From NCBI GenBank assembly GCA_003116975.1, contig BGKB01000025.1:434001-498000 (forward strand): a stretch of 64,000 nucleotides of DNA. The letters are read 5' to 3'. This stretch comes from Aurantiochytrium sp. KH105 (lineage: Eukaryota; Sar; Bigyra; Thraustochytrida; Thraustochytriidae). The notes under the pieces were generated by a model that saw nothing but the letters and a program-made list of their open reading frames with translations, did no database searches and was not told where the DNA came from. The translations under genes and the position numbers were made by a program. Shown here in pieces: positions 1 to 64,000 of the stretch. The number at the start of each line of letters is the position of its first letter. The stretch's first letter is position 1.

Positions 1-112
1 GCCCCTGGCACCTTCTTCCTCGTCCTCTTCTTCATCCTCCGCCGCCACATCCTCCTCGGACGACTGGATGGACATGAGCGTCCTGAGCTGCCTCAGCAAC
101 ACCTTTCGTTGA
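1..112 (+). CDS. 3' tail of an unidentified gene, partial (or opposite-strand gene)
   Basis: The window opens in a frame that runs from base 2 to a TGA at 110-112 and encodes about 36 residues: a run of serines, then an acidic and Met-rich stretch with two cysteines. It reads as a serine-rich C-terminus of a gene beginning outside the window. The opposite strand is also open here and would encode an acidic Glu/Asp-rich segment starting MSIQSSEEDV, so the strand is not certain. No family can be recognised from so little sequence. Confidence 0.3.
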   Translation, partial: PLAPSSSSSSSSSAATSSSDDWMDMSVLSCLSNTFR

Positions 113-350
113 AGATGCGATTTTACCTTGACCTTGACCGATTATGCACGATATACCTTAATGTACACAGTGCCCGCCCACGCGTGCGCTAGGCTGGGGC
201 GCACGCCACGCGCCGCCAGTTTGTTTACTCACAAGTCCTTTTCTCCGGGGAAGCGACTGATTTTGATTCATGATTTGAGATTTTCGAGATTCTGTTTGCT
301 TTGCTTTGCTTATTCATTTCTCTCTCTTGTCACAAGATTGATACAATCCA

Positions 351-410
351 AATCAATTCAATTCGATTCGATTCATTTCAATTCAATTCAATTCAATTCA
401 ATTCAATTCG
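351..410. repeat. ATTCA/ATTCG pentamer microsatellite
   Basis: About a dozen tandem copies of ATTCA with ATTCG and ATTTC variants, in the intergenic space 5' of the GCTT array. Confidence 0.85.
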
Positions 411-520
411 ATACAGTTCTCTTCTCCCCCCGCGAACACCAAGCTCGGCTAAACTCGTAGCGCTCGGCAACCCACGGATATTGCTGCCCACGAGCTTTGA
501 CGAGGCAGACGTAATTTTAT

Positions 521-659
<139 letters not shown>

Positions 660-845
660 CTAACAACATCATGAAAATCACAACCATATCAACTTCTTGT
701 TTCTTTCCCCTACAAACTTAGCCAGCTATATTGCTAGCTCGCCAATGTAAACATACTCTTGTGCTACACGATCCTGCACGCGATCTGCTGACATCAAGCA
801 ATATGAACTTCTTACATTTGCTCTTTCTTACGTCTGGCTCTTCCA

Positions 846-1544
846 TCAGTACGACACGCCAAAAACTGTTACAATGCATCCAACCGAACCGTTTTCCCAC
901 GACACAGTCACACTGTCGTCGGCCTGTGCATTCCAAAACATCGAGGAAGCTACCTCCATGCCCGCACCTCGCGAAGCCTCGTACACAACCGTGGACGCAA
1001 TATATTTGAGATTGTTGCACGCTGTGGACAGGTCTTGCACGCATTGTTGATTAATCGCCTCCACCCATCGCGGTACTGTCGCTGAACGGAAGCTCCGGCC
1101 CTCCAAGTGCTCGGAGATGCTTCTCTCAGCGATGCTTTGCGCTACATTTACCACGTCCACAAAACGTGTGGCGTCGCTCACGTCCCCAAAGGATTCTGCT
1201 TCTGGGCGCGAGCTGCGATGGCGTGACGTACGACCACGCGATGCACACTTGGCCTCCTCATCCTCATCGTCATCATCATCCTCCTTCCTATCATCATGAG
1301 CATAACCACCATCATCATCATCATCATCATCATGATTCATCTCCACATCCCTTGAGTTTCGTCGCATTCCTTGGGTCTCTGGAGTTTTGCCCTCCGTGTC
1401 ATCGTTGATTGGATCGACGTCCACTTTGCCTTCCTCGCTTCCGCCATCGCCTTCGTCGGCTTGTAGAAGTCCCTCGCTCGCAAGGTCCTCGTCGCCCTCG
1501 TCCGCGAGAACCACAATCTCGTCTGCATCATGTCGCCGAGGCAT
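846..1544 (-). CDS. Tctex-1-type dynein light chain with acidic N-terminal extension
   Basis: The C-terminal 110 or so residues of this 232-residue protein are a Tctex-1 (DYNLT) domain: a helical part beginning DATRFVDVVNVAQ, the core ACNNLKYIASTVVYEASRGAG, then the strands ASSMFW, VSWENGSVGCIVTVFGVSY, which match the highly conserved end of the family. Tctex light chains dimerise on dynein intermediate chains in cytoplasmic or axonemal dynein. The first 120 residues are disordered and very acidic (runs of seven Asp and mixed Asp/Glu), encoded by an imperfect CAT/TCA trinucleotide repeat. Classical DYNLT1 is about 113 residues, so this resembles the longer TCTEX1D class. The frame is open upstream to about 1613 but only the codon at 1544 is ATG; an upstream exon is possible. 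Whether it serves cytoplasmic or ciliary dynein cannot be told from sequence alone. Confidence 0.85.
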   Translation of the reverse strand: MPRRHDADEIVVLADEGDEDLASEGLLQADEGDGGSEEGKVDVDPINDDTEGKTPETQGMRRNSRDVEMNHDDDDDDDGGYAHDDRKEDDDDDEDEEAKCASRGRTSRHRSSRPEAESFGDVSDATRFVDVVNVAQSIAERSISEHLEGRSFRSATVPRWVEAINQQCVQDLSTACNNLKYIASTVVYEASRGAGMEVASSMFWNAQADDSVTVSWENGSVGCIVTVFGVSY

Positions 1545-1993
1545 CGCCGCTTCTTCTTCTCGCTCGTGTCTCCTCGCTGCGGAAGCCCAAATCACGCGAG
1601 AGCGTCCGCGCACGATGTGTCGTTTCTCCCCGTTCGGCTTTGCTTTCTTGTGCTCTGCCGCAGCCCGGGCATCTGGGCTTGCGCGGCTCTCGTCATACTA
1701 TTCTAGTACATCGCTTTGTGTGTCCGTTGAGCCGCTTTTTTTTTTTTACACAGTCTCTACCAAGCCCCTGCACAAAGCGTATTCAACTTGAACGTCTCGA
1801 CCGTCGGTGACCACGATAGGCCTTTTGGGATAGACAAGACGTTCACGTTTCCTTTCCGTCTTCACCCGAAGGAAAAGGACGGGCTTCTGCATGGAGACGT
1901 GACCGTGAAGGTGGCAAAGCCCGTGCGTGCGATAGCCGCCAACGAACCGCCTCGCAGCGCATCGCTCCAGGACACGAAAGCAAACACAAATAA
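1545..1993. promoter_or_regulatory. Divergent promoter region between Tctex and TMC genes
   Basis: This is the 449 bp between the start codons of two genes transcribed away from each other, so it must hold both promoters. A T-run of about eleven bases lies at 1736-1746. The last 30 bases before the TMC start are A/C-rich with few T. No TATA box is convincing. Confidence 0.5.
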
Positions 1994-4900
1994 ATGCCAG
2001 GCAAAAGGAGGGTTCATCCCGAGCCCGGCGCGCTCGAAAGCGAGCTCTCCCTCGATGCCGACGAGGACAATGCAAATGCAAACACAACGGCGTGGACATC
2101 TATAGCCGGCCTCGACGCGCCGGGAACAGGTGGCGGATACTACGGTACGGGCGGAACACCGAGGCAAGATCGAGGTTTTGAAGAGGGCCAGGGAGGCCTT
2201 ACTATTGACGATCAAGCGTCCCAGGGCAGCGACGCCGGCATCGAGCTCTTTGCCACAAACGCAGCGACCGAGCGTGCTCTCGAAGTCGACTTCCTCGATC
2301 TTGACGACGATGATTCTGACGCTCGTGGTGATCGTGGTGGAAGACGGCGTCCAGACACGCAAGAAGTACCACAATTTGCGAGCGCGCTAAACGCAAGCAT
2401 GAAACAGAAACAATTGCCCAGTACTCTCGCTGGCAATGCTAAAAACGCTGCAGCTTCGGAAGACGACGAGGAGGATGAGGAAGATGAGGAAGCTGACCTT
2501 CTCGGTATTGACGATGGTGCTGAGGAACTTCTCGGCATCGCCCAACTCCCCGGAGCTGGGCCTTCCGCATTCATGAATCCAGAAATCGAAAAAAAGGTCG
2601 AGCAGCTCGCTCAAGCCGTCAAGATCTATAAAGAAAAGAACCGCAAGCTGCGCGAAAAGCACGACAAGGCTGCCAAAGACGCCAAAATGCTCCGCGAGGC
2701 ACTCGAAAAGCTCGAAGAGGAAAAGGAAGAGGCCGAACTGCGCGCCGAGCGTGAGTTACGCCTCATACAGTTCAAAAACCTTGGCGCTGCCGCGGGGGGC
2801 GGCGGCGCCGCGGGTCGTCATCTAGCCACTGACCTTGAAGCCCAGCGCAAACGAGAAGAGGCTCGCCGCCAAATGTACGCCGCGACAAACGATCAGGGCG
2901 ATGACTACGATGTCATTCTCGGCATGCAAGACACAAGGCGCGCCGGAGGTCTTTTTGCCAGTCTATACAAGCTCATGGCGCGCCTCCAGCGGAAATATAC
3001 GCCTCTGCAGCGAGACGTGCGCCGCGCAGAGGCGCGATTTGGTAGTTCTGTTGCCTCGTACTTTTACTTTTTCAGGTGGATGATTGCAAATTACATTGCT
3101 CTTGCGCTCATCTGCCTGATTTTTCTCATTCGGCATATTACTGCGCTTTTGTGGTACCAGAACCTGAGCCAGGACGACCGCAATCGGTTTTACAACTCTG
3201 CGGGAGAGCCGAGGCTCGCCTTTGATTGGTCCTCGAGCGATTGGTCTGCATTATCCTCTTTCTTGCCAAAGTTCCTCATGATTTCCAGCTTCAATCCAGG
3301 GGATTCGGCGACGCAGTTCTTCGCAGACAATCTACATGCCGGAACGCCCATCCGCGACGCAAGCGGTGCTCAAGTGAGTGCCACGTCCTACAACCCGGGT
3401 GCGGAACTTGGCGAACGCATGGACTACATCAGTCTTCTCATCTTTTGCAATCTTGTCCTTCTCGGATCTTCCATCAACAAGTGGATCCGCGAGGATCGCC
3501 GCGCCAAGGCCTTTGGCCTCTTTGAGGACCTCGACAGTCAGTCGCGCTTCGCGCAGAGCGCTCTCAATGCCTGGGATCATAGCATCAGCGACCCTCGCGA
3601 GGTCGAGGATCTCAAACACACGCTTCTTGACCAATACTTTCTCACCACGCACGAACTCAATACTGCCAACAAGAAAAAGGGCCGCAGTTTTAAGGAGCGT
3701 CTCACGCTTCGTGCGCGCCGCATCACCGCCAATTTCATCTACATTTCCGTTCAAGGATCCAGTGCCGCGGCAATCATCTACCTGACCGCAACTTCAGCGC
3801 AAATGAGCCAAAATATCCTGCAAATCATCAGCGATAACGCCTCCCTGCAGTGGCTGCTCCCCGTCGTTACGCTCGTATCCGGGTCCATTGTTCCCCTCGC
3901 CGTCAGCGTCATCAACGCCCTACTGCCAGCTGTGGTCACCTTCGTCACCGCCTTTGAAAAGTGGGACGATGGCGGCTTTCACACAAAGTACATGCTCTCC
4001 CGCCTCTTTGTGGCCAAGATCCTCAACGCCTTCATTCAGGTCTTTTCCTTTTTGCAGCTTCTCGATCCGTACATGCTACGAGGGGACCCTATCATAAGTC
4101 GCGACTTTTCTCTCACCGCACGCACCAATACAGAAAAACGTCTTGTTTCCGTCGGATCCACCTATGGGGCCGCCGGCACTGTGCCACGTGGTCTCGACGA
4201 GTGCCGGGCCGACCTTTACGGTGCAGGCATTTTCCAGCTCGTAATTACCGAATTCGTCGTCTCCAAGACCGCCTTTGCGATCGTGCCTGCCGCCAAGTAC
4301 TTCATCGCCAAGCTGCGCAAGCGCCCTTTCGAGCGCAACGAGTTCCACGTCGCCAAGCACATGGTCGACCTCCTTTTCTTTCAGCAGCTCTGCTTCATGT
4401 CCTTTCCTTTCTTCCCTTTTGGCACCATTTTTATCGCTGGCATGATGTTTCTCGGCTTCAAGCTGCAGCTACGCGTTCTTAATGGTTTCATGCAGAAACC
4501 AAAGAAACCTTGGAGCGCACGCGACGCCGCCAACTTTTTCATCAAGTTCTTCTTCCTCACTTTCGTCCTCAGCTTTGCCGTACTTTGGTTCATGCTCGCT
4601 TCAGAGACGCTTCCCAAGGCCTGTTCGCTTCAGGAACACCTTGTGCAGGCTTCTTTTGATAGCAATCCGCTTGAACAGTGCTTCAGCGAAAATCCCACGG
4701 CTGCTGACAGTGAGCCGACTTGCTTCATGAGCGACCGTACGGCCTCTGAAATTGCGCTTGGTGAAGCACGGGCTCCGGGACTCGAAGAGCTGCGCTTCTG
4801 GGAAGAATACTTTGTTGCCAGCGTCCCGGACGGCACCTTTGCAGACGATGCGATCATCGACACAGAGGCGCGACTGCGTGCGTTGCTCGGGTACCCGAAT

Positions 4901-5224
4901 CAGACGACTGTAAGCTTTTCCTCTCTCGTTGTCTGCTCGCTCAGTTGTGGACCTTTTGTCTACAACATGAACTATTACTCCTCGCTCGACACATACTTGA
5001 GCAACTACATAAAGACGTTATACACCCTCGCAACGCAGAGCCCTTTGTTCGTTTGGGCCATTGCCATCGTCTTCTTACTTCGGTACCTTTTCACCAAGAA
5101 CACAATCGGTGTCCTCTTTGAGCTCCAGGAGGAGAAGGAGATTTCGCTTCGAAACCTCGTGGCAAATCTCGAGTCAAAGATTAAAAAGCTCACGGCCAAA
5201 ATCGAAAAGATGAAGGTTGAATAA
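1994..5224 (+). CDS. TMC-family transmembrane channel-like protein
   Basis: This is a 1076-residue polytopic membrane protein of the TMC family (anoctamin/TMC/OSCA superfamily); animal TMC1/2 form the mechanotransduction channel pore. An in-frame TAA directly precedes the ATG, so the start is firm. Residues 1-190 are acidic and disordered, 195-260 form a charged coiled coil, and the first membrane helix is near 357-380. Further helices occur around 480, 590-660, 670-700, 750, 790-850 and 860-880. The TMC signature region is recognisable at roughly 795-865 (the FFPFGTIFIAGMMFLGFKLQ segment, then KPKKPWSARDAANFF), and the short CGPF motif follows near 975. A last helix near 1020-1040 is followed by a basic coiled coil at the C-terminus. 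The canonical CWET motif is not clearly visible. It is about 300 residues longer than human TMC1, mainly in its N-terminal tail and loops. Ion selectivity and gating are unknown. Confidence 0.82.
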   Translation: MPGKRRVHPEPGALESELSLDADEDNANANTTAWTSIAGLDAPGTGGGYYGTGGTPRQDRGFEEGQGGLTIDDQASQGSDAGIELFATNAATERALEVDFLDLDDDDSDARGDRGGRRRPDTQEVPQFASALNASMKQKQLPSTLAGNAKNAAASEDDEEDEEDEEADLLGIDDGAEELLGIAQLPGAGPSAFMNPEIEKKVEQLAQAVKIYKEKNRKLREKHDKAAKDAKMLREALEKLEEEKEEAELRAERELRLIQFKNLGAAAGGGGAAGRHLATDLEAQRKREEARRQMYAATNDQGDDYDVILGMQDTRRAGGLFASLYKLMARLQRKYTPLQRDVRRAEARFGSSVASYFYFFRWMIANYIALALICLIFLIRHITALLWYQNLSQDDRNRFYNSAGEPRLAFDWSSSDWSALSSFLPKFLMISSFNPGDSATQFFADNLHAGTPIRDASGAQVSATSYNPGAELGERMDYISLLIFCNLVLLGSSINKWIREDRRAKAFGLFEDLDSQSRFAQSALNAWDHSISDPREVEDLKHTLLDQYFLTTHELNTANKKKGRSFKERLTLRARRITANFIYISVQGSSAAAIIYLTATSAQMSQNILQIISDNASLQWLLPVVTLVSGSIVPLAVSVINALLPAVVTFVTAFEKWDDGGFHTKYMLSRLFVAKILNAFIQVFSFLQLLDPYMLRGDPIISRDFSLTARTNTEKRLVSVGSTYGAAGTVPRGLDECRADLYGAGIFQLVITEFVVSKTAFAIVPAAKYFIAKLRKRPFERNEFHVAKHMVDLLFFQQLCFMSFPFFPFGTIFIAGMMFLGFKLQLRVLNGFMQKPKKPWSARDAANFFIKFFFLTFVLSFAVLWFMLASETLPKACSLQEHLVQASFDSNPLEQCFSENPTAADSEPTCFMSDRTASEIALGEARAPGLEELRFWEEYFVASVPDGTFADDAIIDTEARLRALLGYPNQTTVSFSSLVVCSLSCGPFVYNMNYYSSLDTYLSNYIKTLYTLATQSPLFVWAIAIVFLLRYLFTKNTIGVLFELQEEKEISLRNLVANLESKIKKLTAKIEKMKVE

Positions 5225-5582
5225 GTAGTCACCTACGTATAAGTAATAGCAAACACATCCACGATTTGCTTCGTTTTCCTTGTGTAGAAATCACCATAGT
5301 ATTGATCCAAAGACCGATGCTAAACCTCAGATGGCCCATTCAGCCCAAGAGGGAGAGAGGGGTAAATGTGTACCAACTAAAGGCCCCGCTCCATCAATCG
5401 CCACTTTGCGTAGAATACAGAGTATACGCACCCAAACTCATGCTTTGTGCGGCGACTCGACGCAGACCAAAAATCGTATCAGTTATTGCCCAGCCTGAGA
5501 AACTTCCGCAACGCATCAAAACCTTCTCCTTGACTAGCTCCCTCTCCAGCTCTCTCTCCCTCTCACTCTTTGTGGTCATCAA
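5225..5582. other. Convergent 3' intergenic region
   Basis: The TMC gene and the THADA-like gene end towards each other here, so this holds two 3' untranslated regions. A TC-rich stretch lies at 5528-5570. No gene or structured RNA is visible. Confidence 0.6.
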
Positions 5583-8500
5583 TTATTCAAGAGCACGCTT
5601 TCGCGCGACAACGAGAAGCCTTCGGAGAGCCGGATGCAAGGGCGCGACGCCCTCTGGATCAAGCGTTCGAAGCAAACGCGCCTTGCACTCACGAGAGCCC
5701 GCCAGCGCCGCCCGACAAAGGTGCGCAAAGGCATCGTGGTGGAAGGAAACGCCGCCTGGCCACGCCGTCTCGCGCACAAGACGCTCGAGAGCAGGAAAGT
5801 CGAGCACTTCCTGGACTCCGGCCTCTTGTACAACAGCGTCATGAGTGTGTTGCTGCGCCTCCATCACATCTCGCAAAAGATTCAGAGGCTCGGCGTAGAT
5901 GTTGTCCGGCTCCACCATAAAGACGCGTTCCTTGAGGAGCCCAAGGTCGCGCGGACTTGCCGCCAGCGCGCGGGGGCCAGGGTGCAACTCGCCACATTGC
6001 GCCCACGCAGCGGCGCGTACTTCGACCCAAGCCGACCCGTCCAACGTCTCAAACATGTGCCGCAGCAAGGCCCGTACCACGAGGGGCTCGCACTGTGGAA
6101 GTGCACGGAGCGAAGGGACCTGACGCACCGCCATGGCGAGCGCCCCGCGCCGGAGATTGTCCACTTCGTCCTGCGCAAGTGCGAGCAGGGCCCGCCACGC
6201 GAACGCAAGCGACGGAGACGAGACCTCCAAAACGCCAGACGTCCCGAGCGCCTCGAGAGCAGCGCTGCGCAGAAGCGTGCTTTGCACAGGCTTGGCGCAG
6301 TCGTGAATGATCGCAGCAAGGGCAACCTGTACCTCTCTTTGCGAGGCAGCGTACCGGCCCAAGGCGCGCACCACTGCGCCCTGGGCGCCCTCGCCAACGC
6401 ATACTTGCGAGTGAAACATGGTCAAAAGCCGCTGTGCGACTGTGGGCGATCGCTGGCCCTCGCTGGAGGCCAGCAAGTCCATTCGTGCGATTAGTTCTGG
6501 GTAGAAGAACACGCCCGCTTCAGTCAATGTCACATGCTCAGCTGCTTCGAGGACCTTTTGCGCCAAAGGTGAAGATCCCGTCGCCACATCTTTGGCAGCC
6601 CGCAGCGCCGCAAGACGCCTGCGGCAGTCCTCGCTGCGCAGATTCTCCACTAAAAAGTTCGACGCCAACAGCCGGCACGAAAGCGCAACACTGTCCTCCG
6701 TCTGCCAGGGACTGTCTCCGGCCCGCTTGGCGAGATCCAAGATCGGCGCAGAGAGCGCCGCGCGCGGTCGTAGCAATGAAAAGTTCCAAAGGGCGTCCCA
6801 GGTGGCCGTGTACACCATCGAAGAGGGCCCGCACGATTCCAGGACGGCGCGCAGCGCATTGCTCAGAGGCGTCTCAAGGGCTCCAATCGCCTCGCTTGCG
6901 CGCGGACCCGTGTGCAGCTTACGTTCACGAATTGTCACCAACAACTGGGTAAGTTGTAATAAGAGGCCATGCGCGTGATTGTGGCCAAGACGTGGCGGCG
7001 ACGAGGCACAGCTATCGCTCAGCATGGCAAGAATCTCTCGAATTGTGTCGAGAAGTCGGAATTCCGGACAAAGACTGGCCAGCGCTCGCGAGGCCATCGA
7101 GCGCGCCATCACGTGCGGTTGAGAAGCGCACGCAAGGAGGAGCGGTAAAAAGGGAAGGACGTCCTTATTTCCCGCCTCCCACGCCTCCTTGTGCTCTCCG
7201 ACAAAGGCCTCTTCCTCCCCTTCGGGAGACACAAAGGCTGGTCGCAATCGGGACAGAATCAAGAGCATGGGGTACAGACTGGGATCCATCGCGCCCATTT
7301 TGTTGTGCCCAAGACGCTGCTCGTTGACGATGCGTCGGAGATTCTCGAGCACCGCCAAAAAGACATCCCCATAACGCTGCATGAAAAAAGCAGAGTTCAC
7401 GAGCACGGCCCCCATCGTGCGGCTCACGCGCATGTTCTCCTGGCCAAAGGCTCGCTGGATCACACGGGCAAACACCATCATGGACGAGTTTCGCACTTGC
7501 CAATTGTCATTTCTAAAGCCACGCAACGACAGCAGCAAGAGCTGCGGAAGGTATTCTTGCAGCTCGTGCTGCAGCGAGCCGTCCTCGAAAAGCATCTTCA
7601 AGATATTCAGCCCGTGCACGCGAATGCGCATATCCTCAGCATTGCTTGCCAGCAGCATGAGACGGGTCACCATACGTTCCAGCAGCACGGTGCGTCCCGC
7701 GCGAGGCTCGGCGCACGCAAGAGCCAAAAACGCGCTTGCAAACCCGACGGACCGCCTCAAGTAAAAACCTTGAAGCCCGCCCTCGAGTCGATGCAGCAAA
7801 TAGTTGGTCCACTGCATTGGAAGCTTGGACAACGCCGGGCTTTTGCGCAGGCGAAGCAAGCGCGCTGCAATGCCTTGAAAAGAATTGCCGACCACGCGGA
7901 TTGCGCCCATGTGTCGCAAGCGAATCAGCAGCTGCAGCTGCACGGCGCCAATTGCTGCAACCCGAGGGGCAGCGAGCACAAAGGCGTCCGTCTCCAACTC
8001 AAGTGGACAGGTGCGCACAATCGTCTCCATACACATTGTCACCTCGCGAATGACGAGCCAGTCGCTGACAACCACGTTTTCGTTATTGTGAATTGGTCGA
8101 TCCATGAGAATGAGGTTGTCGTCGCCTCTCCTGCTCGACGACCCGCCTTCCTTGCTGGCTGCATTCATAGTAGTAGTGTTATCACCGCTGTTGTCTGCGT
8201 CGACGGCACCGTCGTCGTCGTCGGAGAGCTGTTCCATGTCCTCGTCCTCATCGTCCAAGTCGCTGCCATCATCTGCGTCTGTCTGCTTCTTGCACACGAC
8301 AGCGGCAGCGAGTTCACACGCCTTGTTGAGCACGTTGAGTGAATCCTCAGCCACTTGCACCCAGGCATCCGGATCACGGCGAAGCGTGGACTCGCTCACC
8401 TCCCAGCAGTTGCGAAAGGCTTGCAGGAGGCCAAAGCACGACTCGGCCCCAGGCTCGCGATACAGCTTGATGAGGTCGGCCAAGAAGGCGCGTGCCACAA

Positions 8501-11500
8501 GGTCCCGCGGGAGATTCTGGCCCACTGCTTCTGCTTCAAAGTTGTCGCTCGCTTGTTCTTGAAAGGGTTCCACAGGACCCTCGTCGGGGAACAAAAACAT
8601 GTTTGGTTCCATGCAGCGCTCCTTGAGCCGCTGGTCAGTGCCCGTGAGATAGTCGACCTGGAGTCCGGCCTCGCGCAGCTCGCGCGTTCCTGTGCACTCT
8701 ACAAATTTTGACGGCTCGCGCACGCCAACCACGACGCGCTTGACGCCAGCAGCGATGCAGCGAGAGGTACATGGACGATTGCCGGACAGACGCTTGCTAC
8801 AAGGCTCCATGGTCGTGTAGATTGTCGTACCTTTGGCTCCGCCCCGAGCAATATCATCCACGTCCTCGTCCTTTTCGTCAAAGCCGCCAATCTTCATAAA
8901 TGCCGTTTCTTCCGCGTGCGTGTTGCCCGGAAGCTCGCGGCTAAAACCGCGCGCCAAAATCTCCACGTCCGCCTCGCGCACGATAATGGACCCAACGTTG
9001 TACGCCTTCTCGGCACGCTCACACTTGAACGCCTCGGCGCAGGACAAGTGCATCCGAGCAACGTCCATGCGCGACTGGATGCCAGGATCCTCACGCGACG
9101 TTGGCTCGCCACGCAGACCCACCGCCCAGCCCTCGCCGAGGACATAACGCTCGTAAACAAGCTGCAAGAGGGTGCTCCCTCCTCGAGCATTACGGACCTT
9201 GAGACTTTTGGCGAGCAAAAGCGCCCACTTGACGAGCTTGTGCACTGCAGTCCACGTGTCGAGTCCAGGAAGAGGTGCAGGGACGCGTCGAAGCACTTGC
9301 AGAGCAAGCGTCCGCGGCTGCTCGTGCACGTCGCGCACGAGACTAAGAAGAGAAAAGGTGTGATCCTGATGTTCGAGGCGACAGATATCGGGCGAGGTCG
9401 AAAAGACTTCAAACATGATGGACAAGTGCGAAAGCACCATGCTCGATCGCTCGCGCGGCATGTCGGGATAAATTTGCTCGATCATGGTGCGCTTGAACCA
9501 TTTGAGAAAGTCAAGGACGGCGGCGCGATCCTTATCGGTCACATGCTCATCGTCGGCACGTCTGCTTTGAACAAGAGCGATGCTAATCCATTCGAAAAAC
9601 AGTTGCGAGCTGCGGCGCAACCCCTGCGCGCAGCTCTCCGAGACCGACTTGTGCACAGTGCAGCTATAGACAACCCTTGCAAGGCGGAGGACCTCGGCGC
9701 TTGGCATACGCTGTTTTTTGGTGGGGCAAAGCACAAGCTTGACAGCTCGCAGTTGGACAAGGTCATCAGCGTGCTCGAGTCCGTGCCGCACAGCTTCGGA
9801 AGGGATACGCACAACCTTTGTCGAAGCGAGAGCAGGTGACCCTGCCTTGGGCGAGCGCGGTGACCGGGGCGATTTGCCACTCGTGCTGTTGTCATCGAAG
9901 GCAGCAAATTCGACGCGAAGTCCCGCGCTCGAGAGTGCGCCCCAAAGCCGAAGCTGGTCCTCCAGCGCCGGCTTGCGCTTCTCCAGCGCCTCTTGGAGCG
10001 TAAGACAGGTAATGCCGCTGACGGAACTGAGCAGCTCGGGTACGATTCGAGTCGCGACCTGCTCCGCGGCGCTCGTATCGCCCTTTGTGATGGCATCCAG
10101 AAGCGCCTCAAGCCAGATGGGTCGTGCATCAAGACCCTCACGCTCCTCGAGATTGCTTGCCATGTCTCGAAATAGCTTGGTGCTCACCGTGAAGACCTGC
10201 CCGTGCTCCTCGAAGCAGCGCAATAGCGCTGGCATAATGTTTGGATCCACATCTAATAAGCCGCGCGCACCGTCGTGCTCGAGAAAGCGCCCAACAGCCA
10301 AGAGCGCGGCCCGGAGGTTGGTGGTCTGTGATCCTGGCTCGTGCAAAGTGACTTCTTGCAAGAGACGACGGAGAAGCGTCCCTCGCGCTGCGAGCGCGTC
10401 GTCGCGCTCGGCTACAAAAGGTTGAGGAATAGACGCTGGATCTGCAAAGGCGACTGCCTCGAGAACCTCGAGAGAGGCATTGAAGAGCGGTTCGAGGTAA
10501 TAGCGCGCTTTGCGAGATCCTTGACTCCAATTGTCCAGGACAAAGTCGAGAAGCGCAAGGCAGCACTTTTTGCCATGGCTCCGCCAGAGCAATAGGGCCG
10601 GCATTTCCAGGAGATGGAGTCCTTGCTTAAAAAGCTTGCACCATGCTTCAAGGCCCGTGAGACAGTACCCCTGCACTGTAGCATTAAAAACGTGTGCTTC
10701 AGAGATGGCCATGAGCTTGGCAAATATGCGCTCGGATACCGTTCCGGCATTGTCCTGAGCAGTCTCGTTTGTGTTTGTATCCGCTGCAAGCAAGAGAGAT
10801 CGCGGTACGCATGCAAGAAGGTTGCGAAGCAGCAGAGCAGCGGCAGGTTCGGTGCACGATGCAGCAAGCAGGGCAACGAGCGCGCGCGGATCGCCATTTT
10901 CACTAGCCTTGTCATCGAGAGAGTCGCTTGCGGCTGGTGCCGCGGCAGACGAGGGCATGGACGAGCTGTGGGCCTTGGCAGCGGATGACGCTGCGACATT
11001 CGGAGCGCTGCACGCAGTATCAGCACCAGCACCAGCACCAGCACCAGTCCCAGCGCCAGCGCTAGCGCCAGCCCCAGTGACAGCGTCTGTAGGCTTGCCG
11101 CCGACCTGAGAGCCCGAATGGACCTCGCACAGCTTGACAATGGCGCGACGGACCTCACCAGGGGCACAAAAGGTGAGATCAAGACGAACAATGGAAATGC
11201 CCGCAAACATTTCGATGCTCTTTGTTGCTGCGGCAACGTCAGAATCAGCAGCGGCATTGACCCAGGGAAAGAGCGACTCTTGTGCCATGCCACGAGCTTC
11301 CTCGCGGTCTGCAGGTCCCGTCGAGGCTATACGAGTACAGGCTCCTGGCGCCTGAAGGTACTCCATGAGCGCTTGTACTGGCACTTCAGCGTTTGCTAGA
11401 GCCACAGACGCGTCGAGTGCAGTGTCTGGGCCGGCAGCTAGTGCCGGTATGTTGAGGTCGCGCTGAAGCAGTCGAAGCGTGCGCAAAAGGAGACCTGGAT

Positions 11501-12092
11501 CGACACGATCGACGAGGATGTCGCGGCAAGCGCTGGATAGCACAAAGTTACGGATACCAAGTGCGACGTCAATCTTGTCCACGACACGCAAGGCTCGTGC
11601 GCAGAGCTCTGCGACACGAGCCTCGATACGCGCAGCGAGCACGGTCTCGAGGCTCGGGTGCTTGTCGAGACAAGCTTGGAGTACAGCAGACGCCGCCTGG
11701 CGCAGCTTGAGCGGAACCGGAGCACCGAGAATATGAGTGCATATGCTGATTAGGGCGGCATGGTCTTCGCAATGCATGGCTTCGCCTTGGCGTTGGCAGC
11801 TACATGGGGTCTCGGAATGCGCGGCAAGTGCGCACCATTTTCCGGTTTTCACGGCGCCCTTTGCGCTCGATAGTTTGGCCACGCGACCCAGCAAATGGTC
11901 GGCGTGCAAGAGAGCCTCCACGAGTCTGCGCGCGGCGGACGCGTTGCTGCATTTTGCCACCTGCTGCCAAAGCGCCTCGCGGCTGGGCGTTCTGGAGCCT
12001 CCGGGGCCGTCTTTCGCCGCATAGATGTCGCGACCGTGCGCCGGCACTGGCTGTCTGCCGCGCAGCACGAGTTTGCGGTTTCGCCTCACCAT
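5583..12092 (-). CDS. THADA: THADA/Trm732-like ARM-HEAT protein with an inserted DRAP/RibD-type deaminase domain
   Basis: A single uninterrupted frame of 2169 residues with an ATG start. The scaffold is THADA (yeast Trm732): helical repeats throughout, and the central conserved DUF2428 region at roughly 1380-1680, with the diagnostic FYLRRSVGFASAF, RVHGLNILK and NDNWQVRNSSMMVFARVIQR segments. THADA/Trm732 partners the FTSJ1/Trm7 methyltransferase for 2'-O-methylation of tRNA nucleotide 32. After the conserved YERYVLGEGW motif (about 980-989), residues about 1010-1150 form a deaminase closest by eye to fungal Rib2/DRAP deaminase: YNVGSIIVRE, GFSRELPGNTHAEE, TTMEPCSKRLSGNRPC. Putative zinc ligands are H1059, C1098 and C1108, and the catalytic Glu is E1061; all are present. 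THADA helices resume after about 1190. An acidic linker is at 1240-1270. Human THADA is 1953 residues, so the insertion plus linkers accounts for the extra length. It is probably cytosolic. The substrate of the deaminase is unknown; both a riboflavin-precursor role and an RNA role are open. Confidence 0.9.
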   Translation of the reverse strand: MVRRNRKLVLRGRQPVPAHGRDIYAAKDGPGGSRTPSREALWQQVAKCSNASAARRLVEALLHADHLLGRVAKLSSAKGAVKTGKWCALAAHSETPCSCQRQGEAMHCEDHAALISICTHILGAPVPLKLRQAASAVLQACLDKHPSLETVLAARIEARVAELCARALRVVDKIDVALGIRNFVLSSACRDILVDRVDPGLLLRTLRLLQRDLNIPALAAGPDTALDASVALANAEVPVQALMEYLQAPGACTRIASTGPADREEARGMAQESLFPWVNAAADSDVAAATKSIEMFAGISIVRLDLTFCAPGEVRRAIVKLCEVHSGSQVGGKPTDAVTGAGASAGAGTGAGAGAGADTACSAPNVAASSAAKAHSSSMPSSAAAPAASDSLDDKASENGDPRALVALLAASCTEPAAALLLRNLLACVPRSLLLAADTNTNETAQDNAGTVSERIFAKLMAISEAHVFNATVQGYCLTGLEAWCKLFKQGLHLLEMPALLLWRSHGKKCCLALLDFVLDNWSQGSRKARYYLEPLFNASLEVLEAVAFADPASIPQPFVAERDDALAARGTLLRRLLQEVTLHEPGSQTTNLRAALLAVGRFLEHDGARGLLDVDPNIMPALLRCFEEHGQVFTVSTKLFRDMASNLEEREGLDARPIWLEALLDAITKGDTSAAEQVATRIVPELLSSVSGITCLTLQEALEKRKPALEDQLRLWGALSSAGLRVEFAAFDDNSTSGKSPRSPRSPKAGSPALASTKVVRIPSEAVRHGLEHADDLVQLRAVKLVLCPTKKQRMPSAEVLRLARVVYSCTVHKSVSESCAQGLRRSSQLFFEWISIALVQSRRADDEHVTDKDRAAVLDFLKWFKRTMIEQIYPDMPRERSSMVLSHLSIMFEVFSTSPDICRLEHQDHTFSLLSLVRDVHEQPRTLALQVLRRVPAPLPGLDTWTAVHKLVKWALLLAKSLKVRNARGGSTLLQLVYERYVLGEGWAVGLRGEPTSREDPGIQSRMDVARMHLSCAEAFKCERAEKAYNVGSIIVREADVEILARGFSRELPGNTHAEETAFMKIGGFDEKDEDVDDIARGGAKGTTIYTTMEPCSKRLSGNRPCTSRCIAAGVKRVVVGVREPSKFVECTGTRELREAGLQVDYLTGTDQRLKERCMEPNMFLFPDEGPVEPFQEQASDNFEAEAVGQNLPRDLVARAFLADLIKLYREPGAESCFGLLQAFRNCWEVSESTLRRDPDAWVQVAEDSLNVLNKACELAAAVVCKKQTDADDGSDLDDEDEDMEQLSDDDDGAVDADNSGDNTTTMNAASKEGGSSSRRGDDNLILMDRPIHNNENVVVSDWLVIREVTMCMETIVRTCPLELETDAFVLAAPRVAAIGAVQLQLLIRLRHMGAIRVVGNSFQGIAARLLRLRKSPALSKLPMQWTNYLLHRLEGGLQGFYLRRSVGFASAFLALACAEPRAGRTVLLERMVTRLMLLASNAEDMRIRVHGLNILKMLFEDGSLQHELQEYLPQLLLLSLRGFRNDNWQVRNSSMMVFARVIQRAFGQENMRVSRTMGAVLVNSAFFMQRYGDVFLAVLENLRRIVNEQRLGHNKMGAMDPSLYPMLLILSRLRPAFVSPEGEEEAFVGEHKEAWEAGNKDVLPFLPLLLACASQPHVMARSMASRALASLCPEFRLLDTIREILAMLSDSCASSPPRLGHNHAHGLLLQLTQLLVTIRERKLHTGPRASEAIGALETPLSNALRAVLESCGPSSMVYTATWDALWNFSLLRPRAALSAPILDLAKRAGDSPWQTEDSVALSCRLLASNFLVENLRSEDCRRRLAALRAAKDVATGSSPLAQKVLEAAEHVTLTEAGVFFYPELIARMDLLASSEGQRSPTVAQRLLTMFHSQVCVGEGAQGAVVRALGRYAASQREVQVALAAIIHDCAKPVQSTLLRSAALEALGTSGVLEVSSPSLAFAWRALLALAQDEVDNLRRGALAMAVRQVPSLRALPQCEPLVVRALLRHMFETLDGSAWVEVRAAAWAQCGELHPGPRALAASPRDLGLLKERVFMVEPDNIYAEPLNLLRDVMEAQQHTHDAVVQEAGVQEVLDFPALERLVRETAWPGGVSFHHDAFAHLCRAALAGSRECKARLLRTLDPEGVAPLHPALRRLLVVARKRALE

Positions 12093-12852
12093 CTTCGGCC
12101 TTGTCCGAGGGCCCGAGGTGTCGCGCGCTTCGGCCTCGCGAGGCGTCGGGGTCCCGACCAGGACCGAGACGCGCTGCGCCAGCAGCTGCTGCCACCACCT
12201 CTCGTCCCTCCCGCGAGCTTTCTGCTGATCTTCTGACTCACCGCTCGCTCGCAGGCGCGCCTGCGAGCCTGCGCGCCTGCCTGTCTGCGTGCCTGCGCGT
12301 CTGCCTGCCTGCCTGCCTGCCTGCCTGCCCGCCTGTGCGCTCGATCGTTTCCGCGAGCGAGCGCTCTGCGCCGGACGGCTTTGCTACTACGTGCCGCACG
12401 CTGCTGCGCTGCTGCGCAATTCGAAGATCTCCTTGTTTACTCCTAATCGCTCAACTTGAATGGTCGATGCTCTTGGCTCTTTGCAAGAAGACCAGGCTCT
12501 TTGGTGCCGACGGCATGGGGCGTCCGATGGTGGCACGCGCTGCCAGAATCGAGGTGGCTTGGATGAATGTCATGGATGAAGGAATTACGAGAGGCAGAAA
12601 AACGGAGGCTGAGTGAGTTCTGATTTGTATATTCATGGCAAAGCCCAGAACAGCCGAACATCTATGACTCCGATGGGCCAGTCATCACTGTGACAAAAGA
12701 CAATCTAACTGCATAAACTACGTGTTATAATCTACTTTTCTTCTCTTTCTTCCTTGTCTTGTTCAAATGCAGACAAGACCAGTTTCTCTCTCTCTCTGTC
12801 TCTTGCGCGCGCGCGCGCTCGCTCGCTCCCGCATCTCGCATAAATCTTCTTT
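12093..12852. promoter_or_regulatory. THADA promoter/leader and 3' flank of the DUF2252 gene
   Basis: This region lies upstream of the minus-strand THADA-like gene and downstream of the minus-strand DUF2252 gene. It holds a CCTG tandem tract (about 12297-12330), a TCTC/GCGC tract at about 12785-12830, and otherwise GC-rich sequence. In the THADA sense direction 12268-12348 contains almost no T. No further gene is supported. Confidence 0.5.
12297..12330. repeat. CCTG tetranucleotide repeat
   Basis: About eight CCTG units, preceded by related CCTGCG and CCTGTCTG variants, 200-240 bp upstream of the THADA start codon. Confidence 0.8.
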
Positions 12853-14634
12853 TTACGAGCAGCTATGCGGCCTTTCGCCTCCGTTGAGGAGCTTGTAGGA
12901 CGTCTTCGTGTCACGACGCGGGTTGACGAAGCTGCGCAAAAGCTTCCACGCTTTGATCTCGCGGTTGGTCTCCTCAATGGCAAATTGATGGACCTGGTTC
13001 GTGAAGTTTTGCACGCCAACGTTCTTGTGCAAATACGTCTGAATCTGAGAACAAATCTCCTTGTCAACGGCCGACTGGGCGTGCGGCTCGCACTCGTGGT
13101 TGTTACAGCGCGCACGAATGTGGTAGAGAGCGAGGGCGCGACCGCCGTGCGCAGAGTATTGAATGTACTCGTCCTTGCTGAGCTTCTCGAGATTGACATC
13201 GACATTGTGCTTGGACTTTTCGCGAATAATGTACGACTTGTCGCGAAAGGTAGTCCAGCCATAAAACAGGTTCGTGTAGGGCCACGCGGAGCGCTCAGCG
13301 TCCACGGCGCGCTTTCCCTCTTGCGAGGCGGTATAAGAGTAGCGAAAGAACACTTGAAGGACGGAGTTGACCTCCTCCTTCATTTCGAGGATAATGTAGC
13401 CGTGCTTTTGCGACTCGTAGCGGCCCTTGATGAGCAGGTAAAATCGGTTGAGACCAATCGAGCCCGTGCCGCTGCCTTCCTTGCGCGCGACGGCGACAAC
13501 CTTGTAGAACTTGCCGTCGTTGGGAAATTTGGCCAGCGCCGCGACACCGTGGTACAAATAGGCGTCGACGGACTCCTGAAACTCGGGGATGAGGCTCTCG
13601 TTGACGGGGTGGATTTTGTCGGTCTTGATGAAGCGGTCATTTTTGAGGTCGATGGACATTTTGTCTTCGAGGAAATGAAGTGTCTCCTCTTTCGATTCAC
13701 GGTCGCGTGACTTTTTGAAGAGGTCTTTGATAAGGGAAGCGTGGCCCTCGACGTAGCGGCCATGCTCAATAAAGCGCTCCGTGTTTGCAAACTCGCAGTT
13801 CGGGTGGTCGACAAGAGTGGAGACATAGGCCTCGACAAAGGCGCGCGCGGCGTTCGAGTGGTCCTCGTCTGCCCAAGCCCGAGCTACGGACCCAAGCGCA
13901 AATCCTGTGGCGCCGCGCTTGACGTCCCAGCTAAAGGGCGTCGTGAAGGACTGGTCAAAGTCGTTGACGCCCCAGACGAGATCGCCGTTGGCCTGGACCA
14001 TGACCCCAAAGTTCTCTGGGTGGCAGTCTCCGTTCGAGTACACGCGAGGCATGGTGAGTCGCTTCGCCGCGAATTGCGGGTCGGAGCACATCATGTTGTA
14101 ATCGAAGAAAGCGGCGGCGCCGCGGAAAAAGACAAAGGCGGTGTTGTCCGCGATCTTTTCGATCTTGGAGTTGACCGCCTCGAGGTTTTTACCGCCTTGG
14201 AGCGCGGCGGCGCAGTTTTCGATCTGAAAGGCCGCGCGCAGTCGCGGAAGGCCATGCTGGGAGCATTCCACGAGCGGCAGGTACTGGTTGGCGCACCACC
14301 CGGCGCAGAGGCTGTTGTTGCGGCTCGAGAGGGTGTGGTTGTGGTCTTCGTCCCCAGCCCCGTAGGCCTCGACTCCGTCGTAGAAATCAGTCGCGACGGC
14401 GTCCATGAGCGCGGCGTCGCTGGTGTTGCTGGGCATTGCCATCTCCATGTCCAAGGTCGCGCCGATCCCGAAGATGTCCGCTTCCGCGGGGCTGACGGTC
14501 ACGGTCTCCTCATGGCCGCGTCCGTTCCTGGCGACTACGACGCACAGGAAGACCGCCGCGGCGCCGGCGCCCGCTGCCCACGCGAGCGCGCGCGAGCGGC
14601 GCCGCGGGGGCGTCGGCCCCACGCGGGTGTACAT
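12853..14634 (-). CDS. Membrane-anchored DUF2252 family protein
   Basis: A 593-residue protein. The frame is open to 14775, but the only upstream initiation-like codon is TTG; the first ATG is at 14634. A basic cytosolic N-terminus with a proline/arginine stretch is followed by one hydrophobic helix (about residues 17-36), giving a type II membrane topology or an uncleaved signal. The rest is a DUF2252 domain: FVFFRGAAAFFDYNMM, then SNGDCHPENFGVMV, then GVNDFDQSF and a PFSWDVKRGATGFALGSVA segment. These resemble the GDxHxxNFG and NDFDxxxxxPxxWDxKR signatures of this family, which has a protein-kinase-like fold and no assigned reaction. Three Asn-x-Ser/Thr sites near residues 110-145 and several cysteines fit a luminal or extracellular C-terminal domain. 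The same start region faces the Sec14-GOLD gene. Function is unknown. Confidence 0.8.
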   Translation of the reverse strand: MYTRVGPTPPRRRSRALAWAAGAGAAAVFLCVVVARNGRGHEETVTVSPAEADIFGIGATLDMEMAMPSNTSDAALMDAVATDFYDGVEAYGAGDEDHNHTLSSRNNSLCAGWCANQYLPLVECSQHGLPRLRAAFQIENCAAALQGGKNLEAVNSKIEKIADNTAFVFFRGAAAFFDYNMMCSDPQFAAKRLTMPRVYSNGDCHPENFGVMVQANGDLVWGVNDFDQSFTTPFSWDVKRGATGFALGSVARAWADEDHSNAARAFVEAYVSTLVDHPNCEFANTERFIEHGRYVEGHASLIKDLFKKSRDRESKEETLHFLEDKMSIDLKNDRFIKTDKIHPVNESLIPEFQESVDAYLYHGVAALAKFPNDGKFYKVVAVARKEGSGTGSIGLNRFYLLIKGRYESQKHGYIILEMKEEVNSVLQVFFRYSYTASQEGKRAVDAERSAWPYTNLFYGWTTFRDKSYIIREKSKHNVDVNLEKLSKDEYIQYSAHGGRALALYHIRARCNNHECEPHAQSAVDKEICSQIQTYLHKNVGVQNFTNQVHQFAIEETNREIKAWKLLRSFVNPRRDTKTSYKLLNGGERPHSCS

Positions 14635-15225
14635 CTCCCCGCCGCTGCTGCTCGCTGCCGCTGCCGCTGCGCTGCTGCCGCTGCTCCCTCCCGCGAGCTC
14701 CAGCTTTCGGGCTTTGCTCGAGCGGCTTTGCTGCGACAGTGAGTGACTCAGATGGAGGCTCCCAAGGCGTCGCAAAGCGCAGGCAGCTCGCTCGCTAGCT
14801 TCAGATAGAGAGATGGCTCGCTCGCTAGCTCGCTAGCTGCAGCGGCAGCAGGTCTGCCTCGGCGGCACGGCCTCCACACAATCCGCTCTGGCGGCGGAGA
14901 AGCTCCGCGAGAAGGCCCGCGGCGGCCTGCGTTTATGCAGTAGTGTGTTTGTCGCTCCCCAGACTGTCAGCGAGCGAGCGGTGCGGTGGCATCGAGCGTG
15001 CAGGTGCCCCGAGGCTGCGCGTTGGTACAAGTTACAAGCAAGTTTGCCGCGGCCCGAGTCACTGTCACAGTCACGCGAGGCGACGACCGGCAGGCAGGCG
15101 TCGCTGGGCTGGCTGTCAGCGTCTGCGTGCCGCGCCGCGGCCATTGGTCTCCTCTCCTCGCAGGAGGTCGACAGCCGTCGCAGATGGCATGGCCTGACGC
15201 ACGCGGAGAGGGATGCGGACGAAGC

Positions 15226-15292
<67 letters not shown>

Positions 15293-16162
15293 GGCTGGCA
15301 GCGGCCGCGCTTTCGTAAGTCGGGGCGACAAAAGTATCCTTCGCCTCAATCTTGGCCTCAACCTGCAGCTCACCGCGGCCACTGGCGTCGTGCTGTGAGG
15401 CGGATCATCAGGACGCATGTGATGCTGCTGATGCAGAATGCAGCACTGACGGAGTCAAAGGCAGTGCATTGCAAGAGAGAGAGAGACGTGAGGGACATGG
15501 AGGCAGGGCGCCGTGCCGAGGCAGGGCTCACTTCGTTCACTTCACCTCACTTCACTCTCGAGGCTCATCCTCCCCACCCCAAAAGTGCCAGGGACCAGGT
15601 CTACTTGCCGCGCCTCGCGTGCTCGCAAGCTTGCCCTGCCCTGCCTCGCCTCGCCTCGCCTTGCCTGTCTGCAGCTGTCTGCAGCTGTCTGCATCTGCAG
15701 CTGGCCGCGGAGGTTCCTGGCGTGCTCGACGAAAGCACGCCGCCGCTGCCTGCGCTCGCTCTTTGCACAGTCTCTTTTGTTGTGGTTGTCTGCCCAGCCA
15801 GGGTCCGGTCCGGGGCCAGGACACCTCGGCGGCGGCCGCTCCGGGCTGGCCGGCGCCGCCCTTGCCCGCCCTTCCCCGCGCCGCCCGCCTCCTGGTTCTC
15901 CGGCGATGGCGGCCGGCGAGGCGCGGCGCGGCGAGCAGCAGCAGCGGCCGCCTCAGAAGGCGCGCGAACGAACGCAGCTGCGGCATGCCAGCAGCGGCGC
16001 CCGCCCTCTCTGTGTCCCCGTGGGTCCGAAGCGGTTCGAACCCGGTGCTGCCTGAGCCAGACAGACAGAGACACAGACAGACAGACGGAGGGACAGACAG
16101 AGCCCGAAGCGAGCGAGCCCGAAGCGAAGCGAGCGAGCGAGCGCGGCGCGGAGCAGAGCAGC
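14635..16162. promoter_or_regulatory. Divergent promoter region of the DUF2252 and Sec14-GOLD genes
   Basis: This 1.5 kb region between two opposed starts is unusually repeat-rich: CTAG/CTCG tandem motifs at 14790-14840, a pure CTG array at 15228-15291, TCTGCAGC repeats near 15660-15705, and a CAGA tract at 16059-16100. The 61 nt next to the DUF2252 start and the 109 nt next to the Sec14 start contain no T on their respective sense strands. Open frames through it are low-complexity and are not proposed as genes. Confidence 0.55.
15228..15291. repeat. CTG trinucleotide repeat, about 21 units
   Basis: An uninterrupted GCT/CTG run in the non-coding region between the DUF2252 and Sec14-GOLD genes. 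It would encode poly-Leu, poly-Cys or poly-Ala in one strand's frames, but no gene is supported there. Confidence 0.95.
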
Positions 16163-17817
16163 ATGGCGGGCGCGGGGGAGGACGCCGCGCGGGAGGGCGC
16201 GCAGCTGTACGTGCGGAGCGGGCAGGCGCGGGGGCGGAGGCCGGGCGGCCGCGCGAGCGACCGGCGCGATCCGACCGAGGCCCAGAGGCCTGACGCGGAA
16301 ACGAGGTTCTGGATGGAGGAGCGCGACGGCGACACGCTGGCGACGGCGGGGCCGAGCCGCACGAGGAGAGCCAAGGCAGGGCGCGCGGAGGCAGGCGGGC
16401 AGGCAGGCAGGCAGGCAGGGGGGACACCGTGTGGAGGGAATGATGACGGGCCGACTGACTGACTGGCTGGCTGACTGGCTGACGTACGTGCGGACGACGC
16501 TGACGCTGGCGAGGTGCGCAGCAAGAAGCAGATCGAGGAACGCGCCGCGGAAAAAGGACTCGACCTGAACGTCATCTGCTTCAAGAAGGAGCCCCTCGAC
16601 GACGCTTTGCAGAGGTTCCTGCAGGCGCGCAAGTTCGACCTCGAGAACACGCTTCAATGCATCGAGGACGCCATTCGATGGAGGTCCGAAAACGCGTCCA
16701 AGTGGGTCGCCGAGGGCAAGTCCGCGTGCCTTCAGGCAGACGAGCTCGAGGTCAAGCAGTTCTACAGAGGGGGTTATGCCGGACATTGCAAGGAAGGTAG
16801 GCCGTAAGTTTTCACTGCCGCCACCACCACCACCACCACCACCACCACCACCACCACTACCCGCAACAGCTATCAAGCGATCTGCACAGCCAGCTCTGTG
16901 CAGAGCAGTTTCGGAAACAGAAAAGACTGACCAGCCGCCCTTCCCTCCGTCCCTCCCTTTTACCCGACGTTGTCGCTCGCCAACTTTGATCCTCTTCCTT
17001 TTCGCGCAGTATCTGGTACGAGCAGACGGGCAGCGTCGACCTCACCGCTCTGCACTGCTTGACGACGAATGAAAAATTCACAAAGTACCACGTATGTCTG
17101 ATGGAAGAGCTCCAAGACAAGTACGCCGAGAGCACGGAGCTCTTTCAGCGCACCATCAACAAGACGCTTTCGATTCTTGACCTGCGCGGACTCACCATGG
17201 CCAAGCTTAACTCGGACACGCTCAACTTTGTCAAGTGCGTTGCTGAAGTCGATAGCAACAATTATCCGGAAACCATGGGAAAGATGCTTATCATTAATGC
17301 CCCGGCCATTTTCCAGGTCACATGGAAGATGATCAAGGGATTCCTCGATCCCCGTACGGTCAGCAAAATCGAGATTTTTGGCGACGAAAAATCCTGGAAA
17401 GCCAGACTCGCTGAACTCGTTGAGCAGGACCAGCTCCCAGCAGAGCTTGGCGGCACAGGGCCTCCGTGCCTTTCTCTGGAAAACCCCTTTACGGAAAAGG
17501 AGATGGCGAGTGGAACCAGCGTCGAGGAAGTCTTGTCTGTTAAATCGGGCGACTTCATCACGTATCGCTTCTTCACGAGGCCCGCGGGCAATATCACGTT
17601 CAAGCTCGTGTTCAAACCTACGGAAAACGCACAGGAGCCCGTCGAACTTGTCCCTTCGCGTGCCTTTACCGAGGCAGAATGTAGTAATGGCTCGGTTGTC
17701 AGCGGTACGGTCGACTGTCCGGCGGATGGCGAGATTCAGGCCGTGTGGGAGCATCCCAACTGGTGGTCTCGCACCTTGCTTTACCGCGTCTTTAAGGAGG
17801 AAGCCAAGAAGGCTTGA
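16163..17817 (+). CDS. Sec14-like phosphatidylinositol-transfer protein with GOLD domain, three exons
   Basis: Proposed join 16163-16210, 16514-16803, 17010-17817, giving 381 residues. The second intron is clear: donor GTAAGT at 16804, acceptor CGCAG ending 17009, and splicing restores the conserved KEGRPIWYEQTGSVDL segment across the junction. The first exon is less sure: ATG at 16163, donor GTGCGG at 16211, acceptor GGCGAG ending 16513; it keeps frame, and there is no ATG in the second exon upstream of the domain. Domains: CRAL-TRIO N-terminal helices (LQRFLQARKFDLENTLQCI), the CRAL-TRIO lipid-binding lobe (NNYPETMGKMLIINAPAIF, then WKMIKGFLDPRTVSKI) and a C-terminal GOLD-type beta sandwich (about 265-381). 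It is expected to exchange phosphatidylinositol and a second lipid at Golgi or endosomal membranes. The leader is T-free for 109 nt. Confidence 0.82.
16821..16857. repeat. CCA repeat inside Sec14-GOLD intron 2
   Basis: About 12 CCA units near the 5' end of the 206-bp intron 16804-17009. Confidence 0.9.
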
Positions 17818-18910
17818 ACTGAAAGAAATTGCGTTCGCGCCATGACCCTGCCTGAAGTTTTCTTTTCTTTACCCAACGGTGCGCAAACAAGGTAAGGGTA
17901 TCTGTCGCGCACAGGGAGATACTCCGTCCCGTGTGCGTGTACACCTCGTAGATTCCTGACTCAGCGAACAGATCTGTAAACAATGAACAGAGATGCCCTA
18001 ATTGCACTCTCTATTTGGGATCATTGACTAATATCGAGTGGTCCATGGCCGCGCGGCAACGTTTGCTGTTCATCCTCGCTTGACCAAGTATCTACGAGCG
18101 AACGCTGATAGAGAGGAATGATTTCGTTCATTCGTTCGTTTGTTTGAAGCATACATTCAATGCGTGAGCTTCGTTCTCCCATAATTATGAATATCATGAT
18201 CTTCCCAGTGTATCAATCGCGAAATGGCTACCACGACGCAAGCGCGAGCCTTCTTCCGCACCATTTTAAAAATTAATTCCACGTCGAGTATGAGATGGAG
18301 TAAAATGCATGCAGAAACACATGCAGATGCAGATACTTATGCTGATGACTGTCTTTTTCAATAATGGAGATCTCTCCAACCTAAGGGACACTTGTCAGTC
18401 TGCAGCCGATATGGCCGTCCTCCACCGCCACAAAGTTTACGCCTCGCTCTGCGAACGTCTCAGAGCTCGTAAATAATTGACAAAAAGCAGGGCCTTACTG
18501 TTAGGCTATTATCGAGCAAAACTCCAATCTCGTGTGCGAGCGAGCGCGCCGGCAGGTGGACGCGCGCGTGCGCGGCGAGGCCGTGCGCTGTCGCGCAGTC
18601 GTGCACAAAGGCGCGTTCTGCCGCGAAGACTGAGGCCGGGGCCGGCCGGCAACGGAAGAGCGCATTTGTGTTGTCGGAGGCGCAACCTCTTCGCCAGCGC
18701 ACTAACCACCGGACGAGGCGCGAGGCTTGCTGGTTGAGGACTCACGCATAGTCAAGCCAATCAAACGTTTCGCGCGCGCGCACGAGCGAAAGCACGCGAT
18801 TTATAGAGGGTAAAGGTGTGGCGCGCATCACGACGTACTAGAGCGGCGCGGCAGCGGCAGCGGCAGCGGCGGCGGCGACGGCAACAAGTAACGAGGTGTC
18901 AATAGAAAAC
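17818..18910. promoter_or_regulatory. Intergenic region upstream of the DOT1 gene
   Basis: About 1.1 kb without a supportable gene. The first half (to about 18400) is moderately AT-rich and holds TTCG/TTTG repeats near 18125-18150. The second half is GC-rich. A TATA-like TTTATAGAGGG occurs at about 18800, roughly 110 bp before the DOT1 start, followed by a GCGGCA tandem tract at 18846-18880. Confidence 0.45.
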
Positions 18911-20905
18911 ATGGCCAAATTTGAAAAGCTGTTTCCGTTTCTTGAGAATCAAGGATGGGCCATGATCGAGGATGGAGACGGTGGCGACTTCCTGTACGTG
19001 CGCCCAACGTATAAGGTCAAGAAGTTTGGTCTCCGGACTGAACATCTTGAAGAGGGTATCGACTATTTCAAGAAGGAAAAAGACGTCGAAACCTGGGTGA
19101 ACGAGCGTGATCACGAACTCTGCGCTTTTGTTGTCTACCAATCGAGCAATGAAATGTCGCCAGAGGGGAAGAAGAAAGAAAAGGAAGAGACTGACGGATT
19201 CACCGACAAGGAAAGTCGCGCTGTAGAAGCCCTGGTTGGTGCAGACATGCTAGACCAAATAAACAACGAATCAAGTTCGGACGCGTGCCGGGCAGCGACG
19301 CCTCTTAGCAGAGCAAGCAGCGCTTGCAAAAGGATGCGCGCGAATGATGGCGTACACAAAAGCTCGAGTCCCTCACGGAGCCCCTTCACGCCACCACCCC
19401 ACCAAACGAACCAAGACGGACTCTTGACGCCCACACGCAAAAGGCCAGCTCATCAAATGCTCGCTGCTACTTCTACAAGCATCACCACCACAACTACAAC
19501 CAACATTACTAGCGAGGTCGATCTATGTGCACCAGGTGAGACGGAATCAATATCGAAAGCGAGTCACGCATCTGAGGTGAGCTCGAGCTCAGAAACTGTC
19601 CGCATTGGCTCCGATCAGGAGTTGCAGCGTCCGCGGTCGAGAACGTCAAGATCCGCATTCGTTTGCAAAGACTTGGACACCCCCGCGCCACTGACGTGGA
19701 CTGATTCTGAAATTGCAAGTATGCTCGACGAATCATCGCAGCATCTGAGCTATTCTGGTTGGAACGTATGGTTGGAGCGGACAGTGACGAGCTTTGGAGG
19801 CTGGCGCGCGCTCGAGTGCTCTTTGATTCGAGAGGGCTCGAATGACTTCCATCGAGCCCTTACAGCGTCTGCCTCAGGACACCAATTTCGAGCCCAGTAT
19901 GGACGCGCGAATTCACACTTGGTACAAACCTGCATTCGAGAGGCCCAAATTACTCGAAAGGACCGGTTCATCGACATCGGCTCTGGCATTGGTCAAGTCG
20001 TCCTTCAGGTCGCTTCATGTGTTGGCTGTCCATCAATTGGCATTGAGCTCCTCCGCGGTCGCCACGACACGGCAAAGAAGCTCGAGGGCCTTCATCGGCA
20101 CTTTGAAAAGGAGTCCAAGATTGCTCTTGGATCCACCTCATTCATTCACGGAGACTTTACAGCGCCAAAATATCGGAAGCTGGTCTCCAAGGCGACCGTC
20201 TTCTTTGTGAATAACGCGCAGGGAACCTTTGGAGTGCGCTGCGTGAAGGCAGGGACGATGACCCTCGATATGCAAGTGGCGGCTCTCGCCCGATCTGTGA
20301 GGCTTGGATCTCGCTTCATCTGCTTCGACCCCATCCACGAGCTGGAAATCGCCGAGCTCTCGCGAGTATTTCGTCGTCGAACTTTTCGCACGTTGCCTTC
20401 TGCGACAGATTGGTCTACGGATTCGCTCGAACTCACCCTGTACGAGAAGATTGCCAACAAGTGGACCTGTTCGCGCTGCACATTTGCCAATGAGCTCCTC
20501 AATGCGGCTGGCGAACCTGTTACCTCTTGCGAAGTTTGTGATGAGGATCCGAATGGAATGCAGAGGGAGAGTTACGTTACGCGACGCCGGACCGCGCCGA
20601 CCCCAATGCAGGATTTGACCGGCCCCAGCGTCAAGCAGCAGTCTTTGACGAAAAAGAATCCTGTCAAGGTCAAGAAAGAAAGACAATTGCCGTCGAAACC
20701 TAAGCCTAAATCACGTCCTCCGATGCCCTCAAAAATTGCTACTATAGGTGCAAGCATGGCTCACTGTTTGCGCACTGCTAGTCCGAGTTCGGAGCGGTCT
20801 TCTTCTTCCATCTCGCCACCTTCATTGGCGAAGGTTGGCAAAACCTGCATCTCCAAGAAGGCCTCGTCTACTGCTGAGCCAGAGGTCATTGTAATCATCG
20901 ATTAA
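18911..20905 (+). CDS. DOT1: DOT1-type histone H3 methyltransferase with RanBP2-like zinc finger
   Basis: A 664-residue protein with a DOT1 fold at about 255-510. The SAM-binding motif DRFIDIGSGIGQVVLQVA is near 350-368, GIELLRGRHDTAKKL follows, then FIHGDFT, and the catalytic-loop motif VFFVNNAQGTFG is near 428-440 (DOT1L has VNN at the same place). DOT1 enzymes methylate H3 lysine 79 in the nucleosome. Immediately after it (about 517-545) is a CSRC...CEVC cysteine pair arrangement preceded by W, like a RanBP2-type zinc finger but with a longer loop. The N-terminal 75 residues form a separate module (GWAMIEDGDG, LYVRPTYKV, GIDYFKKEKDVETWV) that I do not recognise by name. Between the modules lies a disordered Ser/Thr-rich linker with a poly-Thr stretch; the tail is basic. 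The ATG at 18911 is the first in frame. Confidence 0.88.
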   Translation: MAKFEKLFPFLENQGWAMIEDGDGGDFLYVRPTYKVKKFGLRTEHLEEGIDYFKKEKDVETWVNERDHELCAFVVYQSSNEMSPEGKKKEKEETDGFTDKESRAVEALVGADMLDQINNESSSDACRAATPLSRASSACKRMRANDGVHKSSSPSRSPFTPPPHQTNQDGLLTPTRKRPAHQMLAATSTSITTTTTTNITSEVDLCAPGETESISKASHASEVSSSSETVRIGSDQELQRPRSRTSRSAFVCKDLDTPAPLTWTDSEIASMLDESSQHLSYSGWNVWLERTVTSFGGWRALECSLIREGSNDFHRALTASASGHQFRAQYGRANSHLVQTCIREAQITRKDRFIDIGSGIGQVVLQVASCVGCPSIGIELLRGRHDTAKKLEGLHRHFEKESKIALGSTSFIHGDFTAPKYRKLVSKATVFFVNNAQGTFGVRCVKAGTMTLDMQVAALARSVRLGSRFICFDPIHELEIAELSRVFRRRTFRTLPSATDWSTDSLELTLYEKIANKWTCSRCTFANELLNAAGEPVTSCEVCDEDPNGMQRESYVTRRRTAPTPMQDLTGPSVKQQSLTKKNPVKVKKERQLPSKPKPKSRPPMPSKIATIGASMAHCLRTASPSSERSSSSISPPSLAKVGKTCISKKASSTAEPEVIVIID

Positions 20906-21481
20906 AGGCACGACCTCCTTGGAGATCGTTCACTTCTGGTGATTGGTGCTTATTTGCTGTGGTTGATAATGATGAGGATTATCTTCTTCTTCTTCTTCTT
21001 CTTCTTCTACGTCGGTGCCGTTGCCTGATTGTCTGATCCCTACCTTTACGTAAGAAATAATTGAAAAAAAAAGCGTTGATAACCCTGTTGCTGTTACCAT
21101 CACCAGCATCATCCCCATTCGGTTCTCCTCGCAGGTTATAAAGACGCCCCCTCCTTGTGTGTGCGTTTTCACCAGACACGGTGCACACTTTGAAATGCAA
21201 GTTCTCGACGGTTATCATCGTATAACATGAGTGCTTGTGCGAATGAATGAATGAGTGCGTGCGCGCGTGCGTGCGTGCGTGCGGGCGGGTTTAGTGATTC
21301 TTGCCGCCCTCCCGATGTCCATCTCTGGAGACTCTCATTGCAGGCGCGAGGTCTTTGCCGTCACGGAGGCGGCAAACAGATAGCCGACAGGCTCAAGGAG
21401 CACGCGTCAACCGAGACTTCGATCTTGTCAGCAGCCAGACAAAGACTTGGACAGCAAAACCTGAAAGGCGTCACGGCCAGC
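20906..21481. promoter_or_regulatory. Intergenic region upstream of the Mad3-like gene
   Basis: Contains a CTT tract (20983-21007), an A9 run near 21065 and a GTGC repeat (about 21257-21285). A polypyrimidine stretch ending CTCTCATTGCAG at about 21341 looks like a 3' splice site, so the Mad3-like gene may have an intron in its 5' untranslated region. The frame of the Mad3-like gene is open back to an ATG at 21251, an alternative start. Confidence 0.45.
20983..21007. repeat. CTT trinucleotide repeat
   Basis: About eight CTT units between the DOT1 and Mad3-like genes. Confidence 0.85.
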
Positions 21482-24013
21482 ATGCCCGACGTGGAGAATA
21501 GCAACGCCGCCGCCGCGCAGGGCGGCGGCGTGGACGCAGAAGCCTGGGAGCAATGCAAGGAAAACGCAATGCCAATCAAGCGCGGGCGCGACCCGAAAAA
21601 GCTCAAGCCCTTCGGGGCGCAAAGCGAAATCGCAAACCGCAAGGCAAAGCTGGCCCAGGAACAAGAGGCCTTTGAAGAGGCGCTCGCACAAGCCACAAGC
21701 GATGGCCCCATGGAAGACCCTCTAAGCACGTGGATTCGCTACATCAAATGGACGCAAGATAACTTTCCCTCGGGAAGCAATGACCTTCTCTCGTTGCTCG
21801 AAAGGTGCACGCGCGAGTTCAAGGGTGACGAGCGATACAAAAATAATGAAAAGTACCTCAAGGTCTGGATCGGGTATGCTGATTTGCTCACAAATCCATC
21901 GTCAGTCTTCAAGTACCTGCGAGAAAACAAAATTGGCGAGAAGCTCGCGCTCTACTATGTGGCCACAGCCTGGACCGCCGAACGACGGGGCGACTTTCCC
22001 CTCGCGGACAAGGCGTACTCTGTGGGCCTCGAGAAACAAGCCACTCCGGTCGAGTTGCTCAAAAAGCGACATCGTGAATTTCAGCGCCGGATGAGCCGTC
22101 GCTGGCTCGAGCAAGCAGAGCGCGAACGGAACGGTGAGACTGACCCTGAGACCGAAGAGGCCGAGGCCTCCCGTGCAAGGTCCCTGCAGACCATTTCTCG
22201 CAGCGAGGCTGCCTCCATGCATCGTCCTGCTGCTAGCTCTCGACGTGCTGCAGCGGCCAATCCGAATATTTCGGGCCGACCAGGCCTTGGTGTTTCCACT
22301 TCTGGAAACGAGGCCAATGCCCAGGCAGACCGCGCGGGCTCCCGCTTTGCTGTTTTCGAGCAAACGTCCTCTGCTGATCCCTGGCGGAAGGACGACTGGG
22401 GTGACGAAAATCGTGCTTCCGACAGCGCCGCGCGAGATGACGGCCCAGGCTGGAAGCATCTGGCGAGCGTGAGCGACTTGCAAAAGGAAAACGCACTCGA
22501 CCCTGCGCCTTGGACACATCAAGGGTTTGGACCAGGACGTACTGCTCCAGCGCGACGACCTACGCGGGACGAACGAGGCGCTACTGATGGGCAAGACGCT
22601 GACGCAGAACCCAAGTTTGACATTTACGTGGAAGATGGTCCGGGTGGAGTTCGCTCGCCGCGATCCAGCATTGAGGATGGCGCAGGGCTGAAGGTGAGGG
22701 CAAAGGCTGAGAAATCGGAGGCCGAAATGCTCATGAAGAAGCCTCTGCAGAATTTTGACGCCAAAAAACCGCCTCAGACCACACGAACTGTGGAGAAGCC
22801 CTCTCACGCGGCGTCCCCCAAGCCAGAGTCCAGACACAAGCCCGAAAAGTCCAGAGTATCCGAGCCTGAAAGTCCTGGCGATGTGAAGGAGGCCCTCGAC
22901 GTCGCTGATCAGGAAGACATGACCATCAACACGAGACTTGCGCTGGACGATATGTTTGAGATGTTCGGGTCCCCGAGCATGAAGCGCGTGTCTGCCGAGG
23001 GCAAGTCTACGAACAAGAGCAACAACGACAGTGAGGATGGAGACAACAACACAGAAAAGGCCCGTGATGCGATGGCAGAGAGCTTTCACGAGCTGCATGA
23101 TGAGGACGACCAAAGACAAGAAGTCAAGGCCCGCGGTACTGGAGAGGAGACATTGAGTGGCAGAACTGGTTCCGCCCCATTTTCGATTTTTGGCGCTGAA
23201 GATTCGCCCGCACTCAAAGGTTCTTCAAAGCACCACAAAGAGGTGGCTGCCGAACCTGTGCGCAAAGCGTTCTCTATCTTTGATGATGATGCACATGTAA
23301 AGGGTGATACCGAGAGCACAGCCGGAGTTAATGATGCGCCCTCTCCAAAGGCACGCCGTCCGTTTTCAATTTTCGGTGACGCAGGTGGAGAGAGCGCTGC
23401 CAGTGGTGACGAGGAAGAGGGCAAGTCTCGCACTTCGGAACGCAAACCATTTTCGATTTTTGGAGACAGCGCATCATCGCACGAGGATGCTCAAGACCCC
23501 GAAATGCTTGATGGTGCGGACGCATCGCGGCCAAGTAAGCCATTCTCAATCTTTGGAAGCGATGAAGATGATTCGAGGCACGAGGAAAAAGTCCAGCGAC
23601 CAAACAAACCGTTTTCAATTTTCGGGGACAGCACGTCAGCGGATTCAGTCGCAGATGCTGATTTCCAGCCTACAAGCAAAAGCACATTCAGAACAAACAA
23701 GCCTTTCTCGATCTTTGGCGGCGAAGAAGCTGGTCTAGAGGAGCAGGAGGGGGAGGATCAGGAAGCGTCGGCGTCTCGGCCGACAAAGCCATTCTCCATT
23801 TTTGGCGACAGCGACATGGCCAGCGAAAAGCTGGAGCAGGATCCGCCAAGGTCTCGGAAACCCTTTGCCATCTTTAGCGAGGCTGAAGACGAGGACGCTG
23901 ACGAGGGTAACGGCGATGTGTCCACTCTCTCATTTGCGCCTTTGGAAGCCATCTTGGAGTCAACTGGCGAGGCTGACGAATCTGTGAATTCATCGATGTC
24001 CAGGCATCACTAA
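21482..24013 (+). CDS. MAD3: Mad3/BubR1-like spindle checkpoint protein with ABBA-motif array
   Basis: An 843-residue protein. A first KEN box lies at 26-28 in the context CKENAMPIKRGRD, the classical KEN1 setting of Mad3/BubR1. The Mad3/Bub1 TPR-like homology domain follows at about 45-205 (DPLSTWIRYIKWTQDNFP, then KYLKVWIGYADL). A second KEN is at 335-337, flanked by ABBA-like FAVFEQ at 289 and FDIYVE at 379, so an ABBA-KEN-ABBA cassette is present. There is no kinase domain, so this is the Mad3-type form. Residues 567-800 carry nine further copies of a PFSIFGD-type motif; six fit the ABBA consensus F-x-[ILV]-[FY]-x-[DE] exactly, and three have the acidic residue one or two positions later. 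In the family, KEN1 binds Cdc20 in the mitotic checkpoint complex, and KEN2 with its ABBA motifs engages the second Cdc20 on APC/C. The start at 21482 puts KEN1 near the N-terminus, as is usual; the frame is open upstream to 21251. Confidence 0.88.
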   Translation: MPDVENSNAAAAQGGGVDAEAWEQCKENAMPIKRGRDPKKLKPFGAQSEIANRKAKLAQEQEAFEEALAQATSDGPMEDPLSTWIRYIKWTQDNFPSGSNDLLSLLERCTREFKGDERYKNNEKYLKVWIGYADLLTNPSSVFKYLRENKIGEKLALYYVATAWTAERRGDFPLADKAYSVGLEKQATPVELLKKRHREFQRRMSRRWLEQAERERNGETDPETEEAEASRARSLQTISRSEAASMHRPAASSRRAAAANPNISGRPGLGVSTSGNEANAQADRAGSRFAVFEQTSSADPWRKDDWGDENRASDSAARDDGPGWKHLASVSDLQKENALDPAPWTHQGFGPGRTAPARRPTRDERGATDGQDADAEPKFDIYVEDGPGGVRSPRSSIEDGAGLKVRAKAEKSEAEMLMKKPLQNFDAKKPPQTTRTVEKPSHAASPKPESRHKPEKSRVSEPESPGDVKEALDVADQEDMTINTRLALDDMFEMFGSPSMKRVSAEGKSTNKSNNDSEDGDNNTEKARDAMAESFHELHDEDDQRQEVKARGTGEETLSGRTGSAPFSIFGAEDSPALKGSSKHHKEVAAEPVRKAFSIFDDDAHVKGDTESTAGVNDAPSPKARRPFSIFGDAGGESAASGDEEEGKSRTSERKPFSIFGDSASSHEDAQDPEMLDGADASRPSKPFSIFGSDEDDSRHEEKVQRPNKPFSIFGDSTSADSVADADFQPTSKSTFRTNKPFSIFGGEEAGLEEQEGEDQEASASRPTKPFSIFGDSDMASEKLEQDPPRSRKPFAIFSEAEDEDADEGNGDVSTLSFAPLEAILESTGEADESVNSSMSRHH

Positions 24014-24512
24014 GAAAGGAAACGAAGAGAGAGAGAGAGAGAGAGAGTAAAGAATGAAAGAGTCTCTTCTCTTTTTGGAGAAATTGCGTCCGAGGTCGTA
24101 AGTGCCTGAATGCACTGCATTTGTAGCTCAAGCTCATTTTCAAAAAACAAAACAAAAACCTCACGAATTTCATACTATTATGTGAGGCAAGCCTGATTGC
24201 GAAAGAGTCGAGAAAAGGGTCTGCTTGGCCAAATCTAAATTTTGGGTGTACCAAACAACACTTGTCGAATACTACGATCTTGGCTGCAGCCCTTGGTATA
24301 GCCCCACTGTCACCCCAGCATATGCGTTTCCCATCTTCTTTCTATATCCTGGTGACAGATCGTCAGTCACGTGTGCTGCGAAGTCTTCATTCTCCTAACG
24401 TAAGATTTTGTTATCCTGTCCATGAATAGAAAAAAAAGACAGCCTTTCGTGCACGACACAGGGAGCAAAGGGCCGATGAAGGAGGTGGGATGGACACCAA
24501 AAAGTATGCACT
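24014..24512. other. Convergent 3' intergenic region
   Basis: The region between the ends of the Mad3-like and sideroflexin genes. It holds an AG dinucleotide tract (24028-24047) and an A-rich stretch near 24140-24160. No gene is seen. Confidence 0.6.
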
Positions 24513-25427
24513 TTACAGACCCTTGTTAAAAAAGACTCTTTCCGCTCGCGTGTGAAGCGTAGGTTCGAGGAGCGACGTGGACACGGTCATTTGCTGGTGA
24601 AAGAGCCCAAAGGTCACCGGGACGGCAAGCTGGATCATGAGGCCGACGGTACAAAGCATTACAGGAACGCGCAAAAAGGGTGCATGACGAGCGATTGGGC
24701 CCTCCAGGGCATCCATGATGAGTGGCGAGCCAACAAGAATAGGAAAGGCTGCAGCGACGCGAGCGACGATACAGGATCCTGTGGCCATCAGGCCTGCGCG
24801 ACGGCTGGTGCCCACATGGTCACCGGAAGCTGCGTCAAAGACGTCGATGCCGCGCAAGAACTCTGACTTTCGCATGATGGAAAGATTGAAGGTGTCCGCT
24901 GCGGCCACAGCGCAAAAGGGCGCAAATTTGCGCAGCTGTGGAAATCTTCCGCTTGTAAGAAAGAGGGCTACGCCGACCGAAGAGGCCGTGGCTGCGAGGT
25001 ACGCCATGACGCGTTGCGAAAAGGATTCCTCATTCGTCGTATTGCGGTTTGCGTGGTAGTGGAGAGCATTGTACGATTGGTTGAGCCATTGCGCGAAGAT
25101 AGTTTGCATGGGCGTCCAGGCGCTGAGCATGACGGCGTCGAGAATCATATTCATGGGCACGACTGTGCTGAGCCGTAGAGGCGCAAAGATCGCCTCGTGG
25201 GTCTGTGGGTGAATGACGGCATCGCGCATGCGCTCGAGCTCGGCGTGCCGCAAGCGTTCGCTCTCTTTGAGCTCGCGCGTCTCTGCAAGATCGTCAAGGA
25301 CTTTGAGCTCGTGCATGGCACACGTTGCCTCGTTGGCGGTCACAAAGGCAAGCCTCACGTCGAGCATGAAGAAAATCCTTGCCACGCGCTGCCAGTCTGT
25401 GCCGCGGCTCGTCCGGACTCGTCTCAT
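24513..25427 (-). CDS. Sideroflexin (mitochondrial amino-acid carrier)
   Basis: A 304-residue protein of the sideroflexin/SFXN family (usual length about 320). Recognisable pieces are an N-terminal amphipathic segment ending RIFFMLDVRLAFV, the HPQTHEAIFAPLRLSTVVP segment (family HPDTGE and R-x-S-x-x-VP), MQTIFAQWLNQSYNALHYHANRN (family FWQWxNQSxNAxxNYxNRN), and several hydrophobic helices at about 140-160, 215-235 and 255-280. SFXN1/3 carry serine into mitochondria for one-carbon metabolism; the substrate here is inferred only at family level. ATG at 25427 is the first in this frame; the conserved part begins within 12 residues of it, so the N-terminus may be slightly short. It diverges from the MORN gene. 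Confidence 0.88.
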   Translation of the reverse strand: MRRVRTSRGTDWQRVARIFFMLDVRLAFVTANEATCAMHELKVLDDLAETRELKESERLRHAELERMRDAVIHPQTHEAIFAPLRLSTVVPMNMILDAVMLSAWTPMQTIFAQWLNQSYNALHYHANRNTTNEESFSQRVMAYLAATASSVGVALFLTSGRFPQLRKFAPFCAVAAADTFNLSIMRKSEFLRGIDVFDAASGDHVGTSRRAGLMATGSCIVARVAAAFPILVGSPLIMDALEGPIARHAPFLRVPVMLCTVGLMIQLAVPVTFGLFHQQMTVSTSLLEPTLHTRAERVFFNKGL

Positions 25428-26005
25428 CAGTGGGCTGGACTGTTTCGTGAGGCGCGGCCATTAAAATCTCACGTACAGGTATCATGTTCCCGCCGTCGCG
25501 GCTGGGACCCTGCGCGCTCCGCCGGTGGCACCGGCGCGGGGGACCCCTCCATGGCTGCGTGCGTTTGTGCGTTTGTGCGTTTGTGCGTTTGATTTCGACC
25601 TGAGCTGAGCTGTGAGTGAAATGTCACCTCATCAAGCTTGACCTGAAGAGAGGTGGTCGGTCGAAATCAGCCCGCGCAGCTAATGCCAGCGTCAGCCTTG
25701 CACGACATTGCGCAGAGCTTGCCGTGGCGATCGATCAGGGCTTCGAGTTGCTTGTTCGAGCAGCCAGCCAGCGCGGGTCCCAGGAATTCTCAAAGTAATT
25801 CTCGAGCAGCCGGGCCTTGGTCGTACGTGCTTGTGCGCCGTTTCATTCACTCGTCACGCGTCTTTCGTTCTCAGGCAGCAAGCAAGCAAGCAAGCAAGCA
25901 AGGCCAAAGACGTCGAGCAGCGCCGCGCAGAGCAGAGCAGAGCAGAGCAGAACGGCAGCGGCCGAGCAGACGGAGCTTGCGCGCGGCGGCGGCGGCGGCG
26001 GGGCC
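25428..26005. promoter_or_regulatory. Divergent promoter region of sideroflexin and MORN genes
   Basis: Contains four copies of an 8-bp GCGTTTGT unit (25560-25591), a CAAG repeat (25878-25901) and a CAGAG repeat (25927-25949). The last 134 nt before the MORN start contain three T on the sense strand. Confidence 0.5.
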
Positions 26006-28699
26006 ATGCGGCGCACGCGCGCGGGCGCGGAGGTCTCGGCGCGGCGCGATGGGCTCGGCGGCGCGCATGCGGGCGAGGTGGGGCGCGAGGGCAGGTGGGA
26101 TGGCGTGGGCGCGGCGCGGCTGGGGCGCGAGCGCGCGCTGTACCGCGGGGAGTGGCGGCGCGGGGCGCGCGAGGGCGTGGGCGCGCTGGAGCAGGAGACC
26201 ACGGGCGTGCGCTTCGAAGGCGCCTTCAAGGGAGACGCCGCGTGCGGCCCCGGCCGCAAACTGTGGCCCTCGGGGGCCTCCTTCGTGGGCGACTTTGACG
26301 TGCGCGGCGCGCCGAGCGGACGCGGCATGTACCAGAATCTTGCCGGAGACACCACGTGCGGGGAGTTCTCCGAGGGCAGGTGCAATGGCCTGGGGAAAAC
26401 CTTTTTTGTCAATGGCGACTGCTACGTCGGCGCCTTCAAAGACGGCAAACCGCACGGGCTCGGGGAGAAAACGATCGAGGGCGTGAGCACGAGCGCTGGC
26501 CCCAAGCGAGGCGAATGGGTCTCTGGAGCGCTCTCTGCGCTGCGGGACGACCAGGACGCCGAGCTCTGTGGTGTGATTGAGGCCGCAGAAGCCGCGGCAG
26601 AAGGTGCAATGGCTTCTTGCGAAGAGATTCAGCAGGGGCTCCTCATGCGCGTCCGCGATGTAACGCTTCAAGCCAACGCGTTGTGTGTCGCTGCAAGGGA
26701 AGAGCTCGGCCTCGACGTGGATGACTATCTGTACGAGGCTTGCAAGCGTGCTCCCAAGGCCGGGGTCGCGCAAACGCAAACGCAAGTCCAGACCCAGCGT
26801 GACTCGATCGAAGACCCCGCCGCTTTATCGCCGGCCGCCACGAGGACGACCCGTGAGAACACGAGCGAGAATGGGACCGGTAGCAATCGAAGAAAGATTG
26901 CCTCGCCTTTGCACGGCAGCCCGACGCGTGTGCCTCGACGCCCTGCGCCGCGGCCACCACCTGACGATGATGGCGCTGCGAGCGAAACCATGTCATTTGC
27001 CACGGCAACCTGGCAAGAAAGCATTGCGGATGGTGGCGATGCAGGTGAGATTGATGATGATGGCGATCACGCAAGCGAAAGGAAGACGAACTCATTGCCA
27101 TCGCACCAGCACCAGCACCAGCACCAGCGCCACCACCGACATGGCAAGCGAGACCATGAGTGGGACTCCGTCTCGATGAGCCAGAGATCGTCGCTCTCAT
27201 CGCAGGGCGGAGGGGAAGAAGGGGAACATGATGAGGATGATGATGATTACAATGATCACGACGACGACAACGACAATCGCGGCGACCCTACCAGGAATGG
27301 TGGAGAAGCCTACGCTGGCAGCGAAGCTGATCTCGAGAGTCTGCCAGCGGCGCCGGCAGTGCCGCGTGCGCCTTCGAACCCAGAGGCGCATGCCGCCATG
27401 CAGGCATCGCTTTCTCGCCTTCGTAAAAAGGGAGGTTCGTATCTCCCAAGTCCCTTTGCTGCTGCAACGAAACGCAAAAATCATCACGGGACTGGATCCT
27501 CGGGAAAGGGCAATTTCGAGGATCTTGAGGGTACAGACAGCGACGAAGACGACGAAGATGGCGAATACGACGAATATAGTGTCGGGGGCCCTCGTCGGCC
27601 CGGTTCAGCGCCTGCTTTGGCCGGGAGCAAGCTGTTGTCGATTCGGGATTTCATCTCGAGCAAGTTTGCGGGCCAAATGCGTCTGAAGACAACAGGCGCC
27701 AACCAACAAGGTGAAGACGAGAATGAGGCAGCCACAGCAGCAGCAACATCAGCCTGGACGCAAGCTTTGAAAGACGCTGGTGTCCAGGGCCGCAGTTATG
27801 ACGGCGAAGACGACGGGGATATGGTGCTGAGCGCACGGCAATATGCCTTGCTGTGGAAGAGCTTGAATCCTGCGCGCGGGAGCTCAGGCCCAGGTCCAGC
27901 CGCCATGTCGATGCGTGAACTTGCTGCCGGATTTGAAGCCGGAGGCTGGGACGTGGACGATGCAGACGCGCATGCTGCAGTGCCGCCTCGATATGACAAA
28001 AACAGAGCTCATTCATATGGGCCAGAGGATAAGGCAAAGGAGAAAGAGGAAGATGAGGAGGAGGAGGGTAATGATTTCATTACGAACAACGACAATGCAA
28101 GGGACGAGCACAGACCGCTAGTTGGGGGTGACTTGCACCGAGAAACGTCGTCCATGTATGAAAGCTCGCATCAAGGTCGCGGGGACCGTGCGTCGATCGG
28201 AGGTGCCTCGTCGCTAGACCCACGAGAGTTGCGTCCTCCAATGCACCCGCCGCCGCCGCCGACAGTGTCCACGTTAGCATCTGAGCGTGGCGACACGCAG
28301 AGCGATTCTGGAACGACCATGTCGTATCTGGCCCCGCCATCGCATCCACCACCAAGTGTGGCAGGTTCCGAGATGACTTGGGACTCTGACGCCCTGGGCA
28401 CAGGTTTACGAAATGGACATGGGCAAGGTCAAGAACACGGACGTGGGCATAGACTTCTCGATGTTGGAGAAGAGCGATTGCCGAGAACGCCGTCTCCGCG
28501 AGCGCGGAACCGCATGGCGCACCGGGCGAAATCCAGCAGTACTTTGCGAGCCAAGGTTCCGCCGCAACGACCCAAGACTGCGCCGCCGCTCGCGCCGTTG
28601 CGGCCTCCATATCCGCCTCGGCGTCCGCCTCTACCACCATCAGACCCGCACGCGCCACGCCCGCCTGCGCGTCCGCCGCTACCGCCCGTCGGTCTTTAA
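26006..28699 (+). CDS. MORN-repeat protein with long disordered tail
   Basis: An 897-residue protein. The N-terminal part (about 35-165) has four to five degenerate MORN repeats, recognisable from the YRGEWRRGAREGVG, FEGAFKGDAACGPGRKLWP, FVGDFDVRGAPSGRGMYQ, CGEFSEGRCNGLGKTFF and YVGAFKDGKPHGLGEKTI blocks. MORN repeats make elongated beta scaffolds that often bind phospholipid membranes or dimerise. A short helical segment (180-240) follows, and the remaining 650 residues are largely disordered: acidic Asp/Glu runs, a His/Gln stretch near 365-380, and a proline/arginine-rich C-terminus. I see no enzymatic domain. The frame is open upstream to 25817, but the peptide there is repeat-derived; ATG 26006 is the first credible start. 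Confidence 0.78.
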   Translation: MRRTRAGAEVSARRDGLGGAHAGEVGREGRWDGVGAARLGRERALYRGEWRRGAREGVGALEQETTGVRFEGAFKGDAACGPGRKLWPSGASFVGDFDVRGAPSGRGMYQNLAGDTTCGEFSEGRCNGLGKTFFVNGDCYVGAFKDGKPHGLGEKTIEGVSTSAGPKRGEWVSGALSALRDDQDAELCGVIEAAEAAAEGAMASCEEIQQGLLMRVRDVTLQANALCVAAREELGLDVDDYLYEACKRAPKAGVAQTQTQVQTQRDSIEDPAALSPAATRTTRENTSENGTGSNRRKIASPLHGSPTRVPRRPAPRPPPDDDGAASETMSFATATWQESIADGGDAGEIDDDGDHASERKTNSLPSHQHQHQHQRHHRHGKRDHEWDSVSMSQRSSLSSQGGGEEGEHDEDDDDYNDHDDDNDNRGDPTRNGGEAYAGSEADLESLPAAPAVPRAPSNPEAHAAMQASLSRLRKKGGSYLPSPFAAATKRKNHHGTGSSGKGNFEDLEGTDSDEDDEDGEYDEYSVGGPRRPGSAPALAGSKLLSIRDFISSKFAGQMRLKTTGANQQGEDENEAATAAATSAWTQALKDAGVQGRSYDGEDDGDMVLSARQYALLWKSLNPARGSSGPGPAAMSMRELAAGFEAGGWDVDDADAHAAVPPRYDKNRAHSYGPEDKAKEKEEDEEEEGNDFITNNDNARDEHRPLVGGDLHRETSSMYESSHQGRGDRASIGGASSLDPRELRPPMHPPPPPTVSTLASERGDTQSDSGTTMSYLAPPSHPPPSVAGSEMTWDSDALGTGLRNGHGQGQEHGRGHRLLDVGEERLPRTPSPRARNRMAHRAKSSSTLRAKVPPQRPKTAPPLAPLRPPYPPRRPPLPPSDPHAPRPPARPPLPPVGL

Positions 28700-29096
28700 T
28701 CTTTAAAAATGAAGCATGTCACGAGGGCAGATGGGGCAATCACTTGAAGTAGATTGTCACCACTCCCTTTTGACCAACCAGCCAGGCACGTCTATGTATC
28801 GTGTGAAAGTACTACGTGTATAATTTTACATCAACAAACTGTCATCTTCTGAAAGCAGCATGTGCCTGGTCGTACAAGTTTGCATCAATAATAACAGAGG
28901 AGAGGAGCGCGTTTCAGTGTTGTTTGGTCTGGTCATTTTTTCTTCTTGACGGAGCAGCGCAATGCTGGTGTCGTCCAGAGAGAAAAAATCGACAGAGCTT
29001 GCAAGGTTAACCCTGTGCAAGAAACCTTGACGAGGACCTTTCGATATGACGACGCGTTCATGACGGTGACATCGAGAACCACTTTGGGCGCAAGCT
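28700..29096. other. Convergent 3' intergenic region
   Basis: The 3' flanks of the MORN gene and of the small membrane-protein gene. Moderately AT-rich, with no recognisable gene or repeat. Confidence 0.55.
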
Positions 29097-29303
29097 CTAA
29101 CCCGGTACTGTGTACACGTAGGCGATAAAGGTAATGAGTAGAAAGGTAAGAAGGGCAACGTTGCCGTAGCGGTCGACCGTCGTCCAGTGATCGTTTTGCA
29201 GGACAATGTACAGGCACCCCGCGTAGACGAGCAGCGCCCCAAAGGACTTGAAGACGCGCGTTGTCTCCGCCACGTCCGTACCGTTTCTGCTCTTTGTCGA
29301 CAT
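29097..29303 (-). CDS. Small two-helix membrane protein, unknown function
   Basis: A 68-residue frame starting MSTKSRNGTDVAETT at 29303; an upstream in-frame start at 29342 would add 13 residues. It has a hydrophilic N-terminus, a first hydrophobic helix (SFGALLVYAGCLYIVLQ) and a second (VALLTFLLITFIAYVY) joined by a short polar loop with a charged DRYG turn. The composition is very protein-like and the ORF is flanked by genes on both sides. Size and topology resemble small ER or organelle accessory subunits, but I do not recognise the family. A further exon cannot be excluded. Confidence 0.55.
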   Translation of the reverse strand: MSTKSRNGTDVAETTRVFKSFGALLVYAGCLYIVLQNDHWTTVDRYGNVALLTFLLITFIAYVYTVPG

Positions 29304-29815
29304 CTTGTCTCGCTTGCCTCCGCTGACCTGCAGCGGCGGCACGGGTCGTGCGCACGCGCGCGCTCGCGCGTACTACCCGTTGTACAGCCTAGCTTTCTAT
29401 GTTTTGCTCAAAGAACGTGTGCACGCCTGAGCTGTTTGTTTGTCTGCTTGCGTCCATGCCTGCAGGCCGTGCTTATTTATCGCTCGAAAGAGGGCGTTTG
29501 TTCGTTATATAAACCGTTTCATTTTTGGCGGTTTGTAGACGTTTCAGGACCTACCGTTTCTGCGGTTGATGCGGTTACCGTTACCCATGGGCGGAAGATT
29601 GCCTGCCAAGGCATGAGGCCCGAGACTGTGAAGTTACAGAACTCCATCGATTCGTGGAGCGAAGCGCACGCGGTGGCAGGCCTTCAACAGCACAACCCCG
29701 CGCCCCCGCCCCCGCCCCTGCCGCCCCCGCCGCCGCCGCACCTTCTTCGCGCCGAGCAGCACAAGTGCGCTGACAGGGGCCGTCGTTCGTCTCGCACAAG
29801 AGCTGGTGAAGCAAG
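29304..29815. promoter_or_regulatory. Divergent promoter region of the small membrane protein and YccF-like genes
   Basis: 512 bp between two opposed starts. A TATA-like GTTATATAAACC sits at about 29504, some 310 bp before the YccF-like start, and is followed by four GCGGTTT/CCGTTT motifs in alternating orientation (29513-29580). A C-rich CCCCCGCC tract is at 29696-29740. Confidence 0.5.
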
Positions 29816-30514
29816 ATGAGTCTGGAGGAGGCTATACCCGTGGCAGCGGCAGCGCCCATGCGCGTTCAACACGAAACGCGGACGGTCACGTACGAGACGC
29901 GAGAGGACCAGCGCACGCCGGTGACCTGGGTCGGTAACTTTTTGTGGATCTGGCTCGCCGGAGGCGCCGTGGTGGCAGCCATTTACGCAGTTCTCGGGCT
30001 CTTGCTCATGGCCACCATTGTGCTGTCCCCATTCGGATGGCAGCTGCTCAAGATTTCAAAGGTGGCCCTCTTTCCCTTTGGCATGTCCGTGGAAGCGGAA
30101 TGGAATGAGTACAGGTGTGCGGGCTTGGGCAATGTGGTGGGCAACATTCTCTTTTTGCCAATTGGTCTGATCATGCTGGCCTTTCACATTCTTGCGGGCA
30201 TTCTTTGCGCCTGCACATGTTACGGCATTGTTTTCTCGTACCAGCACTTTAAGCTTGCGCAGCTAGCCTTGTGTCCCTTTGGTTCGCATGGTGTCTTTGA
30301 GCGCGTGTCGCGCCACGAGGAGACGACGCATCTTCGTACTGACATGTACGACAATGACAACATGTATGGTGACCGTCAGTATGATCACTATGGCAACGAT
30401 CATGGCGCGAAGAAGAAAACTCCGGGTGCGGCGGCATATGCGACGGCCGTGCGCAGCGGAGATGCCAATGGCTACTCTGGGCAGTACGCCAAGTCGACCA
30501 ACGCCTACCCATAG
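29816..30514 (+). CDS. YccF/DUF307-like inner-membrane domain protein
   Basis: A 232-residue protein with two tandem YccF (DUF307) units: GNFLWIWLAGG...VLSPFGWQLLKISKVALFPFG (about 40-100) and GNVVGNILFLPIGLIMLAF...SYQHFKLAQLALCPFG (about 102-160). Each has two hydrophobic helices and the repeated xPFG ending. YccF proteins are known mainly from bacteria, with no assigned activity; a eukaryotic copy suggests an old transfer or wide distribution. The C-terminal 70 residues are hydrophilic, rich in Tyr, Asp and Asn, and probably cytosolic. The start is ATG with the short hydrophilic leader MSLEEAIPVAAAAP. Confidence 0.8.
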   Translation: MSLEEAIPVAAAAPMRVQHETRTVTYETREDQRTPVTWVGNFLWIWLAGGAVVAAIYAVLGLLLMATIVLSPFGWQLLKISKVALFPFGMSVEAEWNEYRCAGLGNVVGNILFLPIGLIMLAFHILAGILCACTCYGIVFSYQHFKLAQLALCPFGSHGVFERVSRHEETTHLRTDMYDNDNMYGDRQYDHYGNDHGAKKKTPGAAAYATAVRSGDANGYSGQYAKSTNAYP

Positions 30515-30570
30515 GATTTTGCAAACATTGATTGGTTAAAATTGAGCTTGGGCCCAAGCCTGAACCTGAC

Positions 30571-30594
30571 CTGAGCCTGAGCCTGAGCCTGAGT
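30571..30594. repeat. CTGAGC hexamer repeat
   Basis: Four tandem CTGAGC units in the 82-bp gap between the convergent YccF-like and UbiA genes. Confidence 0.8.
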
Positions 30595-30596
30595 CG

Positions 30597-31508
30597 TTAT
30601 GTAAATGGCGCGCGTTCACCTGCGGGTGTGAAGAGCACGTGAAGAAGGAGTACGGCCGCCGCTGGAGTCATGAGTGCACCCGTGAGCGCTGCCTCATGAA
30701 GCGAAGGGGCACGATTCGGATACACGAAGAATTCGAGAAGAGCGGTAGCCATACTGAGTGCCGAAAAAGCCTCAACGTAGGTATTTTGCACGCCGTAGAT
30801 TGCAACGAAGAGCTCACAAAGCTGCAAGAGGACAAGGAGTCCCCGGGCGCCTCGAATACCTAGCGCCACGGCTGTCGTCTGTCGTTGCGCACGGGCGTCT
30901 GGGCCAAGGTCGATGATTTGGCCCCAAAGTTGTGAGCGTAGAACCATGAAAATGTGGAACAAAAGGGTGGACAATGATGGAAATTCCAGGCCATTGACGA
31001 TGGCGGCAAATGGGATGAGCAAGATGTAGCCGAGAGGACCAACAAAATCGAGCGGAGGAGGGCCTTCTCGCCAGCGCGGGTAGTTGTTGTACGTGTAGTT
31101 GGTGGCGCAGGCGGCAGCCCACCAGATGCCGATAAGCACCGGCCCGCAGACAACTGCAAAGAAGAGAAGAATTCCAAGGTTCAGGCCGAGCGCCGCGAGA
31201 AAGACTTGGCGTACCTGCTCTTCGTTTGCATACACTGCGCCCAAGAGGTACGGGCCTTTGCGCGGATTTGTTTGATCGAGGGCGCCGTCGCCAAGATCAT
31301 TCCAGGCGTACAGCAGAGCGTTGACGGGAAAGCTCGCATAGATAAGACCCATGTAGAAGAAGGGGTCGCCTGCACTTGCGAGTCGCATGGCCTGCCCTTG
31401 CATTCCAACTGCGTAGCACCAAAGCGTAATAATCCAAAATCCTGGTCTGGAAGCCTCGATGAGTTTGCGGGCCCCAAAACTTGGCTTGGTTGAAGATGAC
31501 GTGTTCAT
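30597..31508 (-). CDS. UbiA-family prenyltransferase
   Basis: A 303-residue integral membrane protein. The first Asp-rich signature NDxxDxxxD is present as AWNDLGDGALDQTNPRKGP (about 67-85). The second is DLGPDARAQRQTTA (about 200-213), a DxxxD-type motif followed by the usual R/K-TTA. Eight or nine hydrophobic helices surround them. UbiA enzymes transfer a prenyl chain from a Mg-bound isoprenyl diphosphate to an aromatic or other acceptor in ubiquinone, plastoquinone, haem O, chlorophyll or related pathways. Which acceptor is used cannot be told; the short loops and N-terminus lack an obvious transit peptide. The start is ATG at 31508. The 3' end is 82 bp from the convergent YccF-like gene. 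Confidence 0.85.
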   Translation of the reverse strand: MNTSSSTKPSFGARKLIEASRPGFWIITLWCYAVGMQGQAMRLASAGDPFFYMGLIYASFPVNALLYAWNDLGDGALDQTNPRKGPYLLGAVYANEEQVRQVFLAALGLNLGILLFFAVVCGPVLIGIWWAAACATNYTYNNYPRWREGPPPLDFVGPLGYILLIPFAAIVNGLEFPSLSTLLFHIFMVLRSQLWGQIIDLGPDARAQRQTTAVALGIRGARGLLVLLQLCELFVAIYGVQNTYVEAFSALSMATALLEFFVYPNRAPSLHEAALTGALMTPAAAVLLLHVLFTPAGERAPFT

Positions 31509-32070
31509 TTTCTCCTTTTTAGTTTCCCCAACGAAATGTTTTGGGAATTAGAGTCGCCCGCAAAGCCCTGGTATGAGTCGACAAAGTCGATGAGACTTGT
31601 TGAATGTCGCCCTGCAAGTCTCTGTTATTCTTCGAAAATGCTGACGAGACTTGTTGTCGCACAAGAAAGGAAGGACGGAAGGAAGGAAAGCTTTCCAAGT
31701 CGCGAGCTATTTTGCCGCAGCTCCAGGGACGGAGGTGTTGTCACTCACCACTTGAGCAAAGTTGACGCGGGTGTTGTACGAGAAAGGCTTAGAAAAGGGA
31801 GGCGTAGACAGACACGCAGGCAGGCAAGCGTCTCGCCCACCGCCTACGCGTACATGCTAAAGGTGAGGTGAGGTGAGGTGAGGTGAGGTGAGGTGAGGTA
31901 GGCCTAGTAGCCCGAAATCGTTGTCTGCTTTGCTTTGCTTTGCTTTGCTTCGCATTCTTTTGTTCATTGCAATCGATTGCAATTTTTATAAAACGCTTCG
32001 CGTTTACTTATTATGGAATGTGTATAGGTATGTAGAGAGATAGAAAAGTATAGACCCGAGACCAGCGATT
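31509..32070. other. UbiA upstream region and left flank of the Helitron
   Basis: Contains the UbiA promoter, an AGGTG pentamer array (31862-31899) followed by a TAGGCCTAG palindrome, and a TTTGC pentamer tract (31926-31950). Base composition becomes AT-rich from about 31950. No gene is supported. Confidence 0.5.
31862..31899. repeat. AGGTG pentamer repeat
   Basis: About eight AGGTG units between the UbiA gene and the Helitron. Confidence 0.9.
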
Positions 32071-32087
32071 TTCTCGACACTAATTTT

Positions 32088-32105
32088 CGCGCGGCCTACC
32101 GCGCG
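32088..32105. other. GC-rich hairpin near the candidate Helitron 5' end
   Basis: A perfect inverted repeat: CGCGCGG, four-base loop CCTA, CCGCGCG. It stands out in AT-rich surroundings about 15 bp inside the candidate TC terminus. Subterminal hairpins are typical of Helitrons, more often at the 3' end, and of both ends in Helitron2/Helentron types. Confidence 0.45.
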
Positions 32106-33214
32106 CCAGCGCGGGCACGTGGGAGGGAGCTGAGGGTACCGATCGGCAGGGATGGTGCAATCACAACGGAATTGCTATTTTTTTCTCCGCGAGAAGGTTG
32201 GGGTTGGGGCGTAATAGTTGCTCAAACCAGAAACGTGTGTTTTTTTGCAAGGGTACCATCTATCTCCATTGGATCGACATCAATCTCAGTATGAAAGACC
32301 AATCTACACGCGCGCATCTTGCGCAATCTCATTGGTAAAAGAATTGTTGCAAAAGAGACTCTTGTCAAGAATCTGTGGCACTGCGAAAATGACGATTTTG
32401 AGACATCTAAATCAATCCGCTCGAGAGCTACAAGTGATATATGGTTATAATTCTTGGCTCAGAAGGTCCCGGAAAAATTGGGCGATTTTTGGGCAAAGTT
32501 TGGGAGTGTTTGAACAAGCTTTGGAGAAGAAATTCGGAAAAAAGTGCCTCAAAATGCGCAATTTCAGAAATTTGCGCTTATTTTATGAATACTCTTAATT
32601 ACGTACGCAAATTTTGAGAGAAAACGTAAATGGCATACGCACATCTTGTGAGCAAGTTTCACGGACTGAAATCAAATATTGATGCAAGTGTTGCTTCTCA
32701 AAATTCGTCAAAATCCCATATAAATGATACAGCCGATTTTCATCAGTTTTCATCAATCATAAAATCTTCGCTATTTGACGCAAGGTCGTGAAATTTGAAA
32801 CGTATAGGCTTTAGAGACCGTGTTCAAGATAGGGGGGCTATTTCGCATGTCTATTACGCCTTGGATCAGCTTAATGTTCATCATCTCCATTTCGCTTTTC
32901 CCATAAACGACTACTATACCCCCCCAACTTCTTCCTTTGCCCAGCTAATATTCAATGTTAGGGGTGTATGTAAGAAGTTTTTTCCGTTCTCGTAGGTCGT
33001 AGCAGAACATAAGGTGTGCGGTTCCGTGGGCTGCTCAACGATGAGTTTTTGAATTCGACGCAGTCAGCAGCTCGGCAAGAACAACATTGCACATTGTCAT
33101 CGCCTCTCCCGGCGTGCGGGAAGTGTCATCGATAGGATCTAGGCGCTCGGGGAGTTTGCGCACCTGTATCCTGCGCCACGTTTCTCGCTCCTTTGCCAGC
33201 GTTTCGACCGCGCC

Positions 33215-36200
33215 ATGGCGCATGGTGACTTTCGTCGCCACGGAACTGAGAACGAGAATCGCGAGCAACCTGCCTCGATAACCGAAGCAAACGAGACAAG
33301 CGGCGAGCCTGCTGCGGTCTCTGACGTTTCTTCAAGTACTAGACATAGCCCTATTCCTGCAGCGGTCCCTCACATTGCTTCAAGTAGCAGGCATAGCCCT
33401 ACTCGTACACCAACGAGACGGTATGCACCAGGCCCATCAAACATCCCATTAAGCCCATCGGATGGCCATGTACAGCAAGAGCAACCAGAGCAAGGTTATT
33501 CTAGGTTTGGCCGCAAACTGAAGTCTAACCAAATGTTGCCCAAGAACTTTTTCGCAAATCTCATGCGTCGCACAGGCAAAGCTCAGCCAAAGACACGTTT
33601 TACCCGTCGGAAACTCCTATGCGAGCTGCGTAAGCTTGGAATCCCCCCAGAGAGTTTCAAGAAGAATCTGAATGACAGAGAATACTCGAAAGAGGCGTCT
33701 CAGATGATAAATGCAGTCAAATGCTGCGCACAGAACGATGTACTAGGTGCACTCGAGCCTATACCGAGTGCAGAGGAGCTTTGCGAAATGGGAGCTTCTG
33801 AGGTGGACCATGTTCTGCAGTACCAGCGATACTGCCATGAGAAAAAGAGGAGATTTCAGACCTCTCGTGAGTCTTCACAAGAGCTCCCAGTCTCGAGTGA
33901 AGAAGCAGATTTTTACGACAGGCTTTACCATGAGCTGCTCGCCATCAGGCGATTCGAAATCATCGATTCGTCCTACTGTGTGCGAAACTGCTCCATGTGC
34001 TTGCGCACGTGGATCACTAATCCATTTGCGACGGAAAATCCGTATGGCGAGAACCTCGTTGGTCCTTCTGATCCAGGTGATTGGAGCTGTGTTCCGTGGT
34101 GGACCTGCTCATGCAAACGAATATGTCGGGGCGTGATCTACTCTTATGTCAGCCAACAAGATTCTAGTCGGTCTGTTCGTTTGCATCGCGAAAAACCAGC
34201 TGGCTCGCACCAACAGCTTAGACAGCAGAATTTTTGTCGAGAATGCATCAACTACATCCAAAAGTCAAAGGCCGAGTCACCTTTTTCCATACCATCAGGT
34301 TTCTATCACGCCGACGTTCCTAAGGAGCTCAAAGGCCTCACATTTGCAGAAGAGCAACTAATCTCCCCGATCAACGTGTTCATGAACTGTATGTCGCTGC
34401 GCAATGGGATGCGAAAACTCAAAGGTCATGTTGCTTGCGTCGAACAGAACGTACAGCATATCGCAACGGTTTTGCCATGGCTACCGGCTGAAGCAAGCAT
34501 TGTCATCTACAAGCGCGCTCGCAATCGAAAAGGGGATGTCCACATGCTTCGAGTGCGCAGATATCGCGTTCAAAAAGCATTGGAGTGGCTGTGTAAATTC
34601 AACCCGGCTTTTCGGAAGATAAAGATGAGTCAGGCGCGAATTGAGACTCTGCCTGAAGACGGCACCCCTACATTTTGTGAAGTGCATGTCGAGGATACAA
34701 ACAAGGTTGACCAAAATCATACGACAGATTCTGATAGTAATGAGAAGAAGGACTTGAGCGAAGAAGAGGATGAAGACACAAGCGATGAAGAAGATGATGA
34801 TGGAATGGAAGATATTGGCCCTGCCCCCGCACAGTGCGCACCAGATCCATACGAGAGGGATGCGTCCTCACATTCGCAATCGATTCGTATCGTGGGCTCA
34901 ATACAGGAGACAATTCCATCAACTGAGGTTTCGAGCGTCCTCAGGTCTGCCTTTCTTCAACAGCAGAAAAGCACGACTAACCACCTCAGTCACGGGCCAG
35001 AAGCAGAAACCAAATACTCGGACTCGGAGGTACGCGGAACAAGCGGCGCAGCGGACGCGGCGGACGGTAGTGGCCGCGTCGGTCGCGATGCGGACGTCGC
35101 TGGTGGTGGTGTGGATGACGCTGATCGCGTGCGCTTGAATGTGAACGATGTGAGTTCGTGTGCTGTTCGCGCGGATGCGCGAGCTCGGGAAATCAAATCC
35201 GCGGATTTGACTTCCGCAGACGCAACTGGGCAGTTGGGCGCGGCGCGTGCGTGCGCTGCAGGCGCTGTTGGTGACTCGAATCTCAAAGAAGATTACGTAA
35301 ACAATGCACATCTACCAAGCGTGGAGCCTGAACGCGGTAAGTCGTTTGTAAATCTCTCAGCAACACCCTATTTTCTTGCTGGCGCGTTCCCAACTCTCTT
35401 TGTACCAGATACAAGGAAGCCGCTTGCTGCAGAAGAAGATGATACTCCAGGAGCAACGCCGTGTGAGGTTCCGGACGACTGGCTCATTCACTCCACGCGA
35501 GGAGGTACGTTTTCTTTTGGCAAATTCGTTGCTATGTTGTATCGCGCTCCAGACGCCCGATTCGCCAATCATGGTATCTTCAAGTTCTTTTGTGCGAACC
35601 AGAAGCAACGTCTCACTGCTTTGCAACAGGTTTCCTTTTTCGTCAAACAGGAGCTTGATGCTCCAGTACACTCGGCGCAAACAATCGAGGGCATCCGAAA
35701 AAATGTCGAGCGCACTGGCGCTGAAGCCACGGTCGGTAAGATAAATAGCCGTATCGCGAACTTGCCTGGGACATCAGCCTTCTATGCGATGAAGAAGCGC
35801 GAGCTTGATTCAATCGTCGACTATCTCGCCAACAAGCATGGCGATCTTCCTTGTTTTTTTGTATCGGGGTCCTGTGCTGAGTACCATAACCGGGCTTTTC
35901 ATGAGATCCTTCAGCGTTACATGCGCGCTACAGGTCAGCTTGCTGACAGCGAGTACCTCTTTATTTTGAATGAAGAGGGTCAACCGACCTACGCGGGTGG
36001 CTTCGGATTGCATGCGGCTATTCTCGCCAACACACACCTTCTTAACACGTGGTTTGTTACGCGCACCCGTCTGTTTTTTAACATTTGCTTTGGGAAGGGA
36101 AACTTCGAGGTGAGCAATTTTTGGTATAAGTTTGAGTTTGCACCATCGCGTGGAATGATTCACTTTCACGGTCTTCTTTGGTCACGACATCAAAAACAAC

Positions 36201-39200
36201 TCCAATCTTTTCTCGCCCCAGCATTTGATGTTGTTACGGTTAAGGGAATTGAGTCTCTCGATAAGAAGGCCGCTCAGAAAATCGGGGATTACCTCGGATC
36301 TCACCTATTTATTAGCGGCATGCACCCGGGCGGTCTTTGCGCGAAAGACTTTTGGGGTGGACGTGCCGAGCAGGACAACGACTCCACTACCGATGAGGAA
36401 ACCGAGTATTTTCGCGCACAACGTGAGCAAGAGGGCGGACCTGGTTTTCCAAACATGGAGATACCTCCCAAGGCAGCGGGAAACCCGCTCGCTTGGCTTG
36501 CACCAGAAGGGCTCAGACCCGCTCGCTTGAATCGTGATCAGCTCAAGACTCGGGCGTGCCAAGTTCCCCGTAAAAAGGTTCGCCTTGATCTGGTTGAGAT
36601 TGCGAACATTACGCACATGCACTCTTGCAATGGGTACTGTCTCAAGAAGAAATTCAGTAAAAAGCGGGGTCCACCACTGGTAGAATGTCGTTTTGGCTTT
36701 GGGCCTCACAGCCGGGTCGAGCCAAGCTCGATGCACATAATCTGGACCAAAAAAAAGTGCTCGCGCATCCGCTTAGCGCACGATCACCCAAGGATGGTAC
36801 ATACATCGACTCCGCTGCTTTCGGGGTGGCGTGCCAATTATGATGTACAACCTATCCTCTCCACAGATCACAAGGTCTACAAGTCGGTTCAGGAGACTGC
36901 TTCGGAAAGGAAGCTCAATCTCAAGCAGACATTTCAGCTGCTAAAGTTGCGCGCGTCGCGATCGTATCTCTCGAGCGATCGAACGCTCGGGATGCTCAAA
37001 CGTTACGTGTCTACGTATGCGTGCAAAGGCGAGCTTAGTGAGGAGCAAACTCGCGAGGGTTTCCGCAAGGTCTTGCAGGATCTACGTCGAGAGGATGAAG
37101 CATGCAATGAAGCGCAAGATGCCGAGGGCGATGATGGAACCAAGGCCGAGGTGAGGTCTTCGCCTTCACACATTCGCAAACTTTATGTGCGATACACGAT
37201 GGATCTTTTACGTCACCACACCGTGTGTGGTGCCTACGCAGATTTTATTTGTCTTTCCCTTCCCCTCATCATCATGAGCATGCGCATCAAACAGATCTGG
37301 CTCAATGGGGATCGGATGCTCCGCAATCAACAAGACGATTATCGGCAAGATAGGGGTCCTGTCGAAGGAGAAGCTGATGAGCAGCCAACGCGCCTTAATC
37401 ACTGGGATCGTTTTGTGAAACATCAAATGGGAGAAGCTCAGAGCAATCGACAGAAGTCTTTTTTCGAGTTTTATGATTCCGACGAGCGAATTCCTGTCAT
37501 ACGAGGAGGAACCATGCATGCCAATTCTTGGCCCGTCACGGACGGGTACAAGAAGACCATGCTCCTACTTCATCGAAGGGGCGTGTGCAATGTGACCGAC
37601 GCTTTCGCGCCATTTCCAAATCCATGCACCGGGAAGGTGCCCAATGGCGCAACTTCTGCGCTCATGAAGTGTCCAAAGACCGGCGCGCTTATTTATGATG
37701 AGAAAGCTCTCGATGCTGTATTTGAAGACTTTCGTACGCGGCCCGAGTGCCCGCCATATGTGCGTCAAAAGCTCGAATCGCTCAAGTTCGAAGCAGACCT
37801 ACGCGCACAACGTAAGAATCGTGCGCGCTCGTCTTCGCTCTCATCGACTTTATCGTCACAGTCCTCAGATTCCTCCGACTCTCACGGCTCGGAGTCGGAG
37901 AGGGTCCCTGGTTACATTCCATACGCGCCAGAGTACCTTGACGACAAGGAGATCGACGAAGGTCGAGCCACACCAAATTCTGGCGATAACAATCTGTTCC
38001 CGCGTGAAGATGGAGGCGAGGTTAATTCAAGCATTGTCGGACGGCTTTCGCAGGAAGAAGAGAACCTTCAATACGAACCGAGTCCTGCTGAAGACTTCTC
38101 GTCTGACCATGACTGGTCCACATTCAAGCTCGATGGTGATATATTTACCATCTCACACATTAAGTCTCGATGGGACGAGGTGACGAGCGCCTTTGCGGTT
38201 GCACAAACGGAGGGATTCCGTCTTGACTACGTTGACCTGACTCTCGCCGCAAATTTCCCTGGACAACGGTCCGTTCTCTGCATGGTGCTCGAGCATTTTA
38301 AAGCTCTTCTGGACCGTCCGGCTGGATCGCCACCGCCAAGACCACGTCGTATTGTCATTCAAGGTGTTGCTGGCACAGGCAAGTCGTATACACTTCGCGC
38401 CATATCTTTTTTATGCACTGCACTTTTTTCTTCCAATCAGGCATGTGTCATTGGAGCACCAACAGGAACTGCGGCTTTTAACGCTTCTGCATCTACTAAT
38501 CACAGTCTTTTCAATCTTAGGAATAGCAAGCCTCTCAGCGCCGACAAGCTATTGCAAACTCAAGCTCAATTTAAAGGCCTCAAGTGCTACATTTGCGACG
38601 AGGTGAGTATGGTGGGGTCGTCCACCTTGGCGCGTCTCGCGATGCGCCTTGATGAAGCCTGCAGCGTCGCAAACCAGGACGCGATTAAAGCGTACGACCT
38701 CGACTGCAGTACTGGCTGTGGTGGCGTTCCGATTGTTATTCTGTCAGGTGATGCCGGTCAGCTCCGGCCAGTACGCGACGGAACGCTCTTTGCGAAAAAT
38801 GCAAAAACTGAAGCTGGCGAGATCGGCCTCCGTGTATATGCTGCTCTGCGGCAAGAAGTCGTGATCTTACGAATTCCAGTCCGTCAAAGTGGACCCGATC
38901 AGCTCCCTTATATAAACGCTCTCACGCGTCTTCGGAACGGCAAGCTTTCCAGTGACGACATCAACCTCTTTAATAGTCGCCGATTCAAGTTTTTTTCAGG
39001 GGAGGAGAAGCAGAGCTTTGACATTCGAGATGAGCGCATTGTTATGCGCGCGTATCCCTTCAAGCAGCTTGTCCATGATTACAATGTGGCATACTTTAAC
39101 GGTCTCTCGCGGCGCTTGGTCGTGCAACAGGTTGCCAAAGGGTCCGTTGCCATGGCTTTCAAGAGTGAGCGCCTCGGAGCTGCAGCTGCAATTCCCCTCG

Positions 39201-39937
39201 AGTTGCCGCTTGCAGTAGGCTCGGTTGTTGGACTCACGTGCAACCTTTTTTCCAGTGCATCAACTTCGTGGGGGCCGCGCAATGGACTTTACAATGGGTC
39301 TCTTGCACGCGTGCGCGCTATTCTCTTCAACAATGCTCGTGGACCCTTTGCGTCACCTCAAGTCGGTGACGAACGAAACAGACCGATGCTCGTGCTCCTT
39401 GACAGTCCATCATACTCAGGCCCAGCAGTTTTCCCCTCTCACCCAAAAATCGTCCCTCTCTTTGTACAACGCATTTTCTGCGACAAGTCACAGGATTATA
39501 GGGAAGGCTTTCCATTGAGCGTAGAAGCTGCGCGAACGATTCACCGTCTTCAAGGCGTGACTGTTGGCCCTAATGAACCCATCAAAGGTCTTGCTGTACT
39601 CATTTTGCCGAAAGCAGAGCAGCGCCTGGTCAATGTAGCATATGTGGCACTGTCCAGGAACAAGCGCATCCAAGACCTTGCCGTTCTCGGCGATGGATTT
39701 TCGAATCAGTGTCGCAACGTTTATGGAACGAGCAAGAGCGCTGAAGAGCAACGCCAGCATATCTTGCGTCTTGAAGCCATTGCTTCGCGCCAAGAAAAAA
39801 CTCGACGCGAAAATTGCTCCAAAGAACGTTTCGCGATCCTACTAGACTGGTTTGTGCAGCGAATGCGCGTTTCAGACGAAGAGAGGGTCCGTGTACTAGC
39901 CTCTTGTTGTCACATGGTGGAAACGCAACCAGAGTGA
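33215..39937 (+). CDS. Helitron Rep-Pif1 helicase (rolling-circle transposase)
   Basis: A single frame of 2240 residues with ATG start. The Rep nuclease is centred on the HUH motif MIHFHGLLW (H983, H985). The paired catalytic tyrosines are in LKRYVSTYACKG (Y1264, Y1268), preceded by a Cys/His segment (MHSCNGYC) and the SGWRANYDVQPIL block that corresponds to the conserved NPYLLxxYxxHxNV region. The C-terminal third is a Pif1-type SF1B helicase: Walker A GVAGTGKS (K1723), Walker B CYICDEVSM, motif III GDAGQLRPV, and the late motifs IHRLQGVTVG and YVALSRNK. Rep nicks and joins single strands and the helicase unwinds DNA during rolling-circle transposition. The N-terminal 270 residues are basic and disordered; a repetitive Asp/Ala segment lies near 600-690. 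No disabling stop or missing motif is seen. Confidence 0.92.
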   Translation: MAHGDFRRHGTENENREQPASITEANETSGEPAAVSDVSSSTRHSPIPAAVPHIASSSRHSPTRTPTRRYAPGPSNIPLSPSDGHVQQEQPEQGYSRFGRKLKSNQMLPKNFFANLMRRTGKAQPKTRFTRRKLLCELRKLGIPPESFKKNLNDREYSKEASQMINAVKCCAQNDVLGALEPIPSAEELCEMGASEVDHVLQYQRYCHEKKRRFQTSRESSQELPVSSEEADFYDRLYHELLAIRRFEIIDSSYCVRNCSMCLRTWITNPFATENPYGENLVGPSDPGDWSCVPWWTCSCKRICRGVIYSYVSQQDSSRSVRLHREKPAGSHQQLRQQNFCRECINYIQKSKAESPFSIPSGFYHADVPKELKGLTFAEEQLISPINVFMNCMSLRNGMRKLKGHVACVEQNVQHIATVLPWLPAEASIVIYKRARNRKGDVHMLRVRRYRVQKALEWLCKFNPAFRKIKMSQARIETLPEDGTPTFCEVHVEDTNKVDQNHTTDSDSNEKKDLSEEEDEDTSDEEDDDGMEDIGPAPAQCAPDPYERDASSHSQSIRIVGSIQETIPSTEVSSVLRSAFLQQQKSTTNHLSHGPEAETKYSDSEVRGTSGAADAADGSGRVGRDADVAGGGVDDADRVRLNVNDVSSCAVRADARAREIKSADLTSADATGQLGAARACAAGAVGDSNLKEDYVNNAHLPSVEPERGKSFVNLSATPYFLAGAFPTLFVPDTRKPLAAEEDDTPGATPCEVPDDWLIHSTRGGTFSFGKFVAMLYRAPDARFANHGIFKFFCANQKQRLTALQQVSFFVKQELDAPVHSAQTIEGIRKNVERTGAEATVGKINSRIANLPGTSAFYAMKKRELDSIVDYLANKHGDLPCFFVSGSCAEYHNRAFHEILQRYMRATGQLADSEYLFILNEEGQPTYAGGFGLHAAILANTHLLNTWFVTRTRLFFNICFGKGNFEVSNFWYKFEFAPSRGMIHFHGLLWSRHQKQLQSFLAPAFDVVTVKGIESLDKKAAQKIGDYLGSHLFISGMHPGGLCAKDFWGGRAEQDNDSTTDEETEYFRAQREQEGGPGFPNMEIPPKAAGNPLAWLAPEGLRPARLNRDQLKTRACQVPRKKVRLDLVEIANITHMHSCNGYCLKKKFSKKRGPPLVECRFGFGPHSRVEPSSMHIIWTKKKCSRIRLAHDHPRMVHTSTPLLSGWRANYDVQPILSTDHKVYKSVQETASERKLNLKQTFQLLKLRASRSYLSSDRTLGMLKRYVSTYACKGELSEEQTREGFRKVLQDLRREDEACNEAQDAEGDDGTKAEVRSSPSHIRKLYVRYTMDLLRHHTVCGAYADFICLSLPLIIMSMRIKQIWLNGDRMLRNQQDDYRQDRGPVEGEADEQPTRLNHWDRFVKHQMGEAQSNRQKSFFEFYDSDERIPVIRGGTMHANSWPVTDGYKKTMLLLHRRGVCNVTDAFAPFPNPCTGKVPNGATSALMKCPKTGALIYDEKALDAVFEDFRTRPECPPYVRQKLESLKFEADLRAQRKNRARSSSLSSTLSSQSSDSSDSHGSESERVPGYIPYAPEYLDDKEIDEGRATPNSGDNNLFPREDGGEVNSSIVGRLSQEEENLQYEPSPAEDFSSDHDWSTFKLDGDIFTISHIKSRWDEVTSAFAVAQTEGFRLDYVDLTLAANFPGQRSVLCMVLEHFKALLDRPAGSPPPRPRRIVIQGVAGTGKSYTLRAISFLCTALFSSNQACVIGAPTGTAAFNASASTNHSLFNLRNSKPLSADKLLQTQAQFKGLKCYICDEVSMVGSSTLARLAMRLDEACSVANQDAIKAYDLDCSTGCGGVPIVILSGDAGQLRPVRDGTLFAKNAKTEAGEIGLRVYAALRQEVVILRIPVRQSGPDQLPYINALTRLRNGKLSSDDINLFNSRRFKFFSGEEKQSFDIRDERIVMRAYPFKQLVHDYNVAYFNGLSRRLVVQQVAKGSVAMAFKSERLGAAAAIPLELPLAVGSVVGLTCNLFSSASTSWGPRNGLYNGSLARVRAILFNNARGPFASPQVGDERNRPMLVLLDSPSYSGPAVFPSHPKIVPLFVQRIFCDKSQDYREGFPLSVEAARTIHRLQGVTVGPNEPIKGLAVLILPKAEQRLVNVAYVALSRNKRIQDLAVLGDGFSNQCRNVYGTSKSAEEQRQHILRLEAIASRQEKTRRENCSKERFAILLDWFVQRMRVSDEERVRVLASCCHMVETQPE

Positions 39938-40246
39938 AGATGAGTTCAATCGGGAATACCTATTTAGGAATTGCCGCACGTACGGCTGGGCCATGTATTT
40001 GGTTGAGAAAACCCTATGCCTAGTTCAAACTCGTGGTGCGGCTTGCTTTCAGAATATTGTCTACTTCGACGTCTACACCTCAGCGGGTGGACGAGCCTGC
40101 GCGCACATGCGCACGCACACGTCCGCTAAGGTGTGTGCCTTGACCGTTTATGGGTCAACACCTCTTCGGTGGCAAATGATGTTGCAAGGTTCAGGGCCTC
40201 AACACAGTTCAATGCTCCTGACCCCGCTCTGGTGGAACCTTCAGTT

Positions 40247-40294
40247 CCTTCACGACCGAAACGACCGGCACCTTCACGACCAAAACGACCGGCA
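40247..40294 (+). repeat. Two-copy 24-bp direct repeat
   Basis: Two adjacent 24-bp units differing by one base. In the frame of the protease ORF (upstream of its first ATG) each encodes an eight-residue PSRPKRPA unit. Confidence 0.8.
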
Positions 40295-40339
40295 CCTGTT
40301 TCGGCATCTATTGCGCGTTCGGGAACGAAGTCGCGACAA

Positions 40340-41488
40340 ATGTGCAAACCTCAGTTGACCTTTAAACAACCTCCCAAGAAGAGAGGGCGTCCTGTCCAGA
40401 AGCAAGGGAGGAAGATTTCCCCATCCCGTTCGTCTCTTCGTCGCAATACTTTGATCGTCGCACGGCCTTGTCCCTCTCATTCATCAAAAAGAAAAAGGCC
40501 AGATCTTCTGGAGGATCTGCGGTCTGGGAGTCGTCCAGAATCGATTGTACAATCTCCTCTTGATAATTCCATTCGATCGTGGGCTAATGAACGACGCTCT
40601 CTGTTGCTACAACACTCAAGAGAACTTCCTGATCCTGACCTACGTGTGCCTATCATCGACGACTCGCGTGCCTTTTTCGATTCTGCAAGTCCGAATCGAT
40701 TGCGATACATTCAGGATTTCATACCGTACTATGTCGCGGGCCTCATGACGGGAACGTGCTATGAAAGTTTACTTCCAGCGGGGACTCATTTCGATCCTCA
40801 GCTTGAAGCGTCTGTTATCAGGGCGTATGTGTATTACCTCCGGCAACTTGTCTCGGACCAAAGTTTTCGTGTAGCAGTTCGCACGCCAGAATTTGTGAAT
40901 GATAGGTCTCGTAATGAGGCCTTGCGTGATCTCTTTTGGGAACACTATAACCGTGTAGTATACGTGGCGCACATCAACAACAATCATTGGGTGACAATTC
41001 AGGTCGACAAGCCTTTGAAAAGGTGTGTCGTGTATGATAGTATGCTCACAAACGACCATCAAACCTTACAGCGAGGCCTTGATTCTCCCTACTTTCGTGG
41101 AATCAGAGGTCAAGCCAACTGTTTTAGATGGCTCGGCGTGGACGATTCGTGGATTTTCAACTTTGATAGAACTACACCTCAGCAGGCTGACAGTTCCTCA
41201 TGCGGTATTTTCGCTTGCATGATGCTCGCTGCAGTCACGTTTGATCGCACAAGCTCTCCGTTTCCATCTGTCACAGACTTTCGAGAGCACATGGTTCGGG
41301 CTATTTTTAGCCTTGTGCTGCGGCATGGTGCTTCACAAGACAACCGCATCCTTACTCGGCATCGCGCGCAAACATGCCTGGTATCCCTTCATTTGGAGCC
41401 TCTTCCCTTCGGGCCTCTTCCGAGTGCCGCAGCCGCGCCAATCAGAACTCGACGCTCAGCTCGCCTGAAGAGCAAAAATAAAAAATGA
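40340..41488 (+). CDS. Ulp1-type (C48) cysteine protease of the Helitron
   Basis: A 382-residue protein from the first ATG; the frame is open back to 40133, so an upstream exon or non-ATG start is possible. The C-terminal half is a Ulp1/SENP fold with the full catalytic set: H216 in NNNHWVTIQV, D233 in CVVYDSM, Q282 in PQQADSSSCGIF and C288. Ulp1 family proteases cleave SUMO or related ubiquitin-like modifiers; copies carried by transposons may counter host SUMO-dependent silencing, which is inference here. The N-terminus is basic and Ser/Pro/Arg-rich. It lies 0.4 kb after the Rep-helicase stop in the same orientation and is treated as cargo of, or part of, the Helitron. Confidence 0.82.
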   Translation: MCKPQLTFKQPPKKRGRPVQKQGRKISPSRSSLRRNTLIVARPCPSHSSKRKRPDLLEDLRSGSRPESIVQSPLDNSIRSWANERRSLLLQHSRELPDPDLRVPIIDDSRAFFDSASPNRLRYIQDFIPYYVAGLMTGTCYESLLPAGTHFDPQLEASVIRAYVYYLRQLVSDQSFRVAVRTPEFVNDRSRNEALRDLFWEHYNRVVYVAHINNNHWVTIQVDKPLKRCVVYDSMLTNDHQTLQRGLDSPYFRGIRGQANCFRWLGVDDSWIFNFDRTTPQQADSSSCGIFACMMLAAVTFDRTSSPFPSVTDFREHMVRAIFSLVLRHGASQDNRILTRHRAQTCLVSLHLEPLPFGPLPSAAAAPIRTRRSARLKSKNKK

Positions 41489-41887
41489 TTTTGTCGATTT
41501 TTTTTTTGTTCACGCTCCACCCTTTTTACGCACAACTCGGTCTCCGTGTTTCGAAGCGTTTTGTTGCTATTGTCAAATAAAGCAACTCTATTCTGTGCGT
41601 ATGCACATTCCTTTTATTTTTTTCACGATTTTTCATTTTAGTTTTTGTTTTTGCAAAAGTTATCGTGCACGAGAATAAAAAGGAAAGAAGTGGCGGGCGT
41701 GGCCACCAACCAGCGCCGTGGGGACTCGCTCGCAGAACTCAGCAAAGCAAGCGCGACAGCGGGTCGCGCGCGGGCAGGGGAAGGGCAGCAGCGCAGAGAC
41801 GGCGTGAAAGTCGAAGTCGCGGGCGCACGGAGAGGAACGGAAGAGACGCAAGCCAGGCAAAATAAGGCAGGGCAAGGCAAGGCAAGC
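41489..41887. promoter_or_regulatory. Helitron right flank and NOC4 upstream region
   Basis: AT-rich to about 41660 (T runs, AATAAA at 41576), then abruptly GC-rich. The change marks the probable junction of transposon and host DNA. A TGTGC-GTAT-GCACA hairpin is at 41595-41608. The 148 nt upstream of the NOC4 start contain five T on the sense strand. Confidence 0.5.
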
Positions 41888-43918
41888 ATGGTGCAGTCCC
41901 GCGTGCGGGCGCTCGAGGGGGACGTCCGCGAGGGCGGCGTGAGTAGCGTGAACAATGTCGTGAAACTCTTGCGGACTATGCGTGAAGATGACGATGACGA
42001 TGACGAGGGAAACAGCTCCGAGGCGCTCACAGCCATGCATGCGCTGCGACGCACATTTTCACGATTTCTGGAACAGGGTGATCTGTGCCAGACCCAGACA
42101 GGCAAGCGCGGACGCGGCATTGAAGAGGGAGACAAGGATGACGACCAAGAGACTGCGGAAGAGGCCGCCAAAAAGGACAAGGTCCTCAAATTTACACGAT
42201 GGCTTCGCGAAAAGTACGTGACGTACTGCAAGCTCTTGGCTGCGTGGCTTCGGCACGAAAAGGACACGTACCAGGTGGCGGCCTTGCGAACCCTTATGCA
42301 CCTGGTGCAGCGAGATGCGGCTGCCAGCGGGGCAACGACGGCAACCTTTGGCGTCGAGCTGTATACCTTTGTCGTGCGCTCACTTGTGGAGGCCCCCATT
42401 GCAGGCGGTTTGGAGAGCCAGCTCTTGCGCACCCTTCGCGACGAGTACATTGTTTCCTACACGGACGTTCGTTACTATACGTTGGTGGCAGTGCAGCGCA
42501 TTTGCGCTGCGCAGAGCAAGCAGCGACCAAAGGCCCTCAACGATGAGGACAACGAAGAGGAAGACAGCAACGCAGGCACGGATCAAGACGAGATGGAGCC
42601 GAAACCTGTGGGCGGATTTGCCGCTCTTGCAGAGATCCCTCGCAGTATTGATCGCGATGTTTTGGGCGAGAACGTCTTTGATCTCTTGTACGCAACGCCC
42701 TCCGAGGTTGACGCAGATGATTTCAAGGACTCAACCAAGGCGTGGGTGCCTCGTGTTAAGGGTGCAAACAAGCGCGCCGCCAAGTTGCACCGGCGCGCGT
42801 TCCAGGGCGCGTGGCTCGCCTTTTTGCAGCTCGGCGACTTTTCCCCGCGCGTCTACAGGCGTGTTCTCGTGTGTCTGCCGAAGCGTGTGGTCCCGTACCT
42901 GCAAGATCCGCTTTTGCTGAGCGACTTTCTCACGGACGCGTACGAGCAGCGCGGCCCCACGGCAATGCTGGCGCTTAACTCGCTTTTTCAGCTCATGATG
43001 GAGCACCACTTGGACTATCCTGACTTTTACCCCAAGCTCTACCGGTTGCTGGACCACGATACTTTTCACGTCAAGCACCGCGCGCAGTTTTTCGAGCTGC
43101 TTAGTCGCGTGATGGCGTCGACCCACTTGGCTTCGTACCTGGTGGCTGCCTTTGCCAAGCGTATTGCGCGTTTGGCATTGTATGCGCCACCGAGCGGTGC
43201 CATGTTTGCGGTGGTCCTCATTGGCAATTTGCTCAAGCGTCATCCAACATGTTTGACGCTTTTGCACCGCCCGACGGCAACGGAGCTCAAGCGTGAACGT
43301 GGCGAGCGTGTCGAGGAGGACGCGGACTTTGACAAGCGCGCCAAGATTGATGCCATCAAGGAAGCCTCTTTGCGTCTTGCCCTTGGACCGGTGGGCGGCG
43401 ACAGCGAGGATCAGAGCCAGAGCGAGAGCGAAAACGAGGAAGATGGCGGCAACGAAGAGTCCAAGGATTCAGACAAGACGGCGAACAAGGGCACACAGCA
43501 GAGAAAGAAGACGACGGCGACGACAGCAAAGATGAAGAAGCGCAAGCTGGGCGAAACGCTGGGCGCGCTTTCGACCTCGGAACTCACGGAAGATCCCTTT
43601 GATATCGACGAGCAAGACCCTTCAAAGTGCGGCGCGGTGGACTCGTGCTTGTGGGAAATTCAGGCGCTGTCGAAGCACTACTGCCCCAAGGTGGCAAGTC
43701 TGGTGCACTCAATTTTCGAGACGGAGATCAAAGCTAGTATGGAGAGCAAGAAGATCCAGCCTCCGGTCCCGCTCGACGATTTTGTTGCCATCACATACAA
43801 GTCTCTATTTGATCAGGAGTTGCGTCGGGGTCAAAAGCGGCGCGCGGTGGCGCTCAACTTTGTCGCTCCAGACAAGGCCGAGGTCGATGACGTCCCTGCT
43901 GTCTTTTCCCTCGTATAA
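41888..43918 (+). CDS. NOC4: NOC4 ribosome biogenesis factor
   Basis: A 676-residue member of the CBF/Mak21 family, closest to Noc4/NOC4L. The diagnostic C-terminal block is nearly continuous: FQGAWLAFLQL, VVPYLQDPLLLSDFLTDAY, ALNSLFQLMMEHHLDYPDFY, KLYRLLDHDTFHVKHRAQFF, SYLVAAFAKRIARLALYAPP, GNLLKRHPTCLTLLHRP, then EDPFDIDEQDPSKCGAVDSCLWEI split over about 570-600. Noc4 with Nop14 acts in nucleolar 40S subunit assembly within the SSU processome. An acidic, then Lys-rich insertion at about 495-555 separates the last two blocks and is probably disordered. The frame is open upstream to 41645 without an ATG; 41888 is the first ATG. Confidence 0.92.
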   Translation: MVQSRVRALEGDVREGGVSSVNNVVKLLRTMREDDDDDDEGNSSEALTAMHALRRTFSRFLEQGDLCQTQTGKRGRGIEEGDKDDDQETAEEAAKKDKVLKFTRWLREKYVTYCKLLAAWLRHEKDTYQVAALRTLMHLVQRDAAASGATTATFGVELYTFVVRSLVEAPIAGGLESQLLRTLRDEYIVSYTDVRYYTLVAVQRICAAQSKQRPKALNDEDNEEEDSNAGTDQDEMEPKPVGGFAALAEIPRSIDRDVLGENVFDLLYATPSEVDADDFKDSTKAWVPRVKGANKRAAKLHRRAFQGAWLAFLQLGDFSPRVYRRVLVCLPKRVVPYLQDPLLLSDFLTDAYEQRGPTAMLALNSLFQLMMEHHLDYPDFYPKLYRLLDHDTFHVKHRAQFFELLSRVMASTHLASYLVAAFAKRIARLALYAPPSGAMFAVVLIGNLLKRHPTCLTLLHRPTATELKRERGERVEEDADFDKRAKIDAIKEASLRLALGPVGGDSEDQSQSESENEEDGGNEESKDSDKTANKGTQQRKKTTATTAKMKKRKLGETLGALSTSELTEDPFDIDEQDPSKCGAVDSCLWEIQALSKHYCPKVASLVHSIFETEIKASMESKKIQPPVPLDDFVAITYKSLFDQELRRGQKRRAVALNFVAPDKAEVDDVPAVFSLV

Positions 43919-44538
43919 AAATAGGCAGAGGCACGCAGGCAGACAAACTGGATCAAATTTTACAAGCTGTGCTTGGATCAAACGCAAAGATGCGGCCACT
44001 ACTAGTAATGTAAAGGAAAGGCACAAGCCTCTCTCTCTCTCTCTCGCTTATATATACTTGCTTGTCTGCGGCTTGGCAGATGAAAATCGTTCTCACTCGA
44101 CCGTCACACTCGGGTCCATTCTTCTGGCAGACGGACTAGGGCCTATAGCTAGTCGAGTCCACTCGGTCTCCGTCGGCAGCGGCCAGCAGCAGCCAGCTTG
44201 GCTGTGAGCGAATGGACTCTCGCCACCAACAGGAGCCGATTGGGCTCCGACAATGGCCCCCGTCGCAGAGGGTAATTAGGGAAAACAGTAGCTGGCTGCT
44301 ACTCTAAGGTAACACCCAGGATTCGCAAGAGCTGGCACGCGTGTTGTTGTGTGCACGGCAGCCAAGCCAGCCTGCCAGACAGAGTTGGACGCAGGGCCAA
44401 ACCAGCATCGAGAAGCGGCACGCGACACGCAGCAGCGAGCAGCGAGCAGCGAGCAGCAGCAGCAGCAGAACAGCAACGAGCAGCAGCAGCGACAGCAACA
44501 CGCAAGTGGCAAGAGAAGAGAAGAGAAGAGCAAGCACG
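43919..44538. promoter_or_regulatory. Intergenic region upstream of phosphomannomutase
   Basis: Contains a CT tract with TATATATA after it (44030-44056), a CTAG-containing imperfect palindrome near 44130-44153, and a GCAGCGA/CAG repeat leader at 44441-44500. The last 152 nt before the start contain two T on the sense strand. Confidence 0.5.
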
Positions 44539-45531
44539 ATGACGACCAAGAACACCAAGATCTTGGCGCTCTTTGACGTCGACGGCACCCTGACCGTCGC
44601 GCGCAAGGTAAGTGGAAACGAGATGCGCGAGGGTTACCGCGCGAGGGGGAAGACCGAGAGACAGACGGACGAGCTCGTGCTCGCTTTTACGGGTGAGTGG
44701 TCGACGGGCAGAAGAACGATTGACTGACGAAGCAAGCCAAAATGTGGAAATTACATGCGATCTCGCTCGAGCTTTACTTGGGTTTGGGAAATGAATGTAT
44801 CGCAAATGAAACGCTGTTGAACGTGTTGACGCAACACAGGAAATCACGCCGGAGATGGACGCTTTCATGAAGAAGCTGCGCGAGCACATTGTTGTGGGCG
44901 TCGTGGGCGGATCGGATCTCGTCAAGCAGCAAGAGCAGCTCGGCGCCGACGTTACGGACGAGTACGACTACAGCTTTTCGGAGAACGGCCTCATGGGCTA
45001 CAAGGCTGGCAAGCTGTTTCACACGCAGTCTTTCGTGGAGTACCTTGGCGAAGACAAGATGAAGGAGTTCCTCAACTTTGTCCTCAAGTACCTTGCGGAC
45101 GTGGACTGCCCGGTGAAGCGCGGCACTTTTGTGGAGTACCGCCAGGGTATGCTCAACATTTCGCCCATTGGCCGTCAGTGCTCCCGCGAAGAGCGCAACG
45201 CCTTTGAGGCCTACGACAAGGAGGCCAAGGTCCGCGAGAAGATGGTGCGGCCTTGGACAAGGAGTTTGGCGACAAGTTCAACCTCAAGTTTTCGATTGGC
45301 GGCCAGATTTCCTTTGACGTTTTCCCCAAGGGCTGGGACAAGACATACTGCCTGCAGTTTGTAGAGAACGAGGGCTACGAGGAGATTCACTTTTTCGGCG
45401 ACAAGACCTATGAGGGCGGCAACGATTACGAGATCTTCAACGACCCGCGCACCATTGGCCATTCGGTTACCACCTACGAGGACACGATGCGTATCTGCAC
45501 GGAGCTCTTTCTGTCTGAGAAGAAGGAGTGA
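44539..45531 (+). CDS. PMM: Phosphomannomutase, two exons, one apparent frameshift
   Basis: Join 44539-44607 and 44840-45531. The intron has donor GTAAGT and acceptor CACAG, phase 0. Exon 1 encodes the HAD nucleophile motif FDVDGTL (D13, D15). Exon 2 carries EITPEMDAF, the [16 protein letters not shown] segment (substrate and PMM-specific), [15 protein letters not shown], and, in another frame, the [18 protein letters not shown] and [13 protein letters not shown] segments. PMM converts mannose-6-phosphate to mannose-1-phosphate for GDP-mannose and N-glycosylation. Between 45245 and 45253 the frame shifts: one base is missing relative to the family reading. Expected length is about 253 residues (human PMM2 246). 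A sequencing or assembly error is the simplest explanation; a 17-nt intron there would delete conserved residues and is unlikely. Confidence 0.88.
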
Positions 45532-46226
45532 GTGTGTGTCTACGTACCTAGTTGCTCTCTGCCTCCGTGCCAAACAGAAGAAAATTGACTCCATTGATAG
45601 GCCAAACGATTTTAGCAAAATATTCAACGTGAGTTGTACTTTACCTCTCCCTTCTTCATCCATCTATCCTCTTCAATCTCTCTGGATGGCTCTGACCCAA
45701 CGTGGTCGCTGGGTGGGCAGCCAGTGAGCCAGCCAGCCAGCCAGCCGGGCAAGAAAGCCGGGGTCGGAGAAGCGGCAGGGCTCCAAAGAAAGAGTGAGTG
45801 AGTGAGTGAGTGTGTGCGCGCACTGGTCTCTCTGGCCGGCTTGCTTGCTTGCTTGCTTGCTTGTTTTCTGGCACTTCCCGCTCCCGCTCCGTGTCCCTTC
45901 GGGCGGGCTGGACTCGGCCTTCTTGAGGCTGGGCAGGGTGGAGGGAGAGAGGAGAGAGAGAGCGCTGCGCTGGCCGGGCCGACGCGAGCGCTGTGGCAGA
46001 GGCAGCCCGACCGGCAGCCCGGGCGGGCGAAGAGACGAAGGGCGCCCAACCCAGCGCAGCGCAGCGCAGCGCAGCGCAGCGCAGCGCAGCGCAGCGGGGC
46101 TGAGATCCATCCTCCCTCCAGGTCCAGAGGGGTGCGGAGGGAGCAGCCGGCGCTTCCCTCTGGCTTCCTCCTCGCCCGTTGCGTTGCGGAGAGAGGAGAG
46201 CTCGAGCTCTCGTTCCTCCCGCTTCG

Positions 46227-46257
<31 letters not shown>

Positions 46258-46526
46258 CGTGCGGCCGGTGCCTGCGTGCGTGCCTGCGCGGCGAGCCAGT
46301 TCCGCAAGCGCGCGCGCGAGCGAGCGAGGGCGGCAGAGAGCGGCGCGGCGAGGCGCGGCGAGGCGCGGCGAGGCGGAGCGGCCGGGCGCGGCGAGCGGCG
46401 CGCGAGAGGGCGGGGAGCGCGGCGCGCGGGCGGGCGAGGCAGCGGCGGCGGAGCCGGAGGGAGGGAGGGCCGCGCGAGTGCGGCGGCGGGCGCGAGGCGA
46501 GGCGAGGCGAGGCGAGGCGAGGCAAG
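45532..46526. promoter_or_regulatory. VPS2 promoter and long leader, repeat-rich
   Basis: About 1 kb without a gene. It contains CAGC, GTGA and GCTT short repeats (45724-45865), a GCAGC pentamer array (46052-46096), a CTGC array (46232-46258), then 46302-46526, a 225-nt purine-rich leader with a single T on the sense strand (46479) ending in tandem GGCGA units. Confidence 0.55.
46052..46096. repeat. GCAGC pentamer array
   Basis: Nine tandem GCAGC units in the VPS2 upstream region. Confidence 0.9.
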
Positions 46527-47186
46527 ATGGGGAACCGCATGACGCTGCAGGAGCAGATGCGCGCGAACAAGCGCGTCATCAACCGCGCCGTGCGCGAGAT
46601 GGACCGCGAGCGCGCGGCGCTCGAGCGCGAGCAGGCCAAGCTGGAACGCGACATCAAGAAGCTGGCGGCCAAGGGCGAGATGCAGGCCGTGCGCGTCATG
46701 GCCAAGGATCTCGTGCGCACCAAACAGTACATTTCCAAATTCCACGTCATGCGCAGCAACCTGCAGAGTCTCTCGCTCAAGATGCAGACCATCAAGACGC
46801 AGCACGAAATGGGCCTGGCAATGGGCAAGATGACCAAGCAAATGAAGCGCATGAACAAGAAAATGAATGCCGCCAGCCTTAGCAAGATGGTGCGCGAGTT
46901 CGAAATGGAGAACGAAAAGGTTGGCCTCACGGAAGAGATGATGAACGATGTCATGGACGACGCCTTTGACGAGGGTGACGAGGAGGAGGAGGACGCCATC
47001 GTGAACCAGGTTCTCGACGAAATCGGCGTCACCATGCACGACGATCTCCAGTCTGCCCCGCAACAGCCCGTTCGGGAGAGCGCCGGCCAGGAGAAGCAAC
47101 CCGCCATGGTCAGCGCCGAAGCCGAGGAGGACGCCGCGGTCAGCGACCTCGAGGCGCGACTCAACAACCTTCGTCGCGGAACCTGA
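46527..47186 (+). CDS. VPS2: ESCRT-III subunit VPS2/CHMP2
   Basis: A 219-residue Snf7-family protein most like CHMP2A/Vps2. The basic N-terminal core has MTLQEQMRANKRVINRAVREMDRER and AVRVMAKDLVRTKQYISKF as separate blocks, followed by long helices. The acidic hinge is EGDEEEEDAIVNQVLDEIG, and the C-terminal MIM1 motif is SDLEARLNNLRR, which binds the MIT domain of Vps4. VPS2 caps and remodels ESCRT-III filaments in multivesicular body formation, abscission and membrane repair. Length matches the family (222 in human CHMP2A). The ATG follows directly on GGCGA repeats; the frame is open upstream only through low-complexity sequence. Confidence 0.93.
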   Translation: MGNRMTLQEQMRANKRVINRAVREMDRERAALEREQAKLERDIKKLAAKGEMQAVRVMAKDLVRTKQYISKFHVMRSNLQSLSLKMQTIKTQHEMGLAMGKMTKQMKRMNKKMNAASLSKMVREFEMENEKVGLTEEMMNDVMDDAFDEGDEEEEDAIVNQVLDEIGVTMHDDLQSAPQQPVRESAGQEKQPAMVSAEAEEDAAVSDLEARLNNLRRGT

Positions 47187-48093
47187 TCAGCGGCTCCGCG
47201 AGCGCTAGGGTCTGCGCGCGTCAGACTCGGGCTCTCAACGCCTTTTCACACACACACACATACACAACCCTGTTCTTTTCCATTCTTCTTCTTCTTCTTC
47301 TTCTTTTTCATTCCTCATTTTCGCGTCCAAGTATCAAGCGTGGTGCGTGCAACACGTCTCTGCTATGCCATTGCGATCAGCGTAGCTCTCCTTACTTTAT
47401 TTTCAAAAATAAGGGGGGTGGGGGGGGGGGGGGCTGCAGGCTAACACAGAGCGTTGCCTCACCTTGCCTCTTTTCGTTCCCGCTGGCAAGGATTGTTTTC
47501 TGAAACCATTCTCGTTCGGGCAAGACAACATTGCTGTGTTTGGCTACGATCAGAGAACACAGCTTTTAGCCATCTTTTTTTTGCGGATGGACGCCTGTTT
47601 CGTTCGGGTTTTCTCGAGTCCTCGAGAGGAAACGCGATGACGGAGCAAAATGATGACATAAGACCTTGATTGAGTGAGACCTTTTTTTCTCTTTTCTTAT
47701 CTTTTCTTTACGAGACTATGGGCCGCTCGCGCGCGCAAAAAGGCACTTGGATGAAAGGCAAAATGCGAGAAAACGAACGTCTCAGGGGAATAGAAGAGCT
47801 GGTTGGGGGAAAATGGTAATGAATGAGAGAAGAGGAAGCTCCATCGCTTGGCAGATACTTGTTGGCGAGGACTTTCTTGCCCACGTGCAAGGATAACTTA
47901 TCATCATCATCATCATCACCATTATGGGAAGTAGATAGGCTGGCAGACAAGGCAGCCGAGCGGGTGGCGACCTGCTCGGCTATGAGAGGCCAGCTAAAAG
48001 CGATATTAATGGTTGAGTCGGGCACGGGGGACCAAACACTTGAAGGGGATTGGGTGGGTGGAGGGAGAAAGGGGGGGAATAGGGGTCGCATTC
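47187..48093. other. Convergent 3' region between VPS2 and ISD11
   Basis: About 0.9 kb holding two 3' ends. It contains a CA run (47248-47262), a TTC run (47285-47304), a G-run of 14 after GGGGGGT (about 47412-47433) and a CAT repeat at 47899-47918. The small frames here do not resemble genes. Confidence 0.55.
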
Positions 48094-48456
48094 TTACTCC
48101 ATGCGCTTCTTCGAGGGGAGATCCATCACGGAGTTCACGTGCTTGAAGAGCTTGGAGATGGCTGCCTGGCGCTCAATGACCTCGAGCTCGTTGGCTCCGC
48201 GCGTAAGGAGCGTCGCGATCTTATCCGAGGGCGCGTCGGCGTGCGCGCGGAATTCCTCTCCTGCGCGCCTCTTGGTGTACTCGCGCAGGTTGTAGTCGCC
48301 GAAGCCGTTGGCGGCGCGCAGGAACCGCCTGTACAGCGACCTCGCCTCCGCCGCGTTGCCGCCCTCCGTCGCGGCCGCCGCCAGTCCGCGGACCGCGCCC
48401 GCGTTCATGGCCGCGCTTCGGAGCGCGACGCCCGCCGATCCCAAGCTCGCCGCCAT
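48094..48456 (-). CDS. LYRM4: ISD11/LYRM4-like LYR-motif protein
   Basis: A 120-residue protein. After an Ala-rich N-terminus of about 38 residues that could act as a mitochondrial presequence, the LYR motif appears in ARSLYRRFLRAANGF, followed by GDYNLREYTKRRAGEEF, the YNxRxYxxRR stretch typical of ISD11, and then a helix with LEVIERQAAISKLF matching the ISD11 third helix. ISD11 stabilises the cysteine desulfurase NFS1 with acyl carrier protein in mitochondrial iron-sulfur cluster assembly. The start is ATG. The 135 nt upstream contain no T on the sense strand, the longest such tract in the window. Confidence 0.87.
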   Translation of the reverse strand: MAASLGSAGVALRSAAMNAGAVRGLAAAATEGGNAAEARSLYRRFLRAANGFGDYNLREYTKRRAGEEFRAHADAPSDKIATLLTRGANELEVIERQAAISKLFKHVNSVMDLPSKKRME

Positions 48457-49559
48457 CCTGCTCGCCCCTCTCTGCGCGCGCGCCGCTCTTCTCTGCCGCT
48501 GCTGCTCTGCTGCCGCTGCCGCTGCCGCTGCTGCTGCCGCTGCTGCTCTGCTGCGGCCCGGGCTCGCTCGCTCTTCTCGCGCTTCTTCTCGATCTGCTGC
48601 GTCTGTCTTGTGCTCGCCCGCTTCAAGTTGCAGCTGCTTGCTTGCCTCCGCGCCTTTCTTCTCTCCTGCCTGCTCCGTTCGCGCGTAGTATACGCCTGCA
48701 GCTGCTGCTTACTACTGGAGCTGGCCTGCAGTAGCTTCACAGGCTGCGTGTTAGTAGACAGAGCAGAGCGGAGCAGAACGGAGCAGACTCGACTCGAGAG
48801 CCAGAAGAAGGCTTGCGCCGCAGGAGTGCCTGAAGTGCGAGGCAGAGGCTCCGGTTCAAGTCGATTGTTCTCCGTTCATCCCAGTTCATTCGTTCGAATG
48901 ATTCGCTCGTTCGTTCGTTCATCCACCGCTCGGAGTCTTCCGCCTCCAGCCGCCGGAGCCAGCCAGCCCAGCCTCTGCCAGCCCAGCCTCTGCCAGCCCA
49001 GCCTCTGCCAGCCCAGCCTCTGCCAGCCCGGGCTGGGTTGGGAGGCAGGCAGGCAGGGAGGGAGGGAGGGAGGGAGAGGCCCTCCGACTGCGGCAGCCTG
49101 GGCGTGGCGGGCGCAGGCAAGCTCTTCTCGACAGGAGAACCGGAGGCAGGCCCGCCGAGCGCGCTTCTTCACTCCGTCGAGGAATCCAGCCACCCATCCC
49201 TCTGAGAGCGGAGAACAGTATCCCGCTATTACGCCCAGCATGCACACCATGCGCTACTTTCCCGCTTGACGAAGACGCATAGAAACATCTGCCAGCTGCT
49301 GCTGCTGCTGCAGCTGCCCCACGCCATGCTTGCCTCACAGGCAGCTGCAGCTGCAGCTGCAGGCAGCAGAGGCTGATGGTACTCACTCACATCCTGGAAC
49401 CCGCCTCCGAGGGGCCTCCGACCGACCCACTCACTCACTTGTCGGTGCAAATGACGCCGGCCACAGGTCACGCGGAGCAGAGAGGCGATGGGGAGACGGG
49501 GGCAGCGGGACGGTCGGCGTCGTCGTGAGGCCCTTGGACAGGCAAGCATCAGTAAGAAT
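48457..49559. promoter_or_regulatory. ISD11 upstream region
   Basis: A long repeat-rich region: CTG/CCG tracts (T-free in ISD11 sense) to 48591, TTCG repeats at 48905-48920, a 15-bp tandem array (48964-49029), GGGA repeats (49053-49073) and a CTG/CAG region (49294-49365). No gene is supported. Confidence 0.5.
48964..49029. repeat. 15-bp tandem repeat, about 4.4 copies
   Basis: Units of CAGCCCAGCCTCTGC repeated with almost no divergence in the ISD11 upstream region. Confidence 0.9.
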
Positions 49560-49920
49560 CAGCGCAAGAGCGATCAAGAATTTTGTTGACAAATCGTATT
49601 GTTTCGACCACTCGCCAATCATATCAATCGATCCATGTACAACCCGTGCGCATGCGAGGCAGATGACAAGAATAGTCAATTCCGCAGGACGGTGAGCATC
49701 ATTATCAAAAACCCGAGAGCGATCAAATTGTATTGTTTTGACCACTCCCCAATCAGATCGGTCGATCCATGTACAATCCGTGCGCATGCGAGGCAGATGA
49801 CAAGAAAACTCAATTCGCAGGACGGTGAGCATCAGCATCAAGATCCCGTGAGCAATCAAGAATGTTGTTGTCAAATTGTGTTCGATTGATCCATTTCATA
49901 GCTAGTGCGCATGCGAAGCA
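49560..49920. repeat. Three-copy direct repeat of about 125-134 bp overlapping the ZIP gene 3' end
   Basis: The landmark GTGCGCATGCGA occurs at 49646, 49780 and 49905, spaced 134 and 125 bp. Shared neighbouring blocks include GATCAA...TTGTATTGTTT, CCACTC-CCAATCA, GATCCATGTACAA and AATTC-GCAGGACGGTGAGCATCA. The rightmost copy contains the last codons and stop of the ZIP gene (minus strand), so the other two look like diverged duplications of the gene end. Confidence 0.8.
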
Positions 49921-51395
49921 GCCTCCAATTCCGCAATGACAATCATCATGTATATACCACAGCAAGCCGCCAACGTCTGTAAAATGGTGTTCGAGACCGT
50001 GGCAGGTTCCTCGAGAAGCTCCGGCACAATGGACACGAGCGCAATATAAATGAAGCCGCCCGCAGTAAAAGACAAAATTGCTGCAGGCTGCGAGGAGCTC
50101 ACTGCAAGACCGAAGCCACAGCCGGCCAGAGCACCCAAGGCCGAGACAAACTGAGCACGAAGGGCGCCCCACTTGGAGAGACCTTGAGACACCAAGACCG
50201 AGAAATCGCCCACTTCATGCGGAACCTCGTGCACCAAGACGGCAATCGTCATGGTCAGCCCAATTGCATCACTCGCCTGAAAAGCGGCAGCCAACGCCAT
50301 TCCATCTGTAAAGTTGTGCACTGTGTCCGCAACCATGTTCAGGATCGCACCGGGCCGCAGACCAAGGATCAACGGGGGTCCATGCGCTGCTGCTGCGCCC
50401 GCGCTCGAGGCATTTTCAGCGCCGAGGTCTGCATCATCGTCTTTCTTCTTGCGCGCAACCAAGTCATCATGACTATGATGCGCATGCCCGTGGCTCCCAC
50501 TGCCTCCAGCGACACGAAGGAGCTTCTCCACCACGAAGAAGCAAAGAATCCCAGCAAGCACCGCCAGGCCCACAGTCAAGTCATGCTCGTGGCCAGGTTC
50601 CTCGTGGCCATGAGCATCGTCTCCGTGGCTATGACCGTGACCATGATCCTGCGCATGCCCGTGTTGACCATGGGACTCTAACGCATGCGGGAGAAGATGC
50701 AAAAACACATCGCCGAGCAAGCCACCGACGGCAAAAGCAACCATCACATTGAGCTGTGACTTGGACAGCTCAAGCTTGAGAAACAACAGAATTACTGCGT
50801 TCCCTCCAAATGTTACCAAGAGCGTCGCCCCAATTGCCTTGGTGGCTAGCGAATGATGCGCCAGCTCCCCGTGGGCGTACGCGAGGCCGCGTTGCAAGAA
50901 ATTCTGAAGCGATTTTCCCCCCTGATTATCGTGTCCATGTCCGTGTCCATGTCCATGTCCATGATTATGCCCATGACTGTGCCCTTCATCATCATCATGA
51001 TGATGAAGACCGTGCGAGTGCGAAGGTTGTTGTTGTTCACGCGAGTGCTCTTCGTGCGAGTGCGAGTGCGAGTGCGTGTGTTCGTGGTCCTTTTGCATAG
51101 AGGTAGAGGAAGCTTGAGCGGCGTGCGAATGCTCTTCGTGGCCGTGGATATGGCCATGCGCATGCGCATGCACATGTGTATCCATCGCCTCGTCATGCGC
51201 GTGTGCGTCCTCGCCCGGCCCTGCTTGGTGTTTGTCAGCAACCGAAGACGAGGACGCAACAACGGCTGCAGGTGATGACGATGCATCGCCTGCAACCTTG
51301 GGGGTCCATGTTAGCGTGATCACGAGGAAGACTGCCAGCGCAAAGAGGAGCACTCGGCCCGCCGCCCTTGTCGCACCACCTCGAGCCCCTGCCAT
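49902..51395 (-). CDS. ZIP zinc transporter, ZIP7/HKE4-like
   Basis: A 497-residue LIV-1-type SLC39 protein. ATG at 51395 is followed by a signal-like helix (about 12-30). A very His-rich luminal region spans about 50-165, with many HxHxH runs. Helices then carry a second His-rich loop near 250-275. The metal site is complete: HNFTDGMALAAAF (H360) in one helix and HEVPHEVGDF (H389) in the next, 29 residues apart as in ZIP7/Catsup/IAR1. ZIP7 releases zinc from the ER/Golgi to the cytosol; that location is inferred from the subfamily. The frame is open to 51476, but that first codon is TTG. The C-terminus is the His-containing AELEAASHAH and lies in a repeat copy. Confidence 0.9.
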   Translation of the reverse strand: MAGARGGATRAAGRVLLFALAVFLVITLTWTPKVAGDASSSPAAVVASSSSVADKHQAGPGEDAHAHDEAMDTHVHAHAHGHIHGHEEHSHAAQASSTSMQKDHEHTHSHSHSHEEHSREQQQPSHSHGLHHHDDDEGHSHGHNHGHGHGHGHGHDNQGGKSLQNFLQRGLAYAHGELAHHSLATKAIGATLLVTFGGNAVILLFLKLELSKSQLNVMVAFAVGGLLGDVFLHLLPHALESHGQHGHAQDHGHGHSHGDDAHGHEEPGHEHDLTVGLAVLAGILCFFVVEKLLRVAGGSGSHGHAHHSHDDLVARKKKDDDADLGAENASSAGAAAAHGPPLILGLRPGAILNMVADTVHNFTDGMALAAAFQASDAIGLTMTIAVLVHEVPHEVGDFSVLVSQGLSKWGALRAQFVSALGALAGCGFGLAVSSSQPAAILSFTAGGFIYIALVSIVPELLEEPATVSNTILQTLAACCGIYMMIVIAELEAASHAH

Positions 51396-53559
51396 CGTGG
51401 CTGACTTCTCGCGCGAATGCTGCTGGTCCGGCGAGGTCTCCAGTTTGACAGAAGCCAAGGAAGAAGAAACAAACAAAAAATCTTTTTCTCAAGGCTCGCA
51501 GATTCCAAAGGCGCTGTTGAACAAACAAAGAATCAAACAAACAAGCCCGTGGGAACGAGAAAAGAAGACCTGCGAGAATACGAGAGTGAAGGAAAGAGAG
51601 AGAAGCAATGACGAGCGATCGTACAGTAAGTAAGCCAGGCTTATTCTTGCTTTATAAGTTAGACTGCGCAGCTTGTTGGTGCGAGAAAGTAGAAAGCAAA
51701 GAGCGAACAAACAAATCAATACATTTTTTTGCCTGACACAAACAGTCTTTCTTGTTGAAATTTGAACCTAAGAGAAGAAAGAAGGCATCGATCAATGGTG
51801 GTAGGTAGGCCTAGCTAGTAAGTACTTCAAACATTTGCATTCATTCTCAGCAAGAAATTATTGAAATTTTTAGCAGGAGATAAGTTGTGAGGTCAGAGTG
51901 AGATAAGAGCATGGCCATATGTTGGTTGCTGAGCCAGCTCATTCCATTCAGATCGCTCATGTGAATAAATTTCGGGAGAATAACACCCTAAGGGTCTCGT
52001 ACGTTGAAGATGAAGTCAACCAAGCAACAACTACGAGCCTACAAACAATCAACTTTTCAGGAGGAGTTCTTGTTTCCTTTATTTTCCTTTTCCTTGGAGT
52101 CCGTGCATACTGAGAATGAATGAACAGGAGAGAAAAAAATAAAGCCATCCTTCTTTTGCTATTCTGTCCTTCAGAAGTCCTGACAAAATTATTGTGAGCA
52201 TGAAAGCATTCATACCAGAAAATTTTAGAATACGCTCCAAATCTTTCTTCGCATTCTGAAGAGGAATACTATTCTAGTCAAAAAAATAACACTGAGAAAG
52301 TAAATTTACATTTTGAATACAAAATATTACTTTATTGCATTAAATTTGAAGCAAAAACTTTTATAAAGTTGCAAAATTGATTATAATTTTGTGCAAATTG
52401 TAAAATTTGTCAACAAATTTATATATTTATGTAATAAATTTTATATACTTTTTCAAAAAGATGCTGTTGGAGTGGTGTCGGGCGTCCAAGCCTTGGGATT
52501 AGTACTTGGCGCACACGAATGAGTCAAAGACTCTTGTCTTGTGCTGGTCTGCTAGCCTTGTCTGCAGCCAAGACAGCAATGAGCAATCAATGATCTTTTC
52601 TGATCGCTTACCCAGCCACCGACGGCAAACAGGCACGCGCGTAGGCTCGTGGGCGTCCCCACGGCTCTACGCGCGGCGCTGCCGCCGGTGCTCACGCGCC
52701 TTCGCTTAGGCTAGCACGCGCGCAGACGAAAAACGAGAGACTTGGAAGATGTCGGTTATTTTTGGTATTTTTGGTATATTAGGTGTATGGCAATCCAGGC
52801 CGGCCATTCATGCGAGGCTGCAAAATGGGTTGCAGCAAGATGCGTTGCGACAAAATGCGTTGCGGCAAAATGCGTTGCGGCAAACTGCGTTGTGGCGCGG
52901 CACGACTCTGATAGATGCGCAAACTTTCAATCGCATTTGGAAAAATCAACCAAAAAGCACTAATTAGAGTGTATGAAAATCTCTTAAACTTGCGGAGAGC
53001 AACTAAAAATCCATTTCTTGATTAAATCGTAGAACGTTGGGCTGAAATAGATCCTTACCAAGGTATACGATCATGATGATCTCGAGGTGACCCTCTGCGA
53101 GCTTCTGGATCTGATCAGCTCGATCTCGTCATCATGAGATCCCAGAACAGAAAAAATGCTCCGTATAGCTTCGTATGTTTGCTGGCGTCTATTAGCAAAG
53201 TTTGGAGGAGTTTATATACAGCTCGGGGGTCGTTTCGTGCTGTTGAAAGCTCTTACGTTTTTTTTGGTTTCGAAAGGAGGATTGACGCGCTACCCCGTCG
53301 ACAGAATGACTGTCTGTGATGCAAAAAGTGTCAGAAGATGCTATATACAAATGCGTTGAATTGAGCGATGCAGTATTACAATCTAATTCAGAAACTGTCA
53401 GTACAGTACTAGCCACACAGAGTGTTTGTTTGTACGTACACGTGCGCGCTCACATGCAATTGTAGATAATCCAAGAGAGAGAAGACAAGATTGCCAGCGA
53501 CCCTGCAAAAAGCCAACGAACGCTCATCATCGTGAGAATATTTGTCTCTAGCTCGCTAA
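51396..53559. other. Long gene-poor interval with AT-rich island and a 15-bp repeat
   Basis: About 2.2 kb. The first part is the ZIP promoter. A TAGGCCTAG palindrome is at 51806-51814. From 52140 to 52460 the DNA is extremely AT-rich for this window. 52500-52740 is GC-rich again, and a 15-bp repeat lies at 52821-52895. A short frame at 52749-52967 (72 residues) crosses the repeat; I do not accept it as a gene. The rest shows nothing recognisable. Confidence 0.5.
52821..52895. repeat. 15-bp tandem repeat, five copies
   Basis: Five degenerate copies of CAAAATGCGTTGCGG; in-frame on the plus strand it would give five-residue periods (QNALR-like). Confidence 0.85.
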
Positions 53560-54633
53560 CTAAGTTTTGTGACTTGCTTGCTCTCGGTTGCTCATGTCTG
53601 TCTGGACCCAGGAAAGCGCTGCGAGGGCTTGGGGCGTGAGAGGTGCGCCAGCGAACATTTGGGACTCGATTGCGAAAGACGTTACAGCAAGATCGTCGAG
53701 AGGGATAAAGACAAGACGCGTGCTCTCGCCAGCCTCCTCGCCGCCTTTTGAATACCTGCGCAGTACTTCGTCTCGAGTGCATGCGCAACGAATAACAAAG
53801 AGCGCGCTTGGTTTCCCTTGCGAAGGGCCCACTTGTCGCACGAGAGCGAAAAGTTCAGGAGGGGCAAGTGAAGACACGGGTAAATTAATCTCCGCTCGTA
53901 CCTCATCGATAATAGATCCGAACAGTTCTTGCTCCGTAGAATTATTCTCGTCGACACGCGACGGTTCGGGATGCCCCCCTGGGAGATCCAGAAACCCTTG
54001 AAACTCGCCTGTGTGATGACTTCGATGGATCAAAAGCATCTCCCGTCTTGCGGTCTTGTTGGTCTTAGCTGTCTGACTTTCGTGCACGCCTCCGATTTCA
54101 ACGATCGCACCAACGCCAAGAGGATCTGCCATGAAGGCGCGTTCATCATTTGCCATGCGAGTCCCCAAAGATCGAAGCTCTGACACGATAACCTCTGATG
54201 GATTACAATTTGTTCCAAGAAAGGTCTTGTAGTCTGTCAGCGAGAGCTCGAGCTCGAGCTTGAGCTCGGGCTCGGACTCAAGGCGGTCGTTGCGTTCCGC
54301 GTCAATCGAGTAATTCTTGATGCTAAACGCATCGAGTCTGAATTTGCTCATGTTGAATAGCTTTGGGTTCATCTGCAGCCGTCGTATCCACTCTGTTTCT
54401 GCTATTTGTCGTACCCGCTCGCTCGCTTTTGCGCGCTCAGCGTCGACAGCGCCGGAGCCTTCGTCACCACCCAAAGCAGTGCCATGGTGGTCCGTTCCTC
54501 CTTCTCCTCCTCTCACAACGCATGTGACCTGGCCTACGTTCAAGGGACGCCTGAAGATTGCGAGGACTTTTGCAACGCCAGGCCCAGGCTGCTGCTCTAC
54601 GGCCGCCATCGATCGGCCCCCCTGCCTCGGCAT
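53560..54633 (-). CDS. NUDT22: NUDT22-like Nudix hydrolase
   Basis: A 357-residue protein with features of NUDT22, a UDP-sugar pyrophosphatase: NPKLFNMSKFRLDAF, then LSLTDYKTFLGTN, then ADPLGVGAIVEI, then FLDLPGGHPEPSR and ELFGSIIDEVRAEIN, which form the atypical Nudix box with GGHPEP in place of the canonical G-x5-E start and an EV..EIN ending. NUDT22 cleaves UDP-glucose and UDP-galactose to UMP and sugar-1-phosphate with Mg. The SALFVIRC strand and ESTRLVFIPL segment that follow also fit the family. Human NUDT22 is 303 residues; the extra length is N-terminal (first 85 residues, low similarity) and a few loops. The start is ATG at 54633. Confidence 0.85.
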   Translation of the reverse strand: MPRQGGRSMAAVEQQPGPGVAKVLAIFRRPLNVGQVTCVVRGGEGGTDHHGTALGGDEGSGAVDAERAKASERVRQIAETEWIRRLQMNPKLFNMSKFRLDAFSIKNYSIDAERNDRLESEPELKLELELSLTDYKTFLGTNCNPSEVIVSELRSLGTRMANDERAFMADPLGVGAIVEIGGVHESQTAKTNKTARREMLLIHRSHHTGEFQGFLDLPGGHPEPSRVDENNSTEQELFGSIIDEVRAEINLPVSSLAPPELFALVRQVGPSQGKPSALFVIRCACTRDEVLRRYSKGGEEAGESTRLVFIPLDDLAVTSFAIESQMFAGAPLTPQALAALSWVQTDMSNREQASHKT

Positions 54634-55505
54634 GCCACAGCGCTTGGCCGTTCTGCTCGCTTCTCTCTTTTCGAATCTTTCTTTGGTCTCTTTCGCCTGT
54701 CAAGCATTGGAACAAAGATACCCTTATTCATCCGTTACGTCCAGTTGCGCTCGGGCCCTGGCCGCTGCGGCGCCGCGGGGACCACAGCTCACCTCACTCA
54801 GCCTCGGCTCAGACTTGGCTTTGTTTGCTCACAGTCAGTCAGCCCGGGCCCTGTCCGAGTCTCTCCGCGGCTTCAGGTTGTTTTTCGTTTTCTTTATTGC
54901 GCACCAGAGTTCCTAAGGTGAGGAGCCTGTGAAGAGCAGCAATCAATCTGCACGAGGGTTGCCCCAAAGTGGACCCGCCCGTCTGTCCTCAAGCAAGCAA
55001 GTTTTCCTCTTTCTTGGACTGGGCTGGTTGAATCTCAACAGAGTACAGAGCAAGACTCTGTGCTTGAGTATGACCTGGCCATCTATAGCTAGCTAGCTAG
55101 TCACGCGATCCGCCGGCATGAGGTGCCACACGTAGCCAGCCTAGCTTTCCTGGACTTCGCTGTCTGCTAGGCCTGTAGTACTTGATTGATTGCTTGTTCA
55201 CTCTCACTCCTCGCTCTGCGCGGAAGCGCGACCAAAAATTGACTCCGCGGGGATTGATCGAGTTGAGCAAAAAAATGGACGCAGGATGACCAGCTGGAGG
55301 AAGTGCACCAGCCTGGGATCAGCCAGAGACGGGCTCGTGCGCCCGCGACGCAGAGTTTGCAATTTCGCAATCGAAGCACGTCGTTGTAGTTGCGGTGGTG
55401 GTGGAGGAGGTGCTGCACCAGGTGGTGCTGACAGTCACGTAGCTGGCTAGCTAGCTGGCTAGTTCGCTAGCTAGATTTTCGACGCACGACAAACGAATTG
55501 CTGCG
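54634..55505. promoter_or_regulatory. Divergent region between NUDT22 and a coiled-coil gene
   Basis: About 0.87 kb with two opposed starts. Features seen are AGCTAGCT/CTAGCTGG tandem motifs (55086-55104 and 55437-55475) and a GGT/GGA repeat at 55392-55425. No TATA box is convincing and no gene is supported. Confidence 0.5.
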
Positions 55506-56942
55506 ATGGCCAAACCGCTCTCAGACTATGAACTGAGCGAGCTTCAGCGCGACCTTGCCTTGATGGGCAAAGATGCCGACAAGAGCTCACGACGGAATTC
55601 GTGGTCGAGCGGCCCCGGGCGTATGCGGCAAACTCTACGTACTATGGACCAGCTCCTTGCTCCACGCGTGACCTCGATCGCAGATCAAGCCTCCTTTGTC
55701 CTCGAGCGGCTCGTCATGGGCGATGACGCGAGTGTATCCTCTTGCGAAGACGACTCGCAAGGCGACCAAGCGGATGACTCCATGGAGCTACGTCTCGACC
55801 TCGAGACGCCCTTCGACTCGCTGCTTTCGTCGAAACAGGCTCTTCCCGTTCCCATTCAACCACGCCCGGCCCTTCTCGACGCCCAAACCAGCTGCTCGAG
55901 CATTCTATCACAAAGCTCGAGAACTCTTTTGGATTCATTGGAGAAAGCCGCAGCCCTTGATCACCCAACACTGAATGCTCAGACGAGTTGTGGCGACTTG
56001 CTGAGCCACAACGAGGCCATCGGAGCAACGCACCATAACGTTCCGCGCGCACAAACGCAAAGCACGCGCGACGAGCCATCTGCACTCATCAACTTCTCCA
56101 GCCCAGATAGCCCGATCACTCCGGGAGACATTGACCTTGTGCCAGCGCGACGTCCCGCGCGACGCTACTCGGCGGACATCTCCGAGGCCGACCGCAATCT
56201 CATCATGCAAGGCGCTGTGACGATTGCGGAACGCAGGGCATGGGGTGAAGCGCTGTCTTCCGCGGCGGCCGCTGCAGAAAAGGACAAAGAGCTCATCGCA
56301 TTCTATGCAAATGAGACAAAGACCCTGCGCGAACGTGCGCACGCTTTGTCCGCCCAAGTGTTGACTCTTCAACAGGAAAAGGACCACTTGACGCACGAGC
56401 GCGATGAGCTGAAAGCCCAGGTTGAGTTTGCGCAGCTCCAGACGCGACGCAGGGGATCATGTGGGGACATCAGGACGCACAATGCAGCGCTAACGTCGAC
56501 GCAAGAAGACTCTGTTGCTGTTGCTCGACTCGGGGACGAGCTGCGCGCTGCCAAAGAAACGGCGCGTGCGGAGCGTAAAATGCTTGAAGATGCCTTAAGC
56601 GCAGCCAATCACAGAGTCAAGGGTCTAGAGCAACGCTGCAAAGACCTCGACAAACAGGTGACGCAGCGTCCGCCAAGTGCGAACGACAATATGGAAGGTC
56701 TTCTTCTCAATCTTAGACAGGAGCTTCGCGGCATGGTGTCTGAGGCAATATCAGAATCTGTTGCGCACGAACAGCAGGCGATGTCGCGCTCGTCCGCCAC
56801 GCCGCCTGATTCTCCAAAGAGTCCAAGAGCGCGCAACTTTTCTCTATCGCGTATGTCAGAGCAGGCGCGGCTTCGTATGTCTCTTTCGCGATGGCGGAAC
56901 ACGGTGCCGTCGTCTTCGCCCCCTCCAAGTCCCTTACAATGA
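55506..56942 (+). CDS. Coiled-coil protein, unknown function
   Basis: A 478-residue protein with no recognised domain. The N-terminal half is disordered, with basic-Ser sites of the R-R-x-S type (SSRRNSWSS, ARRYSADIS, TRRRGSCGD) that fit AGC-kinase or 14-3-3 sites, and a duplicated LLDAQTSCSSILSQ / LNAQTSCGDLLSH motif near 120 and 157. Residues about 255-315 and 330-395 form coiled coils (EKDKELIAFYANETKTLRER is typical). The C-terminus is Ser/Pro-rich and basic with SPKSP-like sites. It could be a cytoskeletal or signalling scaffold, but this is only a composition-based guess. The ATG is at 55506. Confidence 0.7.
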   Translation: MAKPLSDYELSELQRDLALMGKDADKSSRRNSWSSGPGRMRQTLRTMDQLLAPRVTSIADQASFVLERLVMGDDASVSSCEDDSQGDQADDSMELRLDLETPFDSLLSSKQALPVPIQPRPALLDAQTSCSSILSQSSRTLLDSLEKAAALDHPTLNAQTSCGDLLSHNEAIGATHHNVPRAQTQSTRDEPSALINFSSPDSPITPGDIDLVPARRPARRYSADISEADRNLIMQGAVTIAERRAWGEALSSAAAAAEKDKELIAFYANETKTLRERAHALSAQVLTLQQEKDHLTHERDELKAQVEFAQLQTRRRGSCGDIRTHNAALTSTQEDSVAVARLGDELRAAKETARAERKMLEDALSAANHRVKGLEQRCKDLDKQVTQRPPSANDNMEGLLLNLRQELRGMVSEAISESVAHEQQAMSRSSATPPDSPKSPRARNFSLSRMSEQARLRMSLSRWRNTVPSSSPPPSPLQ

Positions 56943-57662
56943 TTTCAGACAATTTATTTGCCTTCTGTTCCCCGCCCTCCTCCGCGCAGCACTCACTCCC
57001 CGTGCGTGTAGTATTATACATGGAGCGCCTTGTTCGTGCGCAGCAAAGCACATTATGTTCTCTTGTATACTTTCTTGATCGATCGAATGAACCAACATCT
57101 GACTAGTAGGCCTAGGCCTATTGCCAACAATTATCTTGACCTCGCTCCGCCAAGGGGCCAGGCTCCATTTCGCGTGCAGTCGTCTCTCAAGATCCGAGTT
57201 CTGTGCGCGCCCACTGCGAGCCAAGGCACCTTGTGTTGGATGACGGCTTAGCTGGCTCGCTTTCGGCTGTCACAAGCATCGGCGCGGCGGACGGAGCGGG
57301 GCGCTCGCTGATCTCGCAAGAGCCCGCCCGCTGCCCACCATAATCCGCCGCTGAGATGGATGGACGTTCGTTCACCTACGATCGCCGATGACCCGCGCAA
57401 GCAACTTGAAGTCCGCACTCGCCTCAAGTCAGCCCCGCTAGGCAGCCAGGCAGCCAGCCAGGCGATGGATGGGCCAGTGAATGGAATGGGCTGCTTGAAG
57501 CAGGCGAGCAATCCCGCCGTTATACACTGGCAGCTGGCTCGGGCAGATAATGACAGCGAAGATCTTTCATCATCGACCAGCAGTAGCAGCAGCAGCAGCT
57601 GCAGGCAGAGAAATAATCGAGTCACCCGGCCGGGCGAACGAGCGTCGCGGCTGCAGGCGACG
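56943..57662. promoter_or_regulatory. Upstream region of the dynein heavy chain gene
   Basis: About 0.7 kb. It contains a doubled TAGGCCTA palindrome (57107-57120), CCAGGCAG repeats near 57440-57460 and a CAG repeat (57580-57602) some 60 bp before the start codon. No other gene is supported. Confidence 0.5.
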
Positions 57663-60600
57663 ATGGAGGCTCTACGCGCGTACGTTTGCGCGGTGGTCCC
57701 CGCAACGCTCGGTGCCAGCGAGGAAGCCGTACGAGCCGGATGGCTCGCCAACGTGGATGCCGATGCTGGTGAGGTCGACGACGACTCAGACCGCGCCGTG
57801 GAAACCTTCGTGACGGAGCCCGGACAGCAGGTGCTTTATGTGGAGCGACAGGCAGATGGCTCTGTTCGCTTCTCCAGCGAGGTGGGCTTTGGCGGCCTGG
57901 GGTGCGCAGGCGCCGTCCTCGTGAAAAGGCAACCGTTTGCGCTGGCTCCAATCAAGAATAACAACAACGACGACGACGACGACGACGGCAACAACGACAT
58001 TGACAAAGGCGAGAATCCAAGCAGCGGTGGTCCGGATGGCCAGCAAGAGGACCATGGAAGCGATAACTTTCGCATGTGCGACAAGGTCCGGTACGCTGTT
58101 CTCAATATGGCGCAGTCCTCGACGGCCACTCCCGCCACGCCAAGCACAGACCCCAACGCGGCGGCGGGGGAGGACTCGAGTAGCACTGTCGATGACGTCG
58201 TGGGGGGCGTCTACGACTACATTCACTTTGGCCTCGGACCGCTTCTTCGGTCCTACGGAACTGTCATGACGTCCGTGCCTTCTCGCGCTGCCGGATCAGC
58301 CGAAGACGAAGGAGGAGAGCCACCTGGTTCATCACCCATGTCATCCATGCCTCCCATGAGCGAGGCCATGCGCCAGGCCCTCCCTCTGATCAGCAAACGT
58401 ATGAATGAGCTTGAGTACGCCATGCGATCTTGCTTACAGAGCATGGAAATCCCCGAAGTCAGGCTCGCCGTGGACCCCGTCGTGAGCGAGGCGCTGGCAA
58501 GGGCCGGCGGAAGCGCTGACGGCAAGCCTCTCGAGGAAATTGGTCTAGGGGAAGACGCTAGGGATGTCAAAATGCTGAACCGCCTTCAGGCCGGTGTCAA
58601 TCGCTGGGTCAAAGAAATTCAAAAGGTGACCAAGCTTGACCGCGATGCTGGCACAGGCAGCGTGTCGCAAGAGGTTCAGTTTTGGCGCAATCTTGAACGT
58701 GCCTTGCAGCAGATCCAGCGCCAGGTCGATGGTCCCGAGGTTCGTCTTACACTTGATATTCTGAAGCAGAGTCGGCGTGCTCTCGCCACAATCCTCTTTG
58801 AAAATGACACCGGTCTGCAGTCCGCGATGAAACGCGTGAACAACTACATGATTCTCATGCAGGACTTTCCGATTGGCGGCCTTCTGGCTGCGACGGACAT
58901 TGGTCAGATCCAAGAGGCCATCGTTCAGATCTTTACGCACCTGAAGAAGATCAAGTCTGCCGACGAATACCCGCTCTCTCAGGCGATGCGTCTCGTTGAG
59001 AGCCTCTCGCGCGACATGAATGACCAAATTCTTGCCGTGCTTGCCTCGCGAGACCTCATGCAAATGCCCTATGCTGAGTTTGATGGCATCGCCCGCAGCT
59101 GCCAAGCTCTTTTCCGAACGTGGGACGATAATGTCCGCACCTTTCGTGAGCTCGCCAGGGACCTCGCCAAGCGCCGTGGTGCGGAACGCCTGCCTCCTAA
59201 GCTCACGTTTGAGCATGCTCACTTGCAGGAGAGAATCGAGGATTTGCGATCCTTCCGGGCAGCGCACGAAAAATTGCACACCGTGTTGGAAAAGGTTGAC
59301 CTTTCCTCCACGGAGGATGCCGCCGCGGCCGAAAAGTCCACCGCTGCCAGCCGAGAAATTGCTGCCTCCCCACGCAGTCAGGCCAGCGCCGTCGACGACG
59401 GTCATCAAGAGGAGCAAAAGAGCGAGCGTCCTGACTCGATCGCCGCCGCCTATGAGGTCGTCGCCGCGGTCAATGTTTTGGACCTTTCGCGCGAAGGTGC
59501 TGCGGCCTGGGAGAACGCCAAGGGACTCTACGAGCGCCGCGTTGATCGCCTTGAGCGCCGCATCATCGAACACCTCACAGATAGGCTCGGAGCCGCCAAG
59601 ACGGCGGACGAAATGTTCCGCGTCTTTTCTCGCTTCAACGCACTCTTCTTTCGTCCCCGTATCCGCGGCGCGATTCAGCAGTTCCAAACGCGCCTCATTG
59701 GCACGGTGGAGGCTGATATTGAGGCCTTGCAGCGCACTTTCAAACGCAGCTACGGACAGTCGCAGGCCAGCCTCATGAGTCGCGTAAAAGACGTTCCCCC
59801 CGTTTCTGGCGCCATCATTTGGGCGCGTCAAATTGAGCGCCAGCTTGACCAGCTTCTTGCTCGCGTTGAGGCAGTGCTTGGCGTCGGTTGGGAGCAGCAC
59901 GTTGAAGGCCGCCGACTCAAGGAGACGGGCGCCGCGTTCAAAAAGAAGCTCAATACGCAGACCATGTTCGACCAGTGGATGAAGAACATTCAGAACGCTC
60001 CAAGCTTTGAGGTCTCTGGTCGTCTCTTTCGCGTTGACGAGGCCACTTCTGGGGGGTCACCTTCTCTTAGCGTCAACTTTGATCCCGAGATTGTCGAACT
60101 CTTCAAGGAGGTTCGCAACTTGCAATGGCTAGGCTTTCGCATTCCGTACACGCTCAAGGTCATTGCCGATGAAGCCAAAGAAAAGTATCCGTTTGCCATG
60201 TCCCTTCAGGCATCCCTTGACGCCTTCAAGCTCACTGTGGCTCAAATGGACGACGAACTCGCTGCTCTGCTCTCTACGCACGTCAGCGAGGCACAGGCCA
60301 TCATCGAGGCGGCCTTTGACAAATCCAGCAAGGCTGTAAATTGGGACTCGGATGGACTTCGAGACTATGCCTCGGACTTTGCACAACGTGTGCAGGCGCT
60401 GCAAGACAAGGTCGTCAACGCCTCCGAAAAGACCTTTGCTGTTCAGGAGCAGCTGGTCCTGCTAAAGACATGCGACTACAACGCAGATTCGCTTGGGGCC
60501 TGCGTTGATGCTGTCCAGCGCACCGTTGATGACATGAACTTGGCGTCTTACACGAACCTCGAGGCCTGGGTCGCGCGCCTCGAGGAACGCATCGATGCCG

Positions 60601-63600
60601 TTCTTCAAGAGCGTCTCTCCACCGCTCTTCACGACTGGCTCGCCGAGTTTGCGGCCGGTAAAGCTGCTTCCACATGGCACGAGATTGTGCTACGCAAGCA
60701 TGCATTGTACCTCGATCCACCCTTGCAAGACGCGCGCTACACGTGCATTGCGGCACTTCACGGGAATGTAGACGTCGTTGCGAACCTTCCCCGAATCCAG
60801 AGCGCGCGATACGACACCGACAACGCCGTCGCGACGACGCGCCGGAGCACCTTGCTGCGATCCCTTATTGACCCTTCTTCCTCAGCGCCAGGGACTAATG
60901 CGGAGGCGCGCGCTTTGCTCGCTGACGCGTACGCTCACATCGAGAAACGCATGAAGGAAGTCGATGCATACGCGTCCACGTGGCTCCAATACCAGGCCCT
61001 TTGGGAGATGGAGTCTTCGCAGGTTTTCGAGATCATGGGAGAATCCTTTGCCAAGTGGCACCGTCTTCTCAAGGACGTGCAAGCGGCCCGTTCGACATTC
61101 GACACGACCGAACACATGCAGCGCTTCGGGCCAATTACCATTGATTTCCAGCAGGTTCAGGCTCAGATTAGTCTGCGTTACGATGCTTGGCACAAGGAGC
61201 TCCTCGGTCGCTTCGGAACCCTTCTCGCGGACGCCATGAAGGCGTTCTACGAGAACGTATCGAATATGCGGAATGAACTCGAAGCCGGCTCCTTTGATGC
61301 GCCCACGGCTGACGTCGTCACCTTTATCACCGTCTTGCGCAAGGTTCAGGCGCAGCGCAAGTCACTCGCCAACGACCTGGCAAGCTTTGTGGACGCCGAG
61401 CGGCTCGCGCAGCGCCAGCGCATGCAGTTCCCGGCCAGCTGGATCTGGAGCGCAAATTTGCAAGGCGAATGGGACGCCCTCGAGCAGATCCTCGCTCGTA
61501 AAGAGCGTGTCCTCGAGACCGAGCTACCGACGCTGCAGACTAAAATTGTTGCCGAAGACCGCGCCGTTGCCGGCCGCATTGAGCAGCTTGCTTCCGACTG
61601 GGCTGAACAGCGGCCCGTGGGCGGTGAAGCGCGGCCCGCAGCCGCACTCGAGGTTCTTGCACTGTTCGCTGCCCGAAAGGCGCGTGTCAAGGACGAGTGG
61701 GAACGAGTCTCCCTTGCCAAAGAAGCAATCCAGGGTGGCACCGAGGATGCTCTGGAGACCGTTGCTTCTCTATCGCAATCGCAACCGCAGAGCCACCGCG
61801 TCCTTGACACTCTTGGCAACGAGATCGAGAGTCTTCAGGAGGTCTGGACGTCGCTCGCGCAAGTTGCCGAAAATCTGGCGCAACTTCGGGAACTTCCGTG
61901 GACCGCGGTCGTTCCCAAAAAACTCCGTGTATCCCTCGACGCCATCCTCGAGGAGCTTCGCAAGCTCCCCAGCCGCGTTCGCCAGTACGAAGCCTTTGAG
62001 TACATTCAGGACACGGTCCGTGAATACAAAAAGACGCAGCCACTCATCATTGAGCTGCGGTCCGAGGCGCTCAAAGATCGCCACTGGCGACAGATTCACC
62101 GCACGCTCGATCTTGGGCCCGTTTCTGAACTTACGCTTGGAGACCTTTGGGTTAAAGATCTCAAGCGGCACCAAAAACCCCTTCAGGAAATCTTCCGAAC
62201 CGCTCAAGGAGAAATGGCACTCGAGGAATTCTTGCGGCAAATTCGCGAATTTTGGACCACCTACGAGCTTGATCTGGTCAATTTCCAGAACCGTTGCCGC
62301 ATCATTCGCGGCTGGGACGAGCTCTTTACACAGCTTGACGAGCACACCAACAGTCTCGCGTCCATGAAGCAGAGCCCATACTTTAAGGTCTTTGAGGAGG
62401 ACGCATCTGCCTGGGAGGACAAGCTCTTGCGCATTCGTGTTGTCCTCGACATTTGGATTGACGTGCAGCGCAGATGGGTGTACCTCGGAGCGATTCTCTT
62501 TGGCAGTGCTGACATCAAGCAGCAGCTACCCAACGAGTACAGCCGTTTCTCCTCGATTGACGGCGAGTTCGTTTCCCTCATGCGCAAAGTTTCGCGCGCA
62601 CCGCGTGTGCTCGAAGTCGTAAACTCCATGCCCAACCTGGATCACTCACTGGGCCGTCTTGCTGATCTTCTTGAGAAGATTCAGCGCGCGCTGGGTGACT
62701 ATCTTGAGCGCCAGCGCCAGGGATTTTCGCGCTTTTACTTTGTGGGAGACGAAGATCTCTTGGAGATCATTGGAAACTCAAAGGACCCGGTCAAGGTCCA
62801 GCGTCACATGAGCAAGATGTTTGCCGGCATTGTGTCGCTCAAGCTCGGTTCTGCAGCAGAAGGTGGCGACCAAGGCGACTCCGGAAGCGCTGCATCTGAC
62901 ATTACGGCCATGGTGTCGCGCGAGGGCGAGGTGGTGCCCTTTGCACCTGGACCCGTTCCCGTGACTGGAAAGGTGAATGAGTGGCTTGGTGGCGTCGAGA
63001 GCGCCATGCGTTCGACCCTATCGACCCTCTTGCAGCGTGCCAACGAGAGCAATCCTCTTTTGGGCGGTGGAGCAGGTGGCGCTCAATCCGGGGAAGACGC
63101 CTTCACTCCTTGGGTGGACAGGTTTCCTTCGCAAATTCTTCTTCTTGCGAGCCAAGTGTCGTGGTGCACCCAAGTCGACGCTATCCTTGCAGGTACATCA
63201 TCGAGCGGCGGTGCCAACACGGAGCAGCAGCTCACGACACTTTGCGACCGCACCGAGCACTGGCTCGGCGTCCTCGCCGAGCGCGTCCTTTCGGGTAACA
63301 TTAGCACCGAGGTGCGCAAAAAGCATGAACAGATCATCACCGAAATGGTTCACCAACGCGACGTGCTGCGCAAGCTTGCAGCCCAGAGTGCCGAGGGACA
63401 GGCTCCGTCGCCTGACACCTTTGCTTGGCTCAGCCAGATTCGCTATCGCTGGGCGCAAGACAAACTTTCTCTGCATATTGCCAGCGCGACCTTTGACTAC
63501 GGTTTTGAATACCAGGGCGTCGGGGAACGTCTTGTTCAAACGCCGCTCACAGATCGCTGCTACTTGGCCCTCACCCAAGCGCTCCACTTTCGTCTTGGCG

Positions 63601-64000
63601 GCAACCCTTTCGGACCTGCAGGAACAGGCAAGACCGAGTCCGTCAAGGCACTCGGAGCTCAAATGGGACGCTTTGTGCTGGTTTTCAACTGCGACGAGCA
63701 CTTTGACCTCAAGGCCATGGGACGCATTTTTGTTGGTCTGTGTCAGGTCGGGGCCTGGGGCTGCTTCGACGAGTTCAATCGCCTCGAAGAGCGCATTCTC
63801 TCGGCCGTCTCGCAGCAGATTCTCGATATCCAGCGCGGCCTGCTCGAGCACAAGGCTGAAGTTTCGCTGCTCGATAGGCCTGTGACCTTGAACCCCAACG
63901 TCGGCATCTTTGTCACAATGAATCCAGGCTACGCGGGACGCTCGAATCTGCCGGACAACCTTAAGCAGCTCTTCCGCGCAATCGCCATGATTGAGCCGGA
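57663..64000 (+). CDS. DYNC1H1: Cytoplasmic dynein 1 heavy chain, N-terminal 2112 codons (cut by window end)
   Basis: An uninterrupted frame from ATG 57663 to the window edge. The first 220 residues include an Asn/Asp run and a Ser/Pro stretch. The tail (DHC_N1) follows: FWRNLERALQQIQRQV, RLTLDILKQSRR, FENDTGLQSAMKRVNNY, LMQDFPIGGLL, LVESLSRDMNDQIL. These favour cytoplasmic dynein 1 over axonemal or IFT dynein. The linker (DHC_N2) spans about 1300-1750. AAA1 starts near 1960: CYLTLTQALHFRLGG, Walker A GPAGTGKT (K1990), Walker B GAWGCFDEFNRL, sensor-1 VTMNPGYAGRSNLPDN. AAA1 is the main ATPase site of this minus-end-directed microtubule motor. The remaining AAA modules, stalk and C-terminus lie outside the window. 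Confidence 0.93.
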   Translation, partial: MEALRAYVCAVVPATLGASEEAVRAGWLANVDADAGEVDDDSDRAVETFVTEPGQQVLYVERQADGSVRFSSEVGFGGLGCAGAVLVKRQPFALAPIKNNNNDDDDDDGNNDIDKGENPSSGGPDGQQEDHGSDNFRMCDKVRYAVLNMAQSSTATPATPSTDPNAAAGEDSSSTVDDVVGGVYDYIHFGLGPLLRSYGTVMTSVPSRAAGSAEDEGGEPPGSSPMSSMPPMSEAMRQALPLISKRMNELEYAMRSCLQSMEIPEVRLAVDPVVSEALARAGGSADGKPLEEIGLGEDARDVKMLNRLQAGVNRWVKEIQKVTKLDRDAGTGSVSQEVQFWRNLERALQQIQRQVDGPEVRLTLDILKQSRRALATILFENDTGLQSAMKRVNNYMILMQDFPIGGLLAATDIGQIQEAIVQIFTHLKKIKSADEYPLSQAMRLVESLSRDMNDQILAVLASRDLMQMPYAEFDGIARSCQALFRTWDDNVRTFRELARDLAKRRGAERLPPKLTFEHAHLQERIEDLRSFRAAHEKLHTVLEKVDLSSTEDAAAAEKSTAASREIAASPRSQASAVDDGHQEEQKSERPDSIAAAYEVVAAVNVLDLSREGAAAWENAKGLYERRVDRLERRIIEHLTDRLGAAKTADEMFRVFSRFNALFFRPRIRGAIQQFQTRLIGTVEADIEALQRTFKRSYGQSQASLMSRVKDVPPVSGAIIWARQIERQLDQLLARVEAVLGVGWEQHVEGRRLKETGAAFKKKLNTQTMFDQWMKNIQNAPSFEVSGRLFRVDEATSGGSPSLSVNFDPEIVELFKEVRNLQWLGFRIPYTLKVIADEAKEKYPFAMSLQASLDAFKLTVAQMDDELAALLSTHVSEAQAIIEAAFDKSSKAVNWDSDGLRDYASDFAQRVQALQDKVVNASEKTFAVQEQLVLLKTCDYNADSLGACVDAVQRTVDDMNLASYTNLEAWVARLEERIDAVLQERLSTALHDWLAEFAAGKAASTWHEIVLRKHALYLDPPLQDARYTCIAALHGNVDVVANLPRIQSARYDTDNAVATTRRSTLLRSLIDPSSSAPGTNAEARALLADAYAHIEKRMKEVDAYASTWLQYQALWEMESSQVFEIMGESFAKWHRLLKDVQAARSTFDTTEHMQRFGPITIDFQQVQAQISLRYDAWHKELLGRFGTLLADAMKAFYENVSNMRNELEAGSFDAPTADVVTFITVLRKVQAQRKSLANDLASFVDAERLAQRQRMQFPASWIWSANLQGEWDALEQILARKERVLETELPTLQTKIVAEDRAVAGRIEQLASDWAEQRPVGGEARPAAALEVLALFAARKARVKDEWERVSLAKEAIQGGTEDALETVASLSQSQPQSHRVLDTLGNEIESLQEVWTSLAQVAENLAQLRELPWTAVVPKKLRVSLDAILEELRKLPSRVRQYEAFEYIQDTVREYKKTQPLIIELRSEALKDRHWRQIHRTLDLGPVSELTLGDLWVKDLKRHQKPLQEIFRTAQGEMALEEFLRQIREFWTTYELDLVNFQNRCRIIRGWDELFTQLDEHTNSLASMKQSPYFKVFEEDASAWEDKLLRIRVVLDIWIDVQRRWVYLGAILFGSADIKQQLPNEYSRFSSIDGEFVSLMRKVSRAPRVLEVVNSMPNLDHSLGRLADLLEKIQRALGDYLERQRQGFSRFYFVGDEDLLEIIGNSKDPVKVQRHMSKMFAGIVSLKLGSAAEGGDQGDSGSAASDITAMVSREGEVVPFAPGPVPVTGKVNEWLGGVESAMRSTLSTLLQRANESNPLLGGGAGGAQSGEDAFTPWVDRFPSQILLLASQVSWCTQVDAILAGTSSSGGANTEQQLTTLCDRTEHWLGVLAERVLSGNISTEVRKKHEQIITEMVHQRDVLRKLAAQSAEGQAPSPDTFAWLSQIRYRWAQDKLSLHIASATFDYGFEYQGVGERLVQTPLTDRCYLALTQALHFRLGGNPFGPAGTGKTESVKALGAQMGRFVLVFNCDEHFDLKAMGRIFVGLCQVGAWGCFDEFNRLEERILSAVSQQILDIQRGLLEHKAEVSLLDRPVTLNPNVGIFVTMNPGYAGRSNLPDNLKQLFRAIAMIEP

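Follow-up and report, generated by a model that had tools for sequence, protein, structure and literature searches.

A gene of Aurantiochytrium sp. KH105 very probably encodes a bifunctional protein that combines THADA (Trm732) with a DRAP deaminase, probably the cell's sole deaminase of this kind. The gene lies in a window of 64,000 nucleotides (contig BGKB01000025.1, positions 434,001 to 498,000), numbered here from its first letter, as a single uninterrupted minus-strand frame (12092-5583) that encodes 2169 aa and a stop. The stop-to-stop frame spans 12383-5583; the Met codon is at 12092, the final sense codon ends at 5586 and the stop codon occupies 5585-5583. A THADA-like N-terminal half is followed by a complete zinc deaminase, DUF2428 and the THADA C-terminal domain, and Pfam matches confirmed the original prediction that a deaminase and the DUF2428 core of THADA are read in one frame. 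Subtracting the deaminase (about 165 aa) leaves 2004 aa, close to the 1981 residues of the human THADA chain in 8y2o. The latter chain seems to include a 28-residue tag. The fusion is a confirmed feature of the sequence, with the following parts:

5583 to 12092, minus strand: whole THADA/Trm732-Rib2 fusion gene, 2169 aa in one frame; the architecture is also found in the second haplotype (contig C163)
9126 to 12092, minus strand: N-terminal half (aa 1-989), presumed THADA repeats from position and a sub-threshold PF25150 match, with YERYVLGEGW at its end
9078 to 9125, minus strand: linker into the deaminase (aa 990-1005), boundary approximate, by difference from the flanking parts
8583 to 9077, minus strand: Rib2/DRAP-type deaminase (about aa 1006-1170), as indicated by Pfam and PDB matches, zinc and substrate residues, and a tree
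8493 to 8582, minus strand: linker out of the deaminase (aa 1171-1200), boundary approximate, by difference
7497 to 8348, minus strand: DUF2428 THADA core (aa 1249-1532), from Pfam, with W1345 matching human Trp1054
6942 to 7493, minus strand: TPR_Trm732_C domain (aa 1534-1717), from Pfam, in which five human FTSJ1 contacts recur unchanged
5586 to 6941, minus strand: C-terminal remainder (aa 1718-2169), with no Pfam match above cut-off

The identity of the THADA part is clear downstream of the deaminase, where Pfam matched DUF2428 at aa 1249-1532 (146 bits, cut-off 27) and TPR_Trm732_C at aa 1534-1717 (82 bits, cut-off 27). The profile of the N-terminal Trm732 repeats (PF25150) did not appear among the whole-protein matches up to E 1; when a 511-aa piece was searched, it matched aa 765-898 below threshold (15.1 bits against a cut-off of 27; E 0.016). 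THADA repeats had been predicted to precede the deaminase, and this part of the protein, which ends with the YERYVLGEGW motif (aa 980-989), is weakly recognized and is presumed to consist of THADA repeats from its position and the sub-threshold match. The original prediction took this motif to be conserved and the insertion to occupy a putative loop of the repeat array. Pfam also placed the deaminase before DUF2428, in the profile search of domain boundaries that had been suggested. Sequence comparison with human THADA returned no match upstream of DUF2428, hence the insertion is given without human numbering. Within the aligned range, five of eight FTSJ1-contact residues of human THADA are identical (P1659, R1664, R1669, C1695 and N1705 in the fusion protein, all in TPR_Trm732_C), one Phe is replaced by Tyr and two are changed; two of the four tRNA-contact positions are identical. 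The human contacts changed in the fusion protein are F1398, Q1400, R1106 and E1225. An acidic low-complexity stretch occupies about aa 1267-1335 of DUF2428, upstream of W1345, and human THADA Glu973-Cys1042, upstream of Trp1054, are invisible in the cryo-EM map. The genome also encodes an FTSJ1-like protein (361 bits to 8y2o chain B). THADA/Trm732 is described as serving methylation of tRNA position 32, and the tRNA is bound by THADA such that nucleotide 32 lies at the methyltransferase site.

Judged by its pocket residues and its position in a tree, the deaminase domain is of the fungal Rib2 (DRAP) type rather than the RibD type. The zinc site (HxE and PCx8-9C) is complete, with H1059, E1061, C1098 and C1108 exactly where they had been predicted. 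Of the zinc- and DARIPP-site residues of Aspergillus oryzae Rib2, 11 of 12 testable ones are identical in the fusion protein (N59, H61, A62, E63, E100, C102, R105, L106, S107, C112 and E136) and the remaining one is a Thr replaced by Ser; this comparison draws on a single solved enzyme (103 columns, 37% identity), with Phe26 outside the aligned range. Five of the six DARIPP-binding residues (Thr53, Asn59, Arg105, Leu106, Ser107 and Glu136) are thus identical, as N1057, R1101, L1102, S1103 and E1126, and Thr53 corresponds to Ser1051. The discussion of the Rib2 paper also names Glu51, a position occupied by Gly51 in the Rib2 fragment that was aligned; Glu51 may be a misprint for Glu63. Prokaryotic genome contigs yielded 46 matching loci, 20 of which were compared, and none of the 16 bacterial RibD-length proteins among them bears R105, S107 or E136. 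Further, a tree of 25 rows grouped the fusion deaminase with Rib2 and three stand-alone deaminases, apart from the RibDs (support 95/94), in a topology that has only one Rib2 row (A. oryzae, on a long branch), 4 of 22 inner branches well supported and an unsettled bootstrap. With TIGR00326 the deaminase part scored 62.8 bits, well short of the cut-off of 156. A RibD-type identity was rejected on the pocket residues and the tree, and of the proposed "DRAP/RibD-type" assignment it is the DRAP/Rib2 family that stands. A bifunctional RibD was also rejected: the fusion protein had no PF01872 match at E values up to 1 and the reductase is on other contigs.

The best Pfam name for the deaminase is Inv-AAD (aa 1034-1157, 102 bits), an AID/APOBEC-like family; dCMP_cyt_deam_1 matched at aa 1012-1123 (50 bits). 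The name could suggest a deaminase turned tRNA editor on the THADA cylinder, acting on C32 or some other base in the vicinity of the anticodon loop. The placement of nucleotide 32 by THADA fits this scenario, as do the C-to-U changes at position 32 that PMC6382703 describes for trypanosomes and, with an unknown enzyme, for Arabidopsis tRNA-Ser. However, A. oryzae Rib2, a riboflavin enzyme, scores 149 bits with the same model; it matches Inv-AAD better than the fusion does, so that the label does not discriminate and was rejected as evidence of a nucleic-acid editor. The residues for the ribitol and phosphate of DARIPP are retained, no alternative riboflavin deaminase candidate was found in the genome, and C32 editing in trypanosomes is attributed to ADAT2/ADAT3 in PMC6382703. 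We regard an editor as highly improbable, and the deamination near position 32 put forward in the original prediction is unsupported, the ribitol-phosphate substrate residues being kept.

The fusion is carried by both haplotypes. Contig C163, the second haplotype, shows the same fusion within a single frame and collinearity across about 15 kb, which makes the assembly join considered beforehand unlikely. More broadly, an assembly or annotation artifact that merges two genes has a negligible probability: the two haplotype contigs share 94-98% DNA identity where they align, the join that they have in common is in frame and under coding constraint at both junctions, and no points favoring an artifact were found. 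The two haplotypes differ in the deaminase part (aa 1001-1175) by 11 silent and 2 replacement changes (pN/pS 0.055, compared to 0.087 for the whole fusion protein). Such constraint bears on whether the deaminase is catalytically spent or merely structural, a relic within THADA. Insertions of folded domains in helical repeats can, as is generally known, be neutral, and the human THADA contact residues are kept only in part. Yet the zinc site retains its four residues, almost all of the testable substrate residues are intact as well, the domain has the low pN/pS given above, and no other candidate enzyme for the riboflavin step was found. A relic is, consequently, very improbable, if marginally less so than an editor.

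We give somewhat more weight, still at a low probability, to a gene that is single only on paper, with THADA and the deaminase made as separate products through alternative splicing or processing. Two GTRAG donors, at aa 1000 and 1024, combined with the two in-frame YAG acceptors at aa 1187 and 1189, would excise nearly the whole deaminase. Four such GTRAG...YAG pairs were, however, reached in 232 of 1000 synonymous shuffles, no more than chance, and splicing-out of about aa 1000-1188 was rejected. The 20 bases before the in-frame acceptors contain 35% pyrimidines, and the deaminase would still need to be translated in the fusion frame, either downstream of the N-terminal half or with an internal start at Met1009 or Met1014.

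The fused domain most likely serves as the riboflavin deaminase of the cell, because the genome searches found no other deaminase of the RibD/Rib2 type and five other riboflavin enzymes are present (a stand-alone reductase, GTP cyclohydrolase II, lumazine synthase, riboflavin synthase and DHBP synthase). The Inv-AAD profile matched the two fusion haplotypes only, the RibD model matched a deaminase only in the fusion, and tblastn with the deaminase domain returned the two fusion copies and one match of 13.7 bits (E 2); these searches were six-frame and ignored introns, so that an intron-broken deaminase or one in an assembly gap could escape. This check for another DRAP deaminase had been suggested from the outset. 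PF00383 matched 17 times, including the two fusion haplotypes. We inspected by sequence 13 of the other 15 matches, leaving out C28 (50 profile positions) and C218, the twin of C8:575962. Five frames, one per haplotype pair, were compared with NCBIfam models. TIGR00326 was the best model for none of them, and the other deaminases were rejected as the riboflavin enzyme; the best models were TadA in three, cytidine deaminase in one, and anti-phage dCTP deaminase and ComEB in one, all below cut-offs. The match at C8:575962 has SAE in place of the expected zinc-binding His. No PF00849 match in the genome is near a deaminase match. RibD_C matched only the stand-alone reductase pair, which scored 106 bits with the general ribD_Cterm model and 85 bits with the archaeal reductase model; both scores are below the cut-offs and the reductase therefore leaves the reaction order unsettled.

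Outside this genome, three scans of viral contigs found nothing. Among the matches listed in the open-license literature, no title or abstract opening describes a THADA-deaminase fusion; in one of the listed papers the only "deaminase" is a reagent of an assay, and the word is absent from the main text of an oomycete fusion paper (PMC2705460). PMC13149256 reports RibD (K11752) for two diatoms from sea ice, and a RibD annotation therefore exists in at least those stramenopiles.

In the bifunctional protein that we favor, the THADA part would pair with FTSJ1/Trm7 and guide 2'-O-methylation of tRNA nucleotide 32, and the deaminase, set between the N-terminal half and DUF2428, would act on 2,5-diamino-6-ribitylamino-pyrimidinone phosphate (DRAP/DARIPP). 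Deamination of DARIPP would be a middle riboflavin step in a reduce-first order, which we infer, and both activities would reside in the same polypeptide. Flavin synthesis and tRNA modification may be coupled. Rather doubtful is a general coupling of eukaryotic riboflavin supply and tRNA-32 modification, in which the DRAP deaminase was joined independently to Pus8 (in yeasts) and to THADA because flavin-pathway flux is co-regulated with the modification of the anticodon loop, or because the two have a common control on translation, with THADA kept here for an essential vitamin enzyme. The fusion would be a second, structurally unrelated tie of one riboflavin enzyme family to the modification of one tRNA nucleotide, and the yeast Rib2-Pus8 fusion would no longer be a curiosity but part of a possible pattern, testable by knock-outs. 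The probable riboflavin deaminase of the lineage would also be hidden in a gene easily annotated as a mere helper of tRNA methylation. Caution is advised with the Pfam name Inv-AAD, which also takes in ordinary Rib2 enzymes.

The prediction that one deaminase family was joined twice to the tRNA-32 machinery is borne out, with a Rib2-family domain in THADA here and with Pus8 in yeast Rib2. Pus8, described as identical to Rib2 in yeast, has a pseudouridine synthase domain acting on tRNA position 32. Like the fusion protein, Saccharomyces cerevisiae Rib2/Pus8 chains a Rib2-family DRAP deaminase to a domain for position-32 modification (PMC8256712), but its pseudouridine synthase is N-terminal and its deaminase C-terminal (PMC8256712), whereas here the deaminase is inside THADA. 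The A. oryzae enzyme (PDB 7dry/7drz) shares the deaminase family, the zinc site and the matching residues described above, but is a 222-residue enzyme without a further domain; it is reported to be monomeric, which would suit insertion into another protein. Human THADA and yeast Trm732 have in common with the fusion protein DUF2428, TPR_Trm732_C and part of the FTSJ1 and tRNA contacts, and this genome has an FTSJ1-like partner gene as well; the inserted metabolic enzyme and the weakly recognized N-terminal half set the fusion apart. Bacterial RibD/RibG shares the deaminase superfamily, yet it combines deaminase and reductase and deaminates before reducing, whereas in this genome a separate gene encodes the reductase and the deaminase pocket is Rib2-like.

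The fusion gene is a single minus-strand open frame in which a zinc deaminase domain stands between THADA/Trm732 sequences. Stop to stop, the frame has its 5' limit at window 12383, in a window with a GC content of 56%. The gene, its Pfam domains (residue numbers of the fusion protein) and its neighbors are as follows.

Window 1994-5221, plus strand: TMC-like membrane protein (PF07810, 29.5 bits, cut-off 25)
Window 12092 (Met) to 5585-5583 (stop), minus strand: fusion frame, 2169 aa by open-frame reading
aa 1012-1123, minus strand: dCMP_cyt_deam_1, zinc deaminase
aa 1034-1157, minus strand: Inv-AAD, zinc deaminase (102 bits)
aa 1249-1532, minus strand: DUF2428 (146 bits)
aa 1534-1717, minus strand: TPR_Trm732_C (82 bits)
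Window 12853-14829, minus strand: DUF2252 protein adjoining the fusion gene (Pfam, 197 bits)

The DUF2252 family is described by Pfam as conserved in bacteria, and the TMC-like protein also has a sub-threshold anoctamin match. Two plus-strand frames examined opposite the fusion gene (397 and 375 aa) had no Pfam match at E <= 0.01. Among solved structures, the fusion protein matched human THADA (8y2o; E 6e-31, aa 1339-1726) and Aspergillus oryzae Rib2 (7drz; E 1e-13, aa 1040-1158). The original prediction placed THADA repeats, deaminase and DUF2428 in this order in one frame; Pfam recognizes the last two, and the N-terminal repeats stand at sub-threshold level only, the Trm732 N-terminal repeat model being absent from the listing for the whole protein and matching weakly (aa 765-898) when a piece was searched. 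The insert lies after aa 989 and before approximately aa 1176, flanked by these repeats and DUF2428, with linkers of about 16 and 30 aa on either side of the deaminase. In the sequence comparison with human THADA, the stretch holding the insert matched no human residue. A. oryzae Rib2 is reported to be monomeric, a property that makes insertion of such a domain into another protein plausible.

The assembly comprises 367 contigs totaling 76 Mb, or an inferred ~38 Mb per haplotype, and matches from the family searches were mostly paired across different contigs, as for two haplotypes (one PF00383 match, on contig C28, lacks a twin). Window 17854-2334 aligns collinearly with C163, the second-haplotype contig, as two pieces of 94.2% and 98.3% identity. 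There, too, the fusion stands in one open frame, of 2222 codons. Comparison of the copies over their aligned codons gives about 112 silent against 30 replacement changes (pN/pS 0.087). The deaminase part (aa 1001-1175) has 11 silent and 2 replacement changes (pN/pS 0.055). Of these 13 differences, 12 fall at third codon positions. The one length difference, of six codons, lies in a Gly/Ala-rich stretch far upstream. GC3 along the gene is 0.52-0.71 (150-codon steps) and 0.70 in the deaminase. Given the collinear haplotype, low pN/pS, third-position bias and GC3, the insert and its two junctions evolve as coding sequence. Splicing from either of two GTRAG donors to either of two in-frame YAG acceptors could still excise the insert, but at least four such donor/acceptor pairs arose in 232 of 1000 synonymous shuffles. 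The deaminase-in-THADA fusion, as originally predicted, is real: a single frame, repeated in the collinear haplotype.

For the type of deaminase, we took as reference the zinc ligands and DARIPP-holding residues given in the A. oryzae Rib2 crystal paper, which reports conversion of DARIPP into ARIPP by this enzyme and conservation of the substrate-interacting residues in fungal Rib2 (PMC8256712). With Phe26 left out as lying outside the aligned range, 11 of the 12 testable residues are identical in the fusion (N1057, H1059, A1060, E1061, E1096, C1098, R1101, L1102, S1103, C1108 and E1126); Thr53 is replaced by Ser1051. Glu51, named in that paper's discussion (PMC8256712), is Gly in both the aligned Rib2 fragment and the fusion. 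The prokaryotic comparison covered 20 of 46 fetched loci, 16 of them "RibD-like" as defined by length (196-261 aa beyond the matched part). In all 16, Arg105 is absent, Ser107 is replaced by Gly and Glu136 by Asp, and the loop is one residue shorter; an Anaerococcus protein among the 20 is short and lacks this loop. Arg105 and Ser107 are common to three stand-alone deaminases, one from a Pacearchaeota MAG and two from Actinoplanes, and Glu136 is also present in the latter two. These three frames of 148-208 aa are, by their residues, possible prokaryotic Rib2-like enzymes. In a tree of 25 rows (Anaerococcus dropped, four other own-genome deaminases added), the fusion grouped with A. oryzae Rib2 and the three stand-alone deaminases, apart from the RibDs (support 95/94), in a topology with 4 of 22 inner branches well supported, a long Rib2 branch and an unsettled bootstrap. 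Residues and tree thus uphold the Rib2 (DRAP) half of the proposed DRAP/RibD-type assignment, and the differences in all 16 RibD-length proteins compared speak against the RibD half. The Pfam name Inv-AAD (invertebrate AID/APOBEC deaminases) can mislead annotation of Rib2 enzymes. It would suggest an AID/APOBEC-like editor, but A. oryzae Rib2, which works in riboflavin synthesis, itself scores 149 bits with this model (PF18785) over a 128-residue piece, so the label does not discriminate between the two.

Searches of the organism's own genome recovered the following riboflavin enzymes (contig and twin).

C202/C207: GTP cyclohydrolase II
C300/C42: DHBP synthase
C44/C108: lumazine synthase
C53/C179: riboflavin synthase
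C135/C61: one stand-alone RibD_C-family reductase (frames of 274 and 287 aa)

The GTP cyclohydrolase II of C202 (locus L034:1378-3177, minus strand; twin C207) follows a PAS domain (PF13426, 52 bits) containing GRKCNFLQ, which we take to be a LOV-like string; a flavin or light sensor may thus be joined here to the enzyme that opens the flavin pathway. Inv-AAD matched the two fusion haplotypes only, the RibD model these and the separate reductase, and tblastn with the deaminase domain these and one match at E 2; of the 15 other PF00383 matches, the 13 that were inspected all lack the Rib2/RibD signature. Because these searches yield no other, the fused domain is the one candidate found for the deaminase step. 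The original prediction had raised a check for another DRAP deaminase, and the own-genome searches found no second RibD/Rib2-type enzyme, which introns or assembly gaps could conceal. A further locus (L005, C95; twin C186) has two tandem TadA-like domains in one frame. The second, with TSE for HxE and EPCLMS for PCxxC, looks inactive from its motifs, and our guess is that the single chain may imitate an ADAT2/ADAT3 pair. The fungal reduce-first route combines a separate reductase and a Rib2-type deaminase (PMC8256712), and the genome resembles it in both respects, with reductase models that do not tell the two reaction orders apart. Very probably, the fused domain supplies the deaminase of riboflavin synthesis in this cell.

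Contacts of the THADA part were taken from PMC12145424, with five numbering offsets tried on the 8y2o chain. Offset 28 fits 15 of 17 named residues. Arg1105 and His1106 do not fit, and in another place the paper gives residue 1105 as His. Of the eight human FTSJ1 contacts in the aligned range, five (P1358, R1363, R1368, C1393 and N1401) are identical in the fusion (P1659, R1664, R1669, C1695 and N1705), F1321 is Tyr, and F1398 and Q1400 are changed. Among tRNA contacts, Trp1054 (W1345 in the fusion) and residue 1105 (H1394) are identical, and 1106 and Glu1225 are changed; the same text describes tRNA-binding residues as not highly conserved in shorter THADA homologs (PMC12145424). It also describes FTSJ1, THADA and WDR6 as widely conserved except in several SAR or cryptophyte species (PMC12145424). 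An FTSJ1/Trm7-like gene is present here (C74, 361 bits to 8y2o chain B). We consider it likely, judging from sequence, that the protein is bifunctional: its THADA part would direct Nm32 formation with FTSJ1, and its deaminase would act on DARIPP in a reduce-first pathway, probably as the only such enzyme. Our confidence is held back by a weak tree and by reductase models that lend no support to the reaction order.

Trm732/THADA serves position-32 methylation (PMC12145424; PMC6382703). According to the latter, C-to-U change at this position occurs in trypanosomes via ADAT2/ADAT3 and in Arabidopsis via an enzyme not known (PMC6382703). The predicted C-to-U or other deamination near position 32 finds nothing here that points to a Rib2-type domain doing so, and tRNA editing by the fused domain is not supported. 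The other outcome raised in the original prediction, a coupling of flavin synthesis with tRNA modification, is a possibility. Specialists would be surprised to see Rib2 tied to tRNA-32 modification for a second time; the two-case convergence was noticed after the fact, and chance may therefore account for it. The 14 PF00849 matches of the own genome all lie away from PF00383 matches. In yeast Rib2/Pus8 the deaminase is C-terminal and its partner is a pseudouridine synthase domain that acts on tRNA position 32, whereas here the partner is unrelated and the deaminase internal.
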